28,562 nt of DNA from a virus. Shown here in pieces: positions 1-28,562 of the stretch; within the stretch, counting starts at the first letter, position 1; the number at the start of each line of letters is the position of its first letter. The stretch lies in the IMG/VR virus record IMGVR_UViG_3300004097_000037, positions 1 through 28,562 of that record. One strand, 5' to 3'. A program made the translations under genes and the position numbers. The notes under the pieces were generated by a model. That model was not told the origin of the DNA, did no database searches, and saw nothing but the letters and a program-made list of their open reading frames with translations.

Positions 1-1073
1 AAAATACAGATATCACCTACTTTTATATCTTTAATATCAATAGATGGTGATGGATAATTCATATATGCTCTAGAACTAGCAGTTTGTAAATGATAATTAC
101 CACTACGTTTCAACATAGCACTCAAAAATGTAGCACACCAAGCGGTACTATCACCTACTACTGGAATGTTTATTTCATCCCATAATGATATAATATTAGG
201 ATTACTATAAGAACGGCTTGAACTATTTTTCTCAGTCCATGCGGCTTCACCCAAATTTAAAGCTTTTATAGCTAAATCATAAACGTTATATTGGATCTCA
301 TTTTCTGATAATGCCTCATTATCTGGCACATATACCTCACCATTTTCTGTAGTTTCTACATTTTCAGGTGATATTGGTGCATCTTCATTTTCATAATAGT
401 AATTTTCTGGTATTGGGAATGCCTCAACAACTGACGTAAAATTAGGCTCACTATCTGTAATTTTAGGATTAGCAAAACCTAAACCACTATTTAATTGTAC
501 GGTATTTGCTTGTAACATAAAGTTACCACTAGAAAACATTCGAATATCACCTAATGATTGAAATGATGTTATACCATTAGTTGTTACATTCATATCTAAT
601 GATGATTCAATAGTTGTGGTTCCATCACTTGATATATTAACTAAAGTTCCACTTTTATGTTTAATTTGTATAGTTTCATCACCTACCGTATCCGATAATA
701 AAATTCGATGACCGCAACTCGTTTCCAAAACTTGCACATCACCATAATGTTCTAATGCTTTATCATGTAAATCAGATTTGCTAGTTGTTGGATCAACACC
801 CAATACCGTACCCGTGACTATAGGACGATCAATGTCACCACCTTCCAACATCACCCAAACCCAAGTACCGATTTGTAGTACTGAAGAAACGCCTACACCA
901 CCATTCAATCCAAACGCTGTACTACCCTGTACTTCAGCCCATGGCAACGCCTCAGTTGGCACTATAGCTTTATCCTGCGAGTGTATTGAAAAAATTCTAA
1001 CTTGAACCCGACCAATTTGGGAACCAATTGCGATAGGTTCTATATTATTTTCTATTATTGCTCTATAAATCAT
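1..1073 (-). CDS. 5: Baseplate hub spike / tail-associated murein hydrolase, gp5-like (C-terminus cut by window edge)
   Basis: The ATG at 1071-1073 overlaps the TGA of the preceding hub gene (ATGA), with AGGGA upstream; 357 residues are visible. Residues about 15-95 form a gp5/VgrG-type OB domain: the sequence reads GRVQVRIF, then LPWAEV, then GTWVWVMLEGGDIDRPIVTG, the usual pattern of this fold. A beta-rich stretch follows (to about 190), then a linker rich in E, N and P. From about residue 265 the protein resembles the CHAP/NlpC-like TIGR02594 family: LGEAAW, NPNIISLW, then TAWCATFLSAMLKRSG with likely nucleophile Cys313, SSRAY, and VGDICI at the cut end; the catalytic His would lie off the window. 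T4 gp5 instead carries a lysozyme domain. Inferred role: central spike below the gp27 trimer that pierces the envelope and locally opens peptidoglycan. Family assignment is by motif reading only. Confidence 0.8.
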   Translation of the reverse strand, partial: MIYRAIIENNIEPIAIGSQIGRVQVRIFSIHSQDKAIVPTEALPWAEVQGSTAFGLNGGVGVSSVLQIGTWVWVMLEGGDIDRPIVTGTVLGVDPTTSKSDLHDKALEHYGDVQVLETSCGHRILLSDTVGDETIQIKHKSGTLVNISSDGTTTIESSLDMNVTTNGITSFQSLGDIRMFSSGNFMLQANTVQLNSGLGFANPKITDSEPNFTSVVEAFPIPENYYYENEDAPISPENVETTENGEVYVPDNEALSENEIQYNVYDLAIKALNLGEAAWTEKNSSSRSYSNPNIISLWDEINIPVVGDSTAWCATFLSAMLKRSGNYHLQTASSRAYMNYPSPSIDIKDIKVGDICI

Positions 1074-2224
1074 GATAAATCCCTAGGTTGTAAATTTTCT
1101 GCTCTAGATAATGTTAAACGTTGTATGTATTTCATTCCTATAATCAAATCACTAACACCAACTATATAATATTTCCCAGAATTCATAGTATCGCCCTCAG
1201 TTGTAAGGTCACTAAACCCAACTAATCCGCTAAATTCTACGTCGATAACTGTATCTATATTGCCACTTTCTACCGTCCCACAAACTGCAAGTTGCATTCT
1301 ATTCGAGTTCATGTAACTATCAAAAAGTTTCATTTTTTGCTGTCCCTCAGTAGATGCCGCTTGAGTGATCATTTTTCCAGATTGTCCTTGCAATTTGGAC
1401 GTATCCACACTATTATTAGTATTGAGAATTAGATCACCTTTAACGTCTTCAAAATTTTTGGTATTTGTATTAACACTTTTACCAGTAATTCGATAATTTG
1501 TAGTTTTTGGTGTACCTATATTATTAGATGTGAATTGTTCACGATCATGTATTTTATAGATGTATTTGTTATTCATAACTTTATCTGTAAATTTATATTC
1601 AAAAGATGTTAAAGTACTTGGTTTTAACTCTTTAATATAAATTTTATTTCTAGTTTGAAACATTCTTAAATTGTATTTAGATAATTTACTTCTTATAAAT
1701 TCAAGGCAATTTTGGGAACTATTACACAACATATTACCCGTTGCGCTTTCTTCATTACCAATTGCATCAATACTCATAAGATCTTTTGATATTTCAGTAC
1801 CACAAACTTCCGTTATTAGTGCTTTTATTGCTTGTGCTGTATCACCCTTGATATATTTATCGATATGTGTTTGACTCAATTTCATAGTGATAGCATCAAT
1901 TAATGTTAGCGAAACTATACGGAAACGCTCATTATATTTTCTGTGTGAAATATCTTTAATTTTAAATGTTCTTACATAAGACTTTTCACTAAAATCTTTA
2001 AAACTGATTGAAACGGTATTGTCATTATTAATTGTAGTTACCGAGTTATTGAAAATATCGAACGTGTCTTTAAATTCAAGTTTAGCTACTACACCACCAA
2101 CATTAAAAGATTGGTCGATTTGTAATGTCATCAAATCACCATTTAATATAGGGTATTCGTCAACCTTCACTTCTAGAAATGATAAATTTGTAAAATCATG
2201 GAATATCTTTAAATCAGCACTCAT
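1070..2224 (-). CDS. 27: Baseplate hub protein, gp27-like
   Basis: This 384-aa protein starts at an ATG that shares one base with the stop of the upstream gp53-like gene (TAATG) and ends overlapping the gp5-like gene (ATGA), so the three are translationally coupled. In T4, gp27 forms the trimeric hub that joins the tail tube to the gp5 spike, and the 27-then-5 order here matches that partnership. The N-terminal third (for example LEVKVDEYPILNGDLMTLQI and KLEFKDTFDIFNN) reads as the beta-rich tube-like domain seen in hub proteins. The middle (DTAQAIKALITEVCG, then a Cys and FIRSKLSKYNLRMF) matches the hub pattern in late-control/gpD-type proteins. No catalytic motif is seen. Confidence comes from size, position and partner rather than strong residue identity. 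Confidence 0.7.
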   Translation of the reverse strand: MSADLKIFHDFTNLSFLEVKVDEYPILNGDLMTLQIDQSFNVGGVVAKLEFKDTFDIFNNSVTTINNDNTVSISFKDFSEKSYVRTFKIKDISHRKYNERFRIVSLTLIDAITMKLSQTHIDKYIKGDTAQAIKALITEVCGTEISKDLMSIDAIGNEESATGNMLCNSSQNCLEFIRSKLSKYNLRMFQTRNKIYIKELKPSTLTSFEYKFTDKVMNNKYIYKIHDREQFTSNNIGTPKTTNYRITGKSVNTNTKNFEDVKGDLILNTNNSVDTSKLQGQSGKMITQAASTEGQQKMKLFDSYMNSNRMQLAVCGTVESGNIDTVIDVEFSGLVGFSDLTTEGDTMNSGKYYIVGVSDLIIGMKYIQRLTLSRAENLQPRDLS

Positions 2225-2718
2225 TAGAATATACCTTTTTCATAACCCAATTGTAAAAAATTTTGTATATAAATTGGTTTAATTACCTTTATAATGAATC
2301 TACTATTATTATCTTCTTCCAATTCTTTGAAATAAGTATCATAAAGTCTTTCATAATCTTGTGTTGGAAAATTGGCACCGTACACTTTACTTTTGTAACG
2401 GGCTACTTTATTTATAGCCATATCTTTTATGGTATCTTCATCAAAAGGCAAACAAGTAAACGGTGTTTTTTTATTAAGGATCATGATTATATCCCAATAA
2501 GAAACATTACCATAAAGTTGATACGAAATACGTTCTAACTTATCATTTACACCTACCCTTGTACGGGTGATCCAATTCTCGTCAATACTATCCATAAAAT
2601 CATAAATATTAGATAAATTTATAGATGTGTACTCAACAACACTGGTTAATATAGTGCCAGTTTCGTCGGATCTTGTTGTTCTTTCCCCGTTAATAAGTGT
2701 GTTTTTCATTCTGCTCAT
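2224..2718 (-). CDS. 53: Baseplate wedge protein with LysM-like segment, gp53-like
   Basis: A 164-aa protein. The chosen start has AGGT six bases upstream; a second in-frame ATG three codons later is less well spaced. Residues about 50-90 show a LysM-like pattern: GVNDKLERISYQLYGNVSYW followed by DIIMILNKK. This is the known signature of T4 gp53 and related baseplate wedge proteins, which help join the wedges around the hub. The gene sits between a tube-cap-like gene and the gp27-like hub gene and overlaps the latter by one base, consistent with baseplate assembly. The C-terminal half (YERLYDTYFKELEEDNNSRF and IYIQNFLQ) has no domain I recognise. It could instead be another LysM-bearing tail protein such as gpX. 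Confidence 0.6.
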   Translation of the reverse strand: MSRMKNTLINGERTTRSDETGTILTSVVEYTSINLSNIYDFMDSIDENWITRTRVGVNDKLERISYQLYGNVSYWDIIMILNKKTPFTCLPFDEDTIKDMAINKVARYKSKVYGANFPTQDYERLYDTYFKELEEDNNSRFIIKVIKPIYIQNFLQLGYEKGIF

Positions 2719-2727
2719 ATCGTTAAC

Positions 2728-3690
2728 CTATTTTGTTGGTTGTGTAGAAAAATCTTCCGACGTTCTAATTTTAGTTTCTGTAAACTGTAAAGATAATGTA
2801 ATATGTTTTGGCATACCATCACCAAATAATTCCATACCACCATCAGAGCCATAATCTACCGTTACATTAGTCAAAACCATTAAATCAACGGCTGTTAATG
2901 TGTTTAAATGTGAATTGTTATTAACCATTTTAAAGTTATATGGTGATTGTAACATAGGTGTATTCGGTACATATGACGGTGATGAGTACTGTTTAAATTT
3001 CGTAATAATTAACAAAATTTGTCTAGCCTCACCTACATTTTTAGGCACTAAATCGTACTTTAAATTGAAACTTCTAGGCGTAGAACCTGAATAGTTTTGA
3101 AAATATCCCGGATCTATGATAGGTTTTCGTTGACCTGTCGAGTTTGCTATGTTAGCCAAAATTGAATCCATAGATAAATTTGATTTACGAATTGCCGATC
3201 CAGTAGCCATACCGATTAATGCATTTACACTTTTTTCGCCTAATGTTGCATCTTGAGCAGATAATGCATAGCCACCAATACCGCCCGCAATTTCAGTCAT
3301 TGAAGTATTAGCAATATTGGTATTTGCAAGGTTGTTACCTACTTCACCTATTAATGAACGTTGATTATTCCAATCGTGTGATTGTGAATCTGTAAATGTG
3401 CTTGGAAATGGTAGAGTGATAGTGCACAATTGTTCTGACCCAGTGGTCGTGTTATTAGATGTCATATTTTTACCGAGATCTTCTAAAGACTCATCGGGTG
3501 ATTTTGTTTTTGTTAGAACATCAATACCAAGCGAAACCGCCAATTTTAAAGATTCCGCAACTGTAGTTACTATACCTTTTTGATCATATACAATAAATGT
3601 AAGTGCCCTAGAACTATTAGAGTCATCAGCAATATTTTCTGGGTATAAGTAGTTTGGATATTTTGTTACTTGATCAATTGTGTTTGCCAT
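2728..3690 (-). CDS. Baseplate tail-tube cap/initiator protein, gp48/gp54-like
   Basis: A 320-aa protein. The frame is open further upstream to 3750, but the ATG at 3688-3690 is preferred because it has a strong AAAGGAG seven bases upstream and lies 25 bases after a late promoter box. The C-terminal half carries the usual tube-initiator pattern: YFQNYSGSTPRSFNLKYDL, then PKNVGEARQILLIITKFKQ, a PNTPMLQSPYNFKMV segment, and finally TNVTVDY with GMPKHITLSLQFTETK. In T4, gp48 and gp54 sit on the baseplate and nucleate polymerisation of the gp19 tube, sharing its fold. The middle (about 120-200) is rich in A, N and G and looks flexible. I cannot separate gp48 from gp54; only one such gene is present in the window. 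A terminator isolates it from the capsid gene. Confidence 0.65.
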   Translation of the reverse strand: MANTIDQVTKYPNYLYPENIADDSNSSRALTFIVYDQKGIVTTVAESLKLAVSLGIDVLTKTKSPDESLEDLGKNMTSNNTTTGSEQLCTITLPFPSTFTDSQSHDWNNQRSLIGEVGNNLANTNIANTSMTEIAGGIGGYALSAQDATLGEKSVNALIGMATGSAIRKSNLSMDSILANIANSTGQRKPIIDPGYFQNYSGSTPRSFNLKYDLVPKNVGEARQILLIITKFKQYSSPSYVPNTPMLQSPYNFKMVNNNSHLNTLTAVDLMVLTNVTVDYGSDGGMELFGDGMPKHITLSLQFTETKIRTSEDFSTQPTK

Positions 3691-3715
3691 GTGTAAAGCT
3701 CCTTTATTATTACTA

Positions 3716-3723
3716 TATTTATA
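3716..3723 (-). promoter_or_regulatory. T4-type late promoter for the tube-cap gene
   Basis: Exact TATAAATA on the minus strand, 25 bases upstream of the ATG at 3690 and just downstream of the capsid-gene terminator. T4 late promoters consist of this single box, read by the gp55 sigma factor with the sliding clamp; that the same machinery acts here is inferred. Confidence 0.75.
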
Positions 3724-3748
3724 TAATAAAAAATAATAAATTTTAGGC

Positions 3749-3777
3749 AAAAAAAAAGCTACTCGAAAGTAGCTTTT
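3749..3777 (-). terminator. Rho-independent terminator after the major capsid gene
   Basis: On the minus strand, AAAAGCTAC and GTAGCTTTT form a 9-bp stem (3754-3762 with 3769-3777) around a six-base loop, followed directly by a run of T residues. It lies 23 bases past the capsid stop codon and just before the next late promoter, so it should limit capsid read-through into the baseplate genes. Confidence 0.85.
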
Positions 3778-3799
3778 ATATTAATATTCGGATAGAATA

Positions 3800-5077
3800 T
3801 TAACGTGCCGCTAAGATGGTATTTGTGAAATCAACACCAAATGAACGTGCGTATGTTTTAGCACGGTCGTTAGAGTTCGCATCCGAGAATCCCGGAATTG
3901 TATCTAATGCGTAACGAGTTTTTGCGATAATCGCAGGTTGACCCGTAATTGAACTTGTCACTTTCGTGAAATTCAATGGTGAGTACGGGCAGAAGAAACC
4001 CATTGCATCACGACGGTCAGCACCTTTGTACAGTACAGTACAGTAATCACTTGTAGCGTATTGGTCAACAACAACTTTAAATTGATTGTCGAATGTACCC
4101 GCTAAACCACCAGAAACGGGAGTTTTAAGATTAACATTCATTTCAGCAATTTTGAAACCGTTTAATTGTTGTAACATTGTTAGTACTTTTGGTGATACGA
4201 TAAGGATATTACCTTGACCACGTTTAGTATCTAAACCAATTTGTGCCGCTTCAGTTTGAATACGTGTTGCTTGATGACGGAAACGCTCGATGTCAAAACG
4301 ACCATCAGTACCGATATCAGCGGTGAAAGTTGTATCTGGTAATTGCGTAGCATTATCATTTACAAAATCAACACATTCACGGTCAATTTCAGCTTGCATT
4401 TCATAAGACATAAGGCTCATGATTTCTTCGTCAGCATACATACCGTGTTGTTTTTTAAGGTCTTCGTACATTTCTACAGAATATTGGCCTTTCAACGCAC
4501 GTGATTTAACTTCAACATTTTTACGAATGATTTGGAAACCAACTTCTTTCATATCATTGCCAAGTTGTTCCGCTTGTGCAGTTGTATACGTACCAGTATA
4601 ATTTTTGAAGATACGAGTAAACGACGCTTCATTTGTAAATTCTTGTACATCTGTAGCAGTTGATGTATCTAAAGTTTTCAATACTAAGTAAAGATCACCT
4701 TCGCTGTAAATCGCTTCAGCACTTAAATCGTCAGTAGTTTGAACAATTTTAAGTTTACCAACTAAATTACCACCTTGTTCAGCAGTACCAGTGTATTGAT
4801 TAACCAACGCGTAAATGTAACCATTTGGCATAGGCATAACTTGAACACCTAGAATATGGTTAGCGATAAGTGTAGGATATACACGACGTACCATAGGCAT
4901 AAGAATTGGTGTAAATTGAGCGATGTCACCTGATAAAGTACCTTCAGAAAGCATACGATTCATTTCGTCATCAGCATTTTTTAAAAGTAAGGTCATACCT
5001 ACTGCATCTGATTCTGATAGCGGAGTGTAACGTTCACTTTCCACTAATTTTTTAATTTGTTCGTTCATTGGTTGCAT
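3800..5077 (-). CDS. 23: Major capsid protein, gp23-like
   Basis: A 425-aa protein with AGGAG six bases before the ATG. The segment FTPILMPMVRRVYPTLIAN followed by HILGVQVMPMPNGYIYAL (about 55-90) is the hallmark N-terminal region of T4 gp23-type capsid proteins with the HK97 fold. It forms the hexamers of the head shell. T4 gp23 is longer (521 aa); the difference suggests loss or reduction of the inserted domain. A likely prohead-protease site of the L/I-x-E type is LSE at 43-45 before Gly46; LSE at 20-22 is an alternative. The gene follows the protease and scaffold genes in the T4 order 21-22-23. It has its own late promoter inside a 13-bp inverted repeat and its own strong terminator, as expected for the most highly made late protein. 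Confidence 0.93.
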   Translation of the reverse strand: MQPMNEQIKKLVESERYTPLSESDAVGMTLLLKNADDEMNRMLSEGTLSGDIAQFTPILMPMVRRVYPTLIANHILGVQVMPMPNGYIYALVNQYTGTAEQGGNLVGKLKIVQTTDDLSAEAIYSEGDLYLVLKTLDTSTATDVQEFTNEASFTRIFKNYTGTYTTAQAEQLGNDMKEVGFQIIRKNVEVKSRALKGQYSVEMYEDLKKQHGMYADEEIMSLMSYEMQAEIDRECVDFVNDNATQLPDTTFTADIGTDGRFDIERFRHQATRIQTEAAQIGLDTKRGQGNILIVSPKVLTMLQQLNGFKIAEMNVNLKTPVSGGLAGTFDNQFKVVVDQYATSDYCTVLYKGADRRDAMGFFCPYSPLNFTKVTSSITGQPAIIAKTRYALDTIPGFSDANSNDRAKTYARSFGVDFTNTILAAR

Positions 5078-5105
5078 ATAAAGCTCCTAAATATTATTGA
5101 TTTTG

Positions 5106-5143
5106 TTTATCACTTGTAATATTATATTTATACAAGTGATAAA
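5106..5143. repeat. 13-bp perfect inverted repeat around the capsid late promoter
   Basis: Arms TTTATCACTTGTA (5106-5118) and its exact complement (5131-5143) flank a 12-base AT-only spacer. There is no T-run after either arm, so it is not a standard terminator. It encloses the late promoter box of the capsid gene. Confidence 0.85.
5125..5132 (-). promoter_or_regulatory. T4-type late promoter for the major capsid gene
   Basis: Exact TATAAATA on the minus strand, 47 bases upstream of the capsid ATG. It occupies the spacer and the first two bases of one arm of the inverted repeat at 5106-5143. Confidence 0.8.
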
Positions 5144-5161
5144 AAATAACGTGTTTTTTTA

Positions 5162-5905
5162 TTAGATAAGGTGTGACGGAATTGAATTTTCTTTTGATTT
5201 AGATTCAGCAATAATCACTGCTTCTTTTTCAACTTCTTTTTCTTCGTCTTTACCTACAATTGATTCTTTTAACGTATCTAAACGATCACCGTATGTAGAA
5301 TCATTCGTAAATTCAACTAATGAACTTAGGCGTTCAAATTTGTCAGCTTGGACAATTGATAGACCCGATTTCATTTCATTGATAATACCCATTTTCATGA
5401 ATTGTTTGTTTTGATTTGCAAGTTCAAGATTTTTTTCAACTAGAACGTTATTTGCTTCAACTTGTTCAGCATATTTAGTACCAGTATCAGCATTATCTTT
5501 AGCTTCATTGATTACAGCAACATCAACACCAGTGGTGATAACAAAACCAGAAAACGCTTCAATCATAGCTGTTAATTTAGCTTGATTTTCCGTATCAACT
5601 AGTGTATCTTCACTTTCATTAACTAATTCATCAACAACAACTGTTAAGTAGTCGTTTAATTTTTCTGAAATTTCATTGAATTTCGCCTCTTCAGCAATGG
5701 CATTTTCAGAAATTAAATTTTCTTTAAATGTAGCCATATTAGCTTCAGATTCTTGTAATAGACGATCTTCAATCTCAGCGGTGTTAACTAATACTTTAGC
5801 ATCTACAGCTTCATTAACGCTTTGTTCAAATTCGACTTTTAACGATTCGACAAGTTCAGGTGTGAAAACCTCTTTGTCTAAATTTTCGAATAATTGGTTT
5901 GACAT
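5162..5905 (-). CDS. 22: Prohead core scaffolding protein, gp22-like
   Basis: A 247-aa, strongly acidic, mostly helical protein with AAAAGGGG upstream of its ATG and a late promoter 47 bases further up. It lies directly between the protease and the capsid gene, the position of gene 22 in T4, and is close to the T4 protein in size (269 aa). Gp22 forms the internal core on which the shell assembles and is then cut to small peptides by gp21. Several sites fit the T4 cleavage rule of L/I-x-E: LQE at 50-52, ISE at 65-67, IAE at 70-72, ISE at 79-81 and IAE at 232-234. Residues about 150-180 look like a coiled coil. The C-terminus is rich in K and E. Assignment rests on context, composition and cleavage sites. 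Confidence 0.85.
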   Translation of the reverse strand: MSNQLFENLDKEVFTPELVESLKVEFEQSVNEAVDAKVLVNTAEIEDRLLQESEANMATFKENLISENAIAEEAKFNEISEKLNDYLTVVVDELVNESEDTLVDTENQAKLTAMIEAFSGFVITTGVDVAVINEAKDNADTGTKYAEQVEANNVLVEKNLELANQNKQFMKMGIINEMKSGLSIVQADKFERLSSLVEFTNDSTYGDRLDTLKESIVGKDEEKEVEKEAVIIAESKSKENSIPSHLI

Positions 5906-5952
5906 ATAATACCCCTTTTAAAATATATTTGGTTTTTTGCAATTTACAAATA

Positions 5953-5960
5953 TATTTATA
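5953..5960 (-). promoter_or_regulatory. T4-type late promoter for the scaffold gene
   Basis: Exact TATAAATA on the minus strand, 47 bases upstream of the scaffold ATG and just past the stop of the protease gene. Confidence 0.75.
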
Positions 5961-5978
5961 CATTTAAAAAAAAATTGC

Positions 5979-6635
5979 TTATTTTCTGAAATTGCCAAAT
6001 AATTTACGGAAATTATCTACAATATATTTTTTAGTTTCGGCCTCTGATAATTTTGGTTCTTCGATAGGTTCAACACTTATCTCATTACCATCAATATCAA
6101 ATTCTAAACCCTCAACAACACCATCATTTAATTTGTATGACTCACACATACCGTTCATAGTCGCGTTATAATCTGAAGGATCAGGTACAATATCATAAGT
6201 TATTAGTTTATAATCTGTAACTACACCTTGTTTATCTACACTACCTAAACCGCGTGAACTCACCGAAATTTTGATACCATTGTCGATCAAAGTTTTAAGT
6301 TGATTCGCTTTATCGTTATCCAATAAAACCGCTTCACCCATAACAAATTTACCTTCAGTATATAACTTAGTAATTTTTGCTACGGCCTCCATTGGCTCGA
6401 CACTAGATCGAGGTGGGTGTTTATATTCCATTAAAGAATTGATAGACCCATCCATCATAACGGACTGGTACTTATCAACTTCCCGAACCCAAAGATGTTC
6501 AGGATATGACCGACCATTTTTATTTTTTTCAACCATAGTTGACCACTTACCGCGGATGTAGTACTTTTTCACACCCGTAGATTCGTTCATTTCAACTAAT
6601 TGTTCTATAACATCATTGTCATATATTAATTTCAT
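5979..6635 (-). CDS. 21: Prohead core protease, gp21-like
   Basis: A 218-aa serine protease (T4 gp21 type, fold related to herpesvirus assemblin). The ATG has GAGGT upstream. Conserved pieces visible are YYIRGKWSTMVEKNKNGRSY near the N-terminus, the catalytic-His segment LMEYKHPPR (His73), and ISVSSRGLGSV with the likely nucleophile at Ser126 or Ser127; DIVPDPSD follows at about 148-155. In T4 the enzyme sits in the prohead core, cuts capsid and core proteins after L/I-x-E, then destroys itself. A matching self-cleavage site, LSE at 196-198 before Ala, lies 20 residues from the C-terminus. Gene order core protein, protease, scaffold, capsid is as in T4. Length is close to T4 gp21 (212 aa). 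Confidence 0.9.
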   Translation of the reverse strand: MKLIYDNDVIEQLVEMNESTGVKKYYIRGKWSTMVEKNKNGRSYPEHLWVREVDKYQSVMMDGSINSLMEYKHPPRSSVEPMEAVAKITKLYTEGKFVMGEAVLLDNDKANQLKTLIDNGIKISVSSRGLGSVDKQGVVTDYKLITYDIVPDPSDYNATMNGMCESYKLNDGVVEGLEFDIDGNEISVEPIEEPKLSEAETKKYIVDNFRKLFGNFRK

Positions 6636-6653
6636 AGCTTTTTACCTCTTGGA

Positions 6654-6860
6654 TTAATCTTCTTTCTCATCCCCAAAAGCAACGTCCTCAATTTGAGAGT
6701 AAATATTGGTTTGCTTTTCAAATTTTTGTACGGTATCATTATGACTTACCATACGTGGATGTTCAGATATTTTTGTACTAATAATATCTTTTACACTGTC
6801 TTTAAATTGTGTAAACTCTTTATTTTGAGCATGTGTTATTAATGTTTTAATGTTTTCCAT
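6654..6860 (-). CDS. Small prohead core protein, gp67/gp68-like
   Basis: A 68-aa protein immediately upstream of the protease gene, preceded by AAAGGG and a late promoter. T4 encodes two small core proteins, gp67 and gp68, at this position; they help set head length and are processed by gp21. The visible sequence (FTQFKDSVKDIISTKISEHP, then an acidic end) fits a short helical core protein, and ISE at 31-33 could be a protease site. No firm domain is recognisable. The call is mainly by gene order, so a different short structural protein is possible. Confidence 0.55.
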   Translation of the reverse strand: MENIKTLITHAQNKEFTQFKDSVKDIISTKISEHPRMVSHNDTVQKFEKQTNIYSQIEDVAFGDEKED

Positions 6861-6897
6861 ACTAAACCCTTTGTTAATATATTGTTTGATAATATAC

Positions 6898-6905
6898 TAT
6901 TTATA
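6898..6905 (-). promoter_or_regulatory. T4-type late promoter for the prohead core gene
   Basis: Exact TATAAATA on the minus strand, 37 bases upstream of the ATG at 6860, in the 48-base gap after the basic virion protein gene. It could drive the core, protease and scaffold genes together. Confidence 0.75.
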
Positions 6906-6908
6906 CTA

Positions 6909-7538
6909 TTATTTTTTCTCACGCCTTTTGTACACTTTTCGCTCAGACCTAGCTTTTCGAGTAGCTTTTGCTTTACTACTAAGTGGTTTTTTCTTAGCTT
7001 TATTTGCGGCTTTATTAACTTTCGCGAAAATCTCAGTAGATGTATGTTTACCTTGCATAAATGTTTCACCTCGCATTTTAGCTAAAGCAGGTAATTTATT
7101 ACTAGGGATTACTACACCTTGTTTTGAAAATCTAGTGTTAATATAAAGTCGTATCACTGGTGCATAACCAAACTGTTTTAAAAACGGTTTTAGGTCGGCA
7201 TAAGAAAATTGCAAAGGACGATCATTTTTGATATTATCACTATTCAGTTGTATAATTTTAACAACTAAAGCTTGACGCATCATAAAAGGTAGCCAATGGA
7301 AATTTAAACCTAAAGTGTATTTACCACTTACTCTAAGTATTAATACTAATGGTGTTTTATCGTATGTGAATTCTTTATGTTTAGCGTTATAAGATAGAAA
7401 TAATGTGGTTCCGACCGCAAAATCTTTTCGATTTAATCGTTTTTTGGTTTTGATCAATTCTTTAGCCGTCATTTTACTTTGGGCTAAAGTCATTTCTTTA
7501 CCAGATTTTATAGATTCTGTCACATTATTTCTAATCAT
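6909..7538 (-). CDS. Conserved myovirus virion protein with basic C-terminus
   Basis: A 209-aa protein starting ten bases after the tube gene stop. The core, TPLVLILRVSGKYTLGLNFH followed by WLPFMMRQAL (about 62-90), fits a pattern I know from T4-like marine phages, where an annotated structural protein has PLV, then GLNxHYLP, then R. Its exact role there is not established. Residues about 170-209 are very basic (KANKAKKKPLSSKAKATRKA and RRE-KK-type runs), suggesting DNA or core binding. It is cotranscribed with head and tail genes. It might be a DNA-end or neck-associated protein, but nothing in the sequence proves this. Confidence 0.6.
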   Translation of the reverse strand: MIRNNVTESIKSGKEMTLAQSKMTAKELIKTKKRLNRKDFAVGTTLFLSYNAKHKEFTYDKTPLVLILRVSGKYTLGLNFHWLPFMMRQALVVKIIQLNSDNIKNDRPLQFSYADLKPFLKQFGYAPVIRLYINTRFSKQGVVIPSNKLPALAKMRGETFMQGKHTSTEIFAKVNKAANKAKKKPLSSKAKATRKARSERKVYKRREKK

Positions 7539-7548
7539 AATTTAACCC

Positions 7549-8130
7549 TTATGATGCAATATCATTTAAGGTCGGTGCTGTTACACTTTCAGGTTTGTTA
7601 GTACTATCAGAACCCACAACCCAATCACTAAATGTGAACGTTGTATCAAATTCTAATACAGTATCAATTTGATCAGATCCCACGGTCATTTCACCAACAC
7701 CACTAACATAAACATTATGAAAAGTGTATTTTGCTGTTTCTACGCCCGCACTATCTAACTGTGATACCGATAATTCACCCATAACACTTGACGGATTTCC
7801 AGAATGTTCATTGTTTTGGAAGTGATCACAAGCTTTTAACCATGCTACCATATCACGACGTAAGCCATGATCTTCTGTAGTGTAAAAAGTTAACGTCCAT
7901 GAATTTGTGTACGCTGTATCTCCCGGAAGTGGTAGCTTACGACCTTGTGCAAACAATTCAATCATCCCCAATGTTACTTCGGGAAAAGTTGCAGATTTGC
8001 ATAACACTGCCGCATTTTCTAACAAACTAGTAGTTGATATTGTGCTTGGAATAGAAAAATTAATTAGATACTTTGATGCTCTCGCACCACTACCTATAGC
8101 TGATTTCAATTCTGCAATTTTATTAGACAT
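7549..8130 (-). CDS. 19: Major tail tube protein, gp19-like
   Basis: A 193-aa protein. The frame stays open to 8475, but the ATG at 8128-8130 is chosen: it has AAGGAAA upstream, lies 35 bases past a late promoter, and the upstream extension is a K/L-rich shadow of the acidic repeat gene. The sequence shows the usual tube-protein layout: MSNKIAELKSAIGSG at the N-terminus, KSATFPEVTLG, then GRKLPLPGDTAYTNSWTLTF with DMVAWLKACD, and at the C-terminus YTFHNVYVSGVG and LEFDTTFTFSDW. T4 gp19 (163 aa) stacks as hexameric rings to form the inner tube. Of the four tube-fold genes in the window this one sits in the main virion operon and has a promoter and upstream terminator of its own, so it is the best candidate for the major tube. 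Confidence 0.85.
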   Translation of the reverse strand: MSNKIAELKSAIGSGARASKYLINFSIPSTISTTSLLENAAVLCKSATFPEVTLGMIELFAQGRKLPLPGDTAYTNSWTLTFYTTEDHGLRRDMVAWLKACDHFQNNEHSGNPSSVMGELSVSQLDSAGVETAKYTFHNVYVSGVGEMTVGSDQIDTVLEFDTTFTFSDWVVGSDSTNKPESVTAPTLNDIAS

Positions 8131-8154
8131 ATTATTTCCTTTGTTTATTGTTAT

Positions 8155-8168
8155 ATAACATATGTTAT
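8155..8168. repeat. 14-bp palindrome at the tube-gene promoter
   Basis: ATAACATATGTTAT is a perfect palindrome that overlaps the late promoter box by three bases and covers the expected transcription start of the tail tube gene. Confidence 0.7.
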
Positions 8169-8173
8169 TTATA
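8166..8173 (-). promoter_or_regulatory. T4-type late promoter for the tail tube gene
   Basis: Exact TATAAATA on the minus strand, 35 bases upstream of the tube ATG, between a terminator and the gene. Confidence 0.75.
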
Positions 8174-8197
8174 CAATATAAACAATTTTGTCTAATT

Positions 8198-8226
8198 AAA
8201 AAAAAAAGAGCCATAAGGCTCTTTTT
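8198..8226 (-). terminator. Rho-independent terminator after the acidic repeat gene
   Basis: On the minus strand AAAAAGAGCC and GGCTCTTTTT pair as a 10-bp stem (8217-8226 with 8203-8212) around a four-base loop, followed by more T residues. It lies 26 bases past the stop of the acidic repeat gene and before the tube promoter. Confidence 0.85.
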
Positions 8227-8251
8227 ATGATAAGAATTTTTTAAGTTAAAA

Positions 8252-8737
8252 TTATTTAACTTCTTCAGTTTCAGGCTCTTTAACTTCTTCAGTTTCAGGT
8301 TCTTCGGCTTCAGCTTCAGTTTCAGGCTCTTTAACTTCTTCAGTTTCAGGCTCTTCGGCTTCAGTTCCTTCAGCTTCAGTTTCAGGCTCTTTAACTTCTT
8401 CAGTTTCAGGTTCTTCGGCTTCAGTTCCTTCAGCTTCAGTTTCAGGCTCTTTAACTTCTTCAGCGACTTTTTCAACTTTTACAGCTTCAACCACATCTAA
8501 AATATATGTAGCACGATCTGAACCGTGACGATTATTTGTTAAAAGACTAATTTCAAATTCACCTAAAGCCGCGGGTTGAAATTCTAAAACCGCATCAGAC
8601 GAAATAAGTGAACCACACATACGCCATGTGTAATCTAAAGCATCTTTGATTTTCGGATCAAATTTGTTAACTTTACCTACAGTAAATTTTAAACGTTCGG
8701 TTTTGTTTTGGATTATCGGTAAAATGATTTTACGCAT
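8252..8737 (-). CDS. Virion-operon protein with acidic 20-aa tandem repeats
   Basis: A 161-aa protein whose ATG overlaps the end of the preceding gene by eight bases. Residues 1-90 form a compact-looking domain (LKFTVGKVNKFDPKIKDALD, LEFQPAALGEFEISLLTNNR, ATYILDVVEAV) that I do not recognise. From about 94 to the end it is almost only E, P, T, A, K and V in a 20-residue repeat, EVKEPETEAEGTEAEEPETE: two full copies, one lacking GTEA, and a partial copy. The tail should be unstructured and very negative. Position between small terminase and tail tube suggests a structural or assembly role, for example a neck, tail-completion or decoration protein, but none can be claimed. Repeat number may vary between relatives. 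Confidence 0.75.
   Translation of the reverse strand: MRKIILPIIQNKTERLKFTVGKVNKFDPKIKDALDYTWRMCGSLISSDAVLEFQPAALGEFEISLLTNNRHGSDRATYILDVVEAVKVEKVAEEVKEPETEAEGTEAEEPETEEVKEPETEAEGTEAEEPETEEVKEPETEAEAEEPETEEVKEPETEEVK
8261..8463 (-). repeat. 60-bp tandem repeat array inside the acidic gene
   Basis: A 60-base unit encoding 20 residues is present about 3.4 times; one copy has an in-frame 12-base deletion. Copies are nearly identical at the DNA level, which points to recent duplication. Another reading frame over the same bases is open and gives a K/L-rich peptide. Confidence 0.85.
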
Positions 8738-9305
8738 CGTTATCTCTCTTATTTTTGGTTAATGAATTTAATTGTTTTATAATATCTGTTGTATTTATCT
8801 CTTTTTCAGGTCTATCAGAATTATCAACACCGTTAATTTTGTCTTGAGTGTCATTAATTTTATCTAATTGAACTAAAATTGTAGATATTTCTTTGTACGT
8901 TTTAAGGTATAGATCCATATTTACAGCAACACTTTTATTGACATCCGCAAATGCACTAATTAACATTGCTTTATCTGCTAAACTTGTATCTTCATCAAAT
9001 GAAAGTATACTAAGTGTTACATTTGATATAATTCTACGGCCTTCATCAGCATTTGTTTTTAATGTATTTCTAACATACTTAAAATCTTCTACTAACATGT
9101 TTAAGTTTAACGCTTGACTGGGTGAAAGTAAAGACTTATCTTCATCAGTCGACACAACTTCACCAACTAATGATTCCAATTCCTCACTTTCAACATTCAT
9201 ATCGTCTATAACGTCAGCTTTACCTATAAAACTATTCGTGATATTATTCATTTTTTCAGCTAATTTCTCAGCTTTTGTTTTAATAGCTTCAGTTTCTATA
9301 CTCAT
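8730..9305 (-). CDS. 16: Probable small terminase subunit, gp16-like
   Basis: A 191-aa, mostly helical protein. The arrangement fits T4 gp16 (164 aa): an acidic N-terminal part, a central helical hairpin (LVEDFKYVRNTLKTNADEGR followed by a second helix with ADKAMLISAFADVNKSVAVN and MDLYLKTYKEISTIL), and a short C-terminal helix (TTDIIKQLNSL) after a polar linker. Gp16 rings stimulate the gp17 packaging motor and select DNA. The call is by pattern memory, without alignment. The large subunit is not in the window, so the two genes are separated here, unlike in T4. An alternative is another helical neck or assembly protein. Confidence 0.55.
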   Translation of the reverse strand: MSIETEAIKTKAEKLAEKMNNITNSFIGKADVIDDMNVESEELESLVGEVVSTDEDKSLLSPSQALNLNMLVEDFKYVRNTLKTNADEGRRIISNVTLSILSFDEDTSLADKAMLISAFADVNKSVAVNMDLYLKTYKEISTILVQLDKINDTQDKINGVDNSDRPEKEINTTDIIKQLNSLTKNKRDNDA

Positions 9306-9314
9306 AAATTTACC

Positions 9315-10040
9315 TTATGCAACATCTATTGGTGCGGGATCAGACCATTTATTTAATAAGTCTTCTTTTAACTGTTCAAGTTCCGCGGTTGCTTCATTTT
9401 TCATATCTGCGTAATTTATACGACTACCCCCGACTAATGGTGCATCAAATTTACCCGTAGTCGTACCCCATAAAAATTTGACTTTAGACGTACAATATGC
9501 TTTAATATATTCGTGATTGAAAATTAAATCACCTTCGTCATCTGCAATATATTCATACTCGTAATGTAATAGACAAGTATCATTACAATTTTGCATTAAC
9601 TGTAATACCTTTTTATGTGGGTTAAAATTGTAGTTCATATCATCGCCCAAAAATTTATCTAATATGCTTTGTGTAGCAGAAATAGACATAATACTTGGTA
9701 TAATTGAACCACCTACCGATCCAGTGAAATACTGTTCAGACCACAAATCAGGCACAAAATCCATACCAAATTGAGAATTAAAATTCATAAAGCTGTTACC
9801 ACCTCTAGAAATCTTAATGATATTCGTTATCGTATCGGGTAAAAGATATTCGCCCGCACCACCTAATTCTATAAACGCGACCGCCTCCAAATCGCCATAA
9901 GCAAATTCTGTGAAATGTTGGATCGCATCGTCGATAATTTGTTTAATGGTATCTTCATCAACTTCAATCCTAACCAATGGAAATCCCAATTGACGTTTGA
10001 TGTAATCGACCAACTTATCTTTAGTGTTAATTCTTGCCAT
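9315..10040 (-). CDS. 13: Neck / head-completion protein, gp13-like
   Basis: A 241-aa protein with AGAGGT upstream of its ATG. The N-terminus (LVDYIKRQLGFPLVRIEVDE, then a helix QIIDDAIQHFTEFAYGDLE) is the pattern found in T4-superfamily gp13-type neck proteins: a helix, an LG-P-V-ximEV turn, then a long D/E-rich helix ending in aromatic residues. Then comes the beta-rich middle (FIELGGAGEYLLPDTITNII), and a C-terminal helix beginning YIKAYCTSKVKFLWG and ending ELEQLKEDLLNKW. In T4, gp13 and gp14 close the filled head and receive the tail. Gp14 would be the main alternative. T4 gp13 is about 309 aa, so this version is shorter. Adjacent probable small terminase supports a head/neck role. Confidence 0.6.
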   Translation of the reverse strand: MARINTKDKLVDYIKRQLGFPLVRIEVDEDTIKQIIDDAIQHFTEFAYGDLEAVAFIELGGAGEYLLPDTITNIIKISRGGNSFMNFNSQFGMDFVPDLWSEQYFTGSVGGSIIPSIMSISATQSILDKFLGDDMNYNFNPHKKVLQLMQNCNDTCLLHYEYEYIADDEGDLIFNHEYIKAYCTSKVKFLWGTTTGKFDAPLVGGSRINYADMKNEATAELEQLKEDLLNKWSDPAPIDVA

Positions 10041-10052
10041 GTTCTTGACCTC

Positions 10053-12191
10053 TTATACTATATCTGAAAATAAATTTAAAACTCGGTCTGTACCTGAAAC
10101 ATCGTTATTAGAAGTCGCCTGATTTACGTTAGATACAGATAACGATTGAATTTGATTAGCAATTAAGTTAGTTTTGCCGATCTCGGTTTGTACATATTCG
10201 TTAGATATTGTATTTATAACATCAACTTTTTTATTTTTATTTGGAACCGCTTCAACTTGTTCATTAGGTTGCTTATCCGTTTTAGATGTGTTACCATCAT
10301 ATTCGGGATTATTAGCCTTTTTACTTTGCTCAATGAATTCTTGATTCATTTGCTCTAATGATTCATACTCCTTAATAGGCGTATAATTGTCTGGTTTAGA
10401 CGGCTTAACATCGTTATTCATTTGCTCTAATGATTCATACTTTTTAATGGTATTATCCACACCCATTGTATTATCGACATTTGTTTCATTATTTTCGTTA
10501 TGTAAATTAAATGCCTCTTGTATAGTGATACGTTTACCATCTTTATCTAGAACATACTGTACTTCTTTTTCAGAATTATCAGAGCTAGGCAATGGTGTAC
10601 CAGATTTATATTTAATTGCATCTTTAGCAAATGTTTTAAAGTAATTATTTGCTTTAATAGAAACTTTACTAAACGTATCTTTAACATCATTCAATTTGTC
10701 TGGATTTTCATCAAAAAATTTGATAGCATTATCACGCATCAATTTATTTTCGTTCTGTTCTTTAAGTTTTCTATTTTTGATTTTATCTTTCAATATCGAT
10801 ACCATCATTTTAGTATCATCACCAGAAAAATCATCTATTGCAATTACTTCACTCATTTGTTCTTCAGAGAGTGCTTTAAATTTTGTAAAATCAACATCAC
10901 TATTAAACACGGTGTTTTTAGTGATCACGTTCATGTTTTCGTAACGTTTAATGATAGTACTACGTTCACCACCAATAAAGTTGTTAATATTTTTAGTAAG
11001 TGAATCACTACCAATACCCAACGTTAATACTGAACTTAATGCTGACGCGGCTTTGTTTTGTGTAGTTACTTCATCTTCGTCAATACCTAAACTTTCACCC
11101 GCTTTTTGCCAACCGTTCGACGCATCCATTGCAGTCAATCCCGCAGTAACTACCCATCCCGCAATTGGTATTGCCATAGCCGCACCACGTGCCGCAGTTT
11201 TCAAAGCTACTGTTGATGCAATTTTAGCCGCTATTTTTTCACCACTCTTTTTAACTAATCCGCTTGCCATTTTACTAGTGGCTGTTACCGCGGCTTTAGC
11301 AACTTTAGCCCCTTTACTGGTTAATGATGATAGTGTTTTTAAAATGGTTTTTGCATGAGGCATTAATGTCTTTATAAAAGAAAACATACTTTTAAGACTT
11401 CTAAGCCCAACTTTACCAAGATATTTTAAAGTCGATACGGCACCTTTTGTTACCATTTTAGATAGGTATTTAACGGTTTTAAGTAACGCTCTAGTCGGTG
11501 AAAATTTTAATATTCTACCGAAAATCTTTTTCGCTAAAAAGCCCATAAATGAACCTGCTAACAGACTTTTTAACAGACCGCCTTTATTTTCATCCTTGTC
11601 TTTATCTTTATCTTTATCCTTGTCATCATCTTCATTTTGTGGTGAAGTTGTTGGGTTAGATGTATCTTGATTATCACTAGGTACAGGCAAATTAATACTT
11701 GTGTCTTGATCATCATGATTACTTTGATACATGCGAGTTAATACATCTAGAATTTTTGTATTAGTATTCAATATACCTGTTAATTTTGGCAAATCTTGAT
11801 CACGATTTTCTGTTACTTGTGCGATCGCTTTACTATCAACATCACTGATATTATTTTGAACTAATTCGATTTCTCTAGATTGTACCTCAATTTGAGTTTG
11901 TACAACTTCACTACTACTTTTAGATGATTTAACTTCTTTTTCGGTAGCTTTAACTTTATCAAGTTTTTGAGTATTTTCAAGTTGTTTTTGGCTATCAAGT
12001 TTTGCACGTTGATTGGCTATTTTACGTTCTTCTAAAGTCTCACGAATTTTTTCTGAACGGGCACTAGTCGATGGTGTATCAACTTCAGTGACTTGTCGAC
12101 CTCTAGCACGTTTAGGTGCAGAACTCAATGATTTTCTACCGCTACTTTTAGCTTTAGTGTTTTGTTTAATCTTTGCTTTACGGTTAGCCAT
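10053..12191 (-). CDS. Probable tail tape measure protein (gp29-like role)
   Basis: A 712-aa protein, the longest in the window, with AGAGGA before its ATG. The N-terminus is basic (to about 35), followed by K/Q/E-rich helical segments to 130 and a D/K run at 188-200. Hydrophobic and amphipathic stretches follow: LLKSLLAGSFMGFLAKKIF (206-224), repeated KYL/GLRSL helices, and an AARGAAMAIPIAGWVVTAGL membrane-like segment at 333-352. This build is usual for tape measures, which set tail length and may cross the inner membrane. Position supports it: two gp26-like proteins lie just upstream, where tape-measure chaperones sit in many tailed phages. The C-terminal third is polar, with a duplicated ESLEQMN motif. 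A different hub or ejected protein cannot be excluded. Confidence 0.55.
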   Translation of the reverse strand: MANRKAKIKQNTKAKSSGRKSLSSAPKRARGRQVTEVDTPSTSARSEKIRETLEERKIANQRAKLDSQKQLENTQKLDKVKATEKEVKSSKSSSEVVQTQIEVQSREIELVQNNISDVDSKAIAQVTENRDQDLPKLTGILNTNTKILDVLTRMYQSNHDDQDTSINLPVPSDNQDTSNPTTSPQNEDDDKDKDKDKDKDENKGGLLKSLLAGSFMGFLAKKIFGRILKFSPTRALLKTVKYLSKMVTKGAVSTLKYLGKVGLRSLKSMFSFIKTLMPHAKTILKTLSSLTSKGAKVAKAAVTATSKMASGLVKKSGEKIAAKIASTVALKTAARGAAMAIPIAGWVVTAGLTAMDASNGWQKAGESLGIDEDEVTTQNKAASALSSVLTLGIGSDSLTKNINNFIGGERSTIIKRYENMNVITKNTVFNSDVDFTKFKALSEEQMSEVIAIDDFSGDDTKMMVSILKDKIKNRKLKEQNENKLMRDNAIKFFDENPDKLNDVKDTFSKVSIKANNYFKTFAKDAIKYKSGTPLPSSDNSEKEVQYVLDKDGKRITIQEAFNLHNENNETNVDNTMGVDNTIKKYESLEQMNNDVKPSKPDNYTPIKEYESLEQMNQEFIEQSKKANNPEYDGNTSKTDKQPNEQVEAVPNKNKKVDVINTISNEYVQTEIGKTNLIANQIQSLSVSNVNQATSNNDVSGTDRVLNLFSDIV
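10344..10441 (-). repeat. 26-bp direct repeat pair, 72-bp period
   Basis: Two identical 26-base copies (10344-10369 and 10416-10441) inside the probable tape measure gene encode the repeated YESLEQMN motif. The 72-base spacing equals 24 codons, suggesting an in-frame duplication. Confidence 0.8.
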
Positions 12192-12201
12192 TACAAATCC
12201 T

Positions 12202-12963
12202 CTATTGACCCGATGTCTCTTTTCTGGTATTGTTTAACATACCGACAAATATAGTACGTTCAAACGGTATTAATGTATCTATATCTTGCTTACTATATTT
12301 TCCGAAATAAATCAAATCAGAATATGTTTTGTATATAGATTGGATCGTGTCTTCACTCATATTCTCAACAATAAAATTATCACTAAGATTGATAGGAACA
12401 TGATTACCACATTGACAATATCCGATTATATTAGACTTAAACTTAATCGTTTTAGTCTCAATTTCGTCATAAATATCTTCAAATTCTATAGCATCCATAT
12501 TATCTATAATATCAGTCGAAACTTTCGAACCGTCATGAATTCGTAAATAATCTTCTATATCGATTGATTTATCTGTTAAATCATTGTATTGTTCTACTAT
12601 AGAAAAATTAGGATATTTTTTAGGTTTATGGTCAACATTGATTTTATTTGTGAAAAAATCATCGACCTTAGCTAATGTATTATTTACAGCATGACATTTA
12701 TTGCACGTGAAATTGAAACTAATATCATCACCTAGTGACAATTCTCGACATTTTAATAAAATTATACGTTTTTCGTATCGTGTGAAATTGGCTATAGTTT
12801 CTTTATCATAGCCAATTATCAATAACGCCTCATCTAAAATATCAAAATTCACGTGTTCGACATCCTGCATCAACATAACAAGTATTGCTTTTTCTTGTTT
12901 AGTTGTATACTGTGACACTTCAATTTCTTTAAAGCCATATATCGAACCGTATTTAAATTTCAT
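12202..12963 (-). CDS. gp26-like baseplate hub/assembly protein, second copy, zinc-binding
   Basis: A 253-aa protein whose ATG directly follows the stop of the first gp26-like gene; no strong ribosome site is seen, so translational coupling is likely. It shares that gene's layout: an N-terminal helical part (QEKAILVMLMQDVEHVNFD, YEKRIILLKCRELSLGDDIS), a Cys pair in TCNKC (87 and 90), an acidic helical centre, then a second Cys pair, here CQC (183 and 185), and a C-terminal helix. The four Cys could bind one zinc ion. T4 gp26 and gp51 are hub-assembly proteins, and Pfam T4_baseplate proteins of marine phages have similar Cys pairs. It may chaperone the tape measure encoded next. Family call is moderate. 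Confidence 0.55.
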   Translation of the reverse strand: MKFKYGSIYGFKEIEVSQYTTKQEKAILVMLMQDVEHVNFDILDEALLIIGYDKETIANFTRYEKRIILLKCRELSLGDDISFNFTCNKCHAVNNTLAKVDDFFTNKINVDHKPKKYPNFSIVEQYNDLTDKSIDIEDYLRIHDGSKVSTDIIDNMDAIEFEDIYDEIETKTIKFKSNIIGYCQCGNHVPINLSDNFIVENMSEDTIQSIYKTYSDLIYFGKYSKQDIDTLIPFERTIFVGMLNNTRKETSGQ

Positions 12964-13698
12964 TTATTCAGACCATGATTCTGGGAAAAACGCGGGAATA
13001 TCATCGACAACAACGTTCTCAACATGACCACAATTTGTACAAACAACACCGATAACGTTATCCAATTTGAAACGTTGTTTTTCCCATTGAGTAATAATAT
13101 CTTCAAAAAGATTGACATCAACACTATTAAATAGGCTGAATTTTTCTTCTGAAGTGTAAACGTGATCATTAATACTTTGTACGTGCTGTACTAAGTCAAC
13201 GAATAATGCTTCAAATTCTGATTCAGCTTTTGCCAAATAATCGTCATATACGTCTTGAGATTTAATGCGCCCCATTTTAAAACGTAATTTACCTTTACCA
13301 CTTTCTACGATAATTGTACTAAAGTTTTCACAGTCGGCTTTAACCGCTGTATTCAAATCTAGTTCAAACGTGAAAGTTTTTTCACATTTAGCACAATCTA
13401 ATGCCATTTCAACTTTATGACTAATACTTTTATTACGAATAGTTACAAGTAAAAATTGATATTCGTCTGGTGTTATTGGTGGTGCACCCTCTAAACAATC
13501 AATAACTAAACTTTGTCTGATACCCTTAACGATTTTTTCTTTTTCTTCAATAGAGTCGACTAATTCAATTTTAGCGGTGTACGCAAGATATTTCTTTTTA
13601 TCTTTAATTTTCCACGAACGATATTTGAAAACTTTATCACGAATACTTACTTCGTATGGGAATTCTTTTTGAATTAATTCATCTGTTTTGTTAGTCAT
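12964..13698 (-). CDS. 26: gp26-like baseplate hub protein (T4_baseplate family), zinc-ribbon type
   Basis: A 244-aa protein with GAGGA upstream. The N-terminal part (FPYEVSIRDKVFKYRSWKIK, then KKKYLAYTAKIE) and the helical centre with EYQFLLVTIRNKSIS are typical of the T4_baseplate (gp26) family. Cys pairs at DCAKC (102, 105) and CTNCG (220, 223) likely bind zinc. In T4, gp26 takes part in building the central hub of the baseplate; its presence in the mature particle is unclear. It is followed without gap by a second protein of the same layout, then by the probable tape measure, so the two may act as a hub or tape-measure chaperone pair. Which of the pair corresponds to gp26 and which to gp51 is not resolved. 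Confidence 0.6.
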   Translation of the reverse strand: MTNKTDELIQKEFPYEVSIRDKVFKYRSWKIKDKKKYLAYTAKIELVDSIEEKEKIVKGIRQSLVIDCLEGAPPITPDEYQFLLVTIRNKSISHKVEMALDCAKCEKTFTFELDLNTAVKADCENFSTIIVESGKGKLRFKMGRIKSQDVYDDYLAKAESEFEALFVDLVQHVQSINDHVYTSEEKFSLFNSVDVNLFEDIITQWEKQRFKLDNVIGVVCTNCGHVENVVVDDIPAFFPESWSE

Positions 13699-13712
13699 TA
13701 TGTGTCCTCAAC

Positions 13713-14237
13713 CTATTTTTTTATTACAGGTGACATTGATTTAAATTTTACGGTAAACTCAGAAACTTGAGCCTCATTATTATTATTTATATCGAGATTA
13801 GAAATGCCCTCAATAAAACAATCGTTTAACGTCATCAATTCAGTATTAACTTCACCTTCATAATCGGCCTCTTTAATGATGTTAATTATTGAGCAAGCAT
13901 CATCAAAATACCAACCCGCTTGAGATCTATATGCTGTTAAAAATTTTCTGTACAAGTACATCATATCATAATCTCGAAATGTTATTGAGAATCGATATAA
14001 TTCGTCTTTACCGTTATGAATCCTGTATTGCCCGCCTATATAAACTTCGATAGGTGAATTACTAAAATCAGGCGTGTTTATAGATACGATATGTTGATTA
14101 ATATCCCTACCCTCTACGTCATCAACCCAACCTATCAATTTACCCATTTCTGAAGAAAATGATATTTGTACTTGGTACGTATTCGACATAGACCATTTTT
14201 TATTTATAATTGCCGAAATATCTGTTGAAAAAGCCAT
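13713..14237 (-). CDS. Tail tube-fold protein, minus-strand paralogue
   Basis: A 174-aa protein with AAAGGT upstream and half of a two-way late promoter 28 bases before the ATG. It shows the tube-fold layout: an N-terminal strand (NTYQVQISFSSEMG), SINTPDFSNSPIEVYIGG, LYRFSITFRDYDMMYLYRKF, and the C-terminal pattern LNDCFIEGISNLDI followed by SEFTVKF. These match, segment by segment, the gp19-like gene and the two plus-strand tube-fold genes. It heads the main late operon, just before the gp26-like pair, so it may be a special tube ring near the hub or the tail end (tube initiator or terminator) rather than the bulk tube. Its exact role cannot be read from sequence. Confidence 0.6.
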   Translation of the reverse strand: MAFSTDISAIINKKWSMSNTYQVQISFSSEMGKLIGWVDDVEGRDINQHIVSINTPDFSNSPIEVYIGGQYRIHNGKDELYRFSITFRDYDMMYLYRKFLTAYRSQAGWYFDDACSIINIIKEADYEGEVNTELMTLNDCFIEGISNLDINNNNEAQVSEFTVKFKSMSPVIKK

Positions 14238-14265
14238 AATTTTACCTTTATTGATTATCTTTCTT

Positions 14266-14273
14266 TATTTATA
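14266..14273 (-). promoter_or_regulatory. T4-type late promoter, leftward half of a two-way promoter
   Basis: Exact TATAAATA on the minus strand, 28 bases before the ATG at 14237. It is the left part of the palindrome TATTTATAAATA (14266-14277) and shares four bases with the rightward promoter. It probably opens the long leftward virion operon. Confidence 0.8.
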
Positions 14274-14277
14274 AATA
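14270..14277 (+). promoter_or_regulatory. T4-type late promoter, rightward half of a two-way promoter
   Basis: Exact TATAAATA on the plus strand, continued as ATAC like the T4 consensus, 19 bases before the ATG at 14297. It overlaps the leftward box by four bases, so one palindrome serves both directions. Confidence 0.8.
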
Positions 14278-14296
14278 ATACATTTAAGGAATAATC

Positions 14297-15103
14297 ATGA
14301 GTTCAAATATACAGAATCTATTAGAGAAAAATTTAGGTGACGGTGGTAGAAGTACCAAATTTGATGCTATTTTTCAATTTACTTCTCAAAATCAGCCAGA
14401 TTCGGAATTTGTCGCGTCTTCAGTTAAAACTACGTCATTTCCGGGAAAGTCACATACCCCTATACACATAAAAATGGGCGGTCGACCTGTACCCGTTCGT
14501 GGTCATGTAAAGTATAGTCAAGAATGGTCGTGTACTTTTTACTTAACAGATAACCACGAATTGAAGAATGTATTCGAGTTGTGGCTTGAAGCACTTGATG
14601 AAAAACATCACTATAATGATAGTGTAGATGGTATGGACGCATTAATACAGCAACATAAATCTTATGGTTTTTATAGAGATATTAGTGTATACCAATTAAG
14701 TTTTGATGAGACTGAACAAATGTCAAAATATGAAATGCACAATGCTTTTCCTATTCGTATTTCGGAAGTTGATGTATCTTATGAGGGAACATCTAAAGTT
14801 TTAGAATTCACGGTAACTTTTGCGTTTACACATTATACGCATTCAGTAACTTCAGCGGATTCAGGTAATTTTTTAGATGGTATTATATCTAAGATACAAA
14901 GTAGTGTTAGTTCGACTATATCGAGTAATTTGACAGAATTCGCTAATCAACTTATATCAGGTGAAACGGTCGGTGATGTATCTAATATTTTTGCTAATGT
15001 AACGGGGTTATCTTCAGATACATCAACTTACAGTAAAATGTTTGATATGTTTAATACTGGTGGTGTGAATTCTGACAATATGCCTAATTCACTTAATAAA
15101 TAA
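14297..15103 (+). CDS. Tail tube-fold virion protein, plus-strand copy 1
   Basis: A 268-aa protein with TAAGGA upstream. Residues 20-195 follow the tube fold: STKFDAIFQFTSQNQ, TTSFPGKSHTPIHIKMGGRP, QEWSCTFYLTDNHELKNVFE with LWLEALDE, and then YEMHNAFPIRISEVDVSYEG with VLEFTVTFAFTHY. About 70 extra residues follow that are rich in S, T, N and G (for example SSVSSTISSNLTEFANQLIS) and carry no clear motif. It is larger than T4 gp19 (163 aa) and than the main tube gene here. It could be a minor tube ring, a tube-baseplate adapter or a decorated tube variant. Ten bases separate it from the next tube-fold gene, so the pair is cotranscribed. Confidence 0.65.
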   Translation: MSSNIQNLLEKNLGDGGRSTKFDAIFQFTSQNQPDSEFVASSVKTTSFPGKSHTPIHIKMGGRPVPVRGHVKYSQEWSCTFYLTDNHELKNVFELWLEALDEKHHYNDSVDGMDALIQQHKSYGFYRDISVYQLSFDETEQMSKYEMHNAFPIRISEVDVSYEGTSKVLEFTVTFAFTHYTHSVTSADSGNFLDGIISKIQSSVSSTISSNLTEFANQLISGETVGDVSNIFANVTGLSSDTSTYSKMFDMFNTGGVNSDNMPNSLNK

Positions 15104-15114
15104 GGTAGTAAAAT

Positions 15115-15822
15115 ATGAGTAAAACTATATCAGATCTTAAATCGTCAATAGGTGGCGGTTTAATGACAAATAAATATTTGGTTGAAATGACATCACCAAT
15201 ATTAACTATGGATGCTAATAAACTTAATATACTTTGTAATAAAGCTAGTTTTCCAGAAAGAACGATTGCAACAAATGAAATTTGGCGATACGGTCGTAAA
15301 TATGTTGTACGTGCTGAAACTACTTATAATGGTTCAATTACATTAGGATTCATAGATGACGATGAAGCGAATATTAGACAATTCTTTGACGCTTGGTTAA
15401 AGGTTGTTGATGATAGTGGTACATCAGCCGCGTTTGATCTATCGTCATATGAGGCCACTACGAGCGGCATTTTAGATATTGTAAGTAAATTGCAATCTGA
15501 TCCGTCGTCAATTGTACAAAGTTTACTAGATGATGATTTCGCGGATTCATTGGCTAGTTATCAGAATAGTTTTAATATTTGGGCGTTGAATAACAGTAAT
15601 GATAAGGTTTACGGTTACAAGTTACAAAACTGTTACCCAACTAGTATAAGTGGTGTAGATTTTAGCGACTCAGATTCTAATAAAGTGATGGAATTTACAG
15701 TAACATTTTCATATTCTGAATTTGAACCAATCAAAGATACTACTTTATTAGAAACAGTTGCGGATACGCTTATTGGTAATGTTGTTGATACCTCGATCAC
15801 TATGGAGGATATATTCGATTAA
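15115..15822 (+). CDS. Tail tube-fold virion protein, plus-strand copy 2
   Basis: A 235-aa protein with AAGGTAG upstream. It is the closest visible relative of the main tube protein: both begin with MS, then I-x-x-LKS-x-IG-x-G and KYL, and both have an LC-x-x-A-x-FPE segment, GRK, a TLxF strand and AWLK. The C-terminus has YKLQNCYPTSISGVDFSDSD and VMEFTVTFSYSEF. Between them is an insert of about 45 residues (SSYEATTSGILDIVSKLQSD) absent from the main tube protein. The similarity indicates duplication and divergence. The gene ends overlapping a convergent minus-strand gene by four bases. Role is inferred to be tube-related but specialised. Confidence 0.65.
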   Translation: MSKTISDLKSSIGGGLMTNKYLVEMTSPILTMDANKLNILCNKASFPERTIATNEIWRYGRKYVVRAETTYNGSITLGFIDDDEANIRQFFDAWLKVVDDSGTSAAFDLSSYEATTSGILDIVSKLQSDPSSIVQSLLDDDFADSLASYQNSFNIWALNNSNDKVYGYKLQNCYPTSISGVDFSDSDSNKVMEFTVTFSYSEFEPIKDTTLLETVADTLIGNVVDTSITMEDIFD

Positions 15823-16034
15823 ATAAACAATTCGGGGTGCTTATTTTGGTACTCCGATAATTTTTTTAATTCATATTCTTTATTATTTAAAGCATTTTGA
15901 TATTCAGCTAATTTCGTTCTATAAAAATCGGTATTTTTAGGGACGTTATCATATCCTTCAAAACACTCTATAACTAAATCCAATTGTTTTAACGACAATT
16001 GGATTATTTTTATATTTGTTTCTATTTCATTCAT
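15819..16034 (-). CDS. Small predicted coiled-coil protein of unknown function
   Basis: A 71-aa protein with AAGG before its ATG, starting two bases past the end of the 270-aa gene. The sequence is charged and helical with heptad-like Leu/Ile spacing (IKIIQLSLKQLDLVIECFEG, then EYQNALNNKEYELKKLSEYQ). I recognise no family. Its 3' end overlaps the convergent tube-fold gene by four bases. It is probably translated with the upstream gene. Confidence that it is coding comes from tight junctions, a good ribosome site and helix-like composition. Confidence 0.6.
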   Translation of the reverse strand: MNEIETNIKIIQLSLKQLDLVIECFEGYDNVPKNTDFYRTKLAEYQNALNNKEYELKKLSEYQNKHPELFI

Positions 16035-16036
16035 AC

Positions 16037-16849
16037 TTAAACCTTATCAACTTTAATGCGTAAAATATTTGTTTGGTTAACACCGTCATACACACCGTGT
16101 TCTTTAATACCAAAACTAATCACAACTTCTTCACCTAATTCTATATCTTGTGATGCTGAACCTTTATATGTTAACAATTCGCCAGATTCAGTTAAAAACT
16201 TCTTGATGTATGTATAACCATAAAATCCATCAAAACCAAAACTTTCAACACAACGAACAACTACTTTTTTCTGTCTAACACCAACTTGACCAAAGTAAAT
16301 ACCGTTACCTTTTTTGTCCATGAATTCCAATTCAGCCAATTCAGGGAAAAGTAATTCAAGTTTAGCACCTAATAATTTAATAGTAGCTGTTGCGTCATCT
16401 TGGCGACCGTATTTCATCCAGTATTTAGCCCAACTATCACCCTTTTCAGAATGAATTTTGATTAATGGGAAAGCTTTACTGTAACCAAAAGGGAATAAAC
16501 CTTCTTGAACAAGTTGAATTTCGTAATCAAGTGCTTGTTTTTGAGTAGTGCGGAATCCATCTTCAGCGATCGCTTGTTCATGAGCAGATTGAACATTTTC
16601 ATTTCGTGCGATTTCTTCTAATGAGAATTTAGGTTTTGAAACTGCATAACCCATTTCTTCAGCTTTTTCTTTAGCTTTATCAGCATCGATAGATAGGTTA
16701 CGCATATAGTAATCGCGCATAACTACGGCTTGAGAATAATTACCGTTACCGTCATGAAGTGATATAATTTCCTCGTATTGGTGACGTAAAGTGTACATTT
16801 TAGTTTCTTCGCCAGTACCGATGTAGAATTTAGAATATAGATTAGACAT
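16037..16849 (-). CDS. Unknown 270-aa protein with C-terminal OB-like HxxYxGxxQT motif
   Basis: The frame opens at 16903, but the ATG at 16849 is chosen because AAGGTGA lies just upstream and because the promoter and leader hairpin lie over the longer reading. The N-terminal half is helical and charged (HQYEEIISLHDGNGNYSQAV, SLEEIARNENVQSAHEQ). The C-terminal third (about 190-268) looks beta-rich: YFGQVGVRQKKVVVRCVESF, YGYTYIKKFLTESGELLTY, then FGIKEHGVYDGVNQTNILRI. The last segment matches a V-K-x-H-x-x-Y-x-G-x-x-Q-T-x-x-x-R ending that I have seen in many phage and plasmid proteins, usually without assigned function. It has its own sigma70-type promoter, so it may be made early, unlike the virion genes. 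Confidence 0.65.
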   Translation of the reverse strand: MSNLYSKFYIGTGEETKMYTLRHQYEEIISLHDGNGNYSQAVVMRDYYMRNLSIDADKAKEKAEEMGYAVSKPKFSLEEIARNENVQSAHEQAIAEDGFRTTQKQALDYEIQLVQEGLFPFGYSKAFPLIKIHSEKGDSWAKYWMKYGRQDDATATIKLLGAKLELLFPELAELEFMDKKGNGIYFGQVGVRQKKVVVRCVESFGFDGFYGYTYIKKFLTESGELLTYKGSASQDIELGEEVVISFGIKEHGVYDGVNQTNILRIKVDKV

Positions 16850-16871
16850 AATTATCACCTTTTTTGAGTTA

Positions 16872-16894
16872 GTGGTTAGGAACTCCCTGACCAC
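16872..16894 (-). promoter_or_regulatory. Predicted hairpin at the 5' end of the 270-aa gene transcript
   Basis: On the minus strand GTGGT pairs with ACCAC, then after a C/A mismatch AGG pairs with CCT around a five-base loop. The element starts about seven bases downstream of the -10 box, so it would sit at the very 5' end of the mRNA and could protect it. Confidence 0.45.
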
Positions 16895-16901
16895 AAAACC
16901 C

Positions 16902-16929
16902 ATTATACAGACTAATTTGTGTAATACAA
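16902..16929 (-). promoter_or_regulatory. Sigma70-type promoter
   Basis: Minus-strand TATAAT (16902-16907) is a perfect -10 box; TTGTAT (16924-16929) lies 16 bases upstream as a weak -35. It reads into the 270-aa gene. Unlike the late promoters nearby it looks like a host-polymerase early promoter. Confidence 0.55.
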
Positions 16930-16930
16930 C

Positions 16931-17137
16931 TTATTTCTTCAAAAATTCTACTTTTTCGTATTCACCTTTTAATGCTACTACATTCGCACCACAATGTGAT
17001 TTGAATTTAACACCGTGCGGCCTACCACTACTGGTATGATAGTTGTATGATGCATTTTTATATACGTTACCTTTAACACAATTGAAACGCTTATCTATTG
17101 GTAAATCTAATAGTAATCTAATATTAAATGTTTCCAT
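16931..17137 (-). CDS. Small protein of unknown function
   Basis: A 68-aa protein with AAGGAAT upstream of its ATG. The sequence is basic and probably beta-rich (YKNASYNYHTSSGRPHGVKF, then SHCGANVVALKGEYEKVEFL). I recognise no family. It sits between the DNA ligase gene, from which it is separated by a long hairpin, and the promoter of the 270-aa gene, so it is probably the last gene of the ligase transcript. Length and base composition match its neighbours. Confidence 0.6.
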   Translation of the reverse strand: METFNIRLLLDLPIDKRFNCVKGNVYKNASYNYHTSSGRPHGVKFKSHCGANVVALKGEYEKVEFLKK

Positions 17138-17165
17138 TATAATTCCTTAATGATATCTATTCTTG

Positions 17166-17209
17166 TTTACAACTCAACTGGGTTTTTTAATATCCAGTTG
17201 AGTTGTAAA
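17166..17209. repeat. 16-bp perfect inverted repeat (large hairpin) after the ligase gene
   Basis: Arms TTTACAACTCAACTGG (17166-17181) and its exact complement (17194-17209) enclose a 12-base loop. It begins four bases past the ligase stop on the transcript. Neither side has a T-run, so it is not a standard intrinsic terminator. It may stop exonucleases, be cut by an RNase, or bind a protein. Confidence 0.8.
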
Positions 17210-17212
17210 AAC

Positions 17213-18565
17213 TTACATGATATTTTTTAGTAACATTGCACTTTCTTTTTGAGCAAACATTTCTTCTAATGTATTGGTAGTATCTTTATCATTTCGCCAT
17301 TCGATCCAACGAGGATGTGATAAAGCGTAATGCTCATTGTTACGACCTTTTGTAATATCATTACAACGTGCAGTAAATACTTTACCGTTATATTTTTCGA
17401 AATTTGCACTAATTTCATCAAGTACTTTATCACTAAAACCACTAGCGAAACCTTTCACCGTACCTTCATCATTTGCAAATTCTAATGAACCTAATTTACC
17501 TGCGCGTTTAGTGCCTTTTTTACCCTCACGTTGACCAACAACACGGACTTCGACATCAATTTCAAGTTTCATTTTGAGTTGATCTGCACTATTCCCGTCT
17601 TTCATCAACATATGTTTGTTTTTAAGTACACCACCTTCTAAACCTTTTTGCATCCATTTTACACAATATTCCATAGCTTCAATTGCTGAATCAACTTCTA
17701 AACTTTCGATCATTTGAATATGTTTATAGTTGCCATTTTTCAGCAATTCTTCTAAAAGATTGCGACTATCAATATATTTAGTAGACGGCATATCACCTTT
17801 AACTTTATTTTTAGCTTTAGTGTATTCTTCTTCTGTGCAATATTCCCATACTGAATAGATTAATTTTTCATGCGGGCAATCATCTGAACCGATCATACCA
17901 TTACCAACAGAACGATTTGTAATACCTTCAACGGTTAATTCACCAAAGTAGTAACCATCAGGTAATGCATTAGCTTTAATTTCATCACCAATTAATGGGT
18001 ATTCGTAAATTTCACCAGAACGTGACATATACGTTGCAATACCATCTTTAACGTAAGTTTCGCGATATGTACCATCAGCTTTTAAATCTAAAATAGCGGG
18101 AAATTTAATTTTTTTAGCTGTTTCTTTATTAAATAAAAGACAACGTTTATAAACTGGTTTAACAATTAAACCTTTAAATACTTTATTGATAGTGGTACGA
18201 CCAACATTAATTTTCAAATCACGACCGATAATTAAACGAATTGTTTCGGCATCATTTGGGCGTAATTCATCAAGCATTTTACCTAAAAATTCGATAGCCG
18301 CATTACCTGTTAATTCGCGAGTTAAGAAACGATTTAAATGCTCTAATGCTTCATCTAACGTAATGTAAGGATCAATTTTAATTTCACGTGATGTTTTAAC
18401 ATTTTTCATAGTTATACCAAATGTGAAACGAGCTTTATCATACGTTAATTCTAGAACGCGTTTGAATTGTTCGTGATCTTTGTATTTTTTTAATTTTGCT
18501 AATTTGTCATTAGACGAATTTGTCTCATTTAAATCTGCAATGATGTGGTGAATTTGAATTGTCAT
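17213..18565 (-). CDS. 30: ATP-dependent DNA ligase, T4 gp30-like
   Basis: A 450-aa ligase with AAAGGTAAT upstream. It joins nicks in duplex DNA during replication, repair and recombination. The nucleotidyltransferase motifs are clear: motif I K-A-D-G at 162-165 (Lys162 takes the AMP), motif III TYMSRSG near 178-184, motif IV FGELTVEG at 207-214, an EGGVLKN segment, and motif V around MKLEIDVEVRVVG. The N-terminal 140 residues (for example LRPNDAETIRLIIGRDLKIN) match the helical domain of T4 ligase. T4 gp30 is 487 aa with adenylated Lys159, so size and site agree. It is transcribed divergently from the T5 A1-like gene, with a sigma70-like promoter, as expected for an early or middle gene. Confidence 0.93.
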   Translation of the reverse strand: MTIQIHHIIADLNETNSSNDKLAKLKKYKDHEQFKRVLELTYDKARFTFGITMKNVKTSREIKIDPYITLDEALEHLNRFLTRELTGNAAIEFLGKMLDELRPNDAETIRLIIGRDLKINVGRTTINKVFKGLIVKPVYKRCLLFNKETAKKIKFPAILDLKADGTYRETYVKDGIATYMSRSGEIYEYPLIGDEIKANALPDGYYFGELTVEGITNRSVGNGMIGSDDCPHEKLIYSVWEYCTEEEYTKAKNKVKGDMPSTKYIDSRNLLEELLKNGNYKHIQMIESLEVDSAIEAMEYCVKWMQKGLEGGVLKNKHMLMKDGNSADQLKMKLEIDVEVRVVGQREGKKGTKRAGKLGSLEFANDEGTVKGFASGFSDKVLDEISANFEKYNGKVFTARCNDITKGRNNEHYALSHPRWIEWRNDKDTTNTLEEMFAQKESAMLLKNIM

Positions 18566-18742
18566 AATTATTACCTTTTTAATTGCCCGTTATTGGGTTG
18601 GTTTGGATGTTACGTTAACTATTAAATTTAGTCAAATATTATCGATAAATATTATCATTTAGTGGTTAAAATGGTGGTATTTCAACGATATAAATAGTAT
18701 TATACTGTATAACAATAATAATTGCAAAACTAAGGAAATATT
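18566..18742. promoter_or_regulatory. Divergent promoter region between ligase and A1-like genes
   Basis: Leftward promoters toward the ligase: TTGCAA (18722-18727) and TATAAT (18699-18704) with a 17-base spacer, and closer in TTGACT with 17 bases before TAACAT. Rightward: TATAAATA at 18689-18696, and TATACT at 18701-18706 with a poor -35. A direct repeat of GATAATATTT with 13-base period lies between them. Confidence 0.55.
18689..18696 (+). promoter_or_regulatory. TATAAATA box upstream of the A1-like gene
   Basis: Exact late-type box on the plus strand, 46 bases before the ATG. It overlaps the leftward promoter region, and an A1-like protein would be expected early, so real use as a late promoter is uncertain. 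Confidence 0.4.
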
Positions 18743-20368
18743 ATGGCTTTAGACTCAGAACAGGTAATCCAAATCATTGATATGATTACTGAAGGTATCC
18801 AATTAGAAAATAATGGCGGTGAGGGATATTCAAACTATTATATCGCGGAAATGGTTTTAGAAAGCCCTAGTGCGGAAAGTACAATTCGACGTATCAAAAA
18901 AGAATTGCTAAGTACTGGTAGTTATCGCGGTATTGTTGGTAATATGCAAATTGCGGGCGGTACAATTTCGGAGCCTGACACTAAACGAGGACAATTTAAA
19001 GGTGATCGTTTCATTATAACATCAGCACAAAACAATACACTTATACATGATAAATTCTACAAATCTTTAATGGTATATGCAGAACACAACAATTCAGAAT
19101 TAATTGTTAGTACATTTGATTATAATAAAAATAGCTTTAAAAATACACATGAAGATTTATGGTTTGATGAGCGTATCCGTGATAGTATCTGTGATAAGCC
19201 TATGCAAATTGCTAAAGATTTGGTATTTTGTGGTGAATTTAATATTCTACCAACTGCTGTTACACCATTATCAGGTTTATATAATTATACTGGCAGTGAA
19301 AGCGGAATTATCCCTCACGCAAAAATGCAACTTGAAAGTATCCCTACACCAAAACATGATACACCTAAAATGTTATACACTACTGGTTGTTTAACACAAA
19401 TGAATTACATCCAGAAAAAATCTGGAACAAAAGCTGAATGGCATCATATTTTCGGAGCTTTAGCGGTTGAAATTGATGAAGACGGTGAATGGTTTGTACG
19501 TCAATTAGTAGCTAATTCTGAAACTGGTGAATTTTATGACTTAGATGTTTTATACACACCAAAAGGTATTAAAGAAAATCAATCTATTGAAGCGATCAAC
19601 TACGGTGATATTCATGCCGCGGGTTTAAGTGAAATGGTAGCGGATGTGTCATGGCGTAAAAATAAACTTAACGATAGTATTTTAGATGTATTACGTCCTA
19701 AATATCAATTTTTACATGATGTACATGATCAACGTGCACGTAATCACCACAACGTTAAAGATCCACACTTCATGTTTAAAATGTATCACAATCAAACTGA
19801 ATCTGTCAAGGATGAAATTTTTAATACTGCTCAAGTTATTAAAGAAACAATTCGTGACTTTAGTCAAACAATTATCGTTGAAAGTAATCACAATTTAGCC
19901 GTTACTCAATGGTTAAAAGAAATGGATTATAAACGTGATCCTGTTAATGCTATTTTCTTTTTAGAAATGCAAACAGCAATTTATAAAGCGATCGCACGTG
20001 GTGAAAGTTTAGCGGTATTTGAATACGCTTGTAAAATTTTAGACGGTGGTTTAGACGATGTTTTATTTTTACGTGAAGACGAAAGTTTTAGAATAGCGGG
20101 AAATATTGAGTGTGGTTCACATGGTCATTTGGGTAATTCTGGAAGTCGTGGCGGTATTCAGACATATCTAAAATTAGGTATTAAACACAATTTAGGTCAT
20201 GTTCATGGTGCGGCTATTCGTGAGGGTGTTTATTATGCGGGTATGAGTGGTGAACTTGAACAAGGATATAATAAGGGTGGTAGTTCTTGGAACCATTCAC
20301 ACATTTTGACATATGTGAATGGTAAACGAGCAATCATTACCTTAAAAAATGGTAAATGGAGAGCTTAA
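18743..20368 (+). CDS. Large metallophosphoesterase-like protein resembling phage T5 A1
   Basis: A 541-aa protein with TAAGGAAA upstream. The N-terminus (about 1-60) looks like a helix-turn-helix unit (NYYIAEMVLESPSAESTIRR). The rest carries the ordered motifs of calcineurin-like metallophosphoesterases: GDIH at 288-291, an HDVHD segment at 325-329, SNHN at 381-384, GSHGH at 458-462 and GHVH at 485-488. The C-terminal part (GNSGSRGGIQTYLKLGIKHN, then REGVYYAG, then SSWNHSHILTYVNGKR) matches what I remember of T5 A1 and its relatives. T5 A1 is a pre-early protein needed for host DNA breakdown and second-step DNA transfer. If the likeness is true, this may be a nuclease acting on host DNA. The gene stands alone on the plus strand between minus-strand units. 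Confidence 0.65.
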   Translation: MALDSEQVIQIIDMITEGIQLENNGGEGYSNYYIAEMVLESPSAESTIRRIKKELLSTGSYRGIVGNMQIAGGTISEPDTKRGQFKGDRFIITSAQNNTLIHDKFYKSLMVYAEHNNSELIVSTFDYNKNSFKNTHEDLWFDERIRDSICDKPMQIAKDLVFCGEFNILPTAVTPLSGLYNYTGSESGIIPHAKMQLESIPTPKHDTPKMLYTTGCLTQMNYIQKKSGTKAEWHHIFGALAVEIDEDGEWFVRQLVANSETGEFYDLDVLYTPKGIKENQSIEAINYGDIHAAGLSEMVADVSWRKNKLNDSILDVLRPKYQFLHDVHDQRARNHHNVKDPHFMFKMYHNQTESVKDEIFNTAQVIKETIRDFSQTIIVESNHNLAVTQWLKEMDYKRDPVNAIFFLEMQTAIYKAIARGESLAVFEYACKILDGGLDDVLFLREDESFRIAGNIECGSHGHLGNSGSRGGIQTYLKLGIKHNLGHVHGAAIREGVYYAGMSGELEQGYNKGGSSWNHSHILTYVNGKRAIITLKNGKWRA

Positions 20369-20369
20369 T

Positions 20370-20600
20370 TTATAACAATTCCGACCCTACGACGTAGGGT
20401 TCTGGAACATATTCGGGCGTAGGTAATTGCGTCCAAACATTATTAATGTGAAAATGTGCCTCATCAAAAGTTAATAATCCTTCCCCTTTACAGCTTAATA
20501 ACACTTCAGTTTTTTCTATATTTACCCTAGCATTTGGGTAGTGTGTTTTGTATTTGGTTTCCCAATCTTCGTATGTTACAAACTTATATAACTTTGTCAT
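20370..20600 (-). CDS. Small protein downstream of the fibre-like gene, unknown
   Basis: A 76-aa protein. The frame opens at 20690, but the ATG at 20598-20600 is preferred since the longer start lies deep in the adhesin gene without a ribosome site. The chosen start overlaps the adhesin gene's end by 17 bases and has GTTGGG as a weak ribosome site, so coupling is likely. The sequence starts MTKLYKFVTYEDWETKYKTH and ends in a Pro-rich tail. No family is recognised. Small proteins after fibre genes are often chaperones or tip proteins, but that is only position. Its 3' end contains a 7-bp hairpin at 20384-20400 near the convergent A1-like stop. Confidence 0.55.
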   Translation of the reverse strand: MTKLYKFVTYEDWETKYKTHYPNARVNIEKTEVLLSCKGEGLLTFDEAHFHINNVWTQLPTPEYVPEPYVVGSELL

Positions 20601-21744
20601 ATACCCAACTTGATTCTTGTCCGTTGTATAATTTACCATGCCGACCTTGAACTCCTTCAAAAATTTGACCATCTTCTCTATATCCATCATCTAAAGCATA
20701 ACTAAACGCACCTGAATCTGAACCACTTATTTCCATATCCCATATAGACACTGAACTATACCAACCTGCTGACGATCTAAAAATCCTATTCATTTGACCG
20801 TAACTTGTTCCTGTCAATTCTATAAAATGTACTTCACCATCATTAGGCCATTGATTTGTAGATACACCATCTATTTTTATTGATCCGCGGGTACAATACA
20901 TTTGTTCTGTGTTGCTAGAAAATTCAACTTGTAACCTGAACTCATTCGAACTACCACCCGCACCAATCAAGTTCATAGTACCTCTCACTATACCTTGAGC
21001 ATAAAATGACACAACTTGCCCCGACCTTACTGCGGCTGTATCTATCACAACATAATCGTCTAAATCATCTGGTCTATAATACCAACGTCTTGCAATAGTT
21101 ATAGTATCAATTTCATTTTCTACCGTTTTGCCTGTATTGGTTGTTATACTAACATTTGGTAGATTATTGCCTTCATGTAAAGAGATATAGCCCGCTTCAG
21201 TTAGTAATACATTATTACCGTCAATGGTGTAATAATTTTCCGTATTAGTACCATCAGTGAAAGAATATACAAGTATATCATCCTCATCAGATCCACTAAA
21301 CGAACAAACTATATCACCTATTTGGGTTGTATCTTCAATAATCGTGCCATTTTGTACAGTTAACAAAGTTTCATCGTCGACCAATGTAGTTGTTATAATA
21401 TTATTAGCTAATACATTATCAGAAGTTGTTAAATAAACATTAGGTAACGCGTTGCCTAAATTTAAAAAATCAAAACCCGCTTCAGTTAATAATATATCAA
21501 AATCAACTATTTCATAATATCCATTTAAATTAGTATCTTTTGAGAAATCTACAGTAACAACTTCGGATTCATCAAATACTAGTGTGTATGTTCCCACAAT
21601 TGTTGAAATTGGTGTATTATCTTCTATAACATCATAATTGGTGATCGTCAATGTAGTCGGTATTTTTTCAACCGTCCCATTGTTATTACCAATGCCGTTA
21701 ATAACAGATTTGGTTATACTGTTAATAATACTTTTATTAGTCAT
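20584..21744 (-). CDS. Probable virion adhesin with two cadherin-like domains and lectin-like C-terminus
   Basis: A 386-aa protein with AGAGGTATAAT before its ATG. After an N-terminal 25 residues rich in N, I and S (possible anchor), two related domains follow (about 30-115 and 127-210). Both have V/I-I-E-D-x-T near the start, a YY-E/T-I strand, then LLTEAG with an LP-N-V strand and a TT ending. This is the pattern of cadherin-like repeats in phage and bacterial adhesins. Residues 218-350 (RRWYYRPDDLDDYVVIDTAA, EFRLQVEFSS, GEVHFIELTG, SIWDMEIS) resemble LamG/ConA-like jelly-roll carbohydrate-binding domains. It is probably a fibre or head-decoration protein that touches the host surface. Neighbouring genes are small and likely virion-related. 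Specific receptor unknown. Confidence 0.6.
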   Translation of the reverse strand: MTNKSIINSITKSVINGIGNNNGTVEKIPTTLTITNYDVIEDNTPISTIVGTYTLVFDESEVVTVDFSKDTNLNGYYEIVDFDILLTEAGFDFLNLGNALPNVYLTTSDNVLANNIITTTLVDDETLLTVQNGTIIEDTTQIGDIVCSFSGSDEDDILVYSFTDGTNTENYYTIDGNNVLLTEAGYISLHEGNNLPNVSITTNTGKTVENEIDTITIARRWYYRPDDLDDYVVIDTAAVRSGQVVSFYAQGIVRGTMNLIGAGGSSNEFRLQVEFSSNTEQMYCTRGSIKIDGVSTNQWPNDGEVHFIELTGTSYGQMNRIFRSSAGWYSSVSIWDMEISGSDSGAFSYALDDGYREDGQIFEGVQGRHGKLYNGQESSWVYDKVI

Positions 21745-21745
21745 A

Positions 21746-22054
21746 TTATACCTCTGCGGTTACAACTTTTATAAACAATTTTGCGGTATTCGAACCACTA
21801 ACACTAACAATTACAGGATTTTTATAACCCACGTTTAGTTCAAGTGCGAAATTTTCAGTGTGTGAACCATTTTCAGGTAGTGTAGTCACTGCTGAATATT
21901 CACCATCTACTTCTAATTGTGTTTGAATTTCGACGTTTGCACCATTCCAATCACCGAAACACATAATAGTTTCTCGACCAGTCATAGAGCTTGGGACAAG
22001 CACTTTCTCAAAAACGATCTCATTTTCAACCTTCAATTCTCTAGGATTTTTCAT
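21746..22054 (-). CDS. Small probable virion protein, unknown
   Basis: A 102-aa protein with AAGGAAA before its ATG and a late promoter 33 bases upstream. The sequence is beta-rich (ENEIVFEKVLVPSSMTGRET, VEIQTQLEVDGEYSAVTTLP, NPVIVSVSGSNTAKLFIKVV) without Cys-rich or catalytic motifs. It ends one base before the adhesin gene begins, so both are made from one late transcript. The shape suggests a small Ig-like or jelly-roll structural protein, perhaps a fibre base or decoration protein. I do not recognise a family. Confidence 0.6.
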   Translation of the reverse strand: MKNPRELKVENEIVFEKVLVPSSMTGRETIMCFGDWNGANVEIQTQLEVDGEYSAVTTLPENGSHTENFALELNVGYKNPVIVSVSGSNTAKLFIKVVTAEV

Positions 22055-22087
22055 TTATAACTTTCCTTATAGATATATATAATGATA

Positions 22088-22095
22088 TATTTATA
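22088..22095 (-). promoter_or_regulatory. T4-type late promoter for the adhesin unit
   Basis: Exact TATAAATA on the minus strand, 33 bases before the ATG at 22054, in the 64-base gap shared with the divergent radical SAM gene. A plus-strand TATAAT at 22096-22101 next to it could serve the radical SAM gene. Confidence 0.65.
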
Positions 22096-22118
22096 TATAA
22101 TGGCTAAAAGGTTAAGAT

Positions 22119-22940
22119 ATGAAATCTTATAGGATTGAACACAGATTGACGCGAAAATGCAACTATTCATGTAGTTATTGTTATGAAGTATTTGACGATA
22201 CTTTTGATAATATAAAAGTCGATTTTGAAGGATTAAGATATTATATTGAATCATTTAAAGATACAATTATCGAATATAACATTATAGGTGGTGAACCAAC
22301 TAGGCACCCACAATTTAAAAAGCTGATCGAATTTCTTTTAGAATTTGACAATCTTCACATTTTGATCACTAGTAACGGTTCAAAATCATTAAAGTTTCTT
22401 AATTATATTAGTACCGATAGGTTAAAAATATTATTCAGTTATCACAACTCTGATACTAATATCGACGATTTTATGGTTAAAGTTTCCGAAATTTCAAGCC
22501 ATGTAAAGTGTGTTAATGTCGTGGATAATCCACAATTGAACAATAATGCATATGAAGAATATCACGAATTGAAACGACAACTTTTAGAATATGATATTGA
22601 ATTGCATTTATACCCTGAACTCGGTAAACTTGAAGAAAAACCAAATGAAAGAAGTCAAGTTATTAATATACAGGAACCATCAGTATTTGAGGACGTAAAA
22701 AAATTGTGGTATTATAAGAATGGTTTATATCAATCTTGGTTAGATGATTCTTGTAAAACTAAAGGTAGACGATGCAGTATAACAGAACATGAAAGTGTTG
22801 TGCAAGATAATAAAATATACCCTTGTGTGTATTTTGCTAATAAAGAAAAGAGTGGTGTAGACTTTAAAGATTGCGAATCTATAAAGCCTAAATTTTGTCG
22901 CTTTGAATATTGTTTATTTAATGCTCAATTTGTTGATTAG
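22119..22940 (+). CDS. Radical SAM enzyme with Cys-rich (SPASM-like) C-terminus
   Basis: A 273-aa protein with AAAAGGTTAAG upstream. Residues 14-21 read CNYSCSYC, the C-x3-C-x2-C motif that binds the radical SAM 4Fe-4S cluster, followed by Tyr. IIGGEP (55-60) is the SAM-binding GGE motif, then HILITSNGS and KILFSYH fit further barrel strands. Six Cys lie in the last 65 residues (212, 219, 236, 252, 260, 265), typical of SPASM/twitch domains that hold auxiliary clusters in peptide- and protein-modifying enzymes. Substrate is unknown. It is a single plus-strand gene between the adhesin unit and the spanins and overlaps the outer spanin gene tail to tail by 23 bases. It is not QueE-like by the spacing and residues around the motif. 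Confidence 0.85.
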   Translation: MKSYRIEHRLTRKCNYSCSYCYEVFDDTFDNIKVDFEGLRYYIESFKDTIIEYNIIGGEPTRHPQFKKLIEFLLEFDNLHILITSNGSKSLKFLNYISTDRLKILFSYHNSDTNIDDFMVKVSEISSHVKCVNVVDNPQLNNNAYEEYHELKRQLLEYDIELHLYPELGKLEEKPNERSQVINIQEPSVFEDVKKLWYYKNGLYQSWLDDSCKTKGRRCSITEHESVVQDNKIYPCVYFANKEKSGVDFKDCESIKPKFCRFEYCLFNAQFVD

Positions 22941-23232
22941 ACTTTTCAATCATATCTTCATAATTTTCTATAATTGTCAAGCTATCTTTTGAGTATTTAA
23001 TCATTTTTTGAACGTTAATTGATAAGCTTTGGTAATCTTGTGCTGTCAATATAAAATACGGTGTACCATCAATATTAGTTGTTGAAAAGTTAACATCTTC
23101 TAATGTTATGCTTTGTGGGCGTTCCAATATCGAAACATCATTTCGTTGTATTACTATTTGATCTGGTGTAGTTGTGCACCCAATAACCGCAAAAGCAAAT
23201 ATAACGTATAATACTATTCGTAAATTTTTCAT
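22918..23232 (-). CDS. Outer-membrane spanin lipoprotein (Rz1-like)
   Basis: A 104-aa protein. The N-terminus is a lipoprotein signal: KNLR, a hydrophobic stretch, then VIGC, so Cys19 would be lipidated. The mature part is periplasmic and ends in a helical segment (SLSINVQKMIKYSKDSLTII). Its ATG shares one base with the stop of the preceding transmembrane protein (TAATG). A membrane-anchored protein followed by a small lipoprotein is the standard two-gene spanin, which fuses inner and outer membranes in the last step of lysis. It is not Pro-rich like lambda Rz1, but spanins vary widely. Length is in the normal range for outer spanins. Identity rests on topology and pairing. Confidence 0.75.
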   Translation of the reverse strand: MKNLRIVLYVIFAFAVIGCTTTPDQIVIQRNDVSILERPQSITLEDVNFSTTNIDGTPYFILTAQDYQSLSINVQKMIKYSKDSLTIIENYEDMIEKSNQQIEH

Positions 23233-23621
23233 TATTTGTTATCCTCGAAATCTTGAGTAAATGTGCTGTAATCGTCAAATATTTCTTTGGTTTTACGATT
23301 GGCTTGTTTAATAATTAATGTCGGTTTTAGGTTTAGTAATCGCTCTAAATTATTCGAATTAAACTGTGATTGTTGTTTACTCAACTCTTTAGCATTATTA
23401 CTTAATTCTTTGGATAGGTTGATATTAGTGGTAGACACATCTTTTATTTGATCATTATAGTTGGCTATGATCGTTTGTTGTGCGATAATATTGCTATTAA
23501 GCACCTCAATATTTGATTGTAATTTTCCATTTTCTACTTTAGATAACATTAATAGAACCGTCAATGTTACCACCGTAATTACGACCAATACCCACACCCA
23601 AATCGATTTAAGAAATTCCAT
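23232..23621 (-). CDS. Inner-membrane spanin (Rz-like)
   Basis: A 129-aa protein with AAGGGTAAAA upstream. One transmembrane helix lies at about 6-26 (SIWVWVLVVITVVTLTVLLM). The rest is a periplasmic rod with heptad-like pattern (LQSNIEVLNSNIIAQQTIIA, LSKELSNNAKELSKQQSQ), as in inner spanins. It begins four bases after the MoxR-type ATPase stop and overlaps the outer spanin gene by one base. With that lipoprotein it would span the periplasm and fuse the membranes once the cell wall is degraded. No endolysin gene is seen close by, and the holin is not certain. Confidence 0.75.
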   Translation of the reverse strand: MEFLKSIWVWVLVVITVVTLTVLLMLSKVENGKLQSNIEVLNSNIIAQQTIIANYNDQIKDVSTTNINLSKELSNNAKELSKQQSQFNSNNLERLLNLKPTLIIKQANRKTKEIFDDYSTFTQDFEDNK

Positions 23622-23625
23622 AATT

Positions 23626-24741
23626 TTACCCTTTTAATTTGACTATTCTAGTAAATAGTTCTTTGTTATTAACAATATCTAATTTAGCCAATGCATCATA
23701 TACTTTTATGTGTTTTTCTTTTATGCCTTTCAATTGCGGCACTAACAACTCAATGTTTAATGAGTAAAGGTATATTAAAAGATATTTATACTCTAATCCA
23801 TTATCACACATGTACAAAATTTGTTCACATATGTTAATTTTAGAAAATGATTCTGTATCTTCCATGAACAATTTAACTTGTTCAGAATATTGGATATGGG
23901 TTGCTTTATGAGATTCTAATTTTGTAATTAGATTTATAACGTCGTTGTGATCCATTTGCGAATTATCCATAATATAAGAATAAAGCATATAACCGACAAC
24001 TTTACCTACTTTACCTTTAATAAAAATAAGTAATTGTTCGTTGCTTATTAATCCACCTTCATAAAAGTCAACGTACATTGATACTTTACAAAGTGATCTA
24101 GGTGATGAACCACAACGGTCAAATTCTGACGCTGTATTATCATATTCAGGTGTGAAGTGCAAATAATCTGGATTAGCTGTAATGAAGTTTATAATATTGG
24201 TGTTGATGTTCTGTGTTTTAGCCCATTTAAGCCAAATGTTTGCATCGACTTCAACGTCTAATTTTAAAAATCTATCCAATAATGCGGGATCTAATTCTAA
24301 TGTTTGGTAGTCGCTTGATGGGTTAATTGCGGATATAATGAAGGTTTTTAGCTCACCTTTTGGTAAATTGTGATCGTGTATTCTACCGTCTAAAACTAAC
24401 TGTAGAATTGATTGTAGAACGTCTGGGTGCGCACGGTTTAATTCATCTAAAAATAATACACTCTTAACGCCTCGGTTTTCTGCGCTTATTATTCGATCCA
24501 ACCATTCTGGTCTTGTCCAATAAGTTACCGTTTCACCATCTACGTCTTTGTTTTTAGGTAGACCAATTAAGTCACCGATTTCTTGAGTACTTAAAAATAA
24601 CGGTTCAAAGTGGTATTTTTCTTCTATAGTGAATTGTTCAACTACTGAACTTTTTCCGATCCCATGTTTAGACGATATCAATACAGAATCATCATTTTTA
24701 CAAGCGAAAGGAAAAAGTTCTTTACAAAATTGTATATTCAT
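23626..24741 (-). CDS. MoxR-type AAA+ ATPase
   Basis: A 371-aa protein with TAGGT before its ATG and a late promoter 18 bases upstream. The P-loop reads SSKHGIGKSS (23-32); the first Gly of the usual Walker A is Ser here, as in some relatives. Walker B is VLFLDELNRAHPDV (95-108). Other family signs are DLIGLP, WTRPEWL, QLVLDGRIHDHNLP, a sensor segment FIISAINP, and LDPALLDRFLKLDV with a likely Arg finger. MoxR ATPases remodel partner proteins, often with a VWA-domain partner; none is present in the window. In T4-like phages related ATPases occur without known targets. Late-type promoter and spanin neighbours suggest a role late in infection. Confidence 0.85.
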   Translation of the reverse strand: MNIQFCKELFPFACKNDDSVLISSKHGIGKSSVVEQFTIEEKYHFEPLFLSTQEIGDLIGLPKNKDVDGETVTYWTRPEWLDRIISAENRGVKSVLFLDELNRAHPDVLQSILQLVLDGRIHDHNLPKGELKTFIISAINPSSDYQTLELDPALLDRFLKLDVEVDANIWLKWAKTQNINTNIINFITANPDYLHFTPEYDNTASEFDRCGSSPRSLCKVSMYVDFYEGGLISNEQLLIFIKGKVGKVVGYMLYSYIMDNSQMDHNDVINLITKLESHKATHIQYSEQVKLFMEDTESFSKINICEQILYMCDNGLEYKYLLIYLYSLNIELLVPQLKGIKEKHIKVYDALAKLDIVNNKELFTRIVKLKG

Positions 24742-24759
24742 ATCATCTACCTAAAATGA

Positions 24760-24767
24760 TATTTATA
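24760..24767 (-). promoter_or_regulatory. T4-type late promoter for the ATPase-spanin unit
   Basis: Exact TATAAATA on the minus strand, directly after the stop of the 54-aa gene and 18 bases before the ATPase ATG. It would drive the ATPase and both spanin genes. Confidence 0.65.
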
Positions 24768-24768
24768 C

Positions 24769-24933
24769 TTAATCTTCCGTTTTTGATTCACCACTCATTG
24801 CACCAAAAATAACACCAACAACTAAAAACCAACCCCATTGATCGTTATGATTTAGTGCTAGTATAGCACCTAATATAACACAAACTAATGCTACAATAAC
24901 TTTACCAATCACAAGTATTTTTAAAAATGACAT
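24769..24933 (-). CDS. 54-aa two-helix membrane protein
   Basis: A short gene found by reading the gap between the ATPase and kinase genes: ATG at 24931-24933 with AAAGG upstream, TAA at 24769-24771. The product begins MSFLKILVIGKVIVALVCVI and has two likely membrane helices, about 4-26 and 33-47, joined by a polar turn (NHNDQ), and a polar acidic end (ESKTED). It starts just after the kinase gene's stop. I know no family. Small two-helix proteins near spanins can be holins or antiholins, but this one is shorter than most and no test is possible here. Other options are an inner-membrane superinfection or host-defence factor. Confidence 0.65.
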   Translation of the reverse strand: MSFLKILVIGKVIVALVCVILGAILALNHNDQWGWFLVVGVIFGAMSGESKTED

Positions 24934-24934
24934 A

Positions 24935-25354
24935 TTAACCTTTATAATTATCTAATTTTATACTATTAAGAATATTGAACTTTTGTCTTTCTAAAGTTTC
25001 TTCAGGCACATTGTGAATGCTCGAATTACCGTGACGATTTTCTACAATTATAGAAACCAATTCAGCACCATAATCATCAGCAATCTTTTGATAAGGTTTA
25101 ATTTCTTTTTCTGAAGTAGACGTATTATGAACGATCACATTTGAATAACCAATTTCAAAATATTGTTTGGTCTTATACATGCACCATTTATGAGCATTGT
25201 GTAACTTACTAACATCCCAATTATAAACACCGTCGGTATAAAAATAATCATCAGCGCATACACTGATACTATTAGGTATCATTTCTAGTGTTTTTGCTAG
25301 GGTAGTTTTTCCACTACCACTAACACCACGAATTAATATTAATTTTTGTGTCAT
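24935..25354 (-). CDS. P-loop polynucleotide kinase-like protein (AAA_33 / N4BP2-like)
   Basis: A 139-aa protein. The frame opens earlier, inside the RNA ligase gene, but the ATG at 25354 begins one base after the ligase stop, has AAGGTAAA upstream and puts the first strand next to the P-loop. Motifs: Walker A GVSGSGKTT (10-18), CADDYFY (33-39) as the usual substrate-side DD-Y-F, and a helix with AHKWC (54-58). These fit the small kinase family near T4 polynucleotide kinase and mammalian N4BP2. Such enzymes phosphorylate 5'-OH ends of RNA or DNA. No phosphatase domain is attached, unlike T4 Pnk. Lying right after an RNA ligase and a phosphoesterase, it likely supplies the 5'-phosphate in RNA repair. 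Confidence 0.75.
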   Translation of the reverse strand: MTQKLILIRGVSGSGKTTLAKTLEMIPNSISVCADDYFYTDGVYNWDVSKLHNAHKWCMYKTKQYFEIGYSNVIVHNTSTSEKEIKPYQKIADDYGAELVSIIVENRHGNSSIHNVPEETLERQKFNILNSIKLDNYKG

Positions 25355-25355
25355 A

Positions 25356-26246
25356 TTATTTACCTTCAAAGTAATCTGTAACAATTTTACGACGTTCATT
25401 TTCTGAAAATTCATTCCAATCTTCAGGCGTGTATTTGTCAATTACAAATTCATGCAAATCATAAAACTCTTCATCAATTTGTTGTTTGAATTTTTTAGGC
25501 TCATTAAACATTAAATTTGTACGCGTTTTACCCATACGTAATAAAGCTTTAGTAACTAGGTAATGTGGTGATTTAATTTTAACAAGTGTTACACCGTATG
25601 TGTTACGGATCATAAAACCTTCATGCTCAACATAGGTATCTAAATCGTCAATAGAATCATACCATTCATGATGTGGACGCATAGCACCTAAAAATTCGGC
25701 ATGTTTATCTAATAACTCTTCAGTAACTAAATTATTTTCGGTATTCCATTGTGCACCAATAAGATAAATTCCGTATTCTTCGGGTACGATGTGTTGATCA
25801 CTTTCATCACAAACTTCAAAACTATATGTTACATTTTCGATCAGTTTATCAGTGTTTAATGTATCAACCCATTTTTGGCCTAACGCAACAAAATCTGAAT
25901 CTAATGTTCCTGTAGTTGAAACAATAATACCGTATTTTTCAGTTTTAGTGACACAAAGCATAAAACCGTTAACTTTTACGATTGCTTGGACACGTATATC
26001 TTTTGGTACAGTTTTCTTGTTTTCACCTAAATTAAATACTTTCTTAAAAGGATTAACAATAACATTGTGATTTTCGTCGATTACAGTCCCACGACAATGT
26101 AAAAGTCGAGCATCTAAACGCCATAGGTTTTTAAAAAATACCTTTTTAGTATATTTCAACACACTTAAACCCGCATATCGTCCTTCGGTATAAGTTTTCT
26201 TTTTAACTAACCCTTGTTCGACTAAATCGTCTACATTCAATTTCAT
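25356..26246 (-). CDS. RNA ligase (T4 Rnl1-like nucleotidyltransferase)
   Basis: A 296-aa ligase with AAGGTTATAATT upstream. Motif I is K-V-N-G at 91-94, Lys91 being the AMP site. Just before it, CRGTVID and NPFKKVFNLGE (51-75) match the RG and PF-KFFN-GE pattern of Rnl1-type RNA ligases. Motif III is TYSFEVCDESDQHIV (140-154), motif IV is HEGFMIRN (208-215) and motif V is LVKIKSPHYL (221-230). It seals 3'-OH and 5'-phosphate RNA ends using ATP. T4 Rnl1 is 374 aa, so the C-terminal specificity domain is smaller here. The gene sits between a kinase gene and a phosphoesterase gene with gaps of one and 15 bases, an RNA-repair arrangement. Confidence 0.85.
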   Translation of the reverse strand: MKLNVDDLVEQGLVKKKTYTEGRYAGLSVLKYTKKVFFKNLWRLDARLLHCRGTVIDENHNVIVNPFKKVFNLGENKKTVPKDIRVQAIVKVNGFMLCVTKTEKYGIIVSTTGTLDSDFVALGQKWVDTLNTDKLIENVTYSFEVCDESDQHIVPEEYGIYLIGAQWNTENNLVTEELLDKHAEFLGAMRPHHEWYDSIDDLDTYVEHEGFMIRNTYGVTLVKIKSPHYLVTKALLRMGKTRTNLMFNEPKKFKQQIDEEFYDLHEFVIDKYTPEDWNEFSENERRKIVTDYFEGK

Positions 26247-26261
26247 AATTATAACCTTATT

Positions 26262-26849
26262 TTAATGTCCGTCTACTGTAACAACTTTTTTAGATAATGC
26301 AATATCTAATACATCTTTTAATTTCATTATTTTACCGAAATTATCATAACCTACATCAACCTGTCTACCAACACCTTGATATTTTCCATGACAGTGACCA
26401 AATAATTGAACACTACCATAGTGTTGTTTATTCCAAGCAGTTAAAGGATAATGCATCATACACACTAATTTTTTATCAACTTTTACTTCTAAATAATAAT
26501 GCTCGTCTATATTAATACTATCAAACATTCTATCATGATTGCCGCGTATAAACACTATATTACCATTAAGATCATTCAATATTTCTAATGTCTCTTCTAA
26601 TGAACCAAACGAAAAGTCCCCTAAAAAGAAAATTACGTCATCAACCCCGACTGTTTCATTCCAGTGTTTTACAATAGCCGCATTCATTTCTTCGACATTT
26701 TCAAACAGTCGAGTTTTAGGTGCGTGTTTTAGAATGTTTTTGTGGAAGAAATGTAAATCACTTGTAATAAAGTAATTCACATCCCCATCTAAGTCCAATT
26801 TTTGACCGTGTGTAACGATACGATAATTTGGCAGTTGTGATTCTCTCAT
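26262..26849 (-). CDS. Calcineurin-like metallophosphoesterase
   Basis: A 195-aa protein with CAGGTAAT upstream. All metal-binding motifs are present in order: SDLHFFH (30-36), LGDFSFG (76-82), GNHD (103-106), MMHYP (131-135) and GHCHG (151-155). Together with LFENVEEMNAAIVKHWNETV these place it in the small phage/bacterial family of stand-alone phosphoesterases near YfcE. Substrate cannot be read from the motifs. In bacterial Pnkp, a domain of this fold removes 2',3'-cyclic phosphate and 3'-phosphate from broken RNA; the adjacent ligase and kinase genes make the same role likely here. It could equally act on nucleotides or DNA. Confidence 0.88.
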   Translation of the reverse strand: MRESQLPNYRIVTHGQKLDLDGDVNYFITSDLHFFHKNILKHAPKTRLFENVEEMNAAIVKHWNETVGVDDVIFFLGDFSFGSLEETLEILNDLNGNIVFIRGNHDRMFDSINIDEHYYLEVKVDKKLVCMMHYPLTAWNKQHYGSVQLFGHCHGKYQGVGRQVDVGYDNFGKIMKLKDVLDIALSKKVVTVDGH

Positions 26850-26868
26850 AATTAATTACCTGTTTTTA

Positions 26869-27021
26869 TTAACGGTTTAAGGAATCATTTAAAGATGACT
26901 CCCATCGCTTTACAGTTAGAAATTTTCTGTATTTACCAAATATTTTAACACGATAATCTTTAGTGTACAATGTTTGATGTTCATTAATAACTTCTTTTTC
27001 ATTCCATATATGAATTATCAC
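26869..27021 (-). CDS. Possible small protein with GTG start
   Basis: A 50-aa reading frame. The frame is open further upstream into the DUF1353 gene, but a GTG at 27019-27021 overlaps that gene's TGA (GTGA), a common coupled start; the ribosome site is weak (GAGAG). The product begins MIIHIWNEKEVINEHQTLYT and ends KRWESSLNDSLNR, basic and without known motif. The alternative is that 26850-27017 is untranslated leader for the phosphoesterase gene. Support is only the coupled start, the fit of length and neighbour-like composition. Confidence 0.4.
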   Translation of the reverse strand: MIIHIWNEKEVINEHQTLYTKDYRVKIFGKYRKFLTVKRWESSLNDSLNR

Positions 27022-27422
27022 AACAACTCTCGATCTTCGAATGATGAACCGCCAAACAATTGAACAGCTTTTACAAGTGTAATACGTTTCCACTTATCAA
27101 CAATACCAACAATCATAGCCTCCTCAAACACTAAATCACTTTGATCACGTGTTATATTAACCGTAACTGTGCGGTATAAGTAATCATGTAAAAGTGCTTC
27201 ATACTTATATTCACCATCGGGTGGTAATAACCAACTAAAAATATACGGAGTTGAGGCTAAATCACTTTGAAATCCTTTAGGGATTGTATAAAACTGTCCC
27301 ATCAATTCACTGTAATAAATGATATCCTCTAACACTTCGAAATTTTCACGTTTCCACCAATGTGATTTACCCAATGATTTCAACTTAACGTCTGTTTTAA
27401 ATCCACTTGTTTCGTTATTCAT
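27018..27422 (-). CDS. DUF1353 family protein
   Basis: A 134-aa protein. The frame opens at 27461, but the ATG at 27420-27422 is chosen: GGGAATA lies upstream and it follows the preceding stop by one base. The sequence matches the phage-linked DUF1353 pattern: FYTIPKGFQSDLASTPYIFS, then YKYEALLHDYLYR with a conserved His-Asp, then DQSDLVFEEAM and a final AVQLFGG. DUF1353 proteins are common in tailed phages and prophages; function is not established, though the conserved His-Asp has led to ideas of a hydrolase. Here it lies between the phosphoesterase and transketolase-like genes, away from the virion block. Confidence 0.8.
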   Translation of the reverse strand: MNNETSGFKTDVKLKSLGKSHWWKRENFEVLEDIIYYSELMGQFYTIPKGFQSDLASTPYIFSWLLPPDGEYKYEALLHDYLYRTVTVNITRDQSDLVFEEAMIVGIVDKWKRITLVKAVQLFGGSSFEDRELL

Positions 27423-27423
27423 A

Positions 27424-27885
27424 TTATTCCCATTTTTCATTATCAAAACCCAATCGCACAAAATGTACGCCTTGTGTATTTATCAAATCTTTCGATAAAC
27501 GCAAAAACTCTTTTCTGGTTTTCGGCTCATACAATGGGATTTTTAACAACTCACACAATTCCGCATCATCGTCGATCGTGTGGCCTTTACCTATTTTACC
27601 ATAACAACCATTAGCACCCGCATTAACAAATATAACACTACCAGATTGTCGACGTAAAACTAATTTAATTTGTTCATAACTTTTATATAAAACAAAACCA
27701 CAAACACCGTAAATAAATACGGTTTTATTTTGAGCAGATAACCCTTGCGCAAGGTTTACCATATGTGGTTCTTGAATACCACAATTAACTTCGTTATGTA
27801 CTCGGTGAGGGAACATATCCGCGTGTAAAAAGAATATATCATTACTCTTAATACGATTGATGAATTTTGCTAGTAACTTTCTCAT
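27424..27885 (-). CDS. Stand-alone transketolase pyrimidine-binding domain (split ThDP enzyme, C-terminal part)
   Basis: A 153-aa protein. The segment from residue 34 reads NCGIQEPHMVNLAQGLSAQN, the same layout as the N-x-G-I-x-E-q-x-m-v-n-x-A-x-G-L of transketolase and DXS pyrimidine domains; Glu39 matches the Glu that activates thiamine diphosphate. Further family signs are FIYGVCGFVLYKSYEQIKLV, VIFVNAGANGCYGKIGKGHT, DDDAELCELLKIPLYEP and a final VRLGFD strand. The C-terminal transketolase domain that normally follows is absent. A gene cut by the right edge appears to be the matching N-terminal subunit. Substrate is unknown; such split enzymes move two-carbon units between sugars. The ATG overlaps the upstream stop by four bases. 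Confidence 0.75.
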   Translation of the reverse strand: MRKLLAKFINRIKSNDIFFLHADMFPHRVHNEVNCGIQEPHMVNLAQGLSAQNKTVFIYGVCGFVLYKSYEQIKLVLRRQSGSVIFVNAGANGCYGKIGKGHTIDDDAELCELLKIPLYEPKTRKEFLRLSKDLINTQGVHFVRLGFDNEKWE

Positions 27886-28358
27886 TTCTTCTGACCTTTA
27901 TATTCAAAATCTAAAACAACACCACTATCATGTACGATTTGTATTTTCAAAACACCATCATTTATAACTTCAGGGGTATTTAAATTACTATCACAAACGA
28001 CATCATAACCTTTAAAATCATTATCATAAATCCACGTATTAATAAAGTACTTTATAGAGTTTCTATACACACCATCATTAATTTTACCGCTTACATTAAC
28101 TAAAAAGAATACATCACTCTCTAGAAAATCACGAATTCTGATTATTTCTTTAGACATTTTAAGTTTATACAGATTTAATGATCTATGCGCTTCATTTATT
28201 CTAACCATCGAGCTATCATCTTCGATGTTTTCGATAGCTTTATTATGACGTAACCCAATAATGAACGCGTCAGATAATTGGCTATGTTTAGTATCAGAAA
28301 AATGGTACTTTCTAAGTAATGATTTTTCTTCTTCAGTAAATGTATTTAATAATGACAT
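27882..28358 (-). CDS. Unknown 158-aa protein between the two transketolase-like genes
   Basis: The ATG overlaps the preceding gene by 13 bases, and the stop overlaps the next start by four, so it is coupled to both transketolase-like genes. The N-terminal half is helical and charged (TEEEKSLLRKYHFSDTKHSQ). The C-terminal half (YRNSIKYFINTWIYDNDFKG, then YDVVCDSNLNTPEVINDGVL, then KIQIVHDSG) resembles in outline the C-terminal domain of tail sheath proteins: a helix, then YxVxCD, N, and G-x-L-x-I. That likeness is by eye only, and a virion role would be odd here. It could instead be a third subunit or regulator of the ThDP enzyme. Confidence 0.7.
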   Translation of the reverse strand: MSLLNTFTEEEKSLLRKYHFSDTKHSQLSDAFIIGLRHNKAIENIEDDSSMVRINEAHRSLNLYKLKMSKEIIRIRDFLESDVFFLVNVSGKINDGVYRNSIKYFINTWIYDNDFKGYDVVCDSNLNTPEVINDGVLKIQIVHDSGVVLDFEYKGQKK

Positions 28359-28562
28359 AATTCATCCATAATTTCTGCGTGTTCAGTTTCAGTTAGTTTA
28401 GAATAATGATATTTAACGGGATCATCCATAAATCGTTGTACTGGATAACCTTTTACAGTATCAAAAAATATACAAACAGCGGGTAAAAATGGGTTATCGG
28501 CAACTTCTAACATATGTTCTAAAAAGAAATAATCATCTACATTTTCGTAATTACAACATGTA
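28346..28562 (-). CDS. C-terminus of a transketolase N-terminal (ThDP-binding) subunit, cut by window edge
   Basis: Seventy-two codons are visible, ending TAA at 28346-28348. The peptide has PAVCIFFDTVKGYPVQRFMD followed by DPVKYHYSKLTETEHAEIMD. This matches the end of transketolase N-terminal domains: a hydrophobic strand, D/T-TVKG, a short turn with F-M, then H-Y-x-x-LTxxE and a helix. In full-length enzymes the TVKG loop lies just before the link to the pyrimidine domain. Here the chain stops instead, as in split transketolases. The diphosphate-binding GDG motif would lie beyond the window. With the pyrimidine-domain gene two genes downstream it would complete the enzyme. The visible part is short, so the call is moderate. 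Confidence 0.6.
   Translation of the reverse strand, partial: TCCNYENVDDYFFLEHMLEVADNPFLPAVCIFFDTVKGYPVQRFMDDPVKYHYSKLTETEHAEIMDELCHY

Follow-up and report, generated by a model that had tools for sequence, protein, structure and literature searches.

Four gp19-family tail-tube genes in a fragment of a T4-like phage and the five-gene set of its lineage

Analysis of a 28.6 kb viral fragment (IMG/VR record IMGVR_UViG_3300004097_000037, 28,562 nucleotides; the whole stretch is referred to as the window) revealed four genes of a single tail tube-fold family, that of T4 gp19. We designated them A, B, C and D (Table 1). The lineage to which the fragment belongs (Vibrio phages Va1/Pv27, Campylobacter phages CP220 and NCTC12673 as well as uncultured phages) has five such genes, and its real excess over T4 is two. 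The best assignment for the two extra genes, A and B, is that of two separately conserved gp19-derived paralogs. The earlier note, which pointed to four tube-fold genes in one window, made a correct observation, for which the explanation is largely ordinary. Extra tube-protein genes and their virion products are already known from the Campylobacter members of the lineage; new are the increase in count from three to five, the division into orthogroups and the assignment of D to gp54.

The window is a piece of a T4-like myovirus genome with gp48-, gp53-, gp5-, gp23-, gp22-, gp21-, gp2- and gp26/gp51-type genes. By the major capsid protein, the Va1 group of Vibrio phages comes nearest among cultured relatives (about 61% identity), followed by the Campylobacter Firehammervirus (46%). 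The 712-aa protein, inferred to be the tape measure from its gene position and a weak match to PHROG 7182 (tail injection, E 9e-8), comes after the gp26/gp51 genes, an order also seen in related phages. Both hub genes within 12202-13698 (minus strand; Pfam T4_baseplate) encode paired CxxC motifs resembling zinc ribbons. The window also carries a gene for a 541-aa protein at 18743-20368 (plus strand), which matches PHROG 1745 'DNA transfer protein' at 2e-183 and no Pfam family, and one for a radical SAM protein (22119-22940, plus strand; PF04055). Several radical SAM genes have likewise been described for Campylobacter phage IBB_35 (PMC3322345).

Table 1. Positions of the tail genes and late-promoter octamers discussed in the text
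Feature	Position	Strand	Length	Assignment or support
gp48-type baseplate tail-tube cap	2728..3690	-		PHROG 230 E 5e-34; Pfam T4_tail_cap above cut-off
C	7549..8130	-	193 aa	gp19 equivalent, probable main tail-tube subunit
TATAAATA octamer	8166..8173	-		upstream of C
Protein in tape-measure position	10053..12191	-	712 aa	after gp26/gp51 genes
gp51/gp26-type hub assembly gene	12202..12963	-		PHROG 634 E 3e-11; PHROG 150 E 1e-10; Pfam T4_baseplate E 4e-6
gp26-type baseplate hub gene	12964..13698	-		adjoins D; Pfam T4_baseplate E 1e-20
D	13713..14237	-	174 aa	probable gp54 equivalent, tube-initiation ring
Overlapping TATAAATA octamer pair	14266..14277	opposite strands		between D and A; T4 late-promoter type
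A	14297..15103	+	268 aa	extra gp19-derived paralog with C-terminal extension
B	15115..15822	+	235 aa	extra gp19-derived paralog; inserted helical segment at about residues 103-148

All four open reading frames proved to be real, and their common membership in one tail tube-fold family was borne out by PHROG 45 and independent HMMs for all four proteins and by AlphaFold2 models for D and B. The matches to PHROG 45 (tail tube) had E-values of 2e-39 for C, 2e-35 for B, 2e-30 for A and 6e-8 for D. We then ranked the 97 stop-to-stop frames of the window with an HMM made from ten gp19 sequences, all from other phages. The top four were exactly these genes (E 2e-32, 4e-25, 5e-24 and 2e-5; the fifth frame reached 0.37), and a second HMM, built from gp19, gp3 and gp54, likewise placed exactly A, B, C and D on top. 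In comparison with 2000 shuffled copies, D scored 17.0 bits against 10.5 for the best shuffle with the gp19 HMM and 27.2 against 8.7 with the combined one, which rules out a chance resemblance to the gp19 family. None of the four reaches the curated cut-off of 28.2 bits of Pfam PF06841 (Phage_T4_gp19): B scored 25.0, C 23.5 and A 18.1, and D gave no match. By sequence, they are thus divergent members relative to this Pfam model.

The LKSxIGxG motif ascribed to C and B is present in both (LKSAIGSG and LKSSIGGG, respectively), and A has a related segment, LGDGGRSTKF. Of the ordered segments said to be common to all four, D lacks the 'FP', reading NTPDF instead, and it clearly stands farther off than A, B and C. 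Beyond the four, the window holds one further tube-type gene, the gp48 tube cap, which T4 has as well.

To compare gene numbers, we searched whole phage records with PHROG 45. The earlier note had set the four genes against a single T4 gp19 plus gp48/gp54. This comparison was off, as T4 gp54 and gp3 themselves belong to the gp19 fold family; the four therefore do not amount to four extra tubes. T4 has three PHROG 45 members, namely gp19 and gp54 (identified by T4 annotation) and gp3 (by position, size and family). Exactly three were also found in each of RB49, KVP40, Aeh1, S-PM2, P-SSM2, HTVC008M, phiM12, S-H9-1 and Melnitz-1, so that all ten T4-like genomes outside the window's lineage, T4 included, have three apiece. 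Five members (A, B, C, D and gp3) occur in Va1, Pv27 and long uncultured contigs of 205, 158, 127, 59, 44 and 37 kb. In CP220 and NCTC12673 the profile found four, and D was added by direct search. Rhodothermus phage RM378 gave one weak match. The expansion is not peculiar to the window but fixed across the whole lineage; T4 lacks two of its five genes. Of this set the window holds A, B, C and D. The fifth gene, gp3, is seen in near-complete relatives and must be encoded outside the 28.6 kb fragment.

In viral contigs, searches with the single proteins A, B and D found nothing, and alignment queries recovered 62 loci for B and 13 for D. The A gene of one contig (IMGVR_UViG_3300003177_000149, L069 815-1321) looks frameshifted in comparison with its near-identical twin (IMGVR_UViG_3300003873_000069, L067), either through a sequencing error or through real inactivation.

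Part of this gene set has been described in individual phages. Multiple gp19 and gp18 homologs were reported for CP220 by Timms et al. in 2010 (PMC2853527), and four tail tube genes were listed for Pv27 in 2025 (PMC12063606). The Vibrio phages Va1, phiKT1024, phiTY18 and Pv27 carry A, B, C, D, gp3 and gp48. In this group A, B and C stand in tandem behind the sheath and GroEL genes, whereas in the window C lies apart on the other strand. The Firehammervirus phages CP220, CPt10 and IBB_35 have three gp19-type genes, with orthologs of A, B, C and D at about 29-51% identity to the window proteins; in these phages the four are dispersed around the genome, and D is annotated as hypothetical. The genome of NCTC12673 (GU296433) contains three divergent gp19-type genes at 27245-28378 and about 74350-75180, one of them annotated 'gp19 tail tube protein II'. 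A matched expansion of sheath and tube was unsupported: with the Pfam sheath model, Va1, Pv27 and NCTC12673 each gave a single gene, and CP220 gave one clear match and a second, weak one. Published counts of sheath genes are three in CP220 (Timms et al., PMC2853527) and two in Pv27 (PMC12063606).

A tree of 93 sequences resolved separate groups for gp3 (support 99/96), gp19 (99/82), A (99/99), B (94/94) and D (100/99), with 16 sequences each in the A and B orthogroups. A, B and C, together with some long-branch gp54 sequences, were sister to gp19 (94/90). Two Fletchervirus paralogs (27806 and 74350 of NCTC12673) sit on long branches, so their assignment to A or B is unsure. The fixation of every protein in an orthogroup of its own indicates that the copies are specialised and not interchangeable. 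Timms et al. (PMC2853527) could not separate mixed virions from discrete populations, which leaves room for paralogs that are mixed between virions or swapped between phages. We consider this hardly credible, since every genome has one copy of each paralog, each paralog forms an orthogroup of its own with deep conservation, and the scores between groups lie far below those within them. A loose published remark on 'multiple gp19 genes' can in this way be replaced by a clean statement: five gp19-family genes against three, each a separate orthogroup.

Among the four, C stands out as the leading candidate for the main tube, being nearest to gp19 by profile and the most conserved. A profile of C and its relatives matched T4 gp19 in the PDB at 1e-14, compared with about 1e-3 for A and B; C is 64% identical to the Va1 protein, and its conservation is far above that of A or B. 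On these sequence grounds, C is the probable gp19 equivalent and main tail-tube subunit. It is odd for an abundant subunit that the list of CP220 virion gel bands names the orthologs of A (CPT_0045) and B (CPT_0175), not C (PMC2853527).

D is probably the gp54 equivalent. This assignment rests on the gene order D-gp26-gp51-tape measure and on a structural match that is best by a small margin. D shares the direction of gp26 and lies immediately upstream of it; the gp54 equivalents of S-H9-1, Melnitz-1, HTVC008M, S-PM2 and phiM12, five T4-like phages outside Straboviridae with their third PHROG 45 gene before gp26, likewise stand directly upstream of gp26, followed by the gp51/tape-measure region. 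AlphaFold2 models were made for D (mean pLDDT 69.7) and B (mean pLDDT 72.6), and A and C were assessed by sequence. Both models match tail-tube chains from phages T4 and P1, a Klebsiella KP1-type phage, AFP and PVC. The best matches of D were gp54-type chains (Z 12.4 for one T4 chain and one KP1 chain), ahead of T4 gp19 (Z 11.2) and a gp3-sized chain of the T4 neck structure (Z 9.8); the gap in Z between gp54 and gp19 is small, and the chains taken to be gp54 and gp3 were so assigned from residue ranges and lengths. A profile search of the PDB with D gave no match, so the structural call for D rests on the model. No profile match related D to T4 gp28, gp26, gp51 or gp27.

The sequence profiles in turn speak for A as the real gp54 equivalent. 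D would then be a further hub-associated ring of the tube fold, or else an assembly factor, with no counterpart in T4. A carries a gp54-like C-terminal extension and matches gp54 profiles (T4 4e-6, Melnitz 1e-13), which D does not (0.002 and 0.008). As divergent neighbours, both lie near gp26, and the tree rejects neither gp54 with A (AU p 0.36) nor gp54 with D (AU p 0.34). We nevertheless regard this alternative as rather unlikely: A is divergent from D-gp26 and thus, unlike D and the gp54 equivalents of the five phages, not co-directional with gp26, it falls in the tree with B, C and the gp19 clade, and the model of D has a probable gp54 chain as its best match. With D as the probable gp54 equivalent, the D genes annotated as hypothetical in Va1, Pv27 and CP220 gain a probable function.

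The earlier note read the expansion as a tube made of different rings or a tube with special end or baseplate adapters. Our data favour the latter, and a tube of different bulk rings is unsupported. A and B are probably single-ring adapters at tube ends. The junction of baseplate and tube is the likelier site, as the C-terminal extension of A and the helical insertion of B resemble the additions of gp54 to the tube fold. The model of B also matches baseplate tube chains of AFP and PVC about as well as gp19; these extracellular contractile injection systems are headless particles, while the window encodes capsid genes.

Virion data could be taken to mean that A and B are bulk subunits, in a tube of three different proteins arranged in zones or mixed rings. 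Read naively, the bands of CP220 on a Coomassie-type gel, which include A and B, favour this. In IBB_35 all three gp19-type proteins, orthologs of A, B and C, were found in virions by mass spectrometry in 2012 (PMC3322345; the paper contradicts itself on gp3, listing it both as found and as not detected), and the segment inserted in B leaves its modelled tube fold undisturbed. However, the same CP220 gel shows few-copy proteins (gp20, gp48 and gp4), so a band does not imply bulk; C is far more conserved than A or B and closest to gp19, and A and B carry extensions and insertions. We therefore judge bulk roles for A and B to be unlikely, and equally doubt, a little more strongly, that they form whole tube zones in a contractile tail tube of three bulk subunits in fixed order.

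The CP220 genome hints at another site. There the B gene comes immediately after that of a gp15-type tail terminator (PMC2853527), which would put A, B or both where the tube meets the head, beside gp3 and gp15. Such adjacency of genes carries little weight, and in Va1 as well as the uncultured contigs A and B are consecutive and usually accompanied by C, not gp15; a head-end position is accordingly improbable.

We observed which fold family the proteins belong to, which genes the lineage carries, how these are ordered and where the late-promoter octamers lie; the places of the proteins in the tail, including the order and numbers of rings, we infer. In the preferred reading, with adapters at the junction, gp48 would cap the hub and D would form the ring next to it, on which the tube would start. 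A and B would each contribute a single hexameric ring or a small number of them to a junction, possibly between D and the tube polymerised from C, and gp3 would close the head end. In T4, where the roles of these proteins are described, gp48, gp54 and gp3 are present in 6 copies each and gp19 in 138 (PMC3004832). We see about an even chance that this whole picture holds, in which the four gp19-family proteins belong to a T4-like contractile tail with D, A and B as junction rings. How a contractile tail uses extra tube rings is now testable in the cultured phages Va1, Pv27 and CP220.

The window contains 15 copies of the T4 late-promoter octamer TATAAATA against 7.6 expected, and none of 100 shuffles reached 15. 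The octamers upstream of C and between D and A fit late structural genes. A and B, separated by a gap of about 12 bp, are probably on one transcript. Tandem repeats with units of 15, 24, 51 and 60 bases at 8252-8475 code for the EPETEE-type repeats that end the gene at 8252-8737. They leave a lysine/leucine-rich open frame before C, as a result of which mechanical ORF calling begins C too early, at a TTG at 8475.

Follow-up and report, generated by a model that had tools for sequence, protein, structure and literature searches.

How can two phage tail operons begin, back to back, at a single perfect palindrome of 12 bp, and what does the symmetry of that palindrome contribute? The question is raised by TATTTATAAATA, at positions 14266 to 14277 of a virus record of 28,562 bases that represents part of a T4-like phage and that we analysed at its full length (hereafter, the window). 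A first-pass annotation read the element as two overlapping divergent late promoters and suggested that it may act as a switch or balance between the two operons. Here we compare the locus with its counterparts in related phages, with other divergent gene pairs and with T4 itself, and argue that it is very probably a compact bidirectional late promoter of the T4 type, at which one polymerase would act on each DNA copy while both operons are expressed.

Results

The palindrome, its two boxes and the flanking genes

The palindrome lies in a divergent intergenic gap of 59 bp (14238..14296), with a Shine-Dalgarno-like AAGG flanking it on each side. Its sequence resolves exactly, as had been claimed, into two T4-type late promoter boxes TATAAATA that overlap by four bases: a leftward box on the minus strand (14266..14273, read from 14273 to 14266) and a rightward box on the plus strand (14270..14277), with positions 14270-14273 common to both. 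We express this layout as an offset of +4, the start of the rightward box minus the start of the leftward box. Because TATAAATA opens with the self-complementary TATA, four bases can be shared and 12 positions are specified instead of 16. The leftward gene (13713-14237) has its ATG 28 nt beyond its box, and the rightward gene (14297-15103) 19 nt beyond; both values agree with those given earlier, and each box lies at late-promoter distance upstream of a late gene, the arrangement of a T4-type late promoter. With the box spanning -13 to -6, as a section of PMC1524935 describes for T4, the predicted RNA starts fall at about 14260 (leftward) and about 14283 (rightward), 23 bp apart. The gap holds no TATAAATA besides the two overlapping boxes, and both flanking genes are predicted to begin transcription units there.

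The flanking genes had been described as tube-fold, and both do match tail-tube PHROGs. On the minus strand, 13713..14237 encodes a small tail-tube-like protein (phrog_25014, for which no function is given, E 1.2e-17; phrog_45, E 6.1e-8) and is the first gene of a leftward tail and baseplate operon. The remainder of that operon (8252..13698, minus strand), with four of its genes characterized by PHROG matches and read as one unit because the gaps are under 20 bp, would comprise two baseplate hub proteins (12964-13698 and 12202-12963), a protein of 712 aa that partly matches a tail injection transglycosylase (10053-12191), the head-tail adaptor Ad2 (9315-10040), and two further genes (8730-9305 and 8252-8737). 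On the plus strand lie two genes for gp19-like tail tube proteins (14297..15103, phrog_45, E 2.4e-30; 15115..15822, phrog_45, E 2.2e-35). Across the window, PHROG matches cover the major head protein, scaffold, head maturation protease, DNA end protector, tail tube, tube cap and hub proteins.

Some further features of the window were recorded alongside. It carries three gp19-like tail tube paralogues, all phrog_45 (7549-8475, 14297-15103 and 15115-15822); the annotated Vibrio phages phiKT1024 and Va1 likewise have three, in a row. The TTG start listed for 7549-8475 is probably too early, since a late box at 8166-8173 precedes an internal ATG. The window's other divergent gap (18566-18742, between a DNA ligase and a DNA transfer protein) has a late box for just one of its two genes: it lies at 18689-18696 and precedes the rightward ATG by 46 nt.

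Within the window TATAAATA occurs 15 times against a shuffle mean of 7.6, a count that none of 100 shuffles reached. Of these copies, nine sit 15-50 nt ahead of an ATG that has a Shine-Dalgarno site, a placement for which TATAAATA tops all 56 8-mers of the same composition (next best 4; median 0). The 12-mer itself, with one mismatch allowed, is found at two sites against 1.43 expected, which is no rarity, so the case for the element rests on placement and conservation; together these rule out a chance origin.

Conservation of the orthologous gap

Relatives of the locus were sought at several levels. Positions 12000-16500, used as a DNA-level query against the phage collection, gave nothing beyond a match of 270 bases, found in three Vibrio phages. 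Single-protein searches of IMG/VR with the right-hand protein returned two pattern-matched stretches, none of them confirmed, and with the window's capsid protein three loci; of these L015 comes nearest, with 86% capsid identity, and stops short of the palindrome site. A pattern scan of IMG/VR for CCTT-palindrome-AAGG, that is, with Shine-Dalgarno sites on both sides, found at least 119 stretches, from which 80 loci were analysed. In 27 of the 80 the element is flanked by divergent ORFs that each have a Shine-Dalgarno site. The control palindrome TATATTAATATA, with 80 loci analysed out of 114 stretches in total, is so flanked in 7 of 80 (Fisher P 1.8e-4), and six of those seven control cases have near-identical geometry of 37-50 nt and look like one family. 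Under a looser first criterion, applied with no control, the count had been 38 of 80.

The main comparison came from an IMG/VR scan with a tube-protein alignment, which recruited 80 loci regardless of their promoters; with the window added, the sample comprised 81. A relative of the leftward gene is divergent to the tube gene in 41 of the 81. Both exact boxes are conserved in this same gene pair in 38 of the 41 orthologous gaps, and the exact palindrome is found in 19; on the proposed check of whether relatives keep the palindrome, the pair of boxes is kept far more widely than the palindrome as such. Neither exact box occurs in the gap of three near-identical loci among the 41 (L377-L379). 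Once near-copies were removed, 29 gaps were left, 28 with both boxes and 12 with the palindrome. The sequences flanking these 12 palindromes share 37% pairwise identity, a value that we regard as barely exceeding background for DNA so rich in A/T, and in the alignments the relatives of the left and right proteins are 25-49% and 28-41% identical to those of the window, respectively. The protein alignments include Vibrio and Campylobacter phages without the adjacent pair; in the annotated relatives phiKT1024 and Va1 the two genes of the tube pair are not side by side.

Among the 28 non-redundant gaps with both boxes, the offset is +4 in 12, +6 in two, 11 in one, 18-21 in nine, 35 in one and negative in three. 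Thus 16 of the 28 lack the palindrome and retain two intact boxes. That the boxes usually survive at other spacings after the palindrome is lost indicates that it is the boxes, not the symmetry, that are conserved. Mapped on a tree built from the two proteins, the +4 layout requires nine changes and the 18-21 layout six; well-supported branches force at least six and four of these, respectively. The 18-21 layout, which corresponds to about two helical turns, occurs at L331-L335, L337, L338, L353 and L363, and its spacer sequences differ.

The frequency of overlap was set against a null that requires both boxes at usable distances and assumes independent bases, box-free gap composition and no kinship; its P values are rough, given that bases are not treated as linked and kinship is ignored. 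For the tube pair, the 12 overlaps among 28 compare with about 50% under this null (an earlier null, with the boxes counted in the composition, gave 45%), so the overlap is not in excess. The 18-21 class, with nine of 28 observed, compares with 1.6% under the null, kinship ignored.

Recurrence at other divergent gene pairs

A second sample, recruited by the major capsid protein and overlapping the tube sample, comprised 82 loci and 816 kb. It contains eight copies of the palindrome, and all six intergenic copies lie in divergent gaps, of which there are 33; the other 63 A/T-only 12-mer palindromes together have two copies in such gaps. Five of the six are at the orthologous tube pair, on contigs of the tube sample, and are thus not independent of it; the sixth (L254) is upstream of a portal gene.

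Across T4, the Vibrio phages phiKT1024 and Va1, and the window, all seven copies sit in divergent gaps. In phiKT1024 these are three of three genomic copies (neck|head completion, neck|portal, and two hypothetical genes) and in Va1 two of two (neck|head completion and neck|portal), the gap between hypothetical genes carrying the palindrome in phiKT1024 alone. For the neck|portal pair, a portal-recruited scan yielded 74 usable sources; in 41 of them the gene upstream of the portal gene is divergent, and these reduce to 29 non-redundant gaps. The offset is +4 in 18 of these, +6 in two, 14 in one, 38 in two and 40 in one, and the exact box pair is absent from the remaining five of the 29. Here the overlap (18 of the 24 gaps with both boxes) exceeds the 39% expected under the null (P 0.00035, kinship ignored). 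On the neck|portal tree, the +4 layout accounts for seven changes, three of them forced.

A further 34 non-redundant divergent gaps of T4-like loci were surveyed. Both boxes were found in 10: at +4 in four, at +26 in one and face-to-face in five. Face-to-face boxes with offsets of -15 to -21 were seen in short divergent gaps at L013:11339-11385 (T4 genes 4|53), L274, L276 and L385, a geometry in which the predicted RNA starts would nearly coincide, only a few bases apart.

A precedent in T4

The closest counterpart is in T4 itself. A 1989 Virology paper by Scarlato and colleagues reportedly names, in its title, overlapping promoters that direct divergent transcription in a T4 base plate gene cluster. 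A literature search on overlapping, divergent, bidirectional or back-to-back late promoters found no paper in the collection searched, and that T4 study was not among its results. In GenBank M77695 (T4 genes 25, 26 and uvsY), the annotated TATA boxes of gene 26 and gene 51 overlap at exactly this 12-mer, and the element of the window therefore belongs to a kind already known. The two sites have in common the 12-mer, which has its sole T4 copy here, and opposite-strand late boxes that share bases between divergent late tail genes, in T4 across a divergent gap of 50 bp. They differ in the genes served: T4 has the hub gene 26 and the hub-assembly gene 51, whereas the window has a tube-like gene and the gp19-like tube genes.

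For comparison of the 26|51 gap, 11 phages besides T4 were chosen among 40 matches listed of 1339 records, and two with gene 51 in another context were left out of the count. The exact palindrome is present in seven of the ten phages examined, T4 included. In the Aeromonas phages Aes508 and 44RR2.8t (L428 and L429) this gap is without TATAAATA and has a different common palindrome, TATTTAAATA, at the same place.

Late-transcription machinery

No genes for gp55, gp33 or gp45 were seen among the proteins searched in the 28.6-kb window, which is a fragment. The search was extended to nine related records, those behind L002, L003, L004, L337, L361, L351, L381, L380 and L342. Relatives of gp55 (phrog_234) were present in seven of the nine, as were relatives of gp45 (phrog_223); gp33 (phrog_254) was detected in none, in a search run with no positive control. 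A late-transcription system of the T4 type is likely on this gene content. Box sequence and placement are those of the T4-type late promoter (TATAAATA at -13 to -6, served by gp55, gp33 and gp45), from which the locus differs in having two promoters fused by a 4-bp overlap and perhaps in gp33, for which those records gave no match.

Discussion

Taken together, conservation at the orthologous site, recurrence at other divergent pairs and the T4 26|51 precedent support, at the level of sequence, the proposal of two overlapping divergent late promoters. We envisage that a gp55-type sigma factor with host RNA polymerase would read TATAAATA on either strand, and that each initiation would proceed either to the left, into the baseplate hub operon, or to the right, into the two tube genes. 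Two late polymerases probably could not bind at once, because the predicted starts are only 23 bp apart; mutual exclusion is therefore likely. With one polymerase at a time on each DNA copy and many replicated copies, both operons would still be expressed. Selection would act to preserve both boxes within a short gap between divergent genes, with the exact palindrome the easiest of several acceptable layouts. Economy accounts for the overlap in the tube pair, and in the portal pair the overlap may be favoured or inherited.

A parallel is offered by the bidirectional promoters of E. coli described by Warman, Grainger and colleagues, in which a short symmetric -10 region serves both strands. In the sections of that work cited here (PMC12825309), start spacings of 10, 18 and 23 bp are common, the last matching the spacing predicted in the window, and opposing polymerases cannot bind together. 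The E. coli system relies on sigma-70 and -35 elements, whereas the window would, by homology, use a gp55-type sigma with clamp activation and no -35 box.

The alternative that survives best is a refinement of the compact bidirectional promoter and does not exclude it. The symmetric box would be directionless by itself, and the polymerase would fire according to the orientation in which gp45 is loaded, so that clamp polarity selects the direction. We regard this as possible and rather doubtful. Loaded sliding clamps do have two distinguishable orientations, according to part of PMC2988020, and gp45 relatives occur in most of the related records; however, the palindrome is flanked by different bases to its left and right, which may favour one direction, late infection probably supplies clamps of both polarities in plenty, and the literature search found no test on an overlapping promoter pair. 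Should polarity choose, the element would read the polarity of the local replication fork or nick, which would decide which operon is transcribed, and the overlapping (+4) and roughly two-turn (18-21) layouts of the tube pair may differ in their polarity behaviour.

It is less probable, and in our view unlikely, that the site is a dedicated switch or balance, with selection keeping the overlap specifically so as to hold the two operons at a fixed ratio through mutual exclusion. The E. coli work could be read in its favour, in that strong activation of one direction represses the other, yet the same part of PMC12825309 reports little competition at basal activity. The excess of overlap at neck|portal also points this way, but may reflect shared ancestry, as judged from the neck|portal tree. 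Against such a role, relatives of the tube pair swap the overlap for offsets of 6-21 (once 35) or for face-to-face boxes, the +4 layout is no commoner there than the null predicts, and it changes repeatedly on well-supported branches. Since the same element is present at unrelated gene pairs, it is not a regulator of these two operons in particular, and this part of the first-pass annotation is not supported.

Two other readings fare worse. That only one direction is real, the reverse box being a by-product of the TATA core, has the attraction that, with the self-complementary TATA in TATAAATA, a reverse box costs only four more matching bases; we consider it very unlikely and disfavour it, as both boxes persist once they no longer overlap and both genes start transcription units at a gap that offers no alternative TATAAATA. 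Least credible of all, despite the perfect dyad symmetry and the binding of T4 DsbA to A/T-rich sites overlapping two late promoters reported in part of PMC2988020, is that a dimeric DNA-binding regulator uses the palindrome as its operator and that no pair of promoter boxes is involved, because its loss leaves separate, intact boxes and divergent gaps show no enrichment for other A/T palindromes.

As a probable compact bidirectional late promoter, the element extends one T4 case to a recurring design, in which T4-like phages use the same 12 bp at several divergent gene pairs unrelated to one another, and the relatives of the window offer a natural series of box spacings. As the clamp that activates late transcription in T4 is oriented, symmetric promoters of this kind would provide a clean test of whether clamp polarity alone can choose the direction of transcription.

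Follow-up and report, generated by a model that had tools for sequence, protein, structure and literature searches.

A probable RNA repair cassette with a calcineurin-like phosphoesterase, found in a myophage and in many other large phages

Overview

We have analysed a 28.5 kb fragment of a myophage from IMG/VR, which we will call the window. It contains three neighbouring genes, which quite probably constitute a single phage operon devoted to 5'-3' RNA repair: a calcineurin-like phosphoesterase (CPE) would heal the 3' end of the broken RNA, a small kinase would heal its 5' end and an Rnl1-type ligase would seal both; tRNA is the likely substrate. We also favour, with less confidence, a wider reading: CPEs similar to the Aquifex protein AQ_1665 may be an unrecognised family of RNA 3'-end healing enzymes, and together with the small kinase they may form a portable module for Rnl1 or Rnl2 ligases, interchangeable with the HAD_PNKP phosphatase across large phages.

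Many large phages have such a cassette, and closely similar ones have already been described; that of the window is not new in kind. What we add is that the CPE is a near-constant and tightly linked member, mostly independent of sirtuins, retained when the ligase is exchanged, and a candidate for the missing 3' step.

The cassette in the window

The initial annotation described a kinase, an Rnl1-type ligase and a phosphoesterase as adjacent genes, which is confirmed by the coordinates, Pfam and PHROGs: 15 bases separate the CPE from the ligase and a single base separates the ligase from the kinase. The features of interest are:

26262-26849, minus strand: CPE gene, 195 aa; predicted RNA 3'-end healing enzyme (removal of 3'-phosphate or 2',3'-cyclic phosphate)
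26751-26759, minus strand: CPE metal motif I, DLH (D31-H33); D31 and H33 invariant in the alignment
26388-26399, minus strand: CPE metal motif GHCH (G151-H154); G151, H152 and H154 invariant in the alignment
25356-26246, minus strand: gene of the Rnl1-type ATP-dependent RNA ligase, 296 aa; predicted sealing enzyme
25974-25976, minus strand: codon of K91, predicted AMP-accepting lysine (KVNG); invariant, aligned to the KEDG motif of T4 Rnl1
24935-25354, minus strand: gene of the P-loop polynucleotide 5'-kinase, 139 aa from ATG; kinase domain only, with no phosphatase domain
25304-25327, minus strand: kinase P-loop GVSGSGKT (G10-T17); G13, G15 and K16 invariant in the alignment
17213-18565: ATP-dependent DNA ligase, separate from the cassette

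The kinase ORF could also start at a TTG and reach 25441, but this longer form overlaps the ligase and need not be assumed. Each of the three starts is preceded by a Shine-Dalgarno-like AGG or AAGG, as read by eye, so that translation of the CPE, ligase and kinase as one operon is likely. A promoter scan gave fewer sites than in shuffled sequences, and we claim no promoter for the cassette. All active-site motifs are intact; no gene of the three is a remnant. Around the cassette we find genes for a baseplate protein, the major head protein, head maturation, a DNA end protector and several tail tubes. There is no tRNA gene in the window; near other cassettes the presence of tRNA genes is patchy and does not discriminate.

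Ligase and kinase

The ligase belongs to RNA_lig_T4_1 (PF09511, 2.1e-13 in Pfam) and to PHROG 562, at about 1e-47 or better. No solved structure was matched by phmmer with the window sequence alone; a profile search succeeded and matched T4 Rnl1 (2C5U) with 1.9e-22. We have aligned the cassette proteins with those of phages from Vibrio, Aeromonas, Acinetobacter, Escherichia, Klebsiella, Erwinia and Pseudomonas hosts. The residues K91, G94, F143-E144, E209-G210, K223 and K225, which correspond to the nucleotidyltransferase motifs of an ATP-dependent RNA ligase, are invariant in this alignment. The profile aligns only with residues 48-283 of the 375 of T4 Rnl1. The last 90 residues or so of the T4 enzyme, which are tied to its tRNA specificity, are left uncovered by this alignment.

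The kinase is assigned to AAA_33 (PF13671, 1.5e-7 in Pfam) and to PHROG 2071, also at about 1e-47 or better. Residue D35 is kept alongside the P-loop in the phage alignment. When its profile is compared with all PDB sequences, T4 Pnk (1LTQ) comes first with 1.4e-7, followed by the kinase of Clostridium thermocellum Pnkp (4GP7), a fungal kinase (9D8A) and, lower, Pnkp1. The predicted model has a pLDDT of 91; it superposes on T4 Pnk (1RPZ) with Z 16.1 and rmsd 2.7 over 134 residues, and on the C. thermocellum kinase with Z 15.2. By its modelled fold and its intact P-loop the protein belongs to the polynucleotide 5'-kinases. No HAD_PNKP domain was detected in the window by a Pfam scan, which does detect it in Streptomyces phage EGole.

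Several observations on the annotation of these proteins may be added. In PADLOC the ligase and the CPE have no match; the kinase (24938-25354) resembles the AAA part of the model CARF_PDDEXK_AAA (3.4e-11). Some public labels are misleading: one protein with only the kinase (L011:6001-6414) is called '3'-phosphatase, 5'-polynucleotide kinase', and a CPE (L022:3153-3722) is called MutT/Nudix phosphohydrolase. In Vibrio phage Kuja (L017:4998-6041) the kinase is prolonged at its C-terminus by about 200 aa with no family assigned, and is annotated as 'DNA ligase'.

The phosphoesterase

The CPE is a member of Metallophos (PF00149, 2.8e-6 in Pfam) and of PHROG 547 (2e-51). The ligands of its two metals, D31, H33, D78, N104, H133, H152 and H154, are invariant or nearly so in the phage alignment. 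Its profile matches Aquifex AQ_1665 (1XM7) with 1.1e-23 among PDB sequences, and the AlphaFold model (pLDDT 95) has the same protein as its best fold match, with Z 16.7 and rmsd 2.6 over 158 residues; LpxH, YfcE and others follow with lower scores. The CPE thus belongs with the AQ_1665-like calcineurin phosphoesterases. AQ_1665 is its sole close structural relative and its function is not known.

The motif GDxVDRG is characteristic of the Pnkp-type phosphatase. The CPE has GDFSFG in its place and its fold is much closer to 1XM7 than to the phosphatase of C. thermocellum Pnkp (4J6O, Z 7.8), so that we reject a Pnkp-type phosphatase. The structural comparison with Pnkp suggested in the initial annotation therefore gives a divided answer: the wide superfamily is the same, but the subfamily is another one.

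Conservation of the cassette in phages

We have searched 50,697 phage records with tblastn and found the ligase in 704, the kinase in 613 and the CPE in 1455. Outside Streptomyces the kinase and the ligase have nearly equal numbers of records in each host genus: 194 and 195 in Escherichia, 173 and 175 in Pseudomonas, 36 and 36 in Klebsiella. The ligase loci of IMG/VR form 45 clusters at 70% identity, and we have counted the 38 which are flanked on each side by 3 kb or more. Within 3 kb of the ligase there is a CPE in 33 of them, a kinase in 32 and both in 29, which contradicts the possibility that the three genes rarely co-occur.

The median gap between ligase and CPE is 211 bases. The order of genes is variable: in the 38 clusters a CPE upstream with a kinase downstream is about as frequent as the reverse, and other orders are also present. 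Vibrio phages VnaP and 184E37.3a, Aeromonas phage phiA009 and Escherichia phage ESCO13 share the exact order of the window, CPE-ligase-kinase. In the Vequintavirus FV3 the ligase has the opposite orientation. In Vibrio phage K354 the ligase and the kinase are separated by an endonuclease gene of the opposite strand (L019:5850-7034), likely a homing insertion.

The gene distances of the cassette members are correlated, with Mantel r of 0.54-0.70, a value reached in none of 2000 permutations. That dozens of phage lineages have the trio gathered within a few kb is not due to chance, and the conservation of linkage in spite of rearranged order points to selection for keeping the three genes together. 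We could not trace a bacterial origin: in the bacterial genomes scanned the kinase gave only ten loci, none of which has the ligase or the CPE of the cassette nearby.

Exchange of ligases and, possibly, of 3'-end enzymes

In six loci a single ORF of about 430 aa encodes a fusion of the kinase and Rnl1 (L053, L175, L176, L178, L180 and L181, the last five being close relatives). These fusion loci have no CPE nearby and no 3'-healing enzyme was identified in them.

Some kinase-centred loci with a CPE have no Rnl1 beside them. We have searched 13 whole records of this type for Rnl2 (PF09414), and in nine of them a ligase of the Rnl2 family is encoded no more than 2 kb from the kinase (L042, L043, L046, L059, L063, L067, L080, L082 and L089). 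Since the CPE and the kinase are found beside Rnl2 as well as Rnl1, they seem to be a healing module which can be used with either ligase.

None of the 24 records which bear the CPE cassette contains HAD_PNKP, the T4 Pnkp phosphatase. It is present in 4 of about 20 records with kinase and ligase which have no CPE: a stand-alone HAD_PNKP gene adjoins the ligase or the kinase in L041, L077 and L086, and in EGole the domain is fused to the kinase. Most cassettes without CPE do not show HAD_PNKP either. The contrast is modest (one-sided Fisher about 0.04, from a hand count which ignores relatedness), so that alternation between CPE and HAD_PNKP is suggestive, not strong.

We have also counted the enzymes which might act on a 2'-phosphate. 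Sir2 is found in 6 of the 24 cassette phages and KptA in none; a route through phage enzymes of this kind is therefore not general. From these counts we infer that a CPE of the window type would have to complete the 3' end alone, unless a host enzyme is involved. The predicted cyclic-phosphate enzyme cRec adjoins the ligase in three loci without CPE (L069, L107 and L088); it is also found alongside the CPE in KB57, FV3 and L155.

Proposed mechanism and alternatives

In the mechanism that we propose, the CPE would clear the 3' end of the broken RNA, converting a 2',3'-cyclic phosphate or a 3'-phosphate into hydroxyls. The kinase would add a phosphate to the 5'-OH end and the Rnl1-type ligase would then join the healed ends, using ATP. 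The scheme resembles that of T4 Pnkp and Rnl1, except that a separately encoded calcineurin-like enzyme stands in for the HAD phosphatase half of T4 Pnkp. The substrate would be tRNA cleaved by host anticodon nucleases; an anti-defence role is plausible but less well supported, given the lack of a tRNA gene in the window and the uncovered C-terminal part of T4 Rnl1. RNA repair by the linked genes, as suggested in the initial annotation, is well supported by the catalytic motifs, fold matches, linkage, fusions and ligase exchange. Healing of the RNA 3' end is the most likely role of the CPE, judging from its linkage, its retention when Rnl2 replaces Rnl1 and the presence of HAD_PNKP in some records without CPE and in none of the 24 with it.

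The CPE family is, however, broader than the cassette and has further roles. A CPE is present in Vibrio phage D308 and in Rhizobium phage RHph_Y65, while Rnl1, Rnl2 and a cassette-type kinase were not found in their whole records. In ValKK3 the CPE adjoins anaerobic nucleotide reductase genes, distant from the Pnkp and Rnl1 of the same phage, and in Stenotrophomonas phage BUCT608 a CPE and HAD_PNKP coexist at a distance of about 1.3 kb. CPEs which, as in D308 and RHph_Y65, have neither ligase nor this kinase would fit an enzyme that hydrolyses nucleotides or NAD derivatives, for example ADP-ribose cyclic phosphate or an alarm nucleotide, in a counter-defence island where only the kinase and the ligase mend RNA. 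Genes for Nampt/PRPP-synthase, Macro, Sir2 or nucleotide pyrophosphohydrolase are often found near the cassettes, the fold neighbours of the CPE include nucleotide hydrolases, and ADPr>P processing has been named as an option (Iyer et al. 2022, PMC9503650). We consider this alternative unlikely, although more probable than the two that follow. Kinase and ligase are the constant neighbours of the CPE, which stays with the kinase when the ligase is of the Rnl2 family; an RNA phosphatase, HAD_PNKP, occurs in some cassettes which have no CPE; and if the CPE is set aside most of these phages have no identified enzyme for healing the 3' end.

The CPE might also only open the 2',3'-cyclic phosphate to a 2'-phosphate, to be removed later by a sirtuin or a KptA-like enzyme. 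Removal by sirtuin has been suggested for V5/Mydo-like phages, where Sir2 and cRec genes adjoin the cassette (Iyer et al. 2022, PMC9503650), and a host KptA could help in some hosts. The low frequency of Sir2 and the absence of KptA in the 24 cassette phages make this route improbable, and no sirtuin was seen beside the cassette of the window. Finally, the label 'RNA ligase and tail fiber protein attachment catalyst', given to PHROG 562 and in many records, is inherited from T4 gp63. That the ligase acts mainly in fibre attachment, or that these enzymes repair DNA, is hardly credible: the window ligase has all the nucleotidyltransferase motifs, its partners are a kinase and a phosphoesterase and not fibre genes, and the phage has a separate DNA ligase. 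We reject the tail-fibre function as an inherited label.

Comparison with known systems

The repair of PrrC-cut tRNA by T4 Pnkp and Rnl1 is established (PMC3400036). The window shares with T4 the fold of the 5'-kinase, the type of ligase and, as predicted, the overall reaction. In T4, however, kinase and 3'-phosphatase make up one protein, the latter as a HAD domain, while the window has a kinase of 139 aa alone and a separate calcineurin-like gene; it is not a T4 Pnkp proper, which has HAD_PNKP fused at its C-terminus. The distinct make-up claimed in the initial annotation holds with respect to T4, but it is not new, as hundreds of phages have it and related versions have been published (PMC9503650, PMC12846349).

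The likeness to bacterial Pnkp, also proposed there, is only functional. The kinase has a similar fold and both phosphatases are calcineurin-like in the wide sense, but the Pnkp of C. thermocellum is a single fused protein which acts with Hen1 and has a ligase of a different family. The window has three separate genes, an Rnl1-type ligase and a 1XM7-like CPE of another subfamily without GDxVDRG; we do not include it in the Pnkp/Hen1 group.

In V5/Mydo-like phages the neighbourhood has been described as containing a sirtuin, a T4-like tRNA ligase, cRec, a nucleotide kinase, MazG and 'occasionally' a calcineurin-like phosphoesterase (Iyer et al. 2022, PMC9503650). The same ligase, kinase and CPE families are present in the loci of FV3 and KB57. 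In contrast, we see no sirtuin in the window, it is absent from most cassette phages, and the CPE is near-constant rather than occasional. Surveys of jumbo phages have also reported kinases and ligases and, in a few phages, calcineurin-like phosphatases (PMC7824862).

In the Pakpunavirus Adele (2025) a kinase and two RNA ligases have been proposed to mend cleaved tRNA, and the kinase has no 3'-phosphatase (PMC12846349). As in the window, a polynucleotide 5'-kinase is combined with an RNA ligase, and those of EPA1, a phage of the same genus, are homologous to ours. A CPE lies nearby in EPA1 (L013) and is our candidate for the missing 3'-phosphatase. Provided that RNA 3' ends are indeed healed by the CPE, it would supply the step missing from the Adele kinase and the repair pathway would be complete in hundreds of sequenced phages, several of which are therapy candidates. 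Phages would then be shown to reassemble the repair pathway of T4 out of interchangeable components, and the cassette would offer a testable gene set against tRNA-cutting defences.

Other features of the window

Immediately downstream of the cassette there is a MoxR/AAA-type ATPase (23626-24741, minus strand, PHROG 1297). On the opposite strand to the cassette a radical SAM protein (22119-22937, plus strand) is weakly similar to prokaryotic viperins: the NCBIfam match of 5e-11 is far under the cut-off, and PADLOC gives pVip with 1.6e-13. The window also has four tail-tube-like genes of PHROG 45, at 7549-8475, 13713-14237, 14297-15103 and 15115-15822, two of them on the plus strand; a triplicated tail-tube locus has been described in the Adele paper (PMC12846349).

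Follow-up and report, generated by a model that had tools for sequence, protein, structure and literature searches.

The closest described system is the split transketolase of the bacterium Carboxydothermus hydrogenoformans, ChTK-N/ChTK-C (PDB 6yaj, 6yak), which is active on hydroxypyruvate and aldehydes and contacts its thiamine diphosphate (ThDP) cofactor through Asp148, Asn178, Lys68, Glu55, and Phe80 (PMC7661550). Its C chain carries the Pyr domain together with the C-terminal transketolase domain (TKC), about 300 amino acids (aa) in all, and its GDG and KGH motifs are intact. Bacterial split transketolases encoded in surface-polysaccharide clusters (loci L081 to L091) likewise consist of two chains from adjacent genes, with a C chain of about 300 aa that includes TKC and with GDG and KGH mostly kept. 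Split transketolases have also been proposed to add a hydroxyacetyl group to keto sugars in miharamycin and amipurimycin, a step that is unproven; the acetyl version has been shown for YerE, acting on CDP-4-keto-3,6-dideoxyglucose (PMC12247030). Four partial transketolases have been reported in the hypervariable region of a freshwater SAR11 genome (PMC6811365). The fold and the chemistry are thus known. In the open-access literature, we found no description of a TKC-less two-chain form, of its spread in T4-type phages, or of the gene cassette described below: no paper was found on a phage split transketolase or on phages in combination with transketolase, radical SAM, and halogenase, and titles and abstracts on Campylobacter phages and transketolase yielded nothing relevant.

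The DNA analyzed here (the window) is 28,562 bp long, which a record lookup showed to be the whole of an IMG/VR record, and it carries a T4-type major head protein (phrog_138, E 1e-91) along with other T4-type tail and DNA genes. At its right end lie three overlapping minus-strand genes, with a subunit pair split at the same PP/Pyr point as in ChTK. The Pyr subunit gene (27424 to 27885, minus strand) encodes 153 aa with a transketolase-type pyrimidine-binding domain containing Glu39 (within NCGIQEPHM), Phe64, and His102, and lacks TKC. The 3' end of the PP subunit gene (28346 to 28562, minus strand) encodes the last 71 aa of that chain, with the pattern TVKG...HY..LTE and the C-terminus DTVKGYPVQRFMDDPVKYHYSKLTETEH; it is cut by the contig end, beyond which lies about three quarters of the subunit. 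Between them, an orphan gene of 158 aa (27882 to 28358, minus strand) overlaps both neighbors, by 13 nt with the end of the PP gene and by 4 nt (ATGA) with the start of the Pyr gene. Coordinates and layout agreed on ORF recheck with a sequence-only reading of the window, which had proposed a split transketolase-like ThDP enzyme at this position. Because the window is the entire record and ends at 28562, the rest of the PP gene, its own GDG-equivalent motif included, lies out of view.

Profile searches supported the assignment of both halves. Against a Pyr profile from which the window was left out, the Pyr ORF matched at E 1e-55 and Glu39 was invariant among its relatives, bearing out the earlier claim of a stand-alone Pyr domain that keeps the cofactor-activating glutamate. 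The gene also matched phrog_23258, a family of unknown function, at E 2e-29, and scored 13.7 bits against Pfam Transket_pyr (cut-off, 27). Because this Pfam score alone is weak, a routine domain scan misses the gene, and the sequence-only reading caught something that such a scan does not. The 71-aa PP tail, which had been read as the end of a transketolase N-terminal subunit, found no convincing match in single-sequence searches; against a profile of 33 intact homologues it scored 23.4 bits, with the best of 5,000 shuffles at 4.7, and that claim also held. With values of this size for Pyr and PP, the two assignments are more than chance. In close pairs with unsaturated synonymous sites, dN/dS ranged from 0.03 to 0.18 for both genes, indicating purifying selection.

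Profiles of the two chains, built independently, converged on one solved enzyme. ChTK was the best match of both: the PP profile first matched 6yak, the N chain (E 1.1e-22; DXPS, 7e-9), and the Pyr profile first matched 6yaj, the C chain (E 1.6e-13). Rows for HIV protease in the Pyr profile search were taken as chance matches. Structures were predicted with AlphaFold2 from alignments that left out rows from annotated phage records. The PP chain of locus L020 (pLDDT 95.7) superimposed on 6yak over 235 of 237 residues (Z 29.4, rmsd 2.1) and on DXPS with Z 25.0. The window's Pyr chain was modeled with a pLDDT of 84.4, falling below 50 at residues 96 to 99, and gave Z 17.5 to DXPS and Z 16.3 to 6yaj over 146 residues. 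Both halves were thereby placed in the transketolase-type fold, where the sequence-only reading had asked whether structure searches would point to another; together with the cofactor site, this fold is well supported by profiles and models. In a viral structure library, the best matches of the PP and Pyr models were Campylobacter phage proteins. The Pyr model also matched, end to end, a chain of 165 to 167 aa in PDB entries 9u8q to 9u8s (Z 14.2, 146 residues aligned), which we take from the PDB title to be the ThDP-dependent alpha-imino acid decarboxylase AzcB/AzcC. This chain shares 9% identity with the phage Pyr chain and ranks below the transketolase and DXPS rows; at the level of models, it sets a precedent for Pyr-type subunits that are small and stand alone.

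Active-site correspondences were drawn by combining profile alignments with the contact residues reported for ChTK (PMC7661550); counts were taken over 33 to 34 sequences, and PP residues are numbered as in L020. PP Asp110 and Asn140 occupy the positions of the metal ligands Asp148 and Asn178, and profile alignments equate Lys68 with PP Lys44, Glu55 with Pyr Glu39, and Phe80 with Pyr Phe64. All of these are invariant, as are Pyr His102, which corresponds to His473 of E. coli transketolase (TK), and PP His16 and His217. The last two we take to be the probable counterparts of E. coli TK His26 and His261. PP His73 is mostly kept among homologues, and the TK His100 equivalent is kept in 29 of 33; the positions of His73 and of His461/Asp469 are presumed here partly from E. 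coli and yeast numbering. Literal GDG, which had been expected in the full upstream gene, is absent from the intact homologues: all 33 carry (S/T)D(A/G/S)...DxN instead, and the first glycine is never kept. Since not one of the 33 has lost the Asp that binds the metal or the Asn farther along, the absence of literal GDG is not decisive. KGH has become KPF, so that the TK His66 position is Phe46 (33/33), and Glu stands at the TK Gly114 position in 32 of 33. At the E. coli TK His461 position stands Gly90 (34/34), and the Asp469 position (residue 98) is variable, with C, F, L, A, or I; the same region is altered in the bacterial split transketolases of surface-polysaccharide clusters. Judged from profile alignments and E. 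coli numbering, the canonical TK donor and acceptor residues (His66, His461, and Asp469 equivalents) therefore appear to be absent. We read this pattern as an apparently intact ThDP site, with cofactor residues in common with ChTK, next to an altered substrate site.

The pair is not unique to the window. A close search returned three IMG/VR loci and 14 Campylobacter phage records, and an alignment of these matches then retrieved 48 viral loci. The sequence-only reading had judged such an enzyme unusual for a T4-like phage; the pair turns up repeatedly among large T4-type phages and in the Campylobacter Firehammervirus group. A search of 32 carrier records detected the T4-type major head protein in 10; of the 9 records that exceed 140 kb, 7 had it, and most of the others were fragments. 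Outside the Campylobacter phages, an intact PP gene lay upstream of Pyr on the same strand in 33 of 33 distinct loci, nearly all of them viral contigs; the gene ends overlapped in 13, were adjacent in 2, and had something between them in 18. In these relatives, PP chains measured 222 to 252 aa and Pyr chains 148 to 167 aa. The two genes are inherited together, as their distance matrices correlated (Mantel r 0.79, p 1e-4), a value to which phage relatedness itself contributes. Firehammervirus phages CP21, CP220, and WX1 encode the same two families (phrog_18761 and phrog_23258), also TKC-less and with radical-SAM genes annotated elsewhere nearby; unlike in the other phages, both genes are kept but lie far apart. 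Their PP chain (192 aa; L018:4944-5522 and L019:4944-5522) has lost the C-terminal TxKG...WHY segment and keeps the Asp/Asn metal ligands. Some of these records already name the proteins "putative transketolase," and others call them hypothetical. The PP half also matched records labeled "Bacteriophage sp.," Listeria, Acinetobacter, and Staphylococcus, several of which, being short unannotated contigs, may be bacterial DNA. Relatives of the window reached through its nearby RNA-ligase gene (L070 to L074) contained neither half within the stretch examined.

Among 84,980 bacterial and archaeal genomes, two loci were found; the scan relied on one short peptide pattern, so by itself it says little about how rare the pair is in cells. 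The first locus (L068) scores identically to the viral contig L024 and is probably that virus. The other (L069/L075 to L077) is a 52-kb Bdellovibrionales contig with chromosomal-looking genes, in which a radical-SAM-rich island holds the pair, and a T4-type head gene was not found in the genome that carries it. Given this setting, a bacterium can carry the cassette too, and phage-host gene exchange is a possible origin of the island.

No TKC domain (PF02780) was detected in the window (control, 14/14), as the sequence-only reading had noted, nor above the cut-off in 14 carrier records. With two transketolase-family domains present and TKC lacking, family membership therefore applies to those two domains and not to the third. 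Among 192 genomes of the phylum to which the Bdellovibrionales metagenome-assembled genome belongs, 28 had a Pyr match with an E value of 1e-15 or lower. Apart from the 161-aa Bdellovibrionales copy, all of these were frames of 296 to 384 aa, the size of Pyr plus TKC; the closest bacterial homologues found are thus all long enough to keep TKC. In trees, the phage sequences grouped with the Bdellovibrionales copy and apart from other bacterial ones (support 0.77 for Pyr and 0.87 for PP, with a narrow cellular sample), and the window's Pyr branch was long. When three bacterial homologue regions were scanned, two contained RfbH together with the glucose-1-phosphate cytidylyltransferase RfbF, and in one of these CDP-glucose 4,6-dehydratase (RfbG) was present too; the third had a sugar-aminotransferase-type gene beside the pair. 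By gene content, two of these homologues sit in CDP-dideoxyhexose polysaccharide clusters.

The phage pair likewise keeps biosynthetic company. A radical-SAM-type cluster, defined by single-linkage clustering that also pulled in one glycosyltransferase-like gene, was represented near the pair in 32 loci, a count that includes the window's own gene. Other recurrent neighbors were SDRs (31 loci), a PIG-L deacetylase (27), a polysaccharide-deacetylase-like gene (25), the cluster 6 family (21), and a Trp-halogenase-like gene (13). At L001:1147-10478, L008, L015, L027, and other loci, several radical-SAM genes accompany PP and Pyr, two SDRs, PIG-L, and the polysaccharide-deacetylase-like gene, often with a Trp-halogenase-like flavoprotein as well. 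The visible flank of the window is without this radical-SAM/SDR/deacetylase cassette and instead shows tail-assembly-chaperone-like, phosphoesterase, and RNA-ligase genes, so a role in the window's own phage would be an extrapolation from relatives. The window's radical-SAM gene (22119 to 22940, plus strand) is on the strand opposite to its neighbors and weakly resembles the cassette radical-SAM proteins (best, L061, E 1e-22).

We propose that the Pyr chain (about 17 kDa) and the PP chain (about 26 kDa in homologues) pair up as a transketolase-family ThDP enzyme, made of two chains and lacking TKC, that moves a two-carbon (C2) unit to a sugar-like acceptor, a reading to which we assign a probability of roughly 0.72. 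The split ThDP enzyme of the sequence-only reading is supported by the convergence of both profiles on one split transketolase, by the predicted folds, and by the PP gene found in every one of the 33 loci. By analogy with the Carboxydothermus enzyme, it would be an alpha2beta2 assembly of two PP and two Pyr chains, each active site lying between a PP and a Pyr chain. On the PP side, Asp110 and Asn140 would hold the metal and Lys44, probably with Lys202, the diphosphate; on the Pyr side, Glu39 would activate the cofactor and Phe64 would stack on its pyrimidine ring. A C2 unit would be cleaved off a donor and then passed to a carbonyl acceptor, and C2 transfer is what the enzyme probably performs. 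As to the acceptor, a (nucleotide-)sugar formed along a biosynthetic pathway would be the most likely candidate, rather than a pentose-phosphate intermediate, because the residues that read sugar phosphates have changed and the relatives sit in surface-glycan clusters or in radical-SAM/SDR/deacetylase cassettes; even so, we assign a sugar-type acceptor tentatively. The miharamycin and amipurimycin transketolases and YerE, likened by their described chemistry, offer a possible working likeness in C2 transfer to a keto sugar, although YerE itself belongs to the decarboxylase superfamily.

The same two-chain enzyme might instead use pyruvate or another 2-oxo acid, as DXPS, PDH-E1, or decarboxylases do, and move or release an acetyl or acetaldehyde unit rather than a ketol. 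The Pyr model, which ranks DXPS slightly above 6yaj, is consistent with such a donor, as are the Phe at the TK His66 position and the incomplete retention of the His100 equivalent, and YerE and AviB1/B2-type enzymes do such chemistry on keto sugars. However, the PP chain is nearer to TK than to DXPS both by profile and by fold (Z 29.4 versus 25.0), and it retains His16, His217, and mostly His73, with His102 kept on the Pyr side; we consider a 2-oxo-acid enzyme unlikely, if worth keeping in mind. The changes in GDG and KGH, the truncated Campylobacter PP chain, and the long Pyr branch of the window could also be signs of a decayed or repurposed pair that keeps its ThDP fold for binding or structure without catalysis. 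Against such decay stand cofactor residues that are invariant across 33 to 34 diverged sequences, purifying selection on both genes, and partners that are kept together, and a working YerE-type enzyme has CDG in place of GDG (PMC12247030). Loss of catalysis is thus improbable.

Earlier work has counted phage transketolases among the genes of carbon metabolism (PMC4053976, PMC12713726), and the pair could accordingly be an auxiliary metabolic gene, an ordinary transketolase that raises host pentose-phosphate flux for nucleotide synthesis. The Gly at the His461 position, the nonconserved Asp469 position, the KPF motif, and the loss of TKC all argue against this function, and the neighbors are biosynthetic rather than pentose-phosphate genes, making it very improbable. 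The cassette and the bacterial cluster contexts favor C2 transfer to a sugar-like acceptor over pentose-phosphate metabolism. Among the roles raised in the sequence-only reading, the making of a modified sugar is plausible by analogy, and an NTP-pool role is not favored. More speculatively, the TKC-less transketolases spread among phages could be carbon-branching enzymes in natural-product-like pathways comprising radical SAM, U32-like, flavin-halogenase-like, SDR, and deacetylase genes, placing a hydroxyacetyl or acetyl branch on a keto sugar or nucleoside that ends on the phage, phage DNA, or the host surface. If active, the two-chain enzyme proposed here would be a transketolase-type catalyst made from two small chains with TKC dispensable, a very small scaffold for forming C-C bonds. 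With this assignment, two "unknown" PHROG families gain a likely function, and attention falls on a cassette rich in radical-SAM genes that recurs among T4-type phages.

In relatives, the slot between PP and Pyr usually holds a gene whose L001 relative is tryptophan-halogenase-like; other occupants are a 293- to 296-aa cluster 6 gene, an SDR-like gene, a repeat protein, and small genes. The window's orphan gene had no relative in phage records, in IMG/VR (close matches), or among cassette neighbors, and its weak, partial matches to tail-sheath, POTRA, and SieB proteins were discarded; it may be only an insertion where relatives hold other genes. Because the occupant varies, from halogenase-like, SDR, and small genes to the orphan gene of the window, the slot looks like a place of gene exchange. 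The cluster 6 protein (L001:2807-3622; 21 loci) is about 277 aa long, with conserved Cys residues and a weak Peptidase_U32 match (E 0.002), and is perhaps an iron-sulfur U32-like protein.
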